Below, in pieces: positions 1-50,662 of a stretch of 50,662 nt of DNA (within the stretch, counting starts at the first letter, position 1; each line of letters opens with the position of its first letter). Location of the stretch: positions 919,717 through 970,378 of the forward strand of contig NZ_KK037166.1 of NCBI RefSeq assembly GCF_000568255.1. The letters are read 5' to 3'. The notes under the pieces are model-generated. The model made no database searches and was not told the origin of the DNA. It was given only the letters and a program-made list of their open reading frames with translations. A program made the position numbers and the translations under genes. The DNA is from Kutzneria sp. 744 (GTDB lineage Bacteria; Actinomycetota; Actinomycetes; Mycobacteriales; Pseudonocardiaceae).

Positions 1-1
1 C

Positions 2-764
2 GAGGGCGCCGAGGCCGACATCGCCCGCTTCGCCGAGCGGTTCGACTGCCGCGTGGTCGACGGCTTCGGCTCGACCGAGGGCGGCGGGCCATCGCCCGAG
101 ACCCCGGCACCCCGCCCGGGGGCTCGGCCGGCTCACCGACGGCACCGTCGTCCTCCACCAGGACACCGGAACCCCTTGCCCACCGGCCGAATTCGGCCCC
201 GACGGCAGTCTGCGCAACCCCGAGCAGGCCATCGGCGAGCTGGTCAACACCGCCGGCTCCGGCTGGTTCGCCGGCTACTACGGCGATCCCGCGGCGACCT
301 CGGACCGGCTGCGCAACGGTTGGTACCACAGCGGCGATCTCGGCTACGTCGACCGGGACGGCTACTGCCACTTCGTCGGCCGCACCGGCGACTGGCTCCG
401 GGTCGACGGCGAGAACCTCGGCACCGCCCCGATCGAGCGGATCATCGCCCGGCACCCCGACGTCGCCGAGGTCGCCGTCTACGGCGTGCCCGACCCCTCG
501 GTCGGCGACCAGGTCGTGGCCGCCCTGGTCCTCCGCCCCGGCGTCGCCTTCGATCCCGGCGCATTCGCCAAGTTCCTCGCCGCGCAGCCCGACCTCGGCC
601 CCAAGCAGCTGCCCCGCTACGTCCGAATCGCCTCTGTCCTGCCCCGAACCGCCACCTACAAGGTCGTGAAGCGCACCCTGTCCGCCCAGGGCCTCGACTT
701 CGCCGGCGACCCGACCTGGCACCGGCCGGATGCTGCCCTGGAGTTCGCCCCGCTGACCCGGTGA
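2..764 (+). CDS. FadD-type acyl-CoA synthetase, C-terminal part, frameshifted
   Basis: This is the C-terminal half of an AMP-dependent fatty acid--CoA ligase, which activates a carboxylic acid through an acyl-adenylate and transfers it to CoA. The 5' end lies outside the window. Visible motifs are DGFGSTEGG (the adenylate-binding YGxTE core), WYHSGDLGYVDRDGY (adenylation core), VGRTGDWLRVDGENLGT (hinge) and a C-terminal lid ending near TYKVVKRTL; the catalytic Lys is in TYKV. The layout recalls mycobacterial FadD17-like ligases, but the exact substrate cannot be read. The frame changes twice, near position 87 and near 121, both inside G runs; restoring one base at each gives one continuous protein. 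Downstream is a bidirectional hairpin terminator. The family call is firm, and the lesions may be consensus errors. Confidence 0.85.
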   Translation, partial: RAPRPTSPASPSGSTAAWSTASARPRAAGHRPRPRHPARGLGRLTDGTVVLHQDTGTPCPPAEFGPDGSLRNPEQAIGELVNTAGSGWFAGYYGDPAATSDRLRNGWYHSGDLGYVDRDGYCHFVGRTGDWLRVDGENLGTAPIERIIARHPDVAEVAVYGVPDPSVGDQVVAALVLRPGVAFDPGAFAKFLAAQPDLGPKQLPRYVRIASVLPRTATYKVVKRTLSAQGLDFAGDPTWHRPDAALEFAPLTR

Positions 765-773
765 TGCGCTTGG

Positions 774-814
774 AAGGGGGCTTTCCTCTACTCGGAGTTT
801 AGGAAAGCCCCTTT
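774..814. terminator. Bidirectional hairpin terminator
   Basis: An inverted repeat pairs GGGGCTTTCCT (ending at 787) with AGGAAAGCCCC (801-811) around a 13-nt loop. A short T run follows on the plus strand. It sits between the stop of the FadD-type gene at 764 and the stop of the convergent AraC gene at 831, where a shared terminator is expected. Confidence 0.8.
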
Positions 815-830
815 CACACACTCAATTTTT

Positions 831-1610
831 TCACTTCAGGTGCCGGTGACGGCCGGGGGTGGTGCCGACGAGCTTGGCGAAGGCGGCGATGAAGTGGCTG
901 GGGTTGGCCCAGCCGCAGGCGTGGGCGACGTGCGTGGTGTCGTGGCCGTCGGCGAGCAGGACGAGGGCGTGGTAGATGCGCAGCTGGGTGCGCCATTCGT
1001 AGAAGGTCATGCCGAGTTCGGTGTGGAACAGGCGGCTGAGGGTGCGGCTGCTGGCGCCCATAGACCGCCCCAGCTCGGCCAGCGGGGAGTTGTCCGCCGG
1101 GTGTTCGCGCAGCAGACGGGCGACGGCGCGCAGGCGATCGTCGACGGGTTCCGGCAGCTGCAAGGGCTGCTCGGGCGCCTCGTGGAGTTCGTCGACGAGC
1201 ACCCGACGAAGGCGAACGCGGGCGGCGGGGTCGAGGGGCCGGGCGGCCGGGTCGTAGTTGCGCGGGCCGGTAAGGACGAGCAGGACTTCGCGGGCGAGGC
1301 CGGAGGCCGTGAACACGGCGGGATGGTCGGGCACCAGCCGGGCGAGAGACGGTGGCAGGAACACGATCCGCATGTCGGTGTCGCCGTGCGCGCGGTGGTG
1401 GTGCTCGCACCCGGCCGGGGTCCACGCGACCCGGTTCGCGGGAACGATCGAGGTGCCCCACGAGGTGCGCACCGACAACACACCACGGGCCGCGTACACC
1501 AGGTGTCCCTGGGCATGGGACTGAACCGGGCTCGCTCCCCCGGACGGCCAGGAATGTGCCCCTCCGGAGGGCCAGACGTGCGACGCCGCGATTTGGCGGC
1601 CGATGGGCAT
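831..1610 (-). CDS. AraC-family transcriptional regulator
   Basis: A 259-residue regulator with an N-terminal cupin-like sensing domain (roughly residues 20-110; conserved HHH in the CEHHHRAHG stretch) and a C-terminal AraC double helix-turn-helix (about 155-255; LAELGRSMGASSRTLSRLF, then HVAHACGWANPSHFIAAFAK). Such proteins bind DNA near the genes they control and respond to a small ligand. It is divergent from the oxidoreductase starting at 1665, only 54 bp away, so that gene is its likely target. The ATG at 1610 has no Shine-Dalgarno but lies 8 nt after a consensus TATAAT on the minus strand, which suggests a leaderless mRNA. The ligand is unknown. Confidence 0.9.
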   Translation of the reverse strand: MPIGRQIAASHVWPSGGAHSWPSGGASPVQSHAQGHLVYAARGVLSVRTSWGTSIVPANRVAWTPAGCEHHHRAHGDTDMRIVFLPPSLARLVPDHPAVFTASGLAREVLLVLTGPRNYDPAARPLDPAARVRLRRVLVDELHEAPEQPLQLPEPVDDRLRAVARLLREHPADNSPLAELGRSMGASSRTLSRLFHTELGMTFYEWRTQLRIYHALVLLADGHDTTHVAHACGWANPSHFIAAFAKLVGTTPGRHRHLK

Positions 1611-1618
1611 AGCTTGGC

Positions 1619-1624
1619 ATTATA
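1619..1624 (-). promoter_or_regulatory. -10 box of the AraC gene, probably leaderless
   Basis: On the minus strand the hexamer is a perfect TATAAT. Eight bases separate it from the ATG at 1610, so transcription would begin at or next to the start codon. It lies in the 54-bp divergent region shared with the oxidoreductase gene, so regulator binding there could affect both genes. Confidence 0.6.
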
Positions 1625-1664
1625 TCGGTGGCCGGCCAGCCCAGTCCGAGACGACAGTGCAGGC

Positions 1665-2666
1665 ATGGGTACGACGATGCGTGCGGTGGTCTGTGTCCGG
1701 GCCGGTGGCCCGGAGGTGTTGGAGGTCCAGCGGGTGCCGGTGCCGGCGGTCCGGGAGGGCTGGAGCCTGGTCCGGGTGCGCGGCGCGGGCCTGAACCGGT
1801 CCGAGCTGAGGACACGCCAGGGGCATTCGCCGAACGTCGTGTTCCCGCGCGTGCTGGGCATCGAGTGCGTGGGAACCGTTGCGGCGTCTACCGACCCGCG
1901 CCTGCCGGAGGGAACCGCCGTCGCGGCGGTGATGGGCGAGATGGGTCGGGCCTTCGACGGCGGCTACGCGGAGTACGCGTTGTTGCCCAACGACCTCCTG
2001 ATGCCGGTCACGACGACGTTGCCGTGGGACGTCCTGGCCGCGTTGCCCGAGACCTATCTGACCGCACGGGGCGCACTGGATGCGTTGGGGGCCACGGCCG
2101 GTCGGCTACTGATCCGCGGCGGCACCTCGTCTGTGGGCATGGCGGCCGCGTCCATCGCCGCCGGTCACGGCCTCGAAATCGCCGCCACCACCCGCCGTTC
2201 GGACAAGATCGCCGCGCTGACCGGCGCCGGCGTCCACCACGCACTCCTCGACACCGACGCAGTGCGCTCGATCTGGCCCGAAGGCCCGGACTACGTCCTG
2301 GATCTGATCGGGGCGGACACGGCGGTCGATTCGCTGCACCTGGTCCGTCGCGGCGGGACGGTGTGCGTGGCGGGATCGCTCAGTGGCTGGCTGATCCCGA
2401 ACCTCGAACCGATCGCCATGATCCCGTCCGGCACCAAACTCACCGCCTTCCACAGCGACAACCTCCGCGGCAGCGCGGGCACCGCCGTGTTGCAGCGAGT
2501 GATCCACGAGGTCGAGGCCGGCGCCTATCGCCCCAACATCGACCGCGTCGTCGCCCTGGACAGCATCGTCTCGGCCCACCGGCACATGGAGGACAACGCC
2601 GCCGCCGGCAAACTCGTGCTGGTGCCCTGGTCCCGCAAATCCGGGCTCGGCCACCTGTTCGCGTGA
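1665..2666 (+). CDS. Quinone oxidoreductase-like NADPH-dependent MDR enzyme
   Basis: A 333-residue member of the medium-chain dehydrogenase/reductase superfamily. The N-terminal GroES-like domain (MRAVVCVRAGGPEVLEV) lacks the cysteines that bind zinc in alcohol dehydrogenases. The nucleotide-binding fold carries GGTSSVGMAAASIA near residue 150. This pattern fits the zinc-independent quinone oxidoreductase group, which reduces quinones or alpha,beta-unsaturated carbonyls with NADPH; the real substrate is unknown. ATG 1665 was chosen, with ATG 1677 as an in-frame alternative; neither has a strong ribosome binding site. The open frame extends far upstream over the AraC gene, but that part is only an antisense shadow. 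It is probably controlled by the divergent AraC protein. Confidence 0.85.
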   Translation: MGTTMRAVVCVRAGGPEVLEVQRVPVPAVREGWSLVRVRGAGLNRSELRTRQGHSPNVVFPRVLGIECVGTVAASTDPRLPEGTAVAAVMGEMGRAFDGGYAEYALLPNDLLMPVTTTLPWDVLAALPETYLTARGALDALGATAGRLLIRGGTSSVGMAAASIAAGHGLEIAATTRRSDKIAALTGAGVHHALLDTDAVRSIWPEGPDYVLDLIGADTAVDSLHLVRRGGTVCVAGSLSGWLIPNLEPIAMIPSGTKLTAFHSDNLRGSAGTAVLQRVIHEVEAGAYRPNIDRVVALDSIVSAHRHMEDNAAAGKLVLVPWSRKSGLGHLFA

Positions 2667-2731
2667 ATCGCATAGGCAAGGCCAATTCCCTTGGCTAGCG
2701 TCGGATGCGGCGCACGACAGGGGTCGAGGCG

Positions 2732-4822
2732 ATGACGGACACAAACCGACACACCAGCAACACGGTCAACACCAACACGGTCAACGGCTTGATCGTGCAG
2801 GGCGGGCTGGTCACCGGCGACATCCACCAGCACCTGCCCGCACCGCGGCCACCGACACCCCCGCCGTGCCAACTGCTTTCGGCGCCGGCGGGGTTCGTCG
2901 GGCGTGACGACAAGCTGGCCGCGCTTGACGCCTGCACCACCGCGGTGATCTCCGCGATCGGCGGCGCCGGCGGGATCGGCAAGACCTGGCTCGCACTCAC
3001 CTGGGCCAACCGGAACCTGGGCCGATTTCCCGATGGGCAGCTCTCGGCCGACCTGCGCGGCTTCGGCCCCGCCGCGCCCCGGCATCCGGCCGACGTGCTG
3101 GCCGACTTCCTCGCCGCCCTCGGCGTCGACCGCGATCACCAGCCCACCGACCTCGACGCCCGGATCGCGCTCTACCGCACCCACACCGCCGGCCGGCGCC
3201 TGCTGATCCTGTTGGACAACGCCGCCACCGCCGACCAGGTCGAGCCCTTGCTGCCCGGTGGCACCACGTGCACCGTCCTGATCACCAGCCGCCACCGCCT
3301 GCCGTCCTTGCTCGCCCGCCACGGCGCCCACCCCGTGCACGTCGACGTGCTCACCGACGCCGAGGCGCGCACCCTGTTGGAAGCCGCCCTCGGCCACAGC
3401 GCGGAGCGGGCCGTCACCGAGTTGATCGCCCTGTGCAAGGGTTTCCCGCTCGCGCTGGGCCTGATCGCCGCCCGCATCCGCAGCGAACCGACCCTGATCG
3501 ACGACCTTGTTGCCGACCTGGGCGCCCTCGGTCTGGCCGCCCTGGATTCCGACGACCCCGCCGCCAGCCTGCCCACCGTCCTGTCCTGGTCCCTGCGCCG
3601 TCTCACCGAGCAGCATCGCACCGTGTTTGGCCTGCTGGGCATCGCCCCCGGCCCCGACATCGCCCTGCCGGCCGTGGTCTCGTTGACCTGGCTGTCACAT
3701 TCCCTTGCCCGCCAAGCACTTTCGGCATTGGAGGAGGCGTCCCTCCTCGAACGCCGCCCCGGCGGCCGGTACGTGATGCACGACCTGATCCGCGACTACG
3801 CTGCCAGCACAGTCCTGTCCGAGGACGTACGCGAGGCGGCTCTGGTGCGGGTGACGGACTTCTACCTGCACACCGCCTTCGCCGCGGACCGCCTGCTGGA
3901 ATCTCACACCACCTTCGTGCCTCCCGACCCGCCGGCAGCAGGGGTTCACCCGTTTCCGCTGCCCGATTTCGCGGCCGCACTGCACTGGATGGAGGCCGAA
4001 CACGCCGCCCTCTTGGCCACCCAGCGCGCCGCCCTCGCCATCGGACGTCACCACGTCGTTCCCCACCTCGCCTGGATCCTGAGTACCTTCCACCACATGC
4101 GGGGGAACTTCCGCGACGCGTTCACCGCATGGCAGGCCGCACTCGACGCCGCCGCCCACCTGCCCGATCCCTCGATCCGAGGCCGTGCCCACCGCAACCT
4201 CGGCCGCGCCTGCACCCATCTGGGCCGCCACGAGGAAGCCATCGAACACCTGGACCAGGCCCTCGGCGTGGCCGCGGACCACCACGACGCCACTCAGCAG
4301 GCATTCACCCACCAGGCGCTCGCACTCGCCTGGGCGGGTCGGGGGAACGACCGGAGGGCGTTGGAGCATGCCCGCCACGCGCTCGACCTCTGCCGCGATC
4401 TCGAACTGCCGCTGTGGGAGGCCACCTCGCTCAACATGATGGGCTGGTACTCCGCACGTCTTGGTGAGTTCGGCGCCGCCCGCGACCTCTGTCTGGCCGC
4501 CCTCGACCTGTACCGACGGCACGACCACCCGGGCGGCAAGGCCGACACCTTGGACAGCCTGGGGTACATCGCCCACCACAGCGGCGACCACCGGCAGGCT
4601 CTCGACCACTACCACCAGGCCCTCCTCGTGCGCCGCCCGACCGGCGACGCCTACGAGGTCGCGAACACCCTCGACAGCATCGGCCGCCCGTACGCCGCTT
4701 CCGGGCAACAAGGGCGGGCCCGGGCGGTGTGGCTCGAAGCGCTGGACCTGTACCGGCAGCAGGGGCGCACCGCCGACGCCGAGCGCGTTCAACGACAGCT
4801 GGACGAGCTCAGGCCGCCGTGA
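2732..4822 (+). CDS. NB-ARC/TPR (NLR-like STAND) protein with N-terminal RHIM-like motif
   Basis: A 696-residue signal-transducing NTPase. After a short Asn/Thr-rich N-terminus comes the motif GLIVQGGLVTGDIH (about residues 19-32), then a Pro-rich linker, then an NB-ARC domain with Walker A GGAGGIGKTWLA, Walker B RLLILLDNA and LITSRHRL. A winged-helix section (YVMHDLIRDYA) and about six tetratricopeptide repeats (from residue 440 on, e.g. GRAHRNLGRACTHLGRHEEAIEHLDQ, counted in pieces) follow. There is no SARP-type DNA-binding domain, so it is not a complete AfsR. The N-terminal motif resembles those placed before NB-ARC domains in many actinobacterial proteins and, by family knowledge, the RHIM-like bacterial amyloid signalling motifs. 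ATG 2732 follows a GAGG; ATG 2705 is an alternative adding nine residues. Its 3' end overlaps the convergent MBL gene by 14 bp. Confidence 0.85.
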   Translation: MTDTNRHTSNTVNTNTVNGLIVQGGLVTGDIHQHLPAPRPPTPPPCQLLSAPAGFVGRDDKLAALDACTTAVISAIGGAGGIGKTWLALTWANRNLGRFPDGQLSADLRGFGPAAPRHPADVLADFLAALGVDRDHQPTDLDARIALYRTHTAGRRLLILLDNAATADQVEPLLPGGTTCTVLITSRHRLPSLLARHGAHPVHVDVLTDAEARTLLEAALGHSAERAVTELIALCKGFPLALGLIAARIRSEPTLIDDLVADLGALGLAALDSDDPAASLPTVLSWSLRRLTEQHRTVFGLLGIAPGPDIALPAVVSLTWLSHSLARQALSALEEASLLERRPGGRYVMHDLIRDYAASTVLSEDVREAALVRVTDFYLHTAFAADRLLESHTTFVPPDPPAAGVHPFPLPDFAAALHWMEAEHAALLATQRAALAIGRHHVVPHLAWILSTFHHMRGNFRDAFTAWQAALDAAAHLPDPSIRGRAHRNLGRACTHLGRHEEAIEHLDQALGVAADHHDATQQAFTHQALALAWAGRGNDRRALEHARHALDLCRDLELPLWEATSLNMMGWYSARLGEFGAARDLCLAALDLYRRHDHPGGKADTLDSLGYIAHHSGDHRQALDHYHQALLVRRPTGDAYEVANTLDSIGRPYAASGQQGRARAVWLEALDLYRQQGRTADAERVQRQLDELRPP

Positions 4823-5860
4823 GGTGGTAGGTCGTGCCGCTGCTGCTCGGCACCCAGGCGTCGGCAGGGCACCGGCCAGGGCGTGCTGGGCGCGCCAACC
4901 GGTGCAGTGGCCGGGGACGAGCAGGTCGGGGGCGAGGTCGGTGAACGCGGCGACGGTCGGCGAGATGATCGGCTCGAACGCCGGACCGCTCAGGTGCAGG
5001 CCGCCGAGCAGCGCGTGCAGCTGGTTCACGCCGGTGAGCCGCATGGCCTGCCGCACGATGTTGACCGCGCCGGCGTGGCCGCAGCCGGTGAGCACCACCA
5101 GGCCCCGACCGCGCACGTTGACGACCAGCGCCTGGTCGTCGAGGACCAGCGGGTCGTGCTGCCAGTCGGATCCGGTCCACGCCTGGTGGGCCGGCGGCAT
5201 GCCGCGTTCGAACTCCGTGGTCCGGTCGATCTCGCCGGTGATCAGCACCCGGCCGTCCAGCAGCAGCGACGGTTTCCGCCGCTCGATGACCTCGTAGCCC
5301 TCGCCGGCCAGTGCCTGGGCCGACAGCGTCGGGAGCTCCATCGGCTCCCGACCAGGCACGGCCAACCTCCGCCGGGTCCAGATCAGCGGGTGCACCACCA
5401 TCGGCAGGGCCCGCACGCCCTTCCGTCCGGCCAGCCCGGCCAGCCCGCCCGCGTGGTCGAAATGCCCGTGGCTCAGCACCACGCTGTGCAGCTCGCCCAG
5501 CTTCACGTCGAGCCGCTCCGCGTTGCGCACCATCGCGTCCGGCGACTGGCCGGTGTCGAACAGGACGCTCGTGCTGCGCCCGCCCGCATGCACGGTGACC
5601 AGCGCCGAGAACCCGTGTTCGGCCACGAGCCCGGCCACCGTCGCGCCGTCCTCGAACTGCGCCGCCGGCACCCTCCCCGCCATGCTCGGCCGCCGCACCC
5701 GATCGCTTCCCGGCAGCAGCGCGTCGTAGACGTTGTCGACCAGCGTCGTGATCTCCACCGCGTCCACCGGCTCAAGCCCGATCGGGTCCACCGCCGTCCC
5801 GTCGGCCGAACGGGGCATCGCGGCCAGGGCTTCAGCGGCACTACCAGGCTCGTCGCACAT
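4809..5860 (-). CDS. MBL-fold metallohydrolase (COG1237-like), frameshifted near its end
   Basis: A metallo-beta-lactamase-fold hydrolase of about 350 residues with the metal-binding signature HGHFDHAGG near residue 130, further ligands in TGCGHAG and LVPGHCTGW, and an Asp in LFDTGQSPDAM. The shape matches COG1237, the group that includes the 7,8-dihydropterin-6-methyl-4-(ribofuranosyl)aminobenzene phosphate synthase-like proteins; the actinobacterial substrate is unknown. The frame is lost near 4864, in the last 20 codons. Restoring one base gives the ending DAWVPSSSGTTYHLTAA and a stop at 4809; read as given, the frame runs on into the antisense of the neighbouring NB-ARC gene. The ATG at 5860 was chosen from the beginning of conserved sequence. 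The fold is certain, the function is not. Confidence 0.8.
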
Positions 5861-5980
5861 GCCCGTGAGCCTAGAACCCACTCCCCCCGGCCGCCTGTGC
5901 GCACTTGCCCTGCACGGATGGCCGAGCGGAACTCGGCACGGTTGACCGGTCCCTCGGCGGTCCGTACTTTCTACCAATAA

Positions 5981-5997
5981 TTAGGAAACTTTCTTAA
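5981..5997. promoter_or_regulatory. Putative operator upstream of GH9 gene
   Basis: A 17-bp near-palindrome, TTAGGAAACTTTCTTAA, is symmetric around 5989 with one mismatched pair. It stands 41 bp before the ATG of the secreted GH9 gene in an AT-rich island that contrasts with the surrounding GC-rich DNA. Position and symmetry suggest a repressor site controlling a polysaccharide-degrading enzyme; the regulator is not identified. Confidence 0.45.
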
Positions 5998-6037
5998 CTG
6001 TGGGCCACGCCGCCGGCCCCCGTACCGGAGGAAACCC

Positions 6038-7885
6038 ATGCATGTTGTGACAGCAGCGATAGCGGCGCTGACCGCGGTCGCGTCGGCGCTGAGCCCGGCC
6101 GTGCCCGCGGCGACCACGGCGCAGATCAGGGTGGACCAGGTCGGCTACGTGACCGGCGAGGCCAAGGCCGCCTACCTGATGGGCACGACCGCGAACGCCG
6201 GAGCGGCGTTCACGGTGGTCGACGCGGCGGGCAAGTCGGTGCTGACCGGCAAGGTCGGCGCCAGCACCGGAAAGTGGAGCACGGCCTACAGCGCGGTGTA
6301 CCCGATCAACCTCACGGCGCTGAAGACCAAGGGCACCTATCAGATCAAGGTCGGCGGCACGACGTCGCCGACGTTCAAGGTGGACAGCGCCAACGCCCTG
6401 TTCTCCCCGCTGGCCGACGACACGGTGACGTTCTTCCAGATGCAGCGGGACGGCCAGGACGTGATCCCCGGGACCATGGACCGCAAGCCCAGCCACCTCA
6501 CCGACAAAACGGCGTCGGTCTACGAGATCCCGACGTTCAACGACGAGACGATCACCAGCAACATGACCGGGACGGGCGTCACGGTCGACGCCTCGGGCGG
6601 CTGGTTCGACGCCGGCGACTTCCTGAAGTTCACCGCCACGACCTCGTACACGGTGAGCAACCTCCTGCTGTCGCAACGGGCTCACCCGACCGCCGCACTG
6701 GGCGCGGAGGCGCAGTTCGGGCTGGACTACCTGAACAAGATGTGGGACCCCAGGACCGGCGTGCTGTACGCGCAGGTCGGCATCGGGGTCGGCGACGGCA
6801 AGGACTTCGTCGGCGACCATGAGGTGTGGCGGCTGCCGGAGGCCGACGACGCGCTGAACCCGAAGCCGGGCGACAGGGACTACTTCATCAAGTACCGCCC
6901 GGTGTTCGCGGCCAACAAGCCCGGCGCGAAGATCAGCCCCAACCTGGCCGGCCGGATGGCCGCCTCGTTCGCGCTGGCCGCGCAGAACCTGGCCACCACG
7001 GACAAGGCGAAGGCCAGGCAGTACCTGTCCTCGGCGGCGGCGATCTACGCGCTGGCCGACACGGCCGGCGGCAGCGTCGTCTCCGTATTCCCGCACGAGT
7101 ACTACCCGGAATCGTCCTATTTGGACGACCTCGAGCTGGGCGCCACTGAAATGTCCCTGGCGGCCAAGGCATTGGGCGACAACCGTGCCAATGGTTGGGC
7201 GACCGACGCCGGCAAGTACGCCAAGGCCTACATCGCCAGCGGCAACCACGACTCGCTCAACCTGTACGACACCAGCGCGCTGGGCCACGCCGATCTCGTG
7301 AAGCTGTTGCGCCAGAACAACTCTCCCAAGCTCGCCGTCACCGAGGCGCAGCTGACCGGCGACCTCGCCCGCCAGCTGAAGGCCGCCGCCGCGGAGGCGG
7401 CCAAGAGCCCGTTCCGCACCGGCGCGCCGATCGTGGACGGGGACGGGGCCACGCACACCTTCGGCCTGATGACCACCGCCCTGCTGTACGGGCAGCTGAC
7501 CGGCAAGCACGACTACGACGCCTTCGCCACCCAGCAGCGCGACTACATCCTCGGCTCCAACGCGTGGGGGATCTCGATGCTGATCGGCTCGGGCAACTTC
7601 CCGAAGTGCGTGCACAACCAGGTGGCCAACCTGGCCGGCAGCCTCACCGGCAGCGGCAGGATCGCGGTCGGCGGCGTGGCCAACGGCCCGATCGACGCCC
7701 ACCAGTTCGACACCATCGACCCGCTGCCCGACGGCTACCGCGCGTGCAGCGACCCCTCGTACAAGACGTACGACAACACCTCGATCCGCTACCTGGACAA
7801 CATCCTCACCTGGGCGACCAACGAGCCCGCCGACGACTACACCTCGACCGGCACGCTCGCCCTGAGCCTGGCCGCGGCCGGCTGA
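6038..7885 (+). CDS. Secreted glycoside hydrolase family 9 (endoglucanase-like)
   Basis: A 615-residue extracellular enzyme. After a signal peptide (cut about residue 25, after VPA) comes an Ig-like CelD N-terminal domain (about 30-115, starting IRVDQVGYVTGEAKAAYL) and a GH9 (alpha/alpha)6 barrel. The family signature is GGWFDAGDFLKF, containing the two Asp that activate water in inverting GH9 enzymes; WATNEPADDY near the C-terminus is the likely site of the acid Glu. GH9 enzymes cut beta-1,4-glucans such as cellulose; some prefer other beta-glycans. No carbohydrate-binding module is visible. ATG 6038 follows a strong GGAGGA at 6027. The n-region of the signal peptide lacks Lys or Arg, which is unusual. 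Downstream is a perfect hairpin. Confidence 0.9.
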   Translation: MHVVTAAIAALTAVASALSPAVPAATTAQIRVDQVGYVTGEAKAAYLMGTTANAGAAFTVVDAAGKSVLTGKVGASTGKWSTAYSAVYPINLTALKTKGTYQIKVGGTTSPTFKVDSANALFSPLADDTVTFFQMQRDGQDVIPGTMDRKPSHLTDKTASVYEIPTFNDETITSNMTGTGVTVDASGGWFDAGDFLKFTATTSYTVSNLLLSQRAHPTAALGAEAQFGLDYLNKMWDPRTGVLYAQVGIGVGDGKDFVGDHEVWRLPEADDALNPKPGDRDYFIKYRPVFAANKPGAKISPNLAGRMAASFALAAQNLATTDKAKARQYLSSAAAIYALADTAGGSVVSVFPHEYYPESSYLDDLELGATEMSLAAKALGDNRANGWATDAGKYAKAYIASGNHDSLNLYDTSALGHADLVKLLRQNNSPKLAVTEAQLTGDLARQLKAAAAEAAKSPFRTGAPIVDGDGATHTFGLMTTALLYGQLTGKHDYDAFATQQRDYILGSNAWGISMLIGSGNFPKCVHNQVANLAGSLTGSGRIAVGGVANGPIDAHQFDTIDPLPDGYRACSDPSYKTYDNTSIRYLDNILTWATNEPADDYTSTGTLALSLAAAG

Positions 7886-7893
7886 CGCCACGG

Positions 7894-7922
7894 GGCCGCC
7901 CGGTTCGCGCGACCGGGCGGCC
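7894..7922. terminator. Bidirectional hairpin terminator
   Basis: GGCCGCCCGGT (7894-7904) and ACCGGGCGGCC (7912-7922) form a perfect 11-bp stem with a 7-nt loop. There is no T run, as is common in actinomycetes. It ends one base before the stop of the convergent esterase gene, so it can serve both strands. Confidence 0.75.
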
Positions 7923-9233
7923 TCAGCCGGTCAGCTCCGTTTTCGTGGCCAGCCAAGGCAAAGCCCGCTGGAACGCCGGCCGCCACGCCTTCCAGCTGTG
8001 GCCGCCGTCCACTTCCTCGTACCGCACGTCCATGCCGGCCGCCCGACAGGCTTCGGACACCGTGCGCTGCTGCGGCCGATAGGTCTCGTCCTGACGGCCG
8101 ACCGCGACAAAACCAGCGCTGCCTGGGAACTTCGCAGCGGCCAGGATGTCCAACGGGTTGACCCGGGCGAACGCCGCCTGGTCGCCGCCGAACGCCGCGG
8201 CCACGGTCTGCTCATGCCCGCCCAGCGTCGGCTCACGTTGACCGGACAGGTCCACGAAGCTCCGGTACACCTCGGGCGCCCGCACCGCCAGTTGCAGCGA
8301 ACACGTGCCGCCCAAGGAGAATCCGCCGACCGCCCATCGCCGGTGATCGTCCGTCACGGCCAGCGAACGCTGGATCCACGCCGGCACATCCTTGGCCAGA
8401 TACGTCTCCACCTGCCCTAATCGCGAGTCCAGGCACAGCGGATTGGCCGCGTACGAGCCGAGGATGTCGGGCATGACCACCACCGGCGCCAGGCCCTGGT
8501 GAGCCCGGGCGAAGTCGTCCAGCATGTCCGCGAGGTGGCCGCCGTCCAACCAGTCACGGGTGGTGCCGGGCTGGCCGGACAGCAGCACCAGCACCGGTAA
8601 CTCGGCCCTCGGCGACACCAGGTAGGCCGGCGGCAGGTACAGCCACGCCGACCGCGGACCGAATCCGCCGGAGGACGGGATCTCCACCGTCGACACCGCT
8701 CCCCGGTCGGGCATGCCGACCGGCGCATGCCACACGTCAGCCAGCGGCTTCCCCCGCCCCGACCGCACGAGCCAGCCGTCTTTTCCCCGCACCGAAGCGA
8801 AATCGGCCTGCGGCGACACCAGCGGCCCCAACACGGCGCGCAAAGTCGTGTACTGGTCGAAGAATTCGTTGACCTTGGCCGCCCCTATCACCACCGACAG
8901 CACCATGCCGAACGCCAGCAGCACCCGCCCCGTCCAGCGCGCCGAGCCCACCCGGGCCACCGCCAGCGCCACGGTCAGCACCGTCAGCCCGACCCAGCCG
9001 TACAGGCTCCACGGCAGCCGGTCCGGGAACGGCGCCGCCACGTCCTCGATCACCCACCGCAGTCCCATGGTCACCGCCACCGCGACCGCCACACAGATCG
9101 GCACCGCCCGCGTCCACCACCGCGCCCGGCGGGTCCACGACAAGACGATCACCAACAGCGCCGAGACCACCGTGAGCGCGACCGGGATCGGCCCCTCGAC
9201 CAACGACCATTCCAACGGCGAACTCACGAACAC
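7923..9233 (-). CDS. Membrane-anchored esterase (esterase D / alpha-beta hydrolase fold)
   Basis: About 436 residues. The N-terminal 150 residues hold four predicted membrane helices (for example VALTVVSALLVIVLSW and VPICVAVAVAVTMGL). The C-terminal part is an extracytoplasmic alpha/beta hydrolase like the putative esterase (esterase D) and antigen 85 families: oxyanion region LVLLSGQPGTT, nucleophile elbow GGFSLGGTCS and catalytic His in VDGGHSWKAW. The catalytic Asp is probably in VAVGRQDETYRP. Substrate unknown; a cell-envelope ester or acyl transfer role is possible. GTG 9233 was chosen because GGGAGG lies just upstream; GTG 9227 is an alternative. The open frame continues upstream across phoU only as an antisense shadow. 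Confidence 0.8.
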   Translation of the reverse strand: MFVSSPLEWSLVEGPIPVALTVVSALLVIVLSWTRRARWWTRAVPICVAVAVAVTMGLRWVIEDVAAPFPDRLPWSLYGWVGLTVLTVALAVARVGSARWTGRVLLAFGMVLSVVIGAAKVNEFFDQYTTLRAVLGPLVSPQADFASVRGKDGWLVRSGRGKPLADVWHAPVGMPDRGAVSTVEIPSSGGFGPRSAWLYLPPAYLVSPRAELPVLVLLSGQPGTTRDWLDGGHLADMLDDFARAHQGLAPVVVMPDILGSYAANPLCLDSRLGQVETYLAKDVPAWIQRSLAVTDDHRRWAVGGFSLGGTCSLQLAVRAPEVYRSFVDLSGQREPTLGGHEQTVAAAFGGDQAAFARVNPLDILAAAKFPGSAGFVAVGRQDETYRPQQRTVSEACRAAGMDVRYEEVDGGHSWKAWRPAFQRALPWLATKTELTG

Positions 9234-9344
9234 CCCGCCTCCCACCCTCACCCCAAGGACGCGCGAGAACACCTTGCGGTTGACCGTGAAATCGGAGTGA
9301 GGCTCACACTCGCCCACGATGCACGGGGTCGGGCGGGCAGGCTC

Positions 9345-9350
9345 TAGGAT
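9345..9350 (+). promoter_or_regulatory. -10 box of phoU, leaderless arrangement
   Basis: TAGGAT fits the actinobacterial -10 consensus TANNNT and is followed by exactly six bases before the ATG at 9357. No ribosome binding site is present. This spacing is typical of leaderless transcripts. Confidence 0.55.
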
Positions 9351-9356
9351 CGGACG

Positions 9357-10004
9357 ATGCGCGAGAACTTCCACGCCGAACTGCAGAACCTGGACCTCCA
9401 GCTCGCCGCGATGTGCCAGCGGGCCGGCATCGCGATGCGTGACGCCACGGAGGCGCTGCTCCGGGTGGACCTGGGCAAGGCCGAGGGCGTCATCGGCGCG
9501 GACGAGGCGCTGGACGACGCGCGGACCGAGCTGGAGGCCCGCGCGTATGCCCTGCTGGCGCTGCAGGCTCCGGTGGCGACCGACCTGCGGGTGGTGCTGG
9601 CCAGCATCCGAGTGGCCGAACGCCTGGAGCGAATGGGCGATCTCGCCCGGCACATCGCGCAGGCGGCCCGCCGCCGGCACCCGAATCCGGCGGTCCCGGA
9701 GCCGCTGCGGGCCACCTTCGCCGACATGGGCGCGATCGCCGCGGAGATGGCCGACATCGCCGAAGGCGTGATTCGCCGCCACACGAGCGGACCGTCGCTG
9801 CACGAGCTGGAGGACCGCATGGACACCCTGCACCGCAGCGTGTTCGCGGCGACGATGGGCGACGACTGGTCGTACGGCGTGATGCCCGCGGTGGACGCCA
9901 CGCTGCTGGCCCGGTTCTATGAGCGCTACGCCGACCACGCAATGTCGATCGCCCGCCGCGTGGCCTTCGTGCCCCCGGGAACCGCCTGGGCCAGCACGGA
10001 ATGA
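9357..10004 (+). CDS. phoU: Phosphate signalling complex protein PhoU
   Basis: A 215-residue helical protein of the PhoU family, made of two three-helix PhoU repeats (about 10-100 and 115-205). Characteristic stretches are MRENFHAELQNLDLQL at the start, the metal-binding E-R-x-G-D pattern in ERLERMGDLARHIA, and the second copy FYERYADHAMSIARR. PhoU couples the Pst phosphate transporter to the SenX3/RegX3 (PhoR/PhoB) two-component system and lowers phosphate-starvation signalling when phosphate is plentiful. No pst or sensor genes lie beside it here, which is common in actinobacteria. It is probably read from its own leaderless promoter. Confidence 0.92.
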   Translation: MRENFHAELQNLDLQLAAMCQRAGIAMRDATEALLRVDLGKAEGVIGADEALDDARTELEARAYALLALQAPVATDLRVVLASIRVAERLERMGDLARHIAQAARRRHPNPAVPEPLRATFADMGAIAAEMADIAEGVIRRHTSGPSLHELEDRMDTLHRSVFAATMGDDWSYGVMPAVDATLLARFYERYADHAMSIARRVAFVPPGTAWASTE

Positions 10005-10008
10005 CGGC

Positions 10009-10584
10009 TCAGTTCGAGCCGACGCGCGTGCCGGTGCAGACGTTCCAGTAGTTGTTCGGATCGAATTTGCCGCCCTCGCTCGGGAAATACCATTCGACGG
10101 CCTGGTACATGAGCTTGCCGTGGCACATTCCGAGATTGAACGCCTGCACCGTCGCCGTCCGGGAAACGCCGTGCGCCAGATCGGGGGCGTCCGGGGCGAC
10201 GTAGAAGGCCGTCCCGGTGGCGACGGCGGTGGCGGCGCCCCACGACTGCCACTTCACGCCGTCGACGACGCCGGTCCCGTCCCCGCCGTTGTCGATGACG
10301 GCCGGCCGCACCGTGCCGTAGCCCTTCTGCGAGGTGTTCCACGGCTGGCCCAGGGTCGGCGCCGGCTGGGAAGCCTGCGCCGACGTGGCCGTGCTCGTAG
10401 TGGGAGCGGGTGCGGTGGTCGTGGTCGTCGTGGTGCTGGTCGACGTGGCGGTGCTGGTGGTCGTGGCCGGTGCGGACACCTTCGCCGGCGTGGAGTCGCA
10501 CGCGGTGGCGGCCAGTCCGACCAGCGCGACTCCGGCGCCGATACCGGCCAGCAGGCGAACGCGTTTGGGCATGGCGGTGCTCAT
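10009..10584 (-). CDS. Putative secreted lipoprotein of unknown function
   Basis: 191 residues. The N-terminus has Lys/Arg residues (MPKRVRLL), a hydrophobic stretch and a lipobox-like ATAC, so Cys 25 is probably lipidated. A Ser/Thr-rich linker (about residues 33-65), probably flexible and possibly O-glycosylated, leads to a compact C-terminal domain with the blocks LGQPWNTSQKGYGTVRP, FNLGMCHGKLMYQAVEWYFP and YWNVCTGTRVG. The two Cys there may form a disulfide. I do not recognise the family. ATG 10584 follows a GGGGGA at suitable distance. It is convergent with phoU with a 4-bp gap. It might bind something at the cell surface, but nothing in the sequence proves a function. Confidence 0.7.
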   Translation of the reverse strand: MSTAMPKRVRLLAGIGAGVALVGLAATACDSTPAKVSAPATTTSTATSTSTTTTTTTAPAPTTSTATSAQASQPAPTLGQPWNTSQKGYGTVRPAVIDNGGDGTGVVDGVKWQSWGAATAVATGTAFYVAPDAPDLAHGVSRTATVQAFNLGMCHGKLMYQAVEWYFPSEGGKFDPNNYWNVCTGTRVGSN

Positions 10585-10703
10585 CACGGAATTCCCCCGA
10601 AGAATTGTGGAAACGAGCGGATCTCGTTCACACATACAGGGACGCGCACACCGCCGACAGGTTCGCCATTCCACTGCCGGTTATCGTTTCGTGACCACTG
10701 CGG

Positions 10704-11865
10704 TCACGCCGCCACGGGCTCGACGGCCCGCCGGGCCAACATGGTCGACACGCGGTAGCTGGCGTACAGCGACGCCACCAGCATGACGACCAGCACCGTG
10801 CCGAGGGCGAGCACACCGCCGTCCACGGCCGGCGCGGGCGGGCCGCCAGCCTGGGTCCGGGCCGAGCCGGACAGGAACGGCACTATGGTCAGCACGGCCA
10901 GGCCCAGCACCGTCTCCACCGCCACGACCTTCGGGAAATGCTTGAGCGTCAAGGCAAATCCCCGACCGAGGTCGCCCTCCGCGTGGGCCCGGGCGATACG
11001 TGGGGTGAGGGCGAGCTGGTTGTAGGCGCCGGCCGCGACCATGGCGGCGACGATGATCAGCTTCACCAGCAGGAACCGGCCGTAGGTGGTGGTGAAGAGC
11101 TGGCAACGGCGCCGACGTGCCGCCAGGCCAGCCAGACCCCGGAGGCGACCACCGCGCCGACCGAGACCAGGGCGACGGAGCTGAACCGCTGCCACATGCG
11201 GGCCAGGCCAGGCCGGCCCGTTCGCCGAGACCACGGCCGCGACCCACGATGACCAGCCCGAACAGGCCGCCGAGCCAGGCGCACGCGCCGAGGATGTGGA
11301 GCTGGGTGAGCCAGGAGTTCAGCTGCGTGTCGACGGTCTGGTTGCGCCAGGTCGTCGGCAGCGCCAGCACGACCGTGCCGAGCACGGCCAGCGGCAGCGC
11401 GACAGCGGTGGCCAGAACCGGACTGTCGCGGACGAAAAGGACGATCAGCGCGAGCGCCGCCAGCACGTAACAGACGTTCTGGACCAGGGTGAGCGTGCCC
11501 GACGACACCCACGCGCCATGCGGGGCGGGGAGGTTGAGGAAGGCCCAGATCCGGCCCGGTTCCAACGCCTGCCCGAAGGTGACGCCCTTGACGCCTCTGG
11601 CCACCCGGCCGGCCAGCTGGAGGTAGCCCGCGACCAGCAGGCCCGGGCCACACCAGGCGAGTAACCGCACGGCTCTCCGATGCATCGAGCGTCGATCGGC
11701 ATCGTCCACATCGGAGCTCAGGACCGGGCGGATCACCGCCAGGTACACCACCGCGCCGCCGATCACCGCCGCGAGCGCGGCGAAGTAGGCGACCTCGCTG
11801 AACACCCGCCACCAGGCCGGAATCGCCGCCTCGGTCGGCGCCGCCGCCATCGGAAGAAGAGTCAC
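10704..11865 (-). CDS. CopD-family copper resistance membrane protein, frameshifted twice
   Basis: A polytopic membrane protein of about 385 residues with eight or so helices. The first part (FSEVAYFAALAAVIGGAVVYLAV, in pieces) starts in one frame, the middle block FSSVALVSVGAVVASGVWLAW is in a second and the last part, YGRFLLVKLIIVAAMVAAGAYNQ onward, is in a third. Frame changes fall near 11215 (within GGCCAGGCCAGGCC) and near 11105. Joined, they match CopD, which works in copper uptake or tolerance; the YGxxLLxKLxLV motif and His in LHILGACAWLGG are family features. The start is GTG 11865 or ATG 11850. It sits last in a minus-strand run but has its own iron-box-like promoter region. Consensus error or a true pseudogene are both possible. 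Confidence 0.8.
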
Positions 11866-11872
11866 AAGGCCG

Positions 11873-11891
11873 TTAGGTTAGGCTTAGCTAA
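11873..11891 (-). promoter_or_regulatory. IdeR/DmdR-type iron box before the CopD-like gene
   Basis: The sequence TTAGGTTAGGCTTAGCTAA agrees with the actinobacterial iron-box consensus TTAGGTTAGSCTNACCTWA at all but one position. It ends 8 bp before the GTG start of the CopD-like gene. In this family iron-loaded IdeR/DmdR binds such boxes and blocks transcription, so the gene would be expressed in iron shortage. Confidence 0.65.
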
Positions 11892-11909
11892 CCCTGAACG
11901 CAAGATGGG

Positions 11910-12515
11910 TCAGTCGGCGGTTCGAGGCCAGATCGTGTCGCCGAGGGCACGGACCGTGGCGAACCACTCCCTGACCTCGTTCACGAACAGGAGGAGGGCG
12001 CCGCAGTCGCAGTCGGCGGCCACTCCCTCGGCATCCATGCCCAGGCCGCGGCACAGCGAGACCGCCCGCGGCAGGTGGTAGGCCTGCGTCACGAGCAGCG
12101 CCCGCCGGATGTCGAACACCCGCACGGCCCGCGCGCAGGTGTCGTACGTGTCCAGGCCGTAGGGGTCGACGACGATCTTGGCCGCGGGCACGCCCCGGGC
12201 GACGAGGTAGGAGGTCATTTCCTTGGTCTCGTCGCCGGAACTGCCGGCGGCGTTGCCGGAGACCAGCACCGACTTCGCCTTGCCGGCATTCACCAGCTCG
12301 ACCGTCGCGTCAAGCCGGCCGGCGAGGAACGGGGTGTGGACCTGGGCACCGAACACGATCACCACTGGCGCGGGCGGGGCGTCGGCCAGGTCGTGACGAT
12401 GCCCGACCGAGGCGGAGTACGCCCAGATCACACTCGCGCTCGTGAGCAGCACGGCCAGCACGACGGCGACCAGCCCGGCGCCGAGCACGCGCCGGACCCA
12501 GCGACGGCGGAACAT
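11910..12515 (-). CDS. SanA/YdcF-like DUF218 membrane protein
   Basis: 201 residues: a short basic N-terminus (MFRRRWVRRV), one membrane helix (about 10-33) and an extracytoplasmic DUF218 domain. Family blocks are VIVFGAQVH, LVSGNAAGSSGDETKEM, IVVDPYGLDTYDTCARA and LLVTQAYHLPRAVSLCR. SanA of enteric bacteria affects the envelope barrier to vancomycin at high temperature; the biochemical role of the family is unresolved. It begins 4 bp after the MBL gene ends, so the two are cotranscribed. Function in this organism is inferred only from the family. Confidence 0.85.
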   Translation of the reverse strand: MFRRRWVRRVLGAGLVAVVLAVLLTSASVIWAYSASVGHRHDLADAPPAPVVIVFGAQVHTPFLAGRLDATVELVNAGKAKSVLVSGNAAGSSGDETKEMTSYLVARGVPAAKIVVDPYGLDTYDTCARAVRVFDIRRALLVTQAYHLPRAVSLCRGLGMDAEGVAADCDCGALLLFVNEVREWFATVRALGDTIWPRTAD

Positions 12516-12518
12516 GCG

Positions 12519-13178
12519 TCAGTCGGTCGCGTCCAGGAGGGCGCGTTCCCGGCCGATGGTGGTGTCGTCGCCGTGTCCGGTGTGGACGATCGTGTCGTCC
12601 GGCAGCGCGAAAAGCCTTGCGCGGATGGACGATTCGAGCATCGGGCGATCACTGAACGAGCGCCCGGTGGCGCCGGGGCCGCCGTTGAAGAGCGTGTCGC
12701 CCGTGAAGACGCAGCCGAGCGCGGGCACGTAGAGGCAGACCGCGCCGGGAGCATGACCCGGCGTGTGCAGGACTTGCAGCGAAGTGCCGGCCACGTCGAC
12801 GGTCTGGCCGTCGATCAGGTCCGTGTCCCAGCGGGACTCCGTGTGCGTGAGCTCCCACAGCGGCCGATCGTCGGGATGCAGCAGGATCGGCGCCGAGACC
12901 CGGTCGCGCAGGGCAGGCGCGACCCGCACGTGATCGTCGTGGGCATGCGTGCACACGATGGCCTTGACGGTCCGCTCCCCCACCACCGCCAGGATGTCGT
13001 CGACGGAGTGCGGGGCGTCGATGACAACGCATTCGGTGTCGTCGCCGACGACCCAGATGTTGTTGTCGACGTCGAACGTCCCGCCGTCGAGGCTGAACGT
13101 GCCGCTGGTGACTGCATGGTCAACACGAATCACCCGACGAGCATAGGGCAGCGCGTGGTCCGCGCTGCCCGTCGACAT
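12519..13178 (-). CDS. MBL-fold hydrolase (glyoxalase II-like)
   Basis: 219 residues with the metallo-beta-lactamase signature THAHDDHV (near residue 78), later metal ligands in LHTPGHAPGAV and FTGDTLFNGGPG, and a C-terminal HTGHGDDT. The size and blocks match the glyoxalase II-like MBL proteins that in actinobacteria often accompany mycothiol-dependent detoxification. The ATG at 13178 is 3 bp after the stop of the DJ-1-like gene, so translation is probably coupled; an alternative start is GTG 13133 at VIRVDHAVTSG, where conservation probably begins. Together with the DJ-1/PfpI neighbour it may act on reactive aldehydes, which is an inference from context. Confidence 0.85.
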   Translation of the reverse strand: MSTGSADHALPYARRVIRVDHAVTSGTFSLDGGTFDVDNNIWVVGDDTECVVIDAPHSVDDILAVVGERTVKAIVCTHAHDDHVRVAPALRDRVSAPILLHPDDRPLWELTHTESRWDTDLIDGQTVDVAGTSLQVLHTPGHAPGAVCLYVPALGCVFTGDTLFNGGPGATGRSFSDRPMLESSIRARLFALPDDTIVHTGHGDDTTIGRERALLDATD

Positions 13179-13181
13179 CGC

Positions 13182-13895
13182 TCAGGCGCGCTCGGCCAGC
13201 GCCTTCAGGACCGCCTCCGCCGCCTCGCCGCCCGAGGCCGGGTTCTGGCCTGTGATCAGGTTGCCGTCGACCACCACGTAGGACCCCCAGGCCGGGCCCG
13301 CCGAGTAGTCGGCGCCGGCGCCGCGCAGGCGCTCTTCCAGCAGCCACGGGGCGTTGGCGGCCAGGCCCACCTGCGTCTCCTCGTCGTCGGTGAACGCCGT
13401 CAGCTTGCGGCCCTTGAACAGCCAGCTGCCGTCGGGCGCTCCGGCCGCGAAGAACGAGGCCGGGCCGTGGCACAGCGAGGCCACCACCTTGGTCTGGTCG
13501 GGCAGCAGCGCCGCCAGCACGCGGGCCACGTCCGCGTTGACCGCCAGGTCCTGCATCGGGCCGTGGCCGCCGGGGATCAGCACCCCGTCGAAGTCGGCCG
13601 GGTCCATGTCCTCCAGCCTCGCCGGCTCCTGCAGCAGGTCGCGGTGAGCCTCCACGTAGGCCCGCATCTCGTCCGCGTGCGCCTGGTTGCCGTTGTTGGC
13701 CTCCGCGCTCAGGCTCAGCTCGTCGGCCCGGGCCGGCCGGCCGCCCGGCGTCGCGATGGTCAGCTGCACGCCGGCAGCGGACAGGATCCGGTGCGGCACA
13801 GCGAACTCCTCCGCCCAGAAGCCGGTGGGCCGCTGGCTGCCGTCCTTCTGGCTCCAGACCGTCGCGGACGTGAGGATCACCAGCAGCTTGCTCAT
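13182..13895 (-). CDS. DJ-1/PfpI family protein (Hsp31-like, type 1 glutamine amidotransferase fold)
   Basis: 237 residues with the DJ-1/PfpI fold. The nucleophile-elbow Cys is in VVASLCHGPASF (near residue 130), and GVLIPGGHGPMQDL marks the oxyanion loop. The N-terminal block TGFWAEEFAVPHRIL with its conserved Glu is typical of the Hsp31/glyoxalase III-like branch, whose members convert methylglyoxal to lactate or protect proteins from glycation. ATG 13895 has a good GGGAG 8 nt upstream; a longer open frame to 13982 has no such signal. It is the first gene of the run DJ-1, MBL, SanA-like. Confidence 0.88.
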   Translation of the reverse strand: MSKLLVILTSATVWSQKDGSQRPTGFWAEEFAVPHRILSAAGVQLTIATPGGRPARADELSLSAEANNGNQAHADEMRAYVEAHRDLLQEPARLEDMDPADFDGVLIPGGHGPMQDLAVNADVARVLAALLPDQTKVVASLCHGPASFFAAGAPDGSWLFKGRKLTAFTDDEETQVGLAANAPWLLEERLRGAGADYSAGPAWGSYVVVDGNLITGQNPASGGEAAEAVLKALAERA

Positions 13896-14066
13896 GTTCT
13901 TGTCTCCCTGAACTGTCCCCGCGCTGGACCGCGCGGCTCGTGACCCGTCATACGCTACTCGCACACGGTCATCACATAGCAAGCCTGTTGGCCCTCTTGT
14001 GACATTCGTAACCAGTTAGCTCATGACACCCACGTCCACTAGACTCGGCTCCAGGAGGTGTTGGCC

Positions 14067-14651
14067 GTGAAGGTGACTTTGGGTCCGCCGCGCGCCGGGG
14101 CGGAGTGCGTCAGCTCGGATCTGCTGATGGCGTTCGTCAATTCGCGCCCGCACCACAAGCAGCCCACCGAGCTGCTGGCCGACGGTCCCGCCGTCGCGGC
14201 CTGGTTTGCGGCCGCCGGCGCCGGCGAGTCGTCCGACGCCACCGACGCCGATGCCGCCACCGCCCGTGAACTTCGCGACGCGCTGCTCAGCATCCTTCGT
14301 GCTCACGTCGGCTGCGACGAGGGCCTGTCGATGGTGTCCGAGGCCGAGGCCCACCTCCAGCGGGCCGCGCTCCGTTTTCCCGTGACCACCGTCGTCACCG
14401 CCGACGGCTGCGAGCTGCACCCCACCGGCACCGGCGTCGACCGCTCTTTCGCCTATCTCCTCAGCGCCGTCGCCGACCTCGCCTCCCGTGGCGCCTGGGC
14501 CCGCGTCAAGGTGTGCAAGAACGACACCTGCTACACCGCCTTCTTCGACAAGACCCGCAACTCCTCCGCGCTGTACTGCAGCACGTCGTGCAGCGGCCAG
14601 ATGGCCACCCGCGCCTACCGCGAGCGCAAGAAGGAGTGCTCGATCCGCTGA
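14067..14651 (+). CDS. CGNR/ABATE-type zinc-finger regulator
   Basis: 194 residues. The N-terminal ABATE domain (about 10-130; DLLMAFVNSRPH) is a putative ligand-binding fold of stress-induced regulators. The C-terminal zinc finger has Cys pairs VCKNDTC and YCSTSC followed by basic RAYRERKK, as expected for DNA binding. The usual CGNR tetrad is replaced by CSGQ, a variant. Start GTG 14067 is preferred because GGAGG ends 8 nt before it; an in-frame GTG at 14058 overlaps that site. The gene is divergent from the DJ-1 operon 171 bp away and may regulate it; the intergenic gap shows no clear operator. Confidence 0.82.
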   Translation: MKVTLGPPRAGAECVSSDLLMAFVNSRPHHKQPTELLADGPAVAAWFAAAGAGESSDATDADAATARELRDALLSILRAHVGCDEGLSMVSEAEAHLQRAALRFPVTTVVTADGCELHPTGTGVDRSFAYLLSAVADLASRGAWARVKVCKNDTCYTAFFDKTRNSSALYCSTSCSGQMATRAYRERKKECSIR

Positions 14652-14954
14652 CCGCGCCGTCCAGTTCTCGTCAGCCGGACGCCCGCTCCTCGACCGGGCG
14701 TGGCCCGTCGACCAGCTCGTCCGCGACGCCGAGCCCTGGCGACTGACTCCCACGCGGTGCAGTTCTCGTCGGGCGCGGCCAGCTTCTGGTGGCCGCCCTG
14801 GACGAGTGGCGTTAGCGGCAAAGCCCGTGCTCAGCTGCGCGATGGGGTGCCCAAAGGCGCGGTACGGCTCCGGGCGGCGCCGGCGACGGCGTCGGTGCCG
14901 GATGCTCGGGGGAATGCGGACTCCACGACGAGCGGCGGTCGGCGGTCACGGCCG
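14652..14954. other. Intergenic stretch with a short direct repeat
   Basis: No gene is supported here. An imperfect direct repeat contains CAGTTCTCGTC twice, near 14663 and near 14759, each in a similar context (TCCAGTTCTCGTC and TGCAGTTCTCGTC). Short open frames on both strands have no start signals or recognisable protein. The stretch may be decayed coding sequence or the promoter region of the IclR gene. Confidence 0.35.
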
Positions 14955-15653
14955 ATGAGCGGGGCACACGCGGACGACGGGGGACGCGGGGTGCTGGACG
15001 GCGCGTTCCGGTTGCTGGACCGACTGTGCGAGGTCGGCGACGCCGGCCTCACGGCCTTGGCGGCAGGCAGCGGACTGCCGAAGGCGACGGCGCATCGGCT
15101 GCTGGATCAGCTGGTGCGGCTGGGGGCGGTCGAACGGGCCGACACCAGGTACCGCGTCGGTCCGAGGTTGTTCCAGCTGGGCCAGGCGTGGGAGCCGCAT
15201 CCCGGACTACGCAGCACGGCGACGCAGCCCCTTCACGAGCTGGCCCGGGCGACCGGGGCCTCGGTGGGTCTGTGCGTGCTGCGGGCCGGCCGGGCCCTGG
15301 TGGTGTCGGGCGTGCCGGGCGAGATCGACGAGCTGGTGCCCCTGCGTGCGGGCGCCACCTGGGGCTTCCCGACCGCGGTCGGCAAGGCGCTGGCCGCGGG
15401 CTTGGCCCCGCTTGCCCTGGAATCCGCGTCCTGGCAACGAGAAGCGGCCCTGATCAGGGACCGGGGAATCGCCCTCGACCACGAGCAGGCGGTGCCCGGC
15501 GTCGCCTGCGCCGCCGTGCCGATACGAGCGCGGGACGGCCGTTCGGTGGCGGCGGTGTGCGCCATGATCGAGGCCTCCCCGCGACTGCCCCGCATCGCCG
15601 AGGTGCTCCGCCGGGTCGGCCGCGCCATCAGCGCCGGCCTCGAACCCGGCTGA
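14955..15653 (+). CDS. IclR-family transcriptional regulator
   Basis: 232 residues: an N-terminal winged helix (about 15-75; FRLLDRLCEVGDAGLTALA and LPKATAHRLLDQLVRLG) and a C-terminal IclR effector-binding domain (about 95-230; ATGASVGLCVLRAGRALVV, GFPTAVGKALAAGL, and VACAAVPIRARDG with the conserved Cys). IclR proteins repress or activate catabolic or secondary-metabolite genes in response to a small molecule. ATG 14955 was chosen from the domain limit; there is no good ribosome binding site, and the open frame runs upstream without homology. It converges on the first radical SAM gene of the RiPP-like cluster, so it could regulate that cluster; this is only a position-based guess. Confidence 0.85.
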   Translation: MSGAHADDGGRGVLDGAFRLLDRLCEVGDAGLTALAAGSGLPKATAHRLLDQLVRLGAVERADTRYRVGPRLFQLGQAWEPHPGLRSTATQPLHELARATGASVGLCVLRAGRALVVSGVPGEIDELVPLRAGATWGFPTAVGKALAAGLAPLALESASWQREAALIRDRGIALDHEQAVPGVACAAVPIRARDGRSVAAVCAMIEASPRLPRIAEVLRRVGRAISAGLEPG

Positions 15654-15704
15654 CGGTCGGCCAGCCTGACGATCAGGCCCGCTGACAGTCAGCCCCGCAG
15701 AGGA

Positions 15705-16703
15705 TCAGGCCGGGCGGCGCGCGATGCGGCGCAGGTCGTCGGGCGAACCGAAACGCTGGTCGATGCGTCGGGCGGCGACGGCCCACTCGGCCATGGTCCG
15801 CACGGGGCCCAGGGTCTCGACGACGAAGGGATCGTGCCAACGGGCCAGCGCCCGCTCCCACAGCACGGACGGCGGGTCGGTGCGGATGTTGCCGACGGTG
15901 CCCTCGTAGATGGACATGGCTCGCACCTGGCCGTCGGGCTCGATCTGCACGGAACCGTAGGTCGACCAGTCCCTGGCCCGATCGGGATGCATCATCAGCT
16001 GGCGGTTGTCGGTCGTCTGCACGTCCACGCCGTCGCCGGCCAACGAGCGCAGCCGGGCCACGCGGTCGTCGCTGGTCAGCTCCCGCACCTGGTCGTCGGT
16101 CAGCAGCTCGGCGTCGAACCCGGCACGGCTGGCCGCGCCGCTGGGCACGACGGGGCCGAAGTAGGCGAACCCCAGCCGCGGGAAGCGGGGCGCGACGGTC
16201 GCGCAGATGTCGTCGAGCTGGTGGAAGTTGCTCCGCATCACCGAGCAGTCGAGGCCGAAGTTGAACGGCACGCGCGAGGCGACCTCGTCCAGGATGGCGA
16301 GGGAGCGCAGCGCGCGGTCGAAGGCGCCGCGCCGGCCACGGACCTTGTCGTGGACCTCGGCGGTCGCGCCGTCCACGCTGACGCCCAGCAGGGACACCGT
16401 GGACGCCAGCTGCTCGGCCAGCTCGGGCCGCATCGACCAGCCGCCGGTGTACACCACGACCTGGACGCCGGCTTGCGACAGCCGCCGGGCGATGTCGGCG
16501 ATCACGGGAGTCAGCAGCGGCTCTCCGCCCGACAGCACGACCGACTCCGGCCCGGCCGCCGCGATCTTGTCGGCGACCAGCAGCATCGTGTCCGGATCGA
16601 GTTGCCGCGTCGGCCGCCGACCCGATTCCGAATAGCAGTGCACGCAGAGCAGCGGGCACGCATAGGTCGTGTCCCAGACGATGATTCGCGGACCGGATTC
16701 CAT
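15705..16703 (-). CDS. Radical SAM protein with cysteine-free C-terminal domain
   Basis: 332 residues. The radical SAM core has CPLLCVHC (Cys 16, 20, 23; CxxxCxxC binds the 4Fe-4S cluster), the GGEPLL motif that contacts SAM (about residue 60) and VSVDGATAEVHD. The C-terminal domain keeps the SPASM-like pattern EPDGQVRAMSIYEGTVGNI, but the Cys expected before YEGTVGNI is absent and no Cys remains after about residue 185, so it should not hold auxiliary clusters. ATG 16703 was chosen from the start of homology. It is transcribed away from the precursor peptide gene at 16873, sharing a 169-bp region that holds a 21-bp perfect palindrome. A role in RiPP maturation is inferred from this position. 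Confidence 0.85.
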   Translation of the reverse strand: MESGPRIIVWDTTYACPLLCVHCYSESGRRPTRQLDPDTMLLVADKIAAAGPESVVLSGGEPLLTPVIADIARRLSQAGVQVVVYTGGWSMRPELAEQLASTVSLLGVSVDGATAEVHDKVRGRRGAFDRALRSLAILDEVASRVPFNFGLDCSVMRSNFHQLDDICATVAPRFPRLGFAYFGPVVPSGAASRAGFDAELLTDDQVRELTSDDRVARLRSLAGDGVDVQTTDNRQLMMHPDRARDWSTYGSVQIEPDGQVRAMSIYEGTVGNIRTDPPSVLWERALARWHDPFVVETLGPVRTMAEWAVAARRIDQRFGSPDDLRRIARRPA

Positions 16704-16783
16704 GGGCACAACCACCACCGTCTGCCGCGGGCGAATACGCCGACCGGGCCAGCATGCCCCGTTCGGGGCCAATTCGGGAAGTC

Positions 16784-16804
16784 CCGGTCCGCTGAGCGGA
16801 CCGG
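16784..16804. promoter_or_regulatory. 21-bp perfect palindrome between divergent RiPP-cluster genes
   Basis: CCGGTCCGCT (16784-16793) and AGCGGACCGG (16795-16804) are exact inverted copies around one central base. The site lies 80 bp from the start of the minus-strand radical SAM gene and 68 bp from the precursor start, so one bound regulator could control both directions. It could also be a hairpin in the 5' leader of either mRNA. Confidence 0.5.
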
Positions 16805-16872
16805 CCATTGCCTGCCCCGCGCTGGCCCGGCGATTCTTGAGCGGTTGGTCGATCCCGAAAGGAGGAGTCCAC

Positions 16873-16992
16873 GTGGAGAACGAACTCGACCTCACCGAGG
16901 TCGCGACCGTCGATCCGCCGCGCGAGCCGGCGATCCAGATCGAATTCTTCGATTTCCAGACGCAGGTCGCCTGGCCGTGCCTGCCGCTGTGA
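16873..16992 (+). CDS. Candidate RiPP precursor peptide, 39 residues
   Basis: A small gene missed by length cut-offs. GTG 16873 stands 8 nt after AAAGGAGG, the best ribosome binding site in this part of the window. The peptide has an acidic N-terminal half (MENELDLTEVATVD), a Pro-Arg-Glu-Pro turn and a C-terminal half rich in aromatic residues (IQIEFFDFQ, then TQVAWPCLPL to the stop). The single Cys lies four residues from the end. This split, acidic leader and short aromatic/Cys core, is typical of ribosomal peptides modified by radical SAM enzymes. It is followed 102 bp later by a SPASM radical SAM gene, then by a B12 radical SAM methyltransferase of the RiPP-maturation group. I do not recognise the precursor family. 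There is no second copy nearby. Confidence 0.75.
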   Translation: MENELDLTEVATVDPPREPAIQIEFFDFQTQVAWPCLPL

Positions 16993-17094
16993 CACGGTGA
17001 GAACCCGCCGGGTGAGGGCGGGTTGTCGGCTCTCGCCCGGCGGCGCACACGTATTCGAGGGAAATTCGAGCCAGCGGAAAATGGGGGTCCTGGC

Positions 17095-18291
17095 ATGCGT
17101 TTCATTCGCGGCGCCGCCGGCTACTGGGCGGTCGGCAGCACCTTCGTCGCGCGCGTCCCGGAGCAGCACTTCGACGCGCAGGGACGGCCGACGCCGGCGG
17201 TGCGGGAACTGCTGGCGGCCCGGGACGCCGCGCCGGCCACCGACTCGGACCTGTACGGCCTGACCGTGCTCGTGACGACCCGCTGCAATCTGGCCTGCCC
17301 GTACTGCTTTCAGAACACCGAACTCCCGCAGGCCCCCGAGGGCGCGATTCCGCTGCGGATCCCGGGCGCCACCGTCGATGACCGCAAGGTCGCCGACATC
17401 CTCGCCTTCACCCGCGACCGCATGGCCGAGCTGAACAAGACCGCGGTCAAGCTGATGCTGTTCGGCGGTGAGCCGACGATGTTTCCCGGCTATTGCCTGA
17501 AACTGCTGGAAGGATGCCGGCCGCTCGGGCTCACCGGCGCGTCGATGATCTCCAACGGAACGCTGTTCGACGCGGCCGGCGCGATCGAGATGGAACGCGC
17601 CGGCCTGGAATGGGTGCAGATCAGCCTGGACGGCGACGCGGCCGACCACGACCGCTCCCGGATCACCCTCGGCGGCCGCGGCACGTTCGCCACCATTCTG
17701 CGCAACGTCGAGGCGGCCTCCGCGCGGACCGCGCTGAAATGGCGGCTGCGGGTCAACATCAGCCGCGAGTCCATCGACGGCGTGCAGACGCTCATCGACC
17801 GACTCGGCGACCGGCTCGACACTGGCCGGTTCATGCTGAAACTGGCCCTGATCCAGGACGTCGGCATCGGCTACCAGAAATCCGTGCGGCATTCGGCGGA
17901 ACTGGCGAAACGGGTGGGCGAGCTGTACCTGCACGCGATGGACGCCGGTTTCACGGTCGCCCCGCCGAGGGCCGCCCCCTGCCTGTTCTGCGACGCGGTC
18001 GGCGGCACCACCGGCGCGGTGGTCAATTCCGACGGAACCCTGTACAGCTGCTGCCATTCCGCCGGCCAGGACGGATACGACGTCGGCACGGTCACGGCCG
18101 GCTACCACCGCGAGCCGGTCGTGCGGGAGCGGTGGGTGATGTGCGGGTACGGGGCCGAGCCGAACACCGACAAGGCGGCCGAGCGGCTGCACGCCGACAT
18201 CGTCGACGCCATCGTGCTCGACCGGCTGCACGCCACCGGATCGCTGGCCGCCGCGACGGCATCGCAGTTCGCCCTGATGGACCCGGCCTGA
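17095..18291 (+). CDS. Radical SAM/SPASM peptide-modifying enzyme
   Basis: 398 residues. An N-terminal extension of about 55 residues (VGSTFVARVPEQHF, possibly part of peptide recognition) precedes the radical SAM core with CNLACPYC (Cys 64, 68, 71), the SAM-contact motif LFGGEPTMFPG and SLDGDAADHDRSR. The C-terminal region has the many Cys of a SPASM domain: CLFC, NSDGTLYSCCHSAG and WVMCGYG, enough for auxiliary Fe-S clusters. SPASM enzymes in RiPP clusters make C-S, C-O or C-C crosslinks on a precursor peptide; which bond is made here is unknown. ATG 17095 was chosen at the start of homology; the Shine-Dalgarno is weak (GGGGGT 12 nt upstream). It follows the precursor and precedes the B12 enzyme by 22 bp. 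Confidence 0.9.
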   Translation: MRFIRGAAGYWAVGSTFVARVPEQHFDAQGRPTPAVRELLAARDAAPATDSDLYGLTVLVTTRCNLACPYCFQNTELPQAPEGAIPLRIPGATVDDRKVADILAFTRDRMAELNKTAVKLMLFGGEPTMFPGYCLKLLEGCRPLGLTGASMISNGTLFDAAGAIEMERAGLEWVQISLDGDAADHDRSRITLGGRGTFATILRNVEAASARTALKWRLRVNISRESIDGVQTLIDRLGDRLDTGRFMLKLALIQDVGIGYQKSVRHSAELAKRVGELYLHAMDAGFTVAPPRAAPCLFCDAVGGTTGAVVNSDGTLYSCCHSAGQDGYDVGTVTAGYHREPVVRERWVMCGYGAEPNTDKAAERLHADIVDAIVLDRLHATGSLAAATASQFALMDPA

Positions 18292-18313
18292 GCCGCGAAT
18301 CCGGAGACGTGTC

Positions 18314-20221
18314 ATGCGCATAGTGCTGGTCAACATGCCTTGGGGCTCGGTCGAAATCCCGTCGCTGGCGCTCGGCATCCTCAGCCGCAGCCTGCGCGCC
18401 CGGTTCCCGGACGCCGAGGTCGAGGTGCTGCACGCGAACATCGACTACGTGGACTGGTTGAGCCGGGAATCGCCGGTCACGCTGCCGGACTACGAGTTGT
18501 TCTCGCTGCACTCGTTCGCCACCGGCGGCGGCGACTTCGTCTTCTCGTCGGCCCTGTACGACGATCCCGACTGGCGGTGGCCGCAGCTCGTCGACGCGGT
18601 CGGCGGCCGCTCCGAGCGGGACCTGGCGCTGCTGCGGCGGCTGCACCGGTCGGCCCCGGCGTTCGTCGCCGAGCTGGCCGAGCGCATCGTGGCCGGCCGA
18701 CCGGATCTGGTCGGCTTCACCGCGACCTTCCAGCAGACCACGGCCGCCCTGTCCGCGGCCAAGCACATCAAACGGCTGGCCCCGGAGATCATGACCATCA
18801 TGGGCGGCGCCAGCTGCGACGGTCCGCAGGGCACCGCGCTGCACCGCAACTTCGACTTCCTGGACTTCGTGCAGCGCGGCGAGGGCGAGGTGGCGTTCCC
18901 CCAACTGGTCGCCGAACTGGCCGGCGACCGGGACCTCGCCGCCGTGTCCGGGCTCTGCTGGCGCGACGGCGACCGTTCGGTGGCCAACGCGATGAGCACA
19001 AAACCATTGCCGCCCAACGAGATCGTCGCGCCGGACTACGACGGCTACTTCGAGCGGCTGGCGTCGTCGGCGGCTCGCACGTGGACGGATCCCAAGCTGG
19101 TCATGGAAAGCTCGCGCGGCTGTTGGTGGGGCGAGAAGCACCACTGCACGTTCTGCGGCCTCAACGGCTCGTTCATGGAGTTCCGCAGCAAGAGCCCGCG
19201 GCGGTTCTTCGACGAGATCGTCGAGCTGACCGGACGCCACCGGGTGCTCGACATCTTCATGGTGGACAACATCCTGGACATGAACTACCTGACCTCGCTG
19301 CTGCCCGAGCTGGCCGCCGCCGACCACGACTTCCGGTTCTTCTGCGAGATCAAGGCCAATCTCCGCCGCGAGCAGGTGCAGCTGCTGGCCGACGCCGGCA
19401 TCGTCAACGTGCAGGCGGGCATCGAGAACCTCAGCAGCCACGTGCTCGGCATCATGGACAAGGGCATCAGCGGCTGCCAGAACGTGCGGATGCTGCGGGA
19501 CGCCGAGTCCTGCGGCGTCTGGGTCGAATGGAACTACCTGTACGGGTTTCCCGGCGAGACCGTCGCCGACTACGCCTCGGTCGTCGCGCAGATGCCGGCC
19601 CTGCACCACCTGCCGCCGCCGCACTCGGTGGGGCGGTTCGCGGTCGAGCGGTTCAGCCCGTACTTCAACCGCCCCGAGCTCGGTTTCCCTGACCTGGCGC
19701 CGGATCCGCAGTACGCGATGATGTACGACCTGCCCGAGTCCGAGTTGTTCGAGCTGGCCTACCTGTTCGCGGTGCCGCCGCGCGGTGTCGACGAGGACGT
19801 GGCGGCCGAGCTGGCGGCAGCCGTGGACCGCTGGGCCGCCGCGTACCAGAGCAGCCGCCTGACCAGCGCCGACCGGGGTGACCACATCGAACTCGTCAGC
19901 GAGCGCTCGGCTTTCGACTGGCGGACCTTGACCGTCGACGACCCCTTGGAGCTGACCGCGTTGCGACTGCTCGACCGCCCGCACACGTCGGCCGCGTTGA
20001 CCCGCAAGCTCGCCGACCGGTTCCCCGGCCTCGGCGATGGCGCGGTTTCGGCTCTGTTGAGCCATTGGCGGGAACTCGGGCTGCTGTACTCCGACGGCGG
20101 CCAGCACGTGTCGACCGCGCCGTTGGCCAACAACCAGGCGCTGACCCGGGTTTCGCGTGGTGCCCGGACCACCTGGACGCCGTCGGCGCCGCTGGTCGGC
20201 AGTGAGGGGCGGCTGCCGTGA
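18314..20221 (+). CDS. RiPP maturation B12-dependent radical SAM C-methyltransferase
   Basis: 635 residues: an N-terminal B12-binding Rossmann domain (RIVLVNMPWG; VGFTATFQQTTAAL; IMGGASCDG), a radical SAM core and a 200-residue C-terminal extension. The cluster motif is the spaced form CWWGEKHHCTFC (Cys 270, 278, 281; Cx7CxxC) inside SSRGCWWGEKHHCTFCGLNG, which I know as the hallmark of the RiPP maturation radical SAM protein 1 group (TIGR03975). Those enzymes are thought to methylate unactivated carbon in a precursor peptide using cobalamin and SAM. The last third (from about 545; LTALRLLDRPHTSAALTRKL) looks like a winged helix that might bind the peptide leader. Its TGA overlaps the GTG of the next gene, so both are translated together. 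Confidence 0.92.
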   Translation: MRIVLVNMPWGSVEIPSLALGILSRSLRARFPDAEVEVLHANIDYVDWLSRESPVTLPDYELFSLHSFATGGGDFVFSSALYDDPDWRWPQLVDAVGGRSERDLALLRRLHRSAPAFVAELAERIVAGRPDLVGFTATFQQTTAALSAAKHIKRLAPEIMTIMGGASCDGPQGTALHRNFDFLDFVQRGEGEVAFPQLVAELAGDRDLAAVSGLCWRDGDRSVANAMSTKPLPPNEIVAPDYDGYFERLASSAARTWTDPKLVMESSRGCWWGEKHHCTFCGLNGSFMEFRSKSPRRFFDEIVELTGRHRVLDIFMVDNILDMNYLTSLLPELAAADHDFRFFCEIKANLRREQVQLLADAGIVNVQAGIENLSSHVLGIMDKGISGCQNVRMLRDAESCGVWVEWNYLYGFPGETVADYASVVAQMPALHHLPPPHSVGRFAVERFSPYFNRPELGFPDLAPDPQYAMMYDLPESELFELAYLFAVPPRGVDEDVAAELAAAVDRWAAAYQSSRLTSADRGDHIELVSERSAFDWRTLTVDDPLELTALRLLDRPHTSAALTRKLADRFPGLGDGAVSALLSHWRELGLLYSDGGQHVSTAPLANNQALTRVSRGARTTWTPSAPLVGSEGRLP

Positions 20222-20817
20222 CCGAAGTGATCCTGTGGCGGGACTACGGCCGGCCGGAAACGGTGCTGGGCACCAGGTCCGGGCCCTCCCTCGCCACCGT
20301 GGCCGAGTTCTACGCCGAGGGCGCGCGGCACGCCGTCCTGCCCTCGCTGGTCGATCTGGCCGCCGACGCGGAGGCCTCCACCGTGCAGTCCCTCACGTTG
20401 GTACGGGAGCTGACCGCGTGGGGCATCGCCGTGGACTGGCGCCTGCGGCTGCCCGGCGACGCCGAGATGTGGCCCGCCCTCGGTCACCTCCATCCGCCGG
20501 CCGAAGTCGTCGACCACCCCTCGATCCGTGACCAGTGGCGGTCCTCCTACCACTTCTGCAAGTGCGTCGACCGCCACGGCCCCGGCTTCGTCGAGATCCG
20601 CGACTTCCGCTCCGGCCGCCTACGCAAGCTCATCATCTCCGACCCCCGCTACCGCCAGGCCATCGAGGCCCTCCGCGACGGTCCCCCGCTCGCCTCCCTG
20701 CCCGCCCCCATAGCCCGCGACCTCATCTCCGCCGGCCTCGTCGGCCTGGTCGGCGCCCGCGCCTGGTGGCTCCCCTACCGCGTCCGTCGCTGGCCCCTCG
20801 CCTCCGACATCATCTGA
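20218..20817 (+). CDS. DUF5825-like protein, partner of the B12 radical SAM enzyme
   Basis: 199 residues, start GTG 20218 overlapping the upstream stop (GTGA). It has no signal peptide or membrane helix. Blocks are VILWRDYGRPETVLGT, VQSLTLVRELTAWGIAVDW (in a helical section), HPSIRDQWRSSYHFCKCVDR with two Cys, and VEIRDFRSGRLRKLIISD near the middle, ending in RYRQAIEALRDG and an Ala/Leu-rich helix. I recall proteins of this kind (DUF5825) beside TIGR03975 enzymes in actinomycetes, where their role is unknown. The late section could mimic a peptide-binding winged helix, and the tight coupling suggests it works with the methyltransferase. Confidence 0.75.
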   Translation: MTEVILWRDYGRPETVLGTRSGPSLATVAEFYAEGARHAVLPSLVDLAADAEASTVQSLTLVRELTAWGIAVDWRLRLPGDAEMWPALGHLHPPAEVVDHPSIRDQWRSSYHFCKCVDRHGPGFVEIRDFRSGRLRKLIISDPRYRQAIEALRDGPPLASLPAPIARDLISAGLVGLVGARAWWLPYRVRRWPLASDII

Positions 20818-20924
20818 CCCCCACCCTCCTGCCGGCCTGAAAGCAGGCGCCCACCCTCCAGGCGTGGTGTTGTCCTGCCCCGAGGTCAGAAGATTAGATT
20901 TCACTTATCACTGAAGTCATAGCG

Positions 20925-21692
20925 CTATATACTGCTACCTCGAAGCAGGGCCGCGGTCAGACCGCTTTCCAGCACGAAGAAGATGAAGCAGATGAAGCGC
21001 TTGTGGCCCTTGAGCTGGTCGGCATGGAGCTCGTAGGCCTCGGGGGCGGGATAGGGCTCGGCGATGTGGGCGGTGCGGAAGCCGGCGGCGGCGAAGGCGT
21101 CGCTCATGGCGCTGAGGGGGCGGTGCCAGTAGGTGAGCACGGCCGGACGGCCGGCGAAGGTGTACTCGTCGGACCACTGTGTGGTGTCGAAGTAGTTGGT
21201 GTCGGGGAACGCCAGCTTGTAGATCATGGGGTGGTTGACGACGAGGATGAGGCGGCCGCCGGGCTTGAGGACGCGGCGGAGCTCGGCCAGCGGGGTGGTC
21301 CAGTCCTCGAAGTACTGCAGCACGAGGGCGGAGACGACGTCGTCGAACTCGGCGTCGGCGTACGGCAGGGGCTGGGTGATGTCGGCGACCCGGATGTCGG
21401 CGTCGGGTCCGAGCTTCTCACGGCCGATGCGCACCATCTCGGCGCTGGAGTCGAAGCCGCTCACGACGGCGCCGCGGTCGCGCAGGTCCGAGAAGATGGG
21501 ACCGGCGCCGCAGCCGGCGTCGAGAATGCGGCGGCCGGCCACGTCACCGGCCAGTTCGACGACGGCGGGCCGGGTGTAGTAGGCGTTGAACAGGCTGGTC
21601 TCGTTCTCGGCCACGTACGCCTCGGCGAAGCTGTCGTAGTCGTTCAGCACGGCTTCGGCCGAACTCTCGGGAATCGCGGACATGCGGCCCAT
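20925..21692 (-). CDS. Class I SAM-dependent methyltransferase
   Basis: 255 residues with the Rossmann methyltransferase fold: motif I ILDAGCGAGPIFSDL, the acidic end of strand 2 in VVSGFDSSAEMV, motif II region VADITQPLPYADAEFDDV and motif III LRRVLKPGGRLILVV. It resembles the Methyltransf_11 group, which methylates small molecules; acceptor unknown. ATG 21692 is used, and ATG 21683 (MSAIPES) is an equally good alternative. It points toward the DUF5825-like gene, with 107 bp between the two stops, so it is not in that operon, though it could still tailor the peptide product. Confidence 0.85.
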   Translation of the reverse strand: MGRMSAIPESSAEAVLNDYDSFAEAYVAENETSLFNAYYTRPAVVELAGDVAGRRILDAGCGAGPIFSDLRDRGAVVSGFDSSAEMVRIGREKLGPDADIRVADITQPLPYADAEFDDVVSALVLQYFEDWTTPLAELRRVLKPGGRLILVVNHPMIYKLAFPDTNYFDTTQWSDEYTFAGRPAVLTYWHRPLSAMSDAFAAAGFRTAHIAEPYPAPEAYELHADQLKGHKRFICFIFFVLESGLTAALLRGSSI

Positions 21693-21777
21693 AGTGCCCA
21701 CGAAACAGCCGGCCCGCCAGGAGTTGATCATGCTCCCTGTCGGGTGGCGCCGAATCGACACTGGTAGGCGGTGGAAC

Positions 21778-21963
21778 TCAGCGACACTTCCTCGGGGAAG
21801 GCCGGGTCAGGTCGCGGGCGCTCAGACTGACGGAGCCGGCCACCAGGCACGTGTCCGGCGCGGGCTCGGTGGAAGCGGCGCCGTCGACGGCGACCGCCTG
21901 TCCTGATCGGTGGGTTTCGTGGCCGGAGAACACCGGCGCGGGTCCGACCGCGGTCGGCACCAT
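21778..21963 (-). CDS. Possible small protein in intergenic region
   Basis: A 61-residue open frame starting at ATG 21963 with strongly GC-biased third codon positions, as in real genes here. It has no recognisable domain, no clear ribosome binding site and no known relatives that I can name; one stretch reads TCLVAGSVSLSARDL. It covers most of the 312-bp gap between the methyltransferase and the HD gene. It could be a fragment of a former gene or chance. The rest of the gap shows no clear promoter. Confidence 0.25.
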   Translation of the reverse strand: MVPTAVGPAPVFSGHETHRSGQAVAVDGAASTEPAPDTCLVAGSVSLSARDLTRPSPRKCR

Positions 21964-22004
21964 GGAAGAAGTCCGGTCACCATCAGCCGAAAGCGCGGAA
22001 CGTC

Positions 22005-22643
22005 ATGTCAGAGGTCATCGCGGGTGTGGAGGTTCCGGAGACGGCGGCCGTCGCCGAGGCCACCCGTCTCGTGCAGGAGACGACCAGCCCGCTCGTCTAC
22101 CACCACTCGCGCCGGGTGTTCCTGTTCGGCCAGATCCAGGCCCGACGCCTCGGTGTGACGCCGGATCCGGAACTGCTCTACCTGGCCGCGATGTTCCACG
22201 ACACCGGCCTCGCCACGCCCTTTTCCGAGGTGGAGCAGCGGTTCGAGGTCGACGGGGCCGACCACGGGCGTAAGTTCCTGCTGGAGCACGGCTTCTCGGC
22301 CGCGGCGGCCGACACCGTGTGGACGGCGATCGCGCTGCACACGACGCCGGGAATTCCGCACCGAATGGGCCCGGAGATCTCGTCGCTGTATTTCGGCGTG
22401 GTGACCGACGTGATCGGATTCGGCCTCGACGAGCTGGATATCGCGCAGGTAGAGGAGGTGCTGGCCGGCCATCCGAGGGGCGATTTCAAGAAGGAGTTCC
22501 TCCGCGCCTATTTCGACGGGTTCAAGCACCGACCCGACACGACCAACGGCACCGTGAACGCCGACGTGCTGGCCCATTTCATCCCCGGTTTCCGGCAGAC
22601 CACCTCGGTCGAGCGCATTCTCGGCTCGGCCTGGCCGAGCTGA
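22005..22643 (+). CDS. HD-domain phosphohydrolase-like (cyanamide hydratase-like) protein
   Basis: 212 residues with the HD metal-binding pattern: first His in VYHHSRRVFLFG, the HD pair in LAAMFHDTGLATPF and later His in DGADHGRKFLLEHG and IALHTTPGIPHRMG. The order and spacing match the DDI2/cyanamide hydratase-like branch of the HD superfamily. Those proteins hydrate nitriles such as cyanamide or hydrolyse phosphates; no substrate can be assigned. Its stop is 2 bp before the MFS start, so the HD, MFS and oxidoreductase genes form one operon. Confidence 0.85.
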   Translation: MSEVIAGVEVPETAAVAEATRLVQETTSPLVYHHSRRVFLFGQIQARRLGVTPDPELLYLAAMFHDTGLATPFSEVEQRFEVDGADHGRKFLLEHGFSAAAADTVWTAIALHTTPGIPHRMGPEISSLYFGVVTDVIGFGLDELDIAQVEEVLAGHPRGDFKKEFLRAYFDGFKHRPDTTNGTVNADVLAHFIPGFRQTTSVERILGSAWPS

Positions 22644-22645
22644 CG

Positions 22646-23869
22646 ATGCCCGCTTTCGGCCGGGCCGCCTCGTTCGGCCTGATCGTGGTCACCACTGTGC
22701 TGCTGATGGCCGCCACCAGCGCGCCCTCGCCGATCTACCCGCTGTACCTGCAGCGCTGGGGCTTCTCGGTGACGGTCCTGACCGTGGTCTTCGCGGTGTA
22801 TGTGGCCGGGCTGGCCGCCGCGCTGCTGACGGTCGGCTCGCTGAGCGACCATCTCGGCCGCCGGCCGGTGCTGGTGGCGTCGCTGCTGGTGGCCGCGGCC
22901 GGCACGGCGGTCTTCTGGACGGCCGACGGGGTGGTCTCGCTGGTGGTCGCCCGCATCGTCCAGGGCATAGCGACCGGGGCCGCGACGGGCGCACTCACCG
23001 CCGTGCTGGTCGAGTTCTCCCCCGAGGGCCGCCCGCACCGGGGGCCGACGATGACCGCGGTGGGCACGAGTTTCGGGCTGGCCGTCGGCGGCGGCGTCAC
23101 GGGTCTGCTCGTCCAGGCCGGCCCCCGCCCGGACGGTGTGGTGTTCCCCGCGCTCACGGTGGCGTTCGCGATCCTCGCCGTGTTGGTCGCCGCCGTCCCG
23201 GAGACGGCCGGACGACGCCCCGGCGCGCTGGCCGCGCTGCGCCCGAGAGTCCACGTTCCCCCGGCGACGCGGCGGGAATTCCTCGCCGCCGTGCCGGCCA
23301 TCGTCGCTGGCTGGTCCATCACCGGCCTGTTCCTGGCCCTTGCGCCTTCGCTCGTGCACGACGTGTTGCACGTGGGGTTCGGCGCCGCCGGCGGTCTCAG
23401 CATCACAGTCCTGTTCCTCGCCAACAGCGTGGGCGGCCTGTGGGCGGCACGACAGCCGGCTGGGCGGGCCACGCTGCTGGGGTCGGTGTTCCTGACCGTC
23501 GGCGCGGTGGGCCTGGCCGCCGCGGTGTTCTTCGCCTCGCCGCCGGTGTTCATCGGCGGTTCGATCGTGGCCGGTCTGGGCGTCGGCCTGACATTCAACG
23601 GGACCCTGCGCGGCATCAGCGGGGCCACCGACGCGGCGTCGCGGTCGGCGGTGTTCTCCGCCGCCTACCTCGTCAGCTACGCGGCGCTGGGCCTGCCGTC
23701 GGTCGCCGCCGGGCTGGCCACACCTTGGTGGGGCCTGGCGGCCACCAGCTATCTGTACACGGCGTTTGTCGGGACACTGTCCCTGTTCGCGACGCTGCAC
23801 GCCGCCCGCCGGTCCACACGGACCGCCGGGCCCTCGGGAAAGGCATTGGCATGCAAGCAATCACCGTGA
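22646..23869 (+). CDS. MFS transporter, drug-efflux type
   Basis: 407 residues with about twelve membrane helices. The loop between helices 2 and 3 carries the MFS signature GSLSDHLGRRPVL, and helix 1 ends in SAPSPIYPLYLQRWGF. It resembles the proton-driven efflux pumps of the major facilitator superfamily. The open frame extends upstream to 22319, but that section is a shadow of the HD gene; ATG 22646 begins the hydrophobic protein. It overlaps the next gene by 19 bp. It could export the product of the neighbouring RiPP cluster, though no evidence beyond proximity supports this. Confidence 0.88.
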   Translation: MPAFGRAASFGLIVVTTVLLMAATSAPSPIYPLYLQRWGFSVTVLTVVFAVYVAGLAAALLTVGSLSDHLGRRPVLVASLLVAAAGTAVFWTADGVVSLVVARIVQGIATGAATGALTAVLVEFSPEGRPHRGPTMTAVGTSFGLAVGGGVTGLLVQAGPRPDGVVFPALTVAFAILAVLVAAVPETAGRRPGALAALRPRVHVPPATRREFLAAVPAIVAGWSITGLFLALAPSLVHDVLHVGFGAAGGLSITVLFLANSVGGLWAARQPAGRATLLGSVFLTVGAVGLAAAVFFASPPVFIGGSIVAGLGVGLTFNGTLRGISGATDAASRSAVFSAAYLVSYAALGLPSVAAGLATPWWGLAATSYLYTAFVGTLSLFATLHAARRSTRTAGPSGKALACKQSP

Positions 23870-24762
23870 CCGACCAGGCCGCCGGCATCGACGGACTGAC
23901 GCTCACCGACCGGCCCTACCCGCATGCCGCCGAGAACGACGTCATCGTGCGGGTCCACGCCGCCGGCTTCACCCCGGGCGAGCTGGACTGGCCCACCAGC
24001 TGGACCGACCGGGCCGGCCGCGACCGCACGCCCAGCATTCCCGGGCACGAGCTGTCCGGCGTGGTGGCCGAACTCGGTTACGGCACCACGGGTCTGACCG
24101 TCGGCCAGCGGGTGTTCGGTCTGGCCGACTGGGCCCGCGACGGCTCCCTGGCCGAGTACACGGCCGTCGAGGCGCGCAACCTCGCGCCGCTGGCCGCCGA
24201 CATCGACCACACCGTCGCCGCGGCGCTGCCCATCTCGGGATTGACGGCGTGGCAAGGACTTTTTGTCCACGGCGGTCTCACCACCGGCCAGACGGTGCTG
24301 ATCCACGGCGCGGCCGGCGGCGTGGGATCCATCGCCGTGCAGCTGGCCCGCGAGGTCGGCGCCCGGGTGATCGGCACCGGCCGGGCCGCCGACCGTGATC
24401 TGGTTCTCGGCCTTGGCGCACAGGCGTTTGTGGACCTGGACGCCGAACCGTTGAGCGGCGAGGTCGACGTGGTGCTCGACGTCATCGGCGGCTCGGTGCT
24501 GGAGCGGTCGGCCGCGTTGGTCCGCCCCGGCGGGACGCTGGTCACCATCCCCGCGCCGCCGACGGTGCAGCCCAAGGACGGTCGGGCGGTCTTCTTCGTC
24601 GTCGAACCCGACCGCGCGCAGCTGGCCGACCTGGCTCAGCGCGTGCGGGACGGCCGGTTGAAGCCCCTCGTCGGGGCCGTGCGCCCGCTGGCCGAGACGG
24701 CCGACGCCTTCGCCCGTCGAAACCGCACCGCCGGCAAGACCATCATCCAGGTGACCGCCTGA
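23851..24762 (+). CDS. NADPH-dependent quinone oxidoreductase-like MDR enzyme
   Basis: 303 residues of the zinc-free medium-chain reductase group: GroES-like domain (VIVRVHAAGFTPGELDWP; IPGHELSGVVAELG), then a nucleotide-binding domain with IHGAAGGVGSIAVQLA. The AGGVG turn fits NADPH binding. These enzymes reduce quinones or enones. ATG 23851 overlaps the end of the MFS gene by 19 bp, so it is the third gene of the HD-MFS-reductase operon. The gap of 112 bp after it holds no obvious terminator. Substrate unknown. Confidence 0.88.
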   Translation: MQAITVTDQAAGIDGLTLTDRPYPHAAENDVIVRVHAAGFTPGELDWPTSWTDRAGRDRTPSIPGHELSGVVAELGYGTTGLTVGQRVFGLADWARDGSLAEYTAVEARNLAPLAADIDHTVAAALPISGLTAWQGLFVHGGLTTGQTVLIHGAAGGVGSIAVQLAREVGARVIGTGRAADRDLVLGLGAQAFVDLDAEPLSGEVDVVLDVIGGSVLERSAALVRPGGTLVTIPAPPTVQPKDGRAVFFVVEPDRAQLADLAQRVRDGRLKPLVGAVRPLAETADAFARRNRTAGKTIIQVTA

Positions 24763-24874
24763 TTTTCCACCCCCGACGGCTCGACCGGGCACCGTGACTA
24801 TTGCCCGATAACGAACAACCTGGGTGATCCGCATGGCGTCAGATGGCTGCACACGACCATGAGGAGACCTCCCA

Positions 24875-26449
24875 GTGCCTTTACGAACAAGACCGCGCCT
24901 GCGGGCCGCCGCCCTCGCCGCCGCGCTGGCCTGTGGTCTCGGCCTGCTGCCGGCGACAGCCGACGCCACGGCCGACGGCTCCGACGTGCTGGCCGACCGC
25001 GCGCCGACGCCCGCGCTGACCTGGGCCGACTGCGCCGACGGCTTCCAGTGCGCCACGGCCGGGGTGCCGCTGGACTACGCCAACCCCTACGGCACCAAGA
25101 TCGACCTGGCGCTGATCAAGCTGCCGGCCAGCGACCCCGCCCACCGGATCGGCACGCTGTTCGTCAACTTCGGCGGGCCCGGACCGTCCGGTGTGGACAG
25201 ACTGCGGCAGCGGGCCAAGTGGCAGTGGCTGTTCTCCGACGAGCTGCGCGCCCGGTTCGACCTGGTGTCGTGGGATCCGCGGGCGGTCAGCCACAGCACG
25301 GCGGTGCGGTGCTTTTCCACCAACGCCGAGCAGGAGCAGTACTTCGCCTCGTTCCCGGAGATGCCGGGCGACGCGGCCGGCGAGCCCGCCTACTTCCACG
25401 CCTCCAAGGACCTCGCCGACCGCTGCCAGCAACAGGCGGGGAACCTGTTGCCGTACATGAACAGCGTCAACACCGCGCGGGACATCGACCTGCTGCGGCG
25501 GGCCGTCGGCGACGCCAAGATCACCTATCACGGCATCTCCTACGGCACCCACATCGGCGCCATCTACGCCAACCTGTTCCCCAACCGGATCAGGGCGCTC
25601 GTCATGGACGGCACCATGGACTTCCAGGGCAGCGCCACCGGTCACGGCAACGCCGGGACGACCCTGCCCGTGGACACCCGGCAGGACGTGGCCGGTGGCA
25701 TCGCAGAGACCTTCGAGTCCTTCCTCACTCAGTGCGCCGCGGCCGGCCCCAACTGCGCCTTCTCCGGCGGCGACGTGCACGCCAAGTGGCAGACGCTGGC
25801 CGAACGGGCCCGCCAGCACCCGATCACCGTCACCAATCCCGACGGCACCGCCAGCACCTTCAGCTACTCGGCGGTGATCAACCTGGCCGGGGATCTCGCC
25901 AAGCCGGAGGCGTGGAAGGACAACGCCGCCCAGCTGGAGCGCCTCTACGAGGCCAGCGCTGTCACGGCGAAGGCCTTGTCCCCCAAGGGAGAGCCGTACC
26001 TCGGCAACTCCACCGAGGCGTTCAACGCCATCCAGTGCGGCGACAGCACCGTGCCCACCGACGAATCGACCTACAGCGCCCTGGCCACCAGCGAGGACGC
26101 CCGGGTGCCGTACTTCGGCCGCATCGGCGTGTTCGACATGATGTCCTGCGCCTACTGGCCGCACCGGGCCGTGCAGCCCTACCGCGGCCCGTGGAACCGC
26201 CCGACCTCCGCCCCCATCCTGGTGATCAACAGCCGCTTCGACCCGTCCACGCCGCTCAAGGGGGCCAAGGACGGCATCGCCGAGCTGGCCAAGGCACGGC
26301 TGCTGGTGGTCGAGGGCTCGGGCCACAGCACCATGTACGTGCACAGCACCTGCGCCGAGAAGGCCAAGCGCGCTTACCTGATCTCCGGTGTGCTGCCGCC
26401 CGTCGGCGCGACCTGCGGCATCGACCAGAAGCCGTTCGACCCGGCGTAG
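24875..26449 (+). CDS. Secreted S33-type peptidase (tripeptidyl aminopeptidase-like)
   Basis: 524 residues. A signal peptide (RTRPRLRAAALAAALAC, cut near ADA at about residue 30) directs export. The alpha/beta-hydrolase fold carries the oxyanion HGxP-like stretch FVNFGGPGPSGV, nucleophile GISYGTHIG, catalytic Asp in VINSRFDPSTPL and His in EGSGHSTMY; the C-terminal TAP-like domain contains the last two. The family includes Streptomyces tripeptidyl aminopeptidase and SlpD-type peptidases, which remove short N-terminal peptides outside the cell. GTG 24875 follows GAGGAG with an 8-nt space; upstream ATG 24859 is out of frame. It may help mature or use peptides; a link to the RiPP cluster is only possible. 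A strong hairpin follows. Confidence 0.9.
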   Translation: MPLRTRPRLRAAALAAALACGLGLLPATADATADGSDVLADRAPTPALTWADCADGFQCATAGVPLDYANPYGTKIDLALIKLPASDPAHRIGTLFVNFGGPGPSGVDRLRQRAKWQWLFSDELRARFDLVSWDPRAVSHSTAVRCFSTNAEQEQYFASFPEMPGDAAGEPAYFHASKDLADRCQQQAGNLLPYMNSVNTARDIDLLRRAVGDAKITYHGISYGTHIGAIYANLFPNRIRALVMDGTMDFQGSATGHGNAGTTLPVDTRQDVAGGIAETFESFLTQCAAAGPNCAFSGGDVHAKWQTLAERARQHPITVTNPDGTASTFSYSAVINLAGDLAKPEAWKDNAAQLERLYEASAVTAKALSPKGEPYLGNSTEAFNAIQCGDSTVPTDESTYSALATSEDARVPYFGRIGVFDMMSCAYWPHRAVQPYRGPWNRPTSAPILVINSRFDPSTPLKGAKDGIAELAKARLLVVEGSGHSTMYVHSTCAEKAKRAYLISGVLPPVGATCGIDQKPFDPA

Positions 26450-26455
26450 TCCCGG

Positions 26456-26490
26456 GCCGGGTTCGGGCGTCGGACACGCCTGAACCCGGC
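26456..26490. terminator. Strong bidirectional hairpin terminator
   Basis: GCCGGGTTCGGGCGT (26456-26470) pairs with ACGCCTGAACCCGGC (26476-26490), a 15-bp stem with a single G-T wobble and a 5-nt loop. It fills the 41 bp between the convergent peptidase and phosphatase genes. Confidence 0.85.
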
Positions 26491-28014
26491 TCAGCGCTGG
26501 GGCGTCAGCTCCTTCGACCACAGCACGGCGCCGGAGTTGTCCCGCAGCCGCACGGTCATCGCCCCCGTCACGGCGGAAACGCTGACCTGGCCGAAGAACT
26601 GGAACTCGGTGGCCGGCGATGCGTTGGCGTAGGGCGGGGCCTTCACGAAGACCTGCTGCGCGCCGAAGGTCGTGTCGACGGCGGCGGGCGGGAACGCCCC
26701 GGCGTTGAGCGGCCCGGAAGTGAACTGCCAGAAGGGATCGAAGTCCTGGTAGGCAGCCTTGTCCGGGTCGAAGTAGTGCGCGGCGGTGTAGTGCACGTCC
26801 GTGGTGAGCCACACGACGTTGTGGATGCGGTTGCGCTTGAGGAACGTCAGCAGCTCGGCGATCTGCAACTCCCGGCCGAGGGGCATTCCGTTGTCGCCCT
26901 GGGAAACCGCCTCGAACTTGCCGCCGGCGTCGGTGACGACCTCGCACAGCGGCATGTCGTTGGAGATCACCTTCCACCGGGCCGTGGACCGCTTCAGCTC
27001 CCGCTTGAGCCAGGCCGCCTGCTCCTGGCCGAGGATGCCGCCGTCGTTGAACGTCTGCTTGTCGGGCGAGTTGGCGTCGCGGTACCAGCGCATGTCCAGC
27101 ACGAACACGTCCAGCAGCGGCCCGTGGTGCAGCACCCGGTAGATCCGGTTCTCCCGGTCGTAGACCGGATTGATGGGCACGTACTCGTGATACGCCTGGC
27201 GGGCCCGCAGCTTCAGGACGTCGACCCGCTTCTCGGTGTAGAGCGGGTCGTCCAGGATCTCGCCGGGATACCAGTTGTTGTGGGTCTCGTGGTCGTCCCA
27301 CTGCTGGATCTGCGCCACCTCGGCGTAGAACCGGCGCAGGTTCTCGTCCAGCAGGTTGTACTTGTAGTTGCCCCGGAACTCGTCCAGCGTCTCGGCGACC
27401 TTCGACTTCTCCTCGGTGACGACGTTGCGCCACAGGGTCCCGTCGGGCAGCGCCACGGTGGGCTCGATCGGGTCGTCGGCGTAGATGTTGTCGCCGTTGC
27501 AGAGGTAGAAGTCCGGGTCCAGGCGGCGCATCTGCTCGAAGATCCGGTAGCCGCCGCGGGCGGTGTCGATGCCGAAGCCCTGCCCGGCCAGATCGCCGGA
27601 CCACACGAACGACACGTCCTTGGCCCGCCGCGGCACGGTCCGCAGGCGCCCGCTGAGCGGTTGACCGGCCAGCGAGCTGTCGTGCAGGTCCACCGGGGTC
27701 ACGCGGTAGTAGACGTCGGCCCCGTCCGGAAGCTGCGGCAGCACGGTCTTGGCCGTGAAGTCCGAACCGGGCAGTAGCAGCGCCCCGGGCATCCGGGTGG
27801 TCCGCCGGAACGTCGGATCGGTGCCGAACTCCACCATCATCCGGGACGGCCGGTCAGCGCGGGCCCACACCGTCGCCTGGTCGGCCAGCACGTCCCCGCT
27901 CTGCACGCCGTGAGTCAGCGCGGGCCTACCAGAACGGACCAGGCCGGGACCGGAGGCGGCCAGGCCACCGGCGGCGAGCGCGCCGCGGAACAGTGTGCGC
28001 CGGGTCAGTGACAT
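26491..28014 (-). CDS. PhoD-like alkaline phosphatase, Tat-exported
   Basis: 507 residues. The N-terminus MSLTRRTLFRGALAAGG is a twin-arginine signal, as usual for PhoD, which folds with metals before export. A fibronectin-like N-terminal domain (about 30-130) precedes the catalytic domain with CNGDNIYADD, WDDHETHNN, LDMRWYRD and TTDVHYTAAHYF, the metal- and phosphate-binding blocks of PhoD (Fe/Ca phosphodiesterase-phosphomonoesterase). It would free phosphate from organic esters or teichoic-type polymers outside the cell. ATG 28014 has GGAGG 7 nt upstream. PhoD genes are usually phosphate-regulated, but I see no convincing Pho box here. Confidence 0.9.
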   Translation of the reverse strand: MSLTRRTLFRGALAAGGLAASGPGLVRSGRPALTHGVQSGDVLADQATVWARADRPSRMMVEFGTDPTFRRTTRMPGALLLPGSDFTAKTVLPQLPDGADVYYRVTPVDLHDSSLAGQPLSGRLRTVPRRAKDVSFVWSGDLAGQGFGIDTARGGYRIFEQMRRLDPDFYLCNGDNIYADDPIEPTVALPDGTLWRNVVTEEKSKVAETLDEFRGNYKYNLLDENLRRFYAEVAQIQQWDDHETHNNWYPGEILDDPLYTEKRVDVLKLRARQAYHEYVPINPVYDRENRIYRVLHHGPLLDVFVLDMRWYRDANSPDKQTFNDGGILGQEQAAWLKRELKRSTARWKVISNDMPLCEVVTDAGGKFEAVSQGDNGMPLGRELQIAELLTFLKRNRIHNVVWLTTDVHYTAAHYFDPDKAAYQDFDPFWQFTSGPLNAGAFPPAAVDTTFGAQQVFVKAPPYANASPATEFQFFGQVSVSAVTGAMTVRLRDNSGAVLWSKELTPQR

Positions 28015-28098
28015 CGCTGGACCTCCAGAATCGGTTCCCCCGCTTCCTATCCCGCCCCGACGAACATCGCGTGGCCAACCGGTGTCGCCCACCCGTTA

Positions 28099-28112
28099 GT
28101 GACCCGGGTCAC
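28099..28112. promoter_or_regulatory. 14-bp perfect palindrome in a divergent promoter region
   Basis: GTGACCCGGGTCAC is an exact palindrome. It lies 85 bp upstream of the PhoD gene and 72 bp upstream of the divergent trypsin-fold gene, in a region that must hold both promoters. It is a candidate operator; the regulator is unknown. Confidence 0.4.
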
Positions 28113-28184
28113 AGCGATCTCTTGGGACATCGGGGGCGAATTCGCCCGATACTCGCCGGGCAGCTGCACATCTGAGGGGGATGC

Positions 28185-29704
28185 ATGAGATCTGCGCGGA
28201 TCCGGTCGAGAGCCGTCACCGCCGCCCTGGTCGCCGTCACCGGCGGAGCCCTACTCACCGCGCCGGCCCTGGCCGTGTCCGGTGACGCCGCGACCACCTA
28301 CAACTTCACGGCGAAGATCACCGCAGACGGCCGGGCCTGCTCCGGCGCCCTCGTCGCGCCGGCCTGGGTCCTCACCGTGCCCAGCTGCTTTCCCGAGAAC
28401 CCCGACGGCGGCGCGCCGGCCAAGGCGACAACAGTTGTTGTCGGCCGCGTCAATCTGGGCTCGACGGCCGGCATCACCGCCCACGCGTCCAAGCTCGTGC
28501 CGGACGCCGGCCACACCGTGATGCTGGTCAAGCTGGACAAGGCCGCGACCGGCATCACGCCCGTCCCCCTGAGCACCACCGCGCCCGCCGCCGGCGACCC
28601 GGTCCGACTGGCCGGCTTCGGCCGCACCGCGGACGAGTGGATCCCGAACGTGCTGCACACCAGCGCTTTCACCGTCGGGACGGTCGACGCCGCGCAGCTG
28701 GTGTTGCACAGCGACACCGCCGACGCCTGCAAGGGCGACGCCGGCGCCCCGGCCTTCCGCGAGGCGGGCGGCCTGGCGACGCTCGTCGGCGTCACCACTT
28801 CTTCGCTGCAACACGGCTGCATGGGCATCGAGCAGCCACAGCAGGGCACCACCGAGATCCGCACCGACACGCTCGCGGCGTGGATCGGACAGCAGACCGC
28901 CCCCGCGCAGGTGCAGTGCACCCCGGCCACGGTCTGGTCCGAGCGGGCCGGCGGCGGGATGTGGCACTACGTGCACAACGACGCCGCCAACGGCACGGCC
29001 AACTGGGTCAACCCGACCGCGGCCGTCGGCAGCGGCTGGCTCGGCCGGATGCTTGCCGCGCCCGACGGCATCGTGTGGGACATCCACAAGAACACCGGCG
29101 CGGCCGACACGTTCGCCGACGGCGTCATCCGGCGCTTCGCGTGGAACGGAACCAAGTGGACCGGCGGCGGCCAGGTCGGTGGCGGCTGGGCGCCGTACCT
29201 GACCGCGCGTACGCCAACCGGGTCACCGTGGACTCGCAGGGCCGGATCTTCGCCATCAACGCCAAGGGCGAGCTGCGGGTGTTCATCTGGAACACCGCCA
29301 CCAACAACTGGGTCAACGGCGCCGGCGTGTCGCTGGGCACCAACTGGCTCATGTACAACTCGATCACCGCGGCCGGCGACGGCGTGCTGTACGCCCGTAC
29401 CCCGGCCGGCGCCCTGTTCCGGTACGAGTACTCCTTCGCCGACAACAGGTGGCTCCAGATCGCCGAGCCGATCGGCACCGGTTGGCAGATGTTCAGCGAG
29501 ATCTTCTCGCCGGGCGCGGACATCCTGTACGCGCGCGGCTCCTCGATCTCGACCGGCCCGGTGCTGCGCTGGTACAAGCGGGACGACACCACCGACACCT
29601 GGGCGCCGCTGGCGGCCGACGGCGCCGGCAAGGTCGTCGGCTACGGCTGGACGACCGAGCTCCACGTCTCGGCCGACCCCTCGGCGTGCGGGCTGGTGAA
29701 GTGA
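28185..29704 (+). CDS. Catalytically dead S1 (trypsin-fold) protein fused to tachylectin-like domain, frameshifted
   Basis: A secreted protein of about 505 residues with a signal peptide cut near residue 30 (APALA). Residues 35-235 have the trypsin fold: CSGALVAPAWVLTVPSC at the place of the usual TAAHC, TVMLVKLD at the place of DVALLKL, and CKGDAGAPAF at the place of GDSGGP. All three catalytic residues are therefore changed (His to Ser 67, Asp to Thr 111, Ser to Ala 186), so it cannot be an active serine protease. The C-terminal part is a tachylectin-2-like beta-propeller with repeats such as GSGWLGRMLAAPDG, GTNWLMYNSITAAGDG and GTGWQMFSEIFSPGAD, which typically bind N-acetylated sugars. 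The frame shifts by one base near 29204. It is probably an extracellular binding protein. Confidence 0.85.
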
Positions 29705-29731
29705 TCCGGGCGTGACGAACCGGTCCGTGGC

Positions 29732-29760
29732 GATTAACGTGTCACAGTGACACGATAATC
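29732..29760. promoter_or_regulatory. 29-bp near-perfect palindromic operator overlapping a -10 box
   Basis: The arms GATTAACGTGTCAC and GTGACACGATAATC are symmetric around 29746 with 13 of 14 pairs matching. The right arm contains GATAAT (29754-29759), a good -10 box 21 bp before the ATG of the SnoaL-like gene. A repressor of the TetR or GntR kind bound here would block that promoter. No such regulator gene lies beside it. Confidence 0.6.
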
Positions 29761-29780
29761 ACCACGGGCCGGGGGCGCGC

Positions 29781-30218
29781 ATGACCAAGTCGCTGCAGGA
29801 GCTGTCCGACCGGTTGGAGATCCAGGACCTGCTCGTCGACTACAGCTACGCGGTGGACCGGCGGGAGTGGGACGCGCTCGACGGGATCTTCACGCCCGAC
29901 GCCGAGATCGACTTCCGGGCCACGACCGGCTCCGTGCACGGCGACCTCGCCACGATCAAGGCCTACCTGGGTGAGACCATGGCGTACTTCAGCGTCACGC
30001 AGCACCTGGTCGCCGCCAGCAAGATCGAGCTGGACGGCGACGTCGCCACCGGGCGCACCATGTGCCACAACCCGCTCGTGCTCACCGCCGGCGGCGTGAT
30101 GTTCGTGGGCCTCTGGTACATCGACCGCTTCGTGCGCACCGACGCCGGCTGGCGCATCGCCCACCGGGCACAGGAACTGGCCTACCTGCACAACGATCCG
30201 CGGTCAGCCGCGAGCTAG
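29781..30218 (+). CDS. SnoaL-like / NTF2-fold protein
   Basis: 145 residues of the SnoaL-like (NTF2) fold: ELSDRLEIQDLLVDYSYAVD and REWDALDGIFTPDAEIDF are the family's first two helices, and GLWYIDRFVRTDAGWRIAHR the final strands. Members include polyketide cyclases, steroid isomerase-like enzymes and dehydratases such as the LinA type; a conserved Asp-His pair (D near 25 and H near 75) is compatible with catalysis, but no reaction can be assigned. It is preceded by a 29-bp palindrome overlapping its -10 box, so it is probably inducible by a small molecule. It overlaps the convergent alcohol dehydrogenase gene by 4 bp. Confidence 0.85.
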   Translation: MTKSLQELSDRLEIQDLLVDYSYAVDRREWDALDGIFTPDAEIDFRATTGSVHGDLATIKAYLGETMAYFSVTQHLVAASKIELDGDVATGRTMCHNPLVLTAGGVMFVGLWYIDRFVRTDAGWRIAHRAQELAYLHNDPRSAAS

Positions 30219-31264
30219 CCCGGCACAATCACCGCACGGCCGGTGATCTCGCCGGCCTCCAACAGCCGGTAGGCCTCCAGGGCGTCGTCGAGGGCGAACG
30301 TGGTGACTTCGGCATGCAGCCGGCCGCGGGCGGCGAGGTCGAGGACCTCCTCCAGCTCGGATCGGCTGCCCCAGTAGGTCGTCTGCACCGACAACTCATG
30401 AGGGACAGCGGCGAAGCGCACGGGCACGGCTCCCCCGCCGAGGCCGATGAGCGTCAGATCGCCCATCACCCGCCCGACGGCAACGCCGAGGGCGACGGTG
30501 CGTTCGCTGGCCACACAGTCGAAAACGGCATCGGCGCCGCGGTCGTCGGTGAGCTCGCGGATGGTGCTTGCGGCGTCGGGACCGGCCAACAAGCAGTGGT
30601 CGGCCCCGGCCCGCGAAGCGAGCTCCAACGCCTCGTTCCGGGTGTCGACGGCGATCACGCGGGCGGCGGTGGTGGCCCGCAGGATCTGCACGGCGAGATG
30701 GCCGAGGCCGCCGATGCCGATCACCACGGCAGTGGCGCCGGGATGCAGCTTGGACCAGGAGCGCCGAATCGCGTGGTACGGCGTGAGCGCGGCGTCGGTC
30801 AGCGGGGCGGCGAGGATGGGATCGAGGCCGTCCGGCAACGGGACGAGGTGTCGAGCATCGGGCACGAGCACCAGTTCGGCCATGCCGCCGTCGACACCCA
30901 GCCCGCAACCGCCGCCCGGGGCCGGTGCCCCCGCACGGTTCTCGCAGTACGACTCGATGCCGAGCCGGCACCGCGCGCAGGTTCCACAGCCCCACGCCCC
31001 GTACACGGCGACGGGCTGGCCGACTTCGACGCCGGTCACGCCGGGACCGAGTTCGTGCACCCAGCCGGCGTTCTCGTGCCCGAGGGTGAACGGCGGACCC
31101 CACGGCAACAGGCCGGGGCCGAACTCCCGCATCAGGTGCAGGTCCGAGTGACAGGCGCCGGCCGCGCCCACCCGCACGACCACCTGCCCCGGGCCGGGCC
31201 TCGGCTCCGCAACCTCGGTCAGCACGGGATCCGACTTCCAGCGCTCCAAGCGCAATGCCTTCAT
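30215..31264 (-). CDS. Zinc-dependent alcohol dehydrogenase
   Basis: 349 residues of the zinc MDR family. Catalytic zinc ligands are Cys in GACHSDLHL, His-Glu in LGHENAGWV and Asp/Cys later; the structural zinc loop has four Cys in CGTCARCRLGIESYC. The coenzyme fold has VVIGIGGLGHLAVQIL with an acidic end at IAVDTRNEA, indicating NAD(H). It oxidises alcohols or reduces aldehydes; substrate unknown. Its ATG overlaps the stop of the upstream LLM oxidoreductase gene (ATGA), so the two are translationally coupled. Confidence 0.9.
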   Translation of the reverse strand: MKALRLERWKSDPVLTEVAEPRPGPGQVVVRVGAAGACHSDLHLMREFGPGLLPWGPPFTLGHENAGWVHELGPGVTGVEVGQPVAVYGAWGCGTCARCRLGIESYCENRAGAPAPGGGCGLGVDGGMAELVLVPDARHLVPLPDGLDPILAAPLTDAALTPYHAIRRSWSKLHPGATAVVIGIGGLGHLAVQILRATTAARVIAVDTRNEALELASRAGADHCLLAGPDAASTIRELTDDRGADAVFDCVASERTVALGVAVGRVMGDLTLIGLGGGAVPVRFAAVPHELSVQTTYWGSRSELEEVLDLAARGRLHAEVTTFALDDALEAYRLLEAGEITGRAVIVPG

Positions 31265-32185
31265 CGCAGGCCTCCTGCGGTCACGGCGGCCATCAGGACC
31301 GCGGCCTTGTCCACGTGCTCGCCGGCGGAGCGGGCGTCGAGGACGACGATAAGGGCCTCGTCGGCGCCGGCCTCGGCGTACGCGGCGAGGTCGTCGACCA
31401 CCTGGGACATGGAGCCCTGGCCGGGCATGCGGTCGGGGCCGAGGTCCTTCGGGGTGACGAATGGGCGCACCTGAGGGTAAAGGCCCAGCGAGGACGGATC
31501 ACGGCCGTGATCGGCGGCCAGGTCTCGAAGCCGCTTCCACGTGCCGGCGACGGCCGCGGGCCCGAGGCCGGCGGGGATCCAGCCGTCGGCCTTGCGGGCG
31601 ATCCGGTCCAGCGCGACGTTCGGTCTTGCCGCCACCGAGGAGAATCGGTAAGCGTCCCAGGGGTTTCGGCGTGACGAGGGCGTTGTCGACGACCATACGA
31701 CTGTCCCGATAGGACACCGGGTTGGGGCCCCACAACGCCCGGCAGGCGTCGACGGTCTCCTCCAGCGACCGGCCACGGCGGCGGACGTCGGCGCCCGCGG
31801 CCCGAAACTCGTCGCTGGACCAGCCGCCGCCCAGCCCGAGCACCGCCCGGCCGCCGCTGACCTGGTCCAGGGTCGCCATGGTGCGGGCCAACGCGTGTGC
31901 GGGATGCAGCCCGGCGACCAGCACCCCGGTGCCCAGCCGGACCTTCTCCGTGACCGCCGCGGCCAACGTCAGCAGCGTCAACGGATCCATGTTGTGCCGG
32001 TAGAAGTCGGCCCACGGCAGGCCGGGCACGCCGCCCATGCCGTCGGCCGGCTCCAGCGGGAACAGGGTTCGCTCGAAGGCCCACAGGCTGTCGTAGCCGA
32101 TCCGCTCCGCCTCGCGCGCCACCGTCATCACGCCTTGCCGCGCATCGGCCAACTCGCCCTGCGGCAGGTACAGCCCGAACCTCAT
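31261..32185 (-). CDS. LLM-class (F420-type) oxidoreductase, frameshifted
   Basis: About 307 residues of the luciferase-like monooxygenase fold. The N-terminal part (MRFGLYLPQGELADARQGV; VRLGTGVLVAGLHPAHALA; GRAVLGLGGGWSSDEF) matches the actinobacterial TIGR03619-like group, which uses coenzyme F420 in many cases. The C-terminal part (NVALDRIARKADGWIPAG; GADEALIVVLDA) lies in another frame; the change is near 31625, within GGTGGCGGC. One base restores the whole protein. The start at ATG 32185 fits the family exactly. It precedes the alcohol dehydrogenase with an ATGA overlap, so both may act in the same redox pathway; the substrate is unknown. Confidence 0.82.
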
Positions 32186-32265
32186 GCCGCCACCCTAACC
32201 ACGACGATCACGGCAAGGAGGTCACCTCGGACCAGAAATGCCCGATCGGACAACAACAACGCCGA

Positions 32266-33069
32266 CTAGATCACCTGCTCCGCCGAGCACCACCAGCTGG
32301 TGCGGCCGCCGACGGTGCCCCGGGCCATCGGGGCGCCGTCACGGGGGCACAGCGCCCCGGCGTGGCGGAACGGGATGATCGACAGGGTGTGCACGCCACC
32401 ACCGTCCAAGGCGTCCGTCACGGCGGACTGGGTGGCACGGAAGACCTTCCCGACCTCGCGCGGGGTGAGTTCGTCGACCGGACGGCCGGGATGGACGCGA
32501 GCGCGCCAGAGGATCTCGTCGGCCAGCAGATTGCCGATGCCGGCGACGAAATGCTGGTCGAGCAGGCGGGCCTTGAGCGGGGCCGACCCTCTCGACAAGG
32601 CCGCCTTGAACTGCGCGGAGGTGATCGTCGCGGCGTCGGGGCCGAGACGGTCGACGGGCGGGTCGAGGGTGATGCGACCCAGCCGACGCGGGTCGACCAG
32701 CAGTAGGCGGCCGCCGTCGGAGAAGGTCAGGGCGAACCGCGACCAGCGGTAGTCGCCGGACACGCGGCGGCCCTCCCAGTAGTCGCCGCCGTCGATCTCG
32801 CTGCCGTCGACGTCGGCGATGACGATCTTTCCCGACATGCCGAGGTGGATGCCGAGCGCCGGGCCGTCGGAGGAGGTGTCGCACCACAGCGACTTGCCCC
32901 GGCGGTGCGCGGCGACGAGCCGGTGGCCGAGCAGGAGCGACCGGATCTCGCCGGGCGGATGGGGCCGGCACACGTAGTCGTCGGTGTCGTCGACCTCGAC
33001 GATCAGGCGGTCCAGCGCGGCGCGGTCTATGACGGAGCGAGCCGACTCGACCTCGGGGAGCTCAGGCAT
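32266..33069 (-). CDS. Fpg/Nei-family DNA glycosylase with two-cysteine C-terminal finger
   Basis: 267 residues. The mature N-terminal Pro of MPELPEVESARSVID is the nucleophile of Fpg/Nei enzymes, which remove oxidised bases and cut the abasic site by beta,delta-elimination. The helix-two-turn-helix region with the DNA-contact Asn is in FVAGIGNLLADEILWRARVHP. The C-terminal finger usually has four Cys; here only two remain (LCPRDG and WWCSAEQ), though the TSWW/GRT turn is kept, so zinc binding is doubtful; this resembles the zincless fingers known in some members. It could be Fpg2 or Nei-like; the lesion range is not predictable. It overlaps the next gene on this strand by 8 bp. Confidence 0.9.
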   Translation of the reverse strand: MPELPEVESARSVIDRAALDRLIVEVDDTDDYVCRPHPPGEIRSLLLGHRLVAAHRRGKSLWCDTSSDGPALGIHLGMSGKIVIADVDGSEIDGGDYWEGRRVSGDYRWSRFALTFSDGGRLLLVDPRRLGRITLDPPVDRLGPDAATITSAQFKAALSRGSAPLKARLLDQHFVAGIGNLLADEILWRARVHPGRPVDELTPREVGKVFRATQSAVTDALDGGGVHTLSIIPFRHAGALCPRDGAPMARGTVGGRTSWWCSAEQVI

Positions 33070-33641
33070 AGCCGCGCTTGAGCATCATGCCGGCGGCCTT
33101 GTCGAACTCGGCCTCGCTCGGGATCACGAAGTCCAGGGCGTTGGCGTAGCGGGTGATGATGTTGAACACCGAGGCGACCGCGGCGGCGTCCGTGAGCTGT
33201 TGCCGCGTGACGCCTTCGGCCGTTGCCGCCCGGACCGCGGCCGGCAGCTCGCCGGGACGCAGGGTCATGGTCTCCACAAAGGACAGTGTGGCGTGCAACG
33301 GTTCCGAGATGGGCGCGGTGTGGTAGTCGTCGAGGCAGGCCTCGGCAACGGCCTTGTCCATGCCCAGCGCGGCAATGGCCCGATGCGCCCCGACGCAGAA
33401 CGGACACGAGTTCCACCGGGCGACCATCGCCGCCATGAGTTCCCGCTCGGCCACGGACCACTCGCTCGGCCCGCGCATGGCCTCCTGCGTCCATGCGCCG
33501 AGCGCCGTGCCGACAAAAGCCTTGTTGGTAGAAGGCAACCCGGGCGGCGTCGGGCAGTCGCGCCCCCAATGCCAGCGAGACGACCTGGATCACCGCCCGG
33601 CTGCGGAGGCTGTCGCCGCGCTCGATCTCAGGAAGACGCAT
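33062..33641 (-). CDS. AhpD/CMD-like alkylhydroperoxidase-related protein, frameshifted
   Basis: About 190 residues of the carboxymuconolactone decarboxylase/AhpD fold. The redox CxxC with the following His is in CPFCVGAHRA, inside the family helix SVAERELMAAMVARWNS. These proteins reduce peroxides or act in related thiol chemistry. The N-terminal part (MRLPEIERGDSLRSRAVI) begins at ATG 33641 behind GGAGG, but the frame is lost near 33525; the rest follows in another frame and ends at 33062. It lies between the upstream damaged gene and the Fpg/Nei gene with small overlaps, so the three probably form one oxidative-damage operon. Confidence 0.8.
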
Positions 33642-33736
33642 CGAGCGCCTCCACGAAGGCATCCCAGGCGTGAGACCGGGCCCCGACACAGGCCGCCATC
33701 ACGGCCCTCGAACGCCGCCTTCTCGCTGCCGGCCGC

Positions 33737-33943
33737 CTACCGCACGGCGTCGACCTCGGCGTCGGTCACGCGGTAGGAGGCCTCGGCGATCCGCCGGGCG
33801 AGGGTGTCGTACGGCTCCTTCACCGCCGGCCCGCCCGCGACCCGCTTCGAAATGGCGTTCCGGAGCGACACGGGAGTCACTCCGGAACGACCGACGACCG
33901 CGAGACGCAGGGCGTCCGCGAGCTCCTCGTGGCTCATGGACAT
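33737..33943 (-). CDS. Small protein, probably a truncated remnant of a longer gene
   Basis: 68 residues as read (MSMSHEELADALRLAVVGR at the start; YDTLARRIAEASYRVT near the end) with high charge and helical character. It is probably shortened. Directly after the TAG the same frame continues AAGSEKAAFE, then with one extra G removed continues MAACVGARSHAWDAFVEALD to a TGA at 33628 that overlaps the start of the AhpD-like gene in the style of the other genes here. So a nonsense codon (CAG to TAG would suffice) and an inserted base seem to have cut a protein of about 105 residues. I know similar small proteins beside AhpD-like genes but not their role. ATG 33937 is an alternative start. Confidence 0.55.
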   Translation of the reverse strand: MSMSHEELADALRLAVVGRSGVTPVSLRNAISKRVAGGPAVKEPYDTLARRIAEASYRVTDAEVDAVR

Positions 33944-33948
33944 CAAAC

Positions 33949-34293
33949 CTAGTGCACGTGGCTGCGCCAGTCCTCCGGAACGCGACCGGCCGGGCCGGGG
34001 ATGGCCGCGTCCTCGGGATGCGACTGCGGGCCGGCCAGCGCCGGACCGTCGTAGAACTCGTTGGTCTGGAAGTTCCAGAACCAGTCCTCGCCCGGCTCGA
34101 AGCTGCGGATGAACGGGTGCCCGGAGGACTTCGCGTGGGCGCTGGCGTGCTGGGCCGGCGACGAGTCGCAGCAGCCGATGTGCCCGCACTGGGCGCACCG
34201 GCGCAGGTGCACCCACCAGCCGCCGGCGGCGTCGCACTCGACGCAGCCGGTGCCGCTCGGGGGCACGGACGGGTCGATGCCGGGAACGGTCAT
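33949..34293 (-). CDS. UBP-type zinc finger protein
   Basis: 114 residues built around a UBP-type (ubiquitin-specific protease-like) zinc finger: GCVECDAAGGWWVHLRRC and CGHIGCCDSS supply the Cys ligands, and HASAHAKSSGHPFIRSF the His ligands, as in the eukaryotic finger that binds ubiquitin's C-terminal Gly-Gly. Actinobacteria lack ubiquitin, though they have Pup. Its ATG overlaps the stop of the histidine kinase (ATGA), so it belongs to the flavoreductase-kinase module. It may sense or bind a C-terminal peptide or metal; the role is unknown. The tail WNFQTNEFYDGP is typical of the family. Confidence 0.88.
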   Translation of the reverse strand: MTVPGIDPSVPPSGTGCVECDAAGGWWVHLRRCAQCGHIGCCDSSPAQHASAHAKSSGHPFIRSFEPGEDWFWNFQTNEFYDGPALAGPQSHPEDAAIPGPAGRVPEDWRSHVH

Positions 34294-35723
34294 GAGTTGC
34301 CTTCCTGAACGGCGGGGACGAGCGGGATGCGGACCTGGAAGCGGGTGTCGCCGGGCACCGAGACGACGGCCAGGTCGCCGCGGTGCTTGTTGACCACGAT
34401 GCGCCATGAGATGTCCAGGCCGAGGCCGGTGCCCGAGCCGACCGGCTTGGTCGTGAAGAACGGCTCGAAGATCCGGTTCTTGATCTCCGGCGCCACGCCG
34501 GGCCCGGTGTCGCCGATCTCCACCAGCAGCCGGTCGTCCTCGCGGGCCGTGCGCACGGTCAGCGTGCCGACGCCGCCCATGGCCGAGATGGCGTTGTCGA
34601 TCAGGTTCGTCCACACCTGGTTGAGCTCGGCCGCGTACACCGGCACCTCGGGCAGGCTGTGGTCGTAGTCCTTCACGACGGTGATGTTGTCACCGATCTT
34701 GCGACCCAGCATCAGCAAGGTGCTGTCCAGCAGCTCGTGCACGTCGACGGGACGGAACGGCGCCCGGTCCAGCTGGGAGTACTGCTTGGCGGCTGAGACC
34801 AAAGTGGACACTCGCGTGGTCGCGTCCTCGATCTCGGTCATCAGCAGCTCGGTCTCGACGGTGTAGTTGAGCCAGCGGACCGCACCCTCCAGAATGGACC
34901 TGTCCACGGTGCTGGCCACCGTGTCCAGCCAGGCCACGTCCAGACCCGCCTGCACGAAGGTGGGCGCGATCTCCCAGCCGGCGCGGATCTCGTGCTCGTC
35001 GAACCAGTCGGAGAGCTCGTCCTCCTTGTCGGCGGCCTCCAGGGGCTCCAGCGGCTTGGCCTTCGCCACCAGCTCGACGGCCTGCTCCTGGAGCTGGACC
35101 AGCGTCGCCAGCGAGACCCGGTCGTACGGGCCGGCGGCGATCATGCCCAGCTTGTGCCGCATGCCGGCGACCCGCTCCCGCAGCGTCGAGGTCGCCCGGA
35201 TCGCCGCGGCGGCGGGGTTGTTGAGCTCGTGGGTCAGCCCCGCCGACAGGGATCCCAGCGCCAGCAGGCGTTCCCGCTGCCCGATGGCCTGCTGGGTGTT
35301 CTGCATGCCGAAGAACAGGCCCTCCAGCATGTGCAGGGCCATCGGGAACCACTCGCGCATGACCTGCTCGAACAGCACCGCGTCGAGCACGTAGAACCGG
35401 GACGGCTCGGTGACCCGCATCGAGCCGTCGTAGTTCTGCGGCACGCGGTCGCCCAGGTAGGCCCGCCACGCGCCGGCGTACACGCCGGGCTGGGTGGTCC
35501 GGCTGATCTCCACGTCCTCGGCGCCGACCCGCCGGGACATCGCCAGGCCGCCCTCGATCATCACGTAGAAGCAGGTCGCCGGGTCGCCCTCGCGATAGAC
35601 GGGGCCGGGCTCGAAATGCTCGATGTGCCCGTGCTCGCACAGCCATTCCAGCTGGTGCTCGTCCAGCTTCTCGAACAGGAACAGGGTGCGCAGCTCGGCG
35701 ATGTCACACGGCAGAGGGCTCAT
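34290..35723 (-). CDS. Histidine kinase with N-terminal CRP-type (cNMP-binding) domain
   Basis: 477 residues. The first 130 are a CRP/cyclic-nucleotide-binding fold (LEWLCEHGHIEHFEPG; EGDPATCFYVMIEGGL). The phosphoacceptor His is in GSLSAGLTHELNNPAAAA (H near 165), followed by a long helical stretch and a HATPase_c domain with N box NLIDNAISAMGG, G1 GDTGPGV, F box FEPFFTT and G2 GSGTGLGLDIS. There are no membrane helices, so it is a soluble sensor. It is coupled by ATGA overlaps to the receiver-flavoreductase gene before it and to the UBP finger after it; the receiver is its likely partner. Ligand unknown. Confidence 0.9.
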   Translation of the reverse strand: MSPLPCDIAELRTLFLFEKLDEHQLEWLCEHGHIEHFEPGPVYREGDPATCFYVMIEGGLAMSRRVGAEDVEISRTTQPGVYAGAWRAYLGDRVPQNYDGSMRVTEPSRFYVLDAVLFEQVMREWFPMALHMLEGLFFGMQNTQQAIGQRERLLALGSLSAGLTHELNNPAAAAIRATSTLRERVAGMRHKLGMIAAGPYDRVSLATLVQLQEQAVELVAKAKPLEPLEAADKEDELSDWFDEHEIRAGWEIAPTFVQAGLDVAWLDTVASTVDRSILEGAVRWLNYTVETELLMTEIEDATTRVSTLVSAAKQYSQLDRAPFRPVDVHELLDSTLLMLGRKIGDNITVVKDYDHSLPEVPVYAAELNQVWTNLIDNAISAMGGVGTLTVRTAREDDRLLVEIGDTGPGVAPEIKNRIFEPFFTTKPVGSGTGLGLDISWRIVVNKHRGDLAVVSVPGDTRFQVRIPLVPAVQEGNS

Positions 35724-37393
35724 GTCCGCTCCAGATAACGGTGCACCAGCATGACGGCCATCGCTCCCTCGCCGACCGCGGAGGCGACCCGCTTGCCGGA
35801 GTCGGAGCGCGCGTCACCGGCCACGAACACGCCGGGCACATTGGTCTCCAGGTGATACGGCGGGCGGTCCAGCGGCCAGTCCCGCAATGCGTTGTCCACG
35901 GCCAGGTCGGGGCCGGCGATGACGAAGCCCCGCTCGTCACGGGCGACCACGCCGTCCAGCCAGTCCGTGCGCGGCGCGGCGCCGATGAACGCGAACAGGA
36001 AGGACGCGTCGACCTTGCGCACCTCGCCGGTCTTGTTGTGCCGCAACGAGATGTGCTCCAGGTGGTCGTCGCCGCCGGCCTCGACCACCTCCGTGCAGGT
36101 CAGCACCGAGATGTTCGGGATGGCGGCGATCTGCTGGATCAGGTAGTGCGACATGGACTCGGTCAGCGACTCGGCCCGCACCACGATCGTCACCGACCGG
36201 GCCGACCGGGACAGGTACACCGCCGCCTGCCCGGCCGAGTTGGCCCCGCCGACGATGAAGATGTCCTGCTTGGAGCAGTTGGTGGCCTCCGTCAGCGCCG
36301 ACCCGTAGTACACGCCCCGTCCGGTGAAGTCGTCCAGGCCCGGCGCGGACAGCTGCCGGTACGAGACACCCGTCGCCAGAATGACCGCGTGGGCGTCGAT
36401 CGCGTCCCCGTCGGCGAATCGCACCGTACGGGCCGATCCGTTGATCTCCACGCCGACCACGTCACGGGTGGTGATCAGCTCCGCGCCGAACTTGGTGGCC
36501 TGTCGGCGGGCCCGGTCCGCCAACTGGGCGCCCGAGACACCGTCCGGGAAGCCCAGGTAGTTCTCGATCCGCGAACTCTGGCCCGCCTGCCCGCCCGTGG
36601 CCGTGCGCTCGATGAGGACCGTCCGCAGCCCCTCCGAGGCGCCGTACACCGCTGCCCCGAGACCCGCGGGTCCGCCGCCGACGATGGCCAGGTCGTAGAA
36701 GCGTTCCGACGGCTTCGTGCTCAGGCCCACCTCGTTGGCCAGCTCCGCGTCCGTGGGCGCGATCAGCGCGTCACCGTTCGTGGTCACCACCACCGGCAGG
36801 ATCCGTCCGTCCGCACCGGCGGCGGCCAGGAGGCGTTCGCCCTCCGGCTCGTCGACCTGGTACCAGCGGTAGGGCACCTGGTTGCGGGCCAGGAACTCCC
36901 GCACCTCCGACGACCGGGCCGACCACTGGTGGCCGACGATCTTGGTCTCCGGCACCCGCTTGTGGTCCGTGCTCGCCCACGCGTCGATCAGGGAGTCCAC
37001 CACCGGGTACAGCTTCTCCTCCGGCGGATCCCACGGCTTGAGCAGGTAGTGGTCCAGGTCCACGAGGTTGATGGCGTCGATCGCCGCCTCCGTGTCGGCA
37101 TACGCCGTCAGCAGCACGCGCCGGGCCGCCGGGTACAGGTCCATCGCCTGCTCGAGGAACTCGATGCCGTTCATGTCCGGCATCCGGTAGTCGGCCAGCA
37201 TCACCGCCACCAGCTCCCCGCGCAGCGCCATCTCCCGCAGCGTGTCCAGCGCCTGCCGCCCCGACTCCGCCCGGATCACCCGGTGCCGGTCGCCGTAGCG
37301 CCTACGCAGGTCCCGCGCCACGGCTCGGGAGACGCCGGGGTCGTCGTCGACAGTGAGGATCGCGCTCCGCGCGGGGCGAGTCGGCGCGGTCAC
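35720..37393 (-). CDS. Response-regulator receiver fused to thioredoxin-reductase-like flavoenzyme without CxxC
   Basis: 557 residues from GTG 37393. Residues 10-125 form a receiver domain: acidic pocket TVDDDPG, phospho-Asp 68 in LADYRMPDMNG, Thr in LLTAYAD and Lys in LLKPWDPP. Residues 150-225 look like a glutaredoxin-like fold with WSARS where an active CxxC would sit. Residues 230-557 are a thioredoxin-reductase-type domain: FAD motif AIVGGGPAGLGAAVYGASEG, TGGQAGQSSRIENYLGFP, NADP motif IVGGANSAGQAAVYLS and FVAGDARSDSGKRVASAVGEG. The CATC site of true reductases is replaced (GRGVYYGSALTEA), so dithiol exchange is unlikely. It probably transfers electrons from NADPH to another acceptor, or reports redox state, under control of the receiver and the coupled kinase. 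Confidence 0.9.
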   Translation of the reverse strand: MTAPTRPARSAILTVDDDPGVSRAVARDLRRRYGDRHRVIRAESGRQALDTLREMALRGELVAVMLADYRMPDMNGIEFLEQAMDLYPAARRVLLTAYADTEAAIDAINLVDLDHYLLKPWDPPEEKLYPVVDSLIDAWASTDHKRVPETKIVGHQWSARSSEVREFLARNQVPYRWYQVDEPEGERLLAAAGADGRILPVVVTTNGDALIAPTDAELANEVGLSTKPSERFYDLAIVGGGPAGLGAAVYGASEGLRTVLIERTATGGQAGQSSRIENYLGFPDGVSGAQLADRARRQATKFGAELITTRDVVGVEINGSARTVRFADGDAIDAHAVILATGVSYRQLSAPGLDDFTGRGVYYGSALTEATNCSKQDIFIVGGANSAGQAAVYLSRSARSVTIVVRAESLTESMSHYLIQQIAAIPNISVLTCTEVVEAGGDDHLEHISLRHNKTGEVRKVDASFLFAFIGAAPRTDWLDGVVARDERGFVIAGPDLAVDNALRDWPLDRPPYHLETNVPGVFVAGDARSDSGKRVASAVGEGAMAVMLVHRYLERT

Positions 37394-37633
37394 GCGGCTG
37401 GTGTTGGGGAGTAAGGAGCATGCACGTGGCAACCATACGTTCAGGGGGTGGGGTGATGCAGCTGTGGCAGTCGGTGGGGTTGGGGTGGTGGGTTGGCGGG
37501 GTGGCGGGTCGGGGGGTTGGTGGATCGGGGAGTGGGTGGGTCGAGGCGGGCCTGCGCGACCGGGTTCGAGCACAGCACTGCCAAGTCCGCCGCTGAGAGT
37601 GGTGGACTGTTCGTGGCTCGCTTGCGTTGGGTC

Positions 37634-37750
37634 GCGTGGATTTGGCGTGGAGCCTCTGATTGATGTCGCGAAGGGCAAAAGCGGGCAGGCAGGGCTGCCC
37701 TTCGCGATGTCAATTGTACGACACCAATCCCCTCCACGCAAAATCCACGC
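37634..37750. repeat. Nested imperfect inverted repeat, 117 nt
   Basis: Outer arms 37634-37652 and 37732-37750 match at 18 of 19 positions; inner arms TCGCGAAGGGCA (37666-37677) and TGCCCTTCGCGA (37696-37707) match perfectly around an 18-nt spacer. The two pairs are nested, so RNA from either strand folds into one long hairpin. There is no gene between 37394 and 38044. It may be a small non-autonomous mobile element, an unusual terminator or an RNA. Confidence 0.6.
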
Positions 37751-37793
37751 TTTTCTGAATTGTCAAAGGTGAAAGGTTGACGGAAAAGCTTTT

Positions 37794-37969
37794 CTCCCGC
37801 CTCCCGCCTCCCGCCTTCCTTTCTCTTATATCCCACCTTCCCCCCTCCCCTTCCCCACCTTCTTCCCCCCGCACCCCTTCCGCCTCTCCCTCTCCCTCTC
37901 CCTCTCCCTCTCCCTCTCCCTCTCCCTCTCCCTCTCCCTCTCCCTCTCCCTCTCCCTCTCCCTCTCCCT
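37794..37969. repeat. Pyrimidine-rich tract with about 14 copies of a hexanucleotide
   Basis: From 37884 to 37969 the unit CTCTCC is repeated 14.3 times without a change. It is preceded by three copies of a CTCCCGC-like heptamer (37794-37815) and more C/T-rich DNA. The plus strand is almost purely pyrimidine over about 175 bases. Such tracts slip in replication and can form triplex (H-DNA) structures. The tract ends 75 bp before the DUF222/HNH gene. The remaining intergenic DNA, 37394-37633, shows only GT-rich low-complexity sequence. Confidence 0.85.
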
Positions 37970-38044
37970 GAGCGCGCGATTATGCATGAAGCAATCACCC
38001 GTTAGTGACTCGAATTGGATCTTGCGCGAGAGTATTCTGGAGAC

Positions 38045-39201
38045 ATGGGAGAACTCACTCCGGAAATAGAGAACGGTCGGCCCGATGGGGCGATGTATGA
38101 CCTGATCATGAGTGTCGATCCGGCGGGGCTCACGCAGGAAGAATTACTGACGTTTGCCATTGTGGCGCGGAGACTGAGAGCCTGCTGCGAATACGCCGAG
38201 CTGGCGGCGCTGGCGCAGGTGCGGGACACCACCGAGCTGGCCATGGCGCGGCCATGGCGATCAAGGTGGCGGAGCCGGCGCTGACGAAGGCGCGAGAGGT
38301 GGCGGCGGCGCTGGGCGGTCATCCGGCGCTGGCGGAGCGGTTTCGGGGTGGGGATGTTGATCTGGCGCGGTTCGTGGCGGTGCATGAGCGGACCCGGCAT
38401 CTCGAAGACCCGGCGCAGGTGAGTCAAGTGGATCGCGCTCTCGCTGAGGTCGCTGGCGGGCTTACCCGGTCACAGCTGTGTCGAAAGACAACGGCGCTGG
38501 TGGCCAAAGCGGATCCGGAAGGATACGAGAGGCGGTGCAAGAAAGCCCGGGAAGAGCGGCGGGTGGAGTTCTCGCCGCTGCCGGACGGGATGGCGAAGCT
38601 GATGTGGATCCTGCCGGCGGCGGAGGCCAGGGAGCTGTTTCAGCAGGTGTGTGCGGATGCCAAAGGACTGCCGGCCGATGGGCGCACTACGGACCAGAAG
38701 CGGTGTGATGTGCTGAGGGAGAGGATGCTGGGCCAGCGGAAAGAATGGAACGTCAGGACGTTCGTCACGGTGGGGATGAAGACGCTGATGGGGCTCGATA
38801 ACGAGCCGGGTCAGCTGGCCGGGTATGGGCCGATCGCGGCGGACGCGGCGCGGGAGCTGGCGATGCGAGGGCGCTGGCGGGGGATTGCGCTGGACGAGTA
38901 TCGGCGGGCGGCGGCGATCAGCAAGAACACGTATCGGCCGTCGAACCTGATGAAAGAGTTCGATCACGTGCGGAGCGGGGGAACGTGCACGGCGCCGGGG
39001 TGTTCGAGGCCGATCGAGGAGCATGACCACATCACGCCGTGGCCGGCCGGCGGCACGGAGCCTGCGAATCTGCAAGGCCTGTGCCGCCGGCACCGTCACG
39101 TCAAGCACGACAACTACAGCGTGACGAGGGATGCGGACGGGACGACGCACTGGACTACGCCACTGGGGCGGGAGTACAGCACACAAGCCCACCAATACTG
39201 A
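38045..39201 (+). pseudogene. DUF222/HNH endonuclease (13E12 repeat family), broken by an 11-bp duplication
   Basis: About 380 residues once joined. The N-terminal DUF222 domain (MGELTPEIENG; LTFAIVARRLRACCEYAEL; then KVAEPALTKAREVAAALG, FSPLPDGMAKLMWILPA) precedes an HNH nuclease: CTAPGCSRPIEEHDHITPWP with DHI, GTEPANLQGLCRRHRHVKH with the N and second H. The 13E12 family occurs in many copies in actinobacteria; its role (mobile-element or housekeeping) is unsettled. The frame is broken at 38249, where GGCCATGGCG is repeated in tandem with an 11-bp period; removing one unit joins ELAMA to IKVAEP exactly. ATG 38045 follows GGAG. The repeat tract upstream may vary its expression. Confidence 0.85.
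38239..38260. repeat. 11-bp tandem duplication inside the HNH gene
   Basis: GGCCATGGCGC (38239-38249) is followed by GGCCATGGCGA (38250-38260). Two copies put the second half of the gene out of frame; one copy restores it. It is short enough to be gained or lost by slippage. Confidence 0.75.
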
Positions 39202-39209
39202 CCGGCGAA

Positions 39210-42200
39210 CTATGGCGACGGGGTCAAGCGGAGGGTCTGGACCTGGAAGGGGCGGAAGCGGAGGTGCACGGAGCCGTCAGGCGCGACAGGGAGGTCCTGG
39301 CCGAGGGGGCGCTCCAAGAGGTCCACGACCTGGACGCGGGAAACGGGGAAGCCGGGGCGAAGCACGGTCCGGGCGCGGCCGCCGAGGGACTCGTAGAGGC
39401 GGACCACGACGTCGCCGGAGCGGTCATCGGCCAGCTTGACGGACTCGACGGCCGCCCGGCGGCCGTCCAGGGCGACCAACGGGGACGTCGAAGCGCGGGA
39501 AGAACCGGGGACGACCCGCAAAGGCAGGTTGAGGGCGTAGCCGCCCTCGACGGCGTCGGCCACGGAGGCGCCGGGCAGCAGCGAGTAGGTCATCCGGTGC
39601 AAGCCCTGGTCGGCGTGCGGATCGGGCACGCGCGGGGCGCGGACGAGGCTCAGCCGCAAGGTGGTCGTGGTGCCGCCGTCGGGCCGGGCGGCGCGGCCGA
39701 CGTCATGGCCGTAGGTGGAGTCGTTGAGGACGGCGACGCCGTAGTCGGGCTCGGCGACGTGGACCCAGCGGTGGCAGAAGACCTCGAACCGGGCGGCCTC
39801 CCAGCTGGTGTTGGTGTGCGTGGGCCGGAAGACGTGCCCGAACTGGATCTCGGCGGCCGAGCGGTCGGCGTGCACGTCCAACGGGAACACGGCCTTGATG
39901 ATCTTCTCCTGCTCGTGCCAGTCGATCTCCGTCTCGATGTCGACACGAGGCGAACCGGCACACAGACGAATGGTCTGAACGAGGGTGGACGAACCGAAAC
40001 GGCGCTCGACGCGAAGAGCACCGACCAGCGGACCGTGCTCGACGACGGTGATCGACGAAGCGTCGGTGAGATCGGTGTACTGGTGGCGGTAGTGCTGGTC
40101 GATGTCCCAAGCGTCCCACTGGTTGGGGAAATCGGTGTGCAGGCGCAGAAGGTTGCCGCGCTCCCCCGGCGCCAACACCTCACGGTCCTCGACGAGGTCG
40201 TAGACGGACGTGAAAAGGCCGTCGTCGTCGAACGAGACCCGGACGAAGCCGTTCTCCAGCAGGCGATCGCCGACGACAACGGGGTGTGCAGCAGAGACAG
40301 TAACCAACGGCCCGGCGGTGGAGCCTTCGACAGCGGTCAGCACGGCGACGGAGCCGTCGGAGAGAGACTGACCGTCGACGGCCAATTTCCTAGGCACGGC
40401 AACGACTTCGGTTCGAGCGCGAGGACCGGCGTTGAGTACCCACGGGACATCGGCCGCAGTGCCGGCCAACGCCGAGGAGGCCCCGTCGATGATGCCACGG
40501 AGATCGGCGGCGACGGCGGCGTAGGTGGCCTCGGCCTCGCGATGCACCCAAGCGATGGAACTGCCGGGCAGGATGTCGTGGAACTGGTGCAGCAGCACGG
40601 TTTTCCACAACCGGTCCAGCTGCTCGTACGGGTACGAGTACCCAGCCCGCACAGCCGCCGTGGCCGCCCACAACTCGGCCTCGCGCAACAGGTGCTCGCT
40701 GCGGCGGTTGCCGGACTTGGTGCGGGCCTGGCTGGTGTACGTGGCCCGGTGCAACTCCAGGTACAACTCCCCCGACCACACGGGGGCGTTGCTGTACTCC
40801 GCCTCTGCCTCACGGAAGAACACGTTCGGATCCTGCACGACCACGCGCGGCGAACCCTCCAAAGACGCCAGCCGCCGGGCCTTCTCCATCATCTCGCGGG
40901 TGGGGCCGCCACCGCCGTCGCCGTGCCCGAACGGCACCAACGACCTTGTGCCGCCGCCCTTGTCGGCGTAGTTGCGCGCGGCGTGGGCCATCTCCTCGCC
41001 GGAGAACACCGCGTTGTAGGTGTCCACGGGCGGGAAGTGGGTGAAGACGCGGCTGCCGTCGATGCCCTCCCACCAGAAGGTGTGGTGCGGCATCTTGTTG
41101 GTCTGGTTCCACGAGATCTTCTGGGTCAGGAACCAGTGCATGCCGGCCAACCGCGCCAGCTGCGGATACGCCGCCGTGTAACCGAAGGAGTCCGGCAGCC
41201 ACACGCCCTCGCACTCGACGCCGAACTCGTCGAGGAAGAAACGCTTGCCGTGCACCAGTTGTCGGGCCAACGCCTCGCCGCCGGGCAGGTTGCCGTCGGC
41301 CTCGACCCACATACCCCCGACGGGCACCCAGTTGCCGGCCTTGGCCGCCTCCTGCATGCGTTGGTACACAACGGGATGGTGTTCCTTGGCCCACGCGTAC
41401 TGCTGGGCCTGCGAACACGCGAAGACGAACTCGGGGTAGTCCTTGGCCAACGCCGTCACGTTGGCGAAGGTCCGCCCGGTCTTGCGGACGGTCTCCCGCA
41501 ACGGCCACAGCCAGGCGCTGTCGATATGCGCGTGGCCGACCGAGGACAAGGTGTGGGCGCTGGCATGGGCCGGCCGGGACAACACGCCCTCAAGCTGGAC
41601 ACGCGCGGCGGCGGCCGTGCCACCGACGTCGGCGATGTCGACGGCGTCGAGCGTCCGTTCCAACGCGCGCAACAGCTCGTGGCGGCGGGTGTCGTGCTCG
41701 CTGAGCTGCTTCATCAGCTCACCGGCGACCTCGATGTCCAGCACGAGATGCCAGACGTCCTCGTTGAGCACGGCGAGGTCGGCGCGGGCGAAGGTGTAGA
41801 TCGGGTCGGGCGGGGCGGTGAGCTTGTCGCCCATCGGCGTCGGAATGAAGCCGTTGGCCAGGATGTCCGGGTTGGCGGCGGCCTCCAGCAGCAGCTCCAC
41901 CGGCTCGCCGCCGACGGCCGGGGCGGCCACCGGCACGTACTGGTTGCGCGGCTCGATGCCCTTCACCGGCTGCCCGGACGGGGAGTAGACGAGCGCCTCG
42001 GCCTGGCCGCCGGGCCAGTCGCCGACGAAGCCCAGGTCGAAGACGGCCTCCACACGCCGTCCCGCCCACTCCGCCGGCACGGTCCCGACGACACGGAACC
42101 AGGTGGTCGACCACGGCCGGCCCCACCGCTCCCCCACCGCGAACGGCGAGTACGGGGCGGCCAAGGCCTCGGACACCGGCACCGGCTCGTCGGGCACGTG

Positions 42201-42308
42201 CCACGCGGTCAACGTCAACGGAACGACATCCCCATACACAGCAGGACGAATCCGCTGCTCCAGGACTCGGTCGAGACGCGCCTCGACCTGCTTGCGGTCG
42301 TCATGCAT
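39210..42308 (-). CDS. Alpha-mannosidase, glycoside hydrolase family 38
   Basis: 1032 residues, no signal peptide, so intracellular. The GH38 catalytic domain (about 250-520) carries the zinc motif HAHID (His 259, His 261, Asp 263) and the nucleophile Asp 373 in WLPDSFGYTAAYPQL; the zinc His near the domain end is in VLLHQFHDILPGSS. The middle helical domain and the large C-terminal beta domains complete the family shape. GH38 enzymes release alpha-linked mannose from oligomannose or N-glycan fragments, retaining configuration, with zinc. The ATG at 42308 overlaps the GH4 gene by 8 bp, so both are in one operon with the DeoR gene. It suggests use of mannosyl glycans imported by the divergent ABC system. 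Confidence 0.92.
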   Translation of the reverse strand: MHDDRKQVEARLDRVLEQRIRPAVYGDVVPLTLTAWHVPDEPVPVSEALAAPYSPFAVGERWGRPWSTTWFRVVGTVPAEWAGRRVEAVFDLGFVGDWPGGQAEALVYSPSGQPVKGIEPRNQYVPVAAPAVGGEPVELLLEAAANPDILANGFIPTPMGDKLTAPPDPIYTFARADLAVLNEDVWHLVLDIEVAGELMKQLSEHDTRRHELLRALERTLDAVDIADVGGTAAAARVQLEGVLSRPAHASAHTLSSVGHAHIDSAWLWPLRETVRKTGRTFANVTALAKDYPEFVFACSQAQQYAWAKEHHPVVYQRMQEAAKAGNWVPVGGMWVEADGNLPGGEALARQLVHGKRFFLDEFGVECEGVWLPDSFGYTAAYPQLARLAGMHWFLTQKISWNQTNKMPHHTFWWEGIDGSRVFTHFPPVDTYNAVFSGEEMAHAARNYADKGGGTRSLVPFGHGDGGGGPTREMMEKARRLASLEGSPRVVVQDPNVFFREAEAEYSNAPVWSGELYLELHRATYTSQARTKSGNRRSEHLLREAELWAATAAVRAGYSYPYEQLDRLWKTVLLHQFHDILPGSSIAWVHREAEATYAAVAADLRGIIDGASSALAGTAADVPWVLNAGPRARTEVVAVPRKLAVDGQSLSDGSVAVLTAVEGSTAGPLVTVSAAHPVVVGDRLLENGFVRVSFDDDGLFTSVYDLVEDREVLAPGERGNLLRLHTDFPNQWDAWDIDQHYRHQYTDLTDASSITVVEHGPLVGALRVERRFGSSTLVQTIRLCAGSPRVDIETEIDWHEQEKIIKAVFPLDVHADRSAAEIQFGHVFRPTHTNTSWEAARFEVFCHRWVHVAEPDYGVAVLNDSTYGHDVGRAARPDGGTTTTLRLSLVRAPRVPDPHADQGLHRMTYSLLPGASVADAVEGGYALNLPLRVVPGSSRASTSPLVALDGRRAAVESVKLADDRSGDVVVRLYESLGGRARTVLRPGFPVSRVQVVDLLERPLGQDLPVAPDGSVHLRFRPFQVQTLRLTPSP

Positions 42309-43656
42309 TGCTGGCCGCCTTGAGGTAGTCGAGGCCGGGGGCGTGAGTCAGATACCCGTCGAGCAGACGCCGCGCCACAGCAACGGAATCCACCAAGGGA
42401 TGCAACGCGAAGGCCCGCAGAGCAGCGGACCGGTCGCCAGTAGTGGCAGCGGCGATGACGTCCCGCTCCACGGATTTCACGGCAGTCACCAGCCCGACGG
42501 AGTGCGGGGCCAGCGGCAGGCCGGTGATGGGACGGGCGCCGTTGGCGTCGACGTGGCAGTTCGTCTCGATCACGGCCTCGTCGTCGAGCGGCTTCAACGC
42601 GCCCCGACCACGGACGTTGAGGATCAGCGTGGTGCGCTCGTCCAGGGCGATGGCCCGCATCAGGGCCAGGGCGACCTTCTCGTAGCCGCCGGAGTCCAGG
42701 TCGCACGAGTTGCGCTCGCCGGCGTCCACGGCCTCACGGTTCTCGGCCATGTAGGTGACCTCACGCTCCAGGCGCGTGGCGTCCCAGGTGGCGAACGGCG
42801 GCGTGCCGGGGACCTGCATCTGCTCGTAGAAACGGGACTGCTGGTCCAGCAGGAACGCCCCGCGGGTCTGCGAAGCCGCCCGCGCGCCGGCCACGGCCTC
42901 GCGGTTGAAGTAGTAGTAGTGCAGGTACTCGTTGGGCAGGGAACCCAAGGTGCGCAACCAGTCCGCGCCGAAGAGCTTGCCCTCCTCGAACGACGTGAGG
43001 GCGTCCTCGTCGGCCAGCAGCCGGGGCAGCACGTCCACGCCGTCGACGCGGATCGCCCGCAGCCAGCCCAAGTGGTTCAACCCCGCGTAGTCCAGCCAGG
43101 CCCGCGACGGGTCGACGCCCAGTGCCTGGGCGGCGCGGCGGCCGAGGCCGACCGGCGAGTCGCAGATCCCGATCACCCGGTCGCCCAGGTGCGCGGCCAT
43201 GGCCTCGGTGACCATGCCGGCCGGGTTGGTGAAGTTGATGACCCACGCCTCAGGGGCCAGGCGGGCGATGCGGCGGGCGATGTCCACCGCGACCGGAATC
43301 GTCCGCAGGCCGTACGCGATGCCGCCGGCCCCGACCGTCTCCTGGCCGAGAACACCCAGCTCCAGGGCCACCTTCTCGTCGGTGGCGCGGCCGGCCAGTC
43401 CGCCGACGCGGATGGCCGAGAACACGAAGTCGGCGCCGGTCACCGCCTCGTCCAGGTCGGTCGTCACGCGCACTTCCGGCGCGTCGTCATGATCGGACGC
43501 CTGCTCGCGCAGCACCTTGACGATGGCGTCCAGGCGGCGCGGATCCAGGTCGTGCAGGGTCACGTGCGTGACCCGGTCCTTGCCCCGATCGGCCAGCAGC
43601 GCCCGGTAGACGAGGGGGACCCGAAAGCCACCCCCGCCCAGGATCGTCAGCCTCAT
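42301..43656 (-). CDS. Glycoside hydrolase family 4 (6-phospho-beta-glucosidase-like)
   Basis: 451 residues from ATG 43656. The N-terminal Rossmann fold (LTILGGGGFRVPLVYRALL) binds NAD+, which GH4 enzymes use in a redox-elimination hydrolysis. Family blocks include VINFTNPAGMVTEAM, GICDSPVGLGRRAAQALG with the metal Cys, YAGLNHLGWLRA with the metal His, and NVRGRGALKPLDDEAVIE. It resembles bacterial 6-phospho-beta-glucosidases, but without a PTS here the true substrate may be an unphosphorylated or otherwise modified glycoside. Its start overlaps the DeoR stop (ATGA). A longer upstream frame is a shadow of the DeoR gene. Confidence 0.88.
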   Translation of the reverse strand: MRLTILGGGGFRVPLVYRALLADRGKDRVTHVTLHDLDPRRLDAIVKVLREQASDHDDAPEVRVTTDLDEAVTGADFVFSAIRVGGLAGRATDEKVALELGVLGQETVGAGGIAYGLRTIPVAVDIARRIARLAPEAWVINFTNPAGMVTEAMAAHLGDRVIGICDSPVGLGRRAAQALGVDPSRAWLDYAGLNHLGWLRAIRVDGVDVLPRLLADEDALTSFEEGKLFGADWLRTLGSLPNEYLHYYYFNREAVAGARAASQTRGAFLLDQQSRFYEQMQVPGTPPFATWDATRLEREVTYMAENREAVDAGERNSCDLDSGGYEKVALALMRAIALDERTTLILNVRGRGALKPLDDEAVIETNCHVDANGARPITGLPLAPHSVGLVTAVKSVERDVIAAATTGDRSAALRAFALHPLVDSVAVARRLLDGYLTHAPGLDYLKAASNA

Positions 43657-44405
43657 GCCTCCACGACCTCCACCCCAGCTTCGCGCAGTGCGCCGCACGT
43701 CGCCGCGTCGGCGGGCGCGTTCGTCACCACGACGTCGAGATCCTCCGGCCCGCACACGCGGGCCATGCCCGTGCCGGGGAACTTCCCGGCGTCGGCGGCT
43801 AACACGACCTTCTCCGCGGCGGCGATCATCGCCCGCTTCACCGGCACCTCGACGGCGGTCGTGTCGAGCACGTGGCCGTCGGGCCGGATGCCGCTGGTGC
43901 CCAGGAAGAGCACGTCGGCGTGCACCTGGCGCAGGTTGTCCTCGGTCAGGAAGCCCACCAGGGAACGGTAGTCCCGGCGGACCACGCCGCCCAGCAGGAT
44001 GAGCTGGATCTCCTTGTCCTCCACCAGTTCCTCGAAAACGGCGAGGTTGCTGGTGATCACCGTGAGGGAACGGCCGCGCAGGTGGCGGGCGATGCGGTGC
44101 GCGGTGGTGCCGATGTCCAGCAGCACGGTCTGGCCGTCGCGCACCATCGCCGCGCAGCGGGCGGCCACGGCGTCCTTGGCCTCCACGCGCACGTCGGCGA
44201 CGTCGGCGAACGGGTCGTCATGGCCGTTCACGGGGACCGCTCCGCCGAAGACCCGCCGCAGCAGGCCCTCGTCCTCCAGTTGCAGCAGGTCGCGCCGGAT
44301 CGTCGCCTGGCTCGCGCCCAGCAGGTCGGCCAGCACGGCCACCGTGCTGGGGCCGTCCGAGCGCAGCGCGCGCAGGATCAGCTCGTGTCGTCGGGCGGGA
44401 AGCAC
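43653..44405 (-). CDS. DeoR-family transcriptional repressor of the glycan operon
   Basis: 250 residues. The N-terminal winged helix (MLPARRHELILRALRSDG; LLGASQATIRRDLLQLEDEG) is the DeoR/GlpR signature. The C-terminal DeoR sensor domain (about 75-235; LLDIGTTAHRIARHL, TVITSNLAVFEEL, FLGTSGIRPDGHVLD) resembles a sugar-phosphate isomerase and typically binds a sugar phosphate. The likely inducer is a phosphorylated sugar made by the divergent PfkB kinase. The start is GTG 44405 behind AGGG. It is divergent from the kinase-ABC-fucosidase operon, so it can control both sides from the 107-bp gap. Confidence 0.9.
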   Translation of the reverse strand: MLPARRHELILRALRSDGPSTVAVLADLLGASQATIRRDLLQLEDEGLLRRVFGGAVPVNGHDDPFADVADVRVEAKDAVAARCAAMVRDGQTVLLDIGTTAHRIARHLRGRSLTVITSNLAVFEELVEDKEIQLILLGGVVRRDYRSLVGFLTEDNLRQVHADVLFLGTSGIRPDGHVLDTTAVEVPVKRAMIAAAEKVVLAADAGKFPGTGMARVCGPEDLDVVVTNAPADAATCGALREAGVEVVEA

Positions 44406-44512
44406 AGTCGGACCCTACTCTGCAAACTCGCTCAAAGTCACGCAGCTATTGCCATTCTCGTGCACGCGGTGCAGTCTCTAGCTCAACTTCGGACCGAACA
44501 GAAGGTTGCGGC
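44406..44512. promoter_or_regulatory. Divergent promoter region of the glycan locus
   Basis: 107 bp between the DeoR repressor start (minus) and the PfkB kinase start (plus). It is AT-richer than its surroundings and has GCAAA and TCAAA about ten bases apart (44422 and 44432), the kind of A-tract pair DeoR proteins often bind. A CTCTAGCTC near 44476 may be part of a -10. No perfect palindrome is seen. Confidence 0.45.
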
Positions 44513-45475
44513 GTGGCAACACCAGCAGCGGTCCCCGACGTGTTCCTGTCGGGCCTGCTCTTCTACGACATCGGCTTCGCCGGCCTGCCCGCCGCGCCGG
44601 CGGCCGGCACCGAGGTCTGGGCCGGGTCGCGCGGCACCAGCCCCGGCGGCATCGCCAACTTCGCCGTGGCGCTTAGCCGGCTGGGCCTGCGCACCTCGCT
44701 GGCCGCCGCCATCGGTTCGGACGTCATGGGCGACATGTGCCAGCGGGAACTGCTGGCCGAAGGCGTCGATCTGTCGCTGTCCCGGGTGATCCCCGACTGG
44801 CTGATGCCGCTGACCGTGGCCATGGCATACGACGGCGACCGCGCGCTGGTCACCCACGGCACCGCCGCGCCCGTCACGGCCGACGACCTGGTCGGCACCC
44901 CGCCACCGGCCCGCGCGGCCGTCGCCCATCTCTGCCCCGAGCCACAGACTTGGATCGGCAAGGCCGTCGCCCAGGACACCCTCGTGTTCGCGGACGCCGG
45001 GTGGGAGGAGGCCTCACACCACGCCGAGGCGATCCTGGCCCAGCTGCCCGGTTGTCACGCGTTCCTGCCCAACGACCGTGAAGCCATGGCTTACACCGGA
45101 ACGGATTCCGCCGAGGCCGCGGTGGCCAAGCTCGCCGAACTGGTGCCGCTGGCCGTCGTGACGTGCGGGGCCGACGGGGTCCTGGCCATCGACGGCAGCA
45201 CGGGCGAGAGCGCCTCGATCCCCGGCGTCGCCGTTGACGCCGTCGACACCACCGGCGCCGGCGATGTGTTCGGCGCCGCGCTGGTTTTCGCCACCCTGGC
45301 CGGCCTGGCCCTGGCCGACCGGCTCCGCTTCGCCGCCCTCGTCGCCGCACTGTCGGTGCGGCGGATCGGCGGAGCCGCGTCCGCTCCACTGTGGACGGAC
45401 CTGGCCCGCTGGCGGGCCACCGATCACCGCCCCGAACACGCCTTCCTCGACCGCCTGCCGGGCATGCACGACTAG
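44513..45475 (+). CDS. PfkB-family sugar kinase
   Basis: 320 residues with the ribokinase fold: GGIANFAVALSRLGL (substrate lid region), PNDREAMAYTG and the anion-hole/catalytic motif DTTGAGDVFGAAL near residue 245. These kinases phosphorylate sugars, nucleosides or related compounds with ATP. The start is GTG 44513 with GAAGG upstream. As first gene of the ABC importer operon it probably phosphorylates the imported or released sugar, giving the signal seen by the DeoR repressor. The exact sugar (fructose, mannose-derived or another) is not determined. Confidence 0.88.
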   Translation: MATPAAVPDVFLSGLLFYDIGFAGLPAAPAAGTEVWAGSRGTSPGGIANFAVALSRLGLRTSLAAAIGSDVMGDMCQRELLAEGVDLSLSRVIPDWLMPLTVAMAYDGDRALVTHGTAAPVTADDLVGTPPPARAAVAHLCPEPQTWIGKAVAQDTLVFADAGWEEASHHAEAILAQLPGCHAFLPNDREAMAYTGTDSAEAAVAKLAELVPLAVVTCGADGVLAIDGSTGESASIPGVAVDAVDTTGAGDVFGAALVFATLAGLALADRLRFAALVAALSVRRIGGAASAPLWTDLARWRATDHRPEHAFLDRLPGMHD

Positions 45476-45485
45476 GAGCGATCCC

Positions 45486-46763
45486 ATGGAACTCTCCCGC
45501 AGACGATTCATCCAGGCCTCGGCGCTGACCGCCATGGCCGCCGGTTTCTCCGCCGCCTGCGGCAGCTCCGGCGCAGGCGGCGCCCAGGGCAAGGACCTGA
45601 CCCTGTGGTACTGGGGCGGCGGCCTGAGCGACAAGGTCGTCGGCGACGCCAAGACCCAGTTCGCCAAGGACATCACGCTCACCGCCAGCTCCATCGGCGG
45701 CGACTTCAAGCAGAAGCTCGTCACCACGCTGGCCGCCGGCGGCTCCTCGGTGCCGGACATCACCGGCATCAAGGGCGAGGACATGGCCTCGTTCCTGCCC
45801 AGTGCCAGCAAGTTCCTCGACCTCAACGAGTTGGGGTTCAAGGACGTCTCGTCGCAGTACCTGGCGTGGAAGGTCAAGCGGGCGCAGACCACCGACGGCA
45901 AGCAGCTCGGCTTCCCGATCGACATCGGCCCGACCGGCATGTACTACCGGACGGACCTGTTCGAGCAGGCCGGCCTGCCCACCGACCCGAAGCAGGTGGC
46001 GGCCCAGGTCAAGACCTGGGACGACTTCTTCGCCATGGGCAAGCAGCTGCACCAGGCCGTGCCCAAGTCCTTCCCCATGCGCAACCTGCCCGAGCTGTTC
46101 AGCATCGTGGTCAACCAGGGCACCAAGCGGTTCGTCGACGAGAACAACCACTTCATCGGCGACCAGGAGCACATCCGCACCGCCTGGAACACCGCCGTGA
46201 AGGGCGCGACCGCCGGCCTGAACGGCAAGGTGGACGACAACAGCTGGAACGCGGCGATCTCCACCGGCACACTCGGCGTCGAGCTCGGGGCCGCCTGGCA
46301 CGCCCTGGACATCGAGCAGGCCGCCCCCGACCTCAAGGGCAAGTGGCGGGTGGCCCCGATGCCCGGCGGCCCGGCCAACGACGGCGGCTCCTTCCTGGCG
46401 CTGCCCAGGCAGTGCCGCAACCCCGAGCAGGCGTTCAAGGTCATCAGCTGGATCCTGAGCCCGGCCAACGACGCCCGAAGCTTCACCGACGCGGCGATCT
46501 TCCCGGCCGCCCCGGCCGCCTACAAGCTGCCGGCGCTGACCGCGGGCGACCCGTACTTCGGCGGCCAGAGCACCATCGACGTGTTCGGGCCGGCCGCCGA
46601 GGCCATCCCGATCAGCTACGAGGCCCCGGCCGACGCGGCCGTGATGGCGCCCTACCGCACGGAACTGGGCAACATCGAGGCCAGCGGCAAGTCGCCCGAG
46701 GCGGCCTGGAACGACGCGGTGAGCCAGGCCAAGCAGATCGCCCAGCGGCAGGGGGTGAGCTGA
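45486..46763 (+). CDS. ABC sugar transporter, substrate-binding lipoprotein
   Basis: 425 residues. The N-terminus combines a twin-arginine-like motif (SRRRFIQASALTAMAAG) with a lipobox at AAC, so Cys 25 or so is lipidated and the protein may be exported by Tat. The mature part is an extracellular solute-binding protein family 1 fold (TLWYWGGGLSDKVV; DITGIKGEDMASFLP; FPIDIGPTGMYYRTDLFEQ; AWHALDIEQAAPDLKG), used for oligosaccharides. ATG 45486 has AGGAG 7 nt upstream and lies 10 bp after the kinase stop. With the two permeases it forms a CUT1-type sugar importer. Confidence 0.92.
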   Translation: MELSRRRFIQASALTAMAAGFSAACGSSGAGGAQGKDLTLWYWGGGLSDKVVGDAKTQFAKDITLTASSIGGDFKQKLVTTLAAGGSSVPDITGIKGEDMASFLPSASKFLDLNELGFKDVSSQYLAWKVKRAQTTDGKQLGFPIDIGPTGMYYRTDLFEQAGLPTDPKQVAAQVKTWDDFFAMGKQLHQAVPKSFPMRNLPELFSIVVNQGTKRFVDENNHFIGDQEHIRTAWNTAVKGATAGLNGKVDDNSWNAAISTGTLGVELGAAWHALDIEQAAPDLKGKWRVAPMPGGPANDGGSFLALPRQCRNPEQAFKVISWILSPANDARSFTDAAIFPAAPAAYKLPALTAGDPYFGGQSTIDVFGPAAEAIPISYEAPADAAVMAPYRTELGNIEASGKSPEAAWNDAVSQAKQIAQRQGVS

Positions 46764-46765
46764 GC

Positions 46766-47728
46766 TTGGCCACTCGGACGGCGCCGCCCCGGTTCCGCCC
46801 TCGGCGCACCCCTCCCCTCTCGGCCCAGCCGGCCCGGCGAGGAGTCCTCACCTACTGGCGGCAGTACCTCGCGATCTCGCCGTTCTACCTGATGTTCGCG
46901 GTCTTCTCGCTGTTCCCGGTGTTCTTCTCGCTGTTCCTGGCCTTCCAGCACTGGGACGGCCTCAGCGACATGAAGTTCGTGGGGCTGCAGCAGTTCGGGT
47001 TCCTGATCAAGGATCCGGTGTTCTGGCTGTCGGTGCGCAACACGCTGGTCATCTGGGTGCTCTCGACCGTGCCGACGCTGTTCGGCGCCCTGGTGCTGGC
47101 CGCGCTGGTGCACTCGGTGCGGCGGTTCAAGGGCTTCTACCGGATCGCGCTGTTCCTGCCCAACGTCACCTCCATCGTGGCCGTCGCGATCTTCTTCGCG
47201 GCGGTGTTCAGCAACAACTTCGGTCTGGTCAACGCCATTCTGGCCGGGGTGGGCATTCCGCCGGTGGCCTGGCTGAGCAACCCGTGGCTGATCAAGGTGG
47301 TCATCGCGCTGCTGATGACGTGGATGTGGACCGGCTACAACATGATCATCTATCTGGCCGGCCTGCAGGCGATCCCGCCGGAGGTGCACGAGGCCGCCCG
47401 CATCGACGGCGCCGGGCCGGTGCGCGCGTTCTTCTCCGTGACGCTGCCGATGCTGCGGCCGATCATCCTGTTCACCGTGGTCATCTCCACCATCAACGGG
47501 CTGCAGAGCTTCAGCGAGCCGCAGGTGCTGTTCGGCACCAACGCGGCCAACGCCAGCCTCGGCGGGCCCGGTCAGGCCGGCCTGACCACGCTGCTGTACT
47601 TCTACCAGGAGGCGTTCACCAACAACGACTACGGCTACGGCGCCGCGATCGTGTGGGCGTTCTTCCTGCTGATCCTCGTGCTGGTCGTGGTCAACTGGTG
47701 GCTGGTGCAACGCGGGAGGAAGGAATGA
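46766..47728 (+). CDS. ABC sugar transporter, permease 1 (MalF-like)
   Basis: 320 residues with six membrane helices after a basic N-terminal tail. The inner-loop EAA motif, which contacts the ATPase, is EVHEAARIDGAGPVRAF. It belongs to the CUT1 MalF-like permeases. The start is a TTG at 46766, 2 bp after the binding-protein stop, with a GGGGG stretch upstream; no ATG or GTG fits better. The stop overlaps the next permease (ATGA). No ATPase gene lies in the locus, so a shared MsiK-like ATPase elsewhere is expected. Confidence 0.9.
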   Translation: MATRTAPPRFRPRRTPPLSAQPARRGVLTYWRQYLAISPFYLMFAVFSLFPVFFSLFLAFQHWDGLSDMKFVGLQQFGFLIKDPVFWLSVRNTLVIWVLSTVPTLFGALVLAALVHSVRRFKGFYRIALFLPNVTSIVAVAIFFAAVFSNNFGLVNAILAGVGIPPVAWLSNPWLIKVVIALLMTWMWTGYNMIIYLAGLQAIPPEVHEAARIDGAGPVRAFFSVTLPMLRPIILFTVVISTINGLQSFSEPQVLFGTNAANASLGGPGQAGLTTLLYFYQEAFTNNDYGYGAAIVWAFFLLILVLVVVNWWLVQRGRKE

Positions 47729-48540
47729 CCCGTCGCTGGGGCACCCACGCGATCCTGGTCGTGGCCGTGCTGATCTCCGTGTTCCCGTTCGTGTGGACCA
47801 TCATCATGGCCACCAACACGACCACGGACATCTACCACAACCCGCCCAAGTTCACACCCGGCTCGCACCTGCTGGACAACATCGGCAACGTGCTGGCCAA
47901 CGTCGACTTCTTCGGGTCGATGCTCAACACCCTGGTCGTCGCCTCGGTCACGACGTTCCTGGTGGTGTTCATCGACTCGCTGGCCGCCTTCGCCTTCGCC
48001 AAGTTCGACTTCCCCGGCCGAAGAGTCCTTTTCGGACTACTGCTGGTTTTCATGATGCTGCCGCTACAGCTGGGCACCCTGCCGCAGTTCATCATCATGT
48101 CCCAGATCGGCTGGGTCGGCACGCTGCAGGCCCTGGTGCCGCCCGCGCTGGCCAACGCGTTCGGCATCTTCTGGATGCGCCAGTACATCAGCGGAGGCGT
48201 GCCCGACGAGCTGCTCGACGCCGCGCGCATCGACGGCTGCGGCTTCTTCCGCCAGTACTGGAACGTCGCCGTCCCGCTGATGCGGCCGGCCCTGTCGTTC
48301 CTGTCGATCTACGCCTTCGTCAACTCGTGGAACGACTACATCTGGCCGCTGATCGTGCTCACCAACCCCGACCGGCTGACGCTCCAGGTCGCGCTGGCGC
48401 AGTTGAACGTGGGCCACAGCACCGACTACAGCATGGTCATGGCCGGGGTCCTGATGGCCACCGTGCCCATGGTCGCCGTGTTCGGCCTGTTCGCCCGCGG
48501 TTTCATCGCGGGAGCCACCGAGGGGGCGATCCGCGGGTGA
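47725..48540 (+). CDS. ABC sugar transporter, permease 2 (MalG-like)
   Basis: 271 residues, six membrane helices (first HAILVVAVLISVFPFVW). The EAA loop is DELLDAARIDGCGFFRQYW, and VNSWNDYIWPLIVL is a typical CUT1 MalG-like block. The start ATG 47725 follows GGAGGAAGG, one of the strongest ribosome binding sites in the operon. It overlaps the first permease by 4 bp and its stop overlaps the fucosidase start (GTGA), so the importer and hydrolase are made together. Confidence 0.92.
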   Translation: MTRRWGTHAILVVAVLISVFPFVWTIIMATNTTTDIYHNPPKFTPGSHLLDNIGNVLANVDFFGSMLNTLVVASVTTFLVVFIDSLAAFAFAKFDFPGRRVLFGLLLVFMMLPLQLGTLPQFIIMSQIGWVGTLQALVPPALANAFGIFWMRQYISGGVPDELLDAARIDGCGFFRQYWNVAVPLMRPALSFLSIYAFVNSWNDYIWPLIVLTNPDRLTLQVALAQLNVGHSTDYSMVMAGVLMATVPMVAVFGLFARGFIAGATEGAIRG

Positions 48541-49805
48541 CCTGGTTCCAGGACGCCAAGTTCGGCATCTTCATGCACTGGGGCGCCTACTCCGTGCCCG
48601 CGTGGGCCGAGCCCATCGGCGAGCTGGGCACGTTCGACTCGGAGTTCTGGTTCGCCCACTGCCCCTATGCCGAGTGGTACTGGAACACCAGCCAGATCCC
48701 CGGCAGCGCAGCCTTTTCCCACCACCAGTCGGTGCACGGCGGCCGGCCGTACGACTCCTTCTTGGACTTCTGGCGGGCCGAGAACTTCGATCCCGCCGAC
48801 CTGGCTTCGCTCTTCGCCGGGCGGGGCCCGCTACGTGGTGCCGACACAGCACACGACGCATCACCCTGTGGACGCTCCCGCACGGCACCCGCAACACGTA
48901 CACCGCGGTCCCCGCCGCGACCTCGTCGCTCCATCGCGGACGCCTCTCGTGCCGCCGGGTTGCGGTTCGGCGTCTACTACTCCGGCGGCATCGACTGGTT
49001 CGCCGGCCGCCGGGCCGTCATCCGGCACGAGGACCAGATCGACGACCACGGCCGGGCCAACGAGGCCGCCTACGCCGCGTACGCTCTTCGCCACGTCCAG
49101 GACCTCATCACCCGCTACTCCCCCGACATCCTGTGGAACGACATCGGCTGGCCCGACCAGGGCCTGGTCGATCTGCCCGGCCTGTTCGCCTTCTACCGCG
49201 CCGACGTTCCCCACGGCATCGTCAACGACCGGTGGGACGGCACCCACTCCCGCCGCCCCGACGTCGCCTACGACTTCCGCACCAGCGAGTACCAGGCCAA
49301 CCGCTCGGTCGAGGGCTCCGGCCCGTGGGAGAACTGCCGTGGCATCGGCTTCTCCTTCGGCTACAACCAGGCCGAGGACGCTTCCCACTCGTTGCCTGTG
49401 GCCGGGGCCGTCCGCCAGCTGGCCGACGTGGTTTCCCGTGGTGGCAACCTGTTGTTGAACGTCGGCCCTCGCGCCGACGGCACGCTCCCACCGACGCAGT
49501 GGGCTGTGCTGGAGGGCATGGCCGAGTGGATGGCCGTCAATTCCGTTGCCATCCATGACACCCGGCCGCTGGACGGCGTTTCCCCCAGCGATTCTCCTTG
49601 GCTGCGCTGGACTCGCGGTGGCAACCACGCCTATGCCCTGATAGCCGAAACCGGCGAGATGAGACTTCCTCACCTCGCCGGCCTGCTCGATCTTGACACT
49701 GCTGTGAGGCTCGACGGCAAGCCCGTGATCTCCGAGGGAACGGCCGTCACGCTGGGCGAGATCGGCGACCTGCCGATCGTCGTCCGCTTCGACCTGGTGT
49801 CCTAG
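48537..49805 (+). CDS. Alpha-L-fucosidase, GH29, with a locally scrambled reading frame
   Basis: 422 residues as read, from GTG 48537, with no signal peptide. Start (FQDAKFGIFMHWGAYSVPAW) and later blocks (GLRFGVYYSGGIDWF; ILWNDIGWPDQG with the nucleophile Asp; NLLLNVGPRADGTLPP) match GH29, which removes alpha-L-fucose. Between about 48820 and 48932 (residues 95-132) the sequence reads out of frame although the ends are in phase. Restoring about nine single G or C bases gives the expected block ARYVVPTQHHDGITLWDAP with the conserved active-site HHDG, then RNTVHRGPRRDLVAPIADA. An annotation program would call this gene intact with an odd insert. It completes the glycan locus, probably acting on imported fucosylated saccharides. 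Confidence 0.88.
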   Translation: MTWFQDAKFGIFMHWGAYSVPAWAEPIGELGTFDSEFWFAHCPYAEWYWNTSQIPGSAAFSHHQSVHGGRPYDSFLDFWRAENFDPADLASLFAGRGPLRGADTAHDASPCGRSRTAPATRTPRSPPRPRRSIADASRAAGLRFGVYYSGGIDWFAGRRAVIRHEDQIDDHGRANEAAYAAYALRHVQDLITRYSPDILWNDIGWPDQGLVDLPGLFAFYRADVPHGIVNDRWDGTHSRRPDVAYDFRTSEYQANRSVEGSGPWENCRGIGFSFGYNQAEDASHSLPVAGAVRQLADVVSRGGNLLLNVGPRADGTLPPTQWAVLEGMAEWMAVNSVAIHDTRPLDGVSPSDSPWLRWTRGGNHAYALIAETGEMRLPHLAGLLDLDTAVRLDGKPVISEGTAVTLGEIGDLPIVVRFDLVS

Positions 49806-50203
49806 TCCTCGATCACCGGGTTGCACGGGGACAGGAAGGGGTCCAGGCGGGTGTGGATCTCGCCCCGAGCCATCACCCGCACCCGGAACGCGTTGACGCC
49901 GGGCGTGTCGAAGTCGGCCGGGTCGTCGGAGCGCTCGTACAGCAGGCCGTAACTGCCGGGGAACCGCGTGGCGACATGCTCCAACAGCCTGTCCAGCTCC
50001 ATCGCCTCGACGCCTCGCCGGTTCGCCACCCCGTTCACCTCCAGGAATTCCCGGGCGTTGTGGACGACCACCCGCACCGTGCCCATCGACCACGCCAACT
50101 CGGCGACCCGGGCCCGCAGCTCCGCCAGCCCCTCCGCCAGCGTTCCCTCATCAGCTTCATAGGCCGATTCCGAGATGCCGAACCAGCCGTGGAACTCGTG
50201 CAT
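49802..50203 (-). CDS. Imm7-like immunity protein
   Basis: 133 residues starting MHEFHGWFGISESAYE, a beginning I associate with the Imm7 immunity family of polymorphic toxin systems. The rest is a small alpha/beta protein (LAELRARVAELAWSMG; VVHNAREFLEVNGVANRR; FPGSYGLLYERSDDP). It follows the toxin gene by 5 bp on the same strand, the usual order for toxin then immunity. It would bind the toxin domain in the cytoplasm and block self-killing. Its stop overlaps the fucosidase stop by 4 bp on the opposite strand. Confidence 0.8.
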   Translation of the reverse strand: MHEFHGWFGISESAYEADEGTLAEGLAELRARVAELAWSMGTVRVVVHNAREFLEVNGVANRRGVEAMELDRLLEHVATRFPGSYGLLYERSDDPADFDTPGVNAFRVRVMARGEIHTRLDPFLSPCNPVIED

Positions 50204-50208
50204 GGCAG

Positions 50209-50662
50209 TCAGCCTAACGGCTCGAGGTCGATGACCGGCTCGATCGCGTATCGCTCGGCGTACCGCTTGAGCGCTTCGAGAACTCCCGGCCCGGGTGGCC
50301 CCTCGAAATGGAAGTACGGCGTTCGGCCCGTCTTGACTGCCATGTCGAACACGGCTTTGGCCTGCCTGCGCCAGTCCTTGTTCAAGGTGAAGTTGGCCGG
50401 TTTCGTCTCCGCGACATACCGGTCGGTGATGGTGTCATATTCCTTGCCGGCCGGGTCGTTCTCGAACTTCATCCGGGACTCGCCGCCGATCCGCTCGGCC
50501 AGTTTGTCGGCATCGGCGTCCGGCTTGTTCACCTTGACGAGATTGCCCATGCCGTTGTTGACGCATGGTTCCCCGACCTCGCACTCCGGCAGCGAGGATG
50601 TCTCCTCGGCTTCCGCCGAGAGCTCCTCCGACTCGGCCTCGGCTTCCGCCTCCAGGGTCTCG
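50209..50662 (-). CDS. Polymorphic toxin C-terminus, restriction-endonuclease-fold nuclease (partial)
   Basis: The last 151 residues of a gene whose beginning lies beyond the window. A Glu/Ala-rich segment and the pair CEVGEPC precede the toxin domain that starts near MGNLVKVNKPDADADKLAE. The domain has KEYDTITDRYVAETKPANF, where Asp, Glu and Lys (D-x(n)-ExK) fit the active site of a PD-(D/E)xK nuclease, then WRRQAKAVFDMAVKTGRTPY and YFHFEGPPGPGVLEALKRYA. This matches the restriction-endonuclease-fold toxin tips of secreted actinobacterial toxins that attack DNA or RNA of rivals. The immunity gene follows directly. The export domain cannot be seen from here. Confidence 0.8.
   Translation of the reverse strand, partial: ETLEAEAEAESEELSAEAEETSSLPECEVGEPCVNNGMGNLVKVNKPDADADKLAERIGGESRMKFENDPAGKEYDTITDRYVAETKPANFTLNKDWRRQAKAVFDMAVKTGRTPYFHFEGPPGPGVLEALKRYAERYAIEPVIDLEPLG

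What the first reader, a model, noticed from the sequence alone, without database searches (positions are those of the whole stretch)
15705..20817. Candidate undescribed RiPP cluster with three radical SAM enzymes
A 39-residue precursor gene with the best Shine-Dalgarno in the region is flanked by a SPASM radical SAM gene, a B12 radical SAM C-methyltransferase (TIGR03975-like, Cx7CxxC motif), a coupled DUF5825-like gene and a divergent third radical SAM gene. Crosslinking plus C-methylation of one short peptide would give a complex product. I cannot name a characterised peptide with this combination.
Basis: partly seen in the sequence, partly recalled or inferred. Interest (0 to 1): 0.88.

Follow-up and report, generated by a model that had tools for sequence, protein, structure and literature searches.

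The report
Hybrid peptide cluster with methylation enzymes
An actinobacterium carries a small gene cluster that probably makes a short peptide which one radical enzyme closes into a ring and another decorates with methyl groups, a mix of two enzyme modules that elsewhere were found on different peptides.

Summary
A 39-codon ORF (16873-16992, GTG start) lies between a divergent radical SAM gene and a row of SPASM-type radical SAM, TIGR03975 B12-radical SAM and DUF5825 genes. It is more than a chance ORF: the only close SPASM relative found (64% identity, Amycolatopsis xylanica) has a short peptide gene directly upstream whose core aligns without gaps (7 of 15 identical, shuffle p 5.5e-4 and 5e-5), codon position 2 being best conserved (14/15 against 7/15 at position 3). 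A hairpin follows the peptide in five of five loci folded.

TIGR03975+DUF5825 is the clavusporin-type C-methylation pair. In 24 of 30 relatives it sits just downstream of its own 'NDP'-type precursor. Here the SPASM gene holds that place, and no known NDP-type precursor was found in the genome. The two halves were not found together elsewhere (0 of 42 SPASM loci, 0 of 30 methylase loci read).

Best reading: a hybrid RiPP cluster in which a clavusporin-type methylation pair was recruited to a thioether-type precursor. All chemistry is inferred; co-function rests on gene order and a missing precursor; the third radical SAM gene's role is unproven. New variant of a known kind.

The parts
15705..16703 (-). 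RS3: third radical SAM gene, divergent from the peptide; CxxxCxxC and no C-terminal cluster cysteines; role unproven
   Evidence: PF04055 E 1.5e-20; alignment of 17 family members; best NCBIfam score far below cut-off
16704..16872 (.). 169-bp divergent intergenic region, presumably holding the promoters (inference; no sigma-70 consensus found)
   Evidence: read
16858..16865 (+). Shine-Dalgarno AAAGGAGG of the peptide gene
   Evidence: 1 found in the window, 0.70 expected
16873..16992 (+). precursor peptide gene, 39 aa, GTG start, one Cys (Cys36)
   Evidence: core shared with A. xylanica L041; single copy in the genome at E<=1
16936..16980 (+). conserved core, residues 22-36 QIEFFDFQTQVAWPC, likely site of the SPASM enzyme's action
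   Evidence: 7 of 15 identical to A. xylanica EIEVFEFESQEACSC, p 5.5e-4 / 5e-5; codon positions 10/14/7 of 15
17005..17043 (+). hairpin between peptide and SPASM gene (15-bp stem)
   Evidence: z -3.79, 0 of 200 shuffles as stable; hairpins also in the 4 relatives folded
17095..18291 (+). SPASM/twitch-type radical SAM enzyme, proposed thioether maturase
   Evidence: nearest solved relative CteB by profile (E 1.1e-18) and fold (E 7.8e-15)
18314..20221 (+). TIGR03975 B12-radical SAM C-methyltransferase
   Evidence: 589 bits against 281.85; 56-59% identical to 8 clavusporin-type homologues, L133-L140
20218..20817 (+). DUF5825, partner of the methyltransferase
   Evidence: PF19142 E 2e-65; beside a TIGR03975-type homologue in 30 of 31 loci read

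Best explanation
A hybrid RiPP cluster. The 39-aa peptide is made in excess of its enzymes (strong ribosome site, then a hairpin). The SPASM-type radical SAM enzyme, a relative of the thioether maturase CteB, joins Cys36 to a residue of the IEFFDFQTQVA stretch (-2 Da). The TIGR03975 B12-radical SAM enzyme with its DUF5825 partner adds methyl groups at carbon (+14 Da each), most likely on aliphatic residues such as Ile21 and Ile23, and works on this same peptide because its usual NDP-type precursor is missing. The leader is then cut, perhaps after Pro19 by a prolyl oligopeptidase encoded elsewhere, and the product exported. RS3 may add a third change. Shown: gene order, families, conservation of the peptide with its SPASM enzyme, the SPASM gene in the place where relatives keep the NDP precursor. 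Inferred: every chemical step, the target residues, the cleavage site, RS3's part.
For: Peptide conserved beside the 64% SPASM relative, under amino-acid-level constraint; hairpin in 5 of 5 loci folded. SPASM enzyme nearest to CteB by fold and by profile; short Cys-bearing peptides upstream of many 40% relatives (no Cys filter, with a Cys filter). Methylase far above its family cut-off and, with DUF5825, of the pair reported to C-methylate clavusporins (PMC12257519 passages). NDP-type precursor 135-439 nt upstream of the methylase in 24 of 30 relatives and in S. clavuligerus pSCL4; here that place holds the SPASM gene, and nothing NDP-like was found among 1360 small ORFs of the window (best E 0.36) or in the genome (best E 0.23; five methylase genomes 8e-8 to 2e-16). 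SPASM to methylase 22 nt, methylase/DUF5825 overlap 4 nt.
Against: No second genome with both halves: 0 of 42 distinct SPASM loci have the methylase or DUF5825 and 0 of 30 methylase loci have the SPASM gene, so co-function has no comparative support. The peptide carries no significant NDP-type signature (p about 0.4 or more against five NDP-type peptides; profiles do not see it). A profile of 16 SPASM-type peptides does not recognise it either. Recall of the NDP profile for unseen types is partial, so an unusual precursor elsewhere cannot be excluded. No protease in the cluster was identified. The window methylase's place in the tree is weakly supported (83/77).
Confidence: 0.58

Rival explanations
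1. Two systems side by side: peptide and SPASM enzyme make one product, while the TIGR03975/DUF5825 pair serves a different, unrecognised precursor elsewhere in the genome or is a stranded remnant.
For: The two halves were never found together in the loci read; the peptide has no significant NDP signature; NDP profile recall for new types is partial; the window methylase is a lone long branch.
Against: SPASM, methylase and DUF5825 lie in one tight row on one strand (22-nt gap, 4-nt overlap); the methylase and DUF5825 genes are full length and keep their motifs; no NDP-type precursor found in the genome.
Confidence: 0.27
2. RS3 is an unrelated neighbour; the cluster is only peptide, SPASM enzyme, methylase and DUF5825, with two radical SAM enzymes acting.
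For: RS3 relatives lie beside varied genes; in 12 of 15 loci no lanthipeptide synthetase was seen; no RS3-family hit beside any of 30 methylase loci; RS3/SPASM co-occurrence in the family is not significant (2 genomes with both, Fisher p 0.065). This rival is compatible with the best explanation.
Against: RS3 is the divergent neighbour of the peptide; 3 of 15 relative loci hold a class III lanthipeptide synthetase, so the family is found near RiPP genes; one of these (L213) also holds a TIGR03975-like hit.
Confidence: 0.45
3. The SPASM enzyme makes a carbon-carbon or other link (or an epimerisation) instead of a thioether, so Cys36 is a bystander.
For: No tested link exists for this subfamily; none of the 25 NCBIfam families shown for it (of 61) reaches its cut-off; TigE, anSME and PqqE, whose reactions differ, are also among the structural or profile matches.
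Against: CteB, a thioether enzyme, is the best match by both methods; Cys is the residue shared by the 16 peptides used for the profile (partly circular, see Tried and rejected).
Confidence: 0.3
4. The 39-codon ORF is not translated and the resemblance to A. xylanica is chance.
For: The Shine-Dalgarno alone is within chance; no protein family matches the peptide.
Against: Conserved core, codon pattern, place and hairpin shared with A. xylanica.
Confidence: 0.05

Closest known systems
Clavusporin-type C-methylated RiPPs (Zhang et al. 2025, Nat Chem Biol; paper not held; known to me only through passages of PMC12257519 and PMC12951456). The S. clavuligerus pSCL4 locus (L237) is probably of this kind; that it is the clavusporin locus itself is my inference
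   Same: TIGR03975 methylase (56.5% identical to S. clavuligerus) followed by DUF5825
   Different: No NDP-type precursor, no S9 peptidase or MFS gene directly beside it (one MFS gene lies 1.8 kb beyond DUF5825); an extra SPASM-type enzyme and a different peptide
CteB and other sactipeptide/ranthipeptide thioether maturases
   Same: Full-length fold and sequence relation of the SPASM-type enzyme; short Cys-bearing peptide
   Different: 16% identity only; no named NCBIfam maturase family reached; a short 39-aa peptide with one Cys; methylase pair attached
Short-peptide/SPASM clusters of actinomycetes (E-V-V-A-H ... C peptides; no name found), e.g. A. xylanica L041
   Same: SPASM enzyme (64% to A. 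xylanica, 37-44% to 32 others), upstream short peptide, intergenic hairpin
   Different: None of the 42 distinct loci read has the methylase or DUF5825
Biphenomycin-like YHxYxY clusters (PMC12257519, passages)
   Same: Published case of a B12-rSAM/DUF5825 pair next to another crosslinking system
   Different: There an MNIO and a second B12-rSAM enzyme do the other steps; this genome's only MNIO match lies 7 Mb away
Polytheonamide-type proteusins (recalled, no call)
   Same: More than one radical SAM enzyme, among them B12-dependent C-methylases, on one peptide
   Different: Long nitrile-hydratase-like leader, epimerase, no DUF5825; not tested here

Membership tests
Clavusporin-type C-methylated RiPP | TIGR03975 C-methyltransferase over its cut-off | tested here: met
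   589 of 281.85 bits
Clavusporin-type C-methylated RiPP | DUF5825 partner gene adjacent | tested here: met
   E 2e-65, 4-nt overlap
Clavusporin-type C-methylated RiPP | NDP-type precursor just upstream of the methylase | tested here: not met
   24 of 30 relatives have it; none in the window or genome
Clavusporin-type C-methylated RiPP | Prolyl oligopeptidase gene in the cluster | tested here: not met
   35 S9 matches in the genome, none inside the window
Clavusporin-type C-methylated RiPP | C-methylated product | not testable with these tools
   needs mass spectrometry
Sactipeptide/ranthipeptide (thioether RiPP) | Radical SAM enzyme of the SPASM/twitch type with auxiliary-cluster cysteines | tested here: met
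   4 invariant Cys beyond the radical SAM motif in 26 of 26; CteB nearest; Pfam SPASM itself below cut-off
Sactipeptide/ranthipeptide (thioether RiPP) | Match to a curated maturase family | tested here: not met
   best TIGR04463, 94.6 of 525 bits
Sactipeptide/ranthipeptide (thioether RiPP) | Thioether between Cys and another residue | not testable with these tools
   needs mass spectrometry or NMR
Short-peptide/SPASM clusters of actinomycetes | Peptide recognisable beside the enzyme in relatives | tested here: inconclusive
   clear for A. xylanica, weak for L066 (p 0.04/0.02), not for the other SPASM-type peptides tried or the 16-peptide profile
Mycofactocin maturase (RS3) | TIGR03962 over its cut-off | tested here: not met
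   95.3 of 265 bits
Viperin (SPASM gene and RS3; PADLOC pVip hits) | NF038283 over its cut-off | tested here: not met
   48.8 and 51.7 of 180 bits; pVip hits are taken as general radical SAM similarity
Biphenomycin-like RiPP | MNIO (PF05114) in the cluster | tested here: not met
   only match in the genome at 8.03 Mb, window at 0.92-0.97 Mb

The most novel reading that the evidence does not exclude
A clavusporin-type methylase/DUF5825 pair has lost its NDP-type precursor and been re-targeted to a thioether-type precursor, so that one 39-aa peptide is both ring-closed through Cys36 and C-methylated, with a third, auxiliary-cluster-poor radical SAM enzyme adding a further change: a C-methylated thioether RiPP not described in the papers searched, and a natural test of what the methylase/DUF5825 pair recognises.
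Probability: 0.48. Interest if true: 0.68.

Novelty: new variant of a known kind. Interest (0 to 1): 0.5.

Why it matters
If true, the TIGR03975/DUF5825 C-methylation pair is a portable module not tied to the NDP leader motif. That bears directly on leader recognition by DUF5825, a family with a confident model but no solved relative found by sequence or fold. It also offers a four- or five-gene system that combines two radical reactions on one short peptide, useful for stiff, protease-resistant peptides. The wider group of short acidic Cys peptides with a CteB-like enzyme, 42 distinct loci read here, gave no relevant paper in the searches.

Tried and rejected
Tried and dropped: (1) The peptide as a sequence chimera of an NDP-type leader and a SPASM-type core: PREP-AIQI against RKP-SVGI looks tempting, but shuffles give p 0.40-0.93 for the five NDP-type peptides tried and profiles do not see it; kept only as a possible cut site after Pro. 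(2) Profile of 16 SPASM-type peptides: does not recognise the window peptide (2624 of 5000 shuffles reach its score). (3) RS3 as counterpart of the second radical SAM gene found in 12 of 41 SPASM-family stretches (11 distinct loci): the C-terminal cysteine clusters seen in those are absent from RS3. (4) RS3/SPASM co-occurrence: not significant, p 0.065. (5) Viperin/defence reading. (6) Rfam, 13500-22500: no match. (7) Fold of DUF5825 in the PDB: nothing at E<=0.001. (8) SPASM gene on plasmids: no match. (9) Sigma-70 promoter in the divergent region: none, of little meaning in actinobacteria. (10) PMC9062424 (abstract, section 4, passages): radical SAM RiPP survey, no matching cluster in the parts seen. 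PMC13352647: one reference title only, DUF6895 as a lasso-peptide epimerase.

Limits: the peptide list required a Cys and a motif, so 'all have Cys' is circular there; one search had no Cys filter. Hairpin stretches were chosen by eye. NDP controls were mostly in the profile; leaving out a whole type, only 4 of 16 peptides scored E<0.01. The rescan stopped before L142, L143, L189 and L191, so 24 of 30 is a lower bound. Of 31 further family genomes with DUF5825 matches, stretches from 18 were read; most weaker matches were not.

Full report
What is there. On the + strand: a 39-codon ORF (16873-16992), a SPASM/twitch-type radical SAM gene (17095-18291), a TIGR03975 B12-radical SAM methyltransferase (18314-20221) and a DUF5825 gene (20218-20817). 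On the - strand: a further radical SAM gene, RS3 (16703-15705). SPASM to methylase is a 22-nt gap; methylase and DUF5825 overlap by 4 nt. The genome is one contig of 11.65 Mb. None of the 6 other genomes of the genus searched has the SPASM gene at E<=1e-20.

Is the peptide real? A. xylanica (L041) is 64% identical, the next 32 are 37-44%, and the remaining 47 are distant radical SAM proteins. In A. xylanica a 23-25 aa ORF lies just upstream of the SPASM gene; its first possible start overlaps the stop of an upstream MFS-like ORF (by eye). Its EIEVFEFESQEACSC aligns without gaps with window residues 22-36, 7 of 15 identical; Smith-Waterman 40; p 5.5e-4 with the window shuffled and 5e-5 with the other shuffled, 20,000 shuffles each. 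Of the ten other peptides compared in that call, one (L066) gave p 0.04/0.02 and nine gave 0.27 or more. Codon positions 1, 2 and 3 are identical in 10, 14 and 7 of 15, as expected for a conserved peptide. Both peptides begin MENE. The peptide occurs once in the genome at E<=1. A hairpin lies between peptide and enzyme in the five loci folded (z -2.5 to -5.7; 0, 0, 1, 3 and 0 of 200 shuffles as stable). The Shine-Dalgarno alone is not evidence.

The wider SPASM family. Loci at about 40% identity have short acidic peptides upstream with an E-[VI]-[VI]-A-H or I-E-V-[LF] stretch and a Cys some 7-14 residues on, in some loci as repeats; in many of the Streptomyces loci no such peptide was found by these scans. 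Among 41 stretches clustered (39 distinct loci), recurring neighbours are SARP regulators, S8 and S9 proteases, MFS transporters, DUF6895 and, in 12 stretches (11 distinct), a second radical SAM gene. A profile of 16 such peptides does not recognise the window peptide, so its kinship rests on A. xylanica. The AlphaFold model (pLDDT 88.6) and a profile search both put CteB first among solved structures. Of 61 NCBIfam families matched, the 25 shown include none over its cut-off.

The methylase and its partner. Counting the window's own genome, 12 of 394 class-level and 33 of 390 family-level genomes encode a DUF5825 relative at E<=1e-5. I read 31 such loci: the 11 of the class search, and 20 stretches from 18 of the 31 further family genomes. 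30 of 31 have a TIGR03975-type homologue beside DUF5825; none of these 30 has a SPASM-gene or RS3 hit at E<=1e-4 in the stretch. 24 of the 30 have a short peptide with an [NG]-[DNS]-P motif and a V/I-rich core 135-439 nt upstream of the methylase match. Three others have different short basic ORFs, and none was seen for L141, L143 (contig start) and L188. S. clavuligerus pSCL4 has methylase, DUF5825, an annotated MFS gene and an alpha/beta hydrolase, with an unannotated NDP-type peptide between. PMC12257519 (passages) says that a homologous B12-rSAM/DUF5825 pair C-methylates clavusporins. PMC12951456 (passage) says that a prolyl oligopeptidase, MpcP, removes their leader. The clavusporin paper is not held. 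In a tree of 31 methylases the window's is a lone branch of length 0.57 beside the NDP-type clades, weakly placed (83/77).

Why the methylase may work on this peptide. The usual NDP place is taken by the SPASM gene. Among 1360 small ORFs of the window (nested starts counted apart) the best NDP-profile E is 0.36; in the genome it is 0.23, against 8e-8 to 2e-16 in five methylase-bearing genomes and 0.63 in A. xylanica, which is not among the DUF5825 matches. Cautions: those five are mostly in the profile, and recall for unseen types is partial. Against it: no significant NDP signature in the peptide, and 42 distinct SPASM loci without methylase or DUF5825 in the stretch read (L037, L228, L231 and L234 duplicate other loci and are not counted). 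The combination was therefore seen once, and co-function cannot be shown by conservation.

RS3. A clear subfamily (16 other hits at E<1e-95, the next at 1.6e-24) occurs in 13 of 390 family genomes, the window's included; one genome of the same genus has two. In 17 aligned members the CxxxCxxC motif is invariant, Cys167 is present in 16, and no C-terminal cysteine set is conserved. Three of 15 relative loci, from two genomes, hold a class III lanthipeptide synthetase; one of them (L213) also has a TIGR03975-like hit at its edge. Others lie beside ordinary genes such as uvrA or helicases. Its part here is a guess. A single conserved Cys recalls radical SAM epimerases; that is recalled knowledge, not a result.

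Mechanism by strength of support. Shown: gene order, families, conserved peptide and hairpin, SPASM gene in the NDP place. Likely: the SPASM enzyme acts on the Cys-bearing core. Probable: the methylase pair acts on the same peptide. Guess: thioether at Cys36, methyls on Ile21/Ile23, a cut after Pro19 by one of the genome's S9 peptidases (35 matches, none in the window), RS3 as a third maturase.

Novelty. Each half is a known kind. The combination did not turn up in the papers searched (open-access texts only). I file it as a new variant of a known kind, interest 0.5.

Noticed in passing
L042, L044, L054, L061, L067, L070, L072 (upstream of the SPASM match): A family of short or repeat-bearing acidic peptides (E-V-V-A-H ... 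W/P-C-G-V) beside CteB-like enzymes, SARP regulators, S8/S9 proteases and MFS genes, across several actinomycete genera; no relevant paper in the searches.
   Followed up: partly
window 18314-20221, residues 487-570 of the methylase: The C-terminal part of the methylase matches DUF5825 weakly (19.7 bits, cut-off 25, E 7.8e-4), hinting that the partner and the enzyme's own C-terminal part share an origin.
   Followed up: no
L141 5228-9680: The methylase match is in two pieces (residues 1-481, then 476-602 about 1.9 kb further on) before DUF5825, as if its C-terminal part were a separate gene.
   Followed up: no
L039 (same genome, 10.106-10.126 Mb): A second TIGR03975-scoring protein of this genome (507 bits) and another B12-radical SAM gene lie beside NRPS, AMP-binding, acyl-CoA dehydrogenase and thioesterase genes, so not an obvious RiPP setting.
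   Followed up: partly
L213 (G787): Two RS3 relatives, an ABC transporter, a class III lanthipeptide synthetase, a SARP regulator and a TIGR03975-like hit within 20 kb: a possible lanthipeptide cluster with several radical SAM enzymes.
   Followed up: partly
window 20925-26449: Beyond DUF5825: a class I methyltransferase on the - strand, an HD-domain protein (22005-22643), an MFS transporter (22640-23869) and a TAP-like hydrolase (24875-26449); possible export or trimming partners, not tied to the cluster by any test.
   Followed up: partly
L042 9206-10207 and relatives: DUF6895 genes directly follow the SPASM gene in several relatives; a 2026 paper title seen in a reference list calls DUF6895 a lasso-peptide epimerase family.
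   Followed up: no
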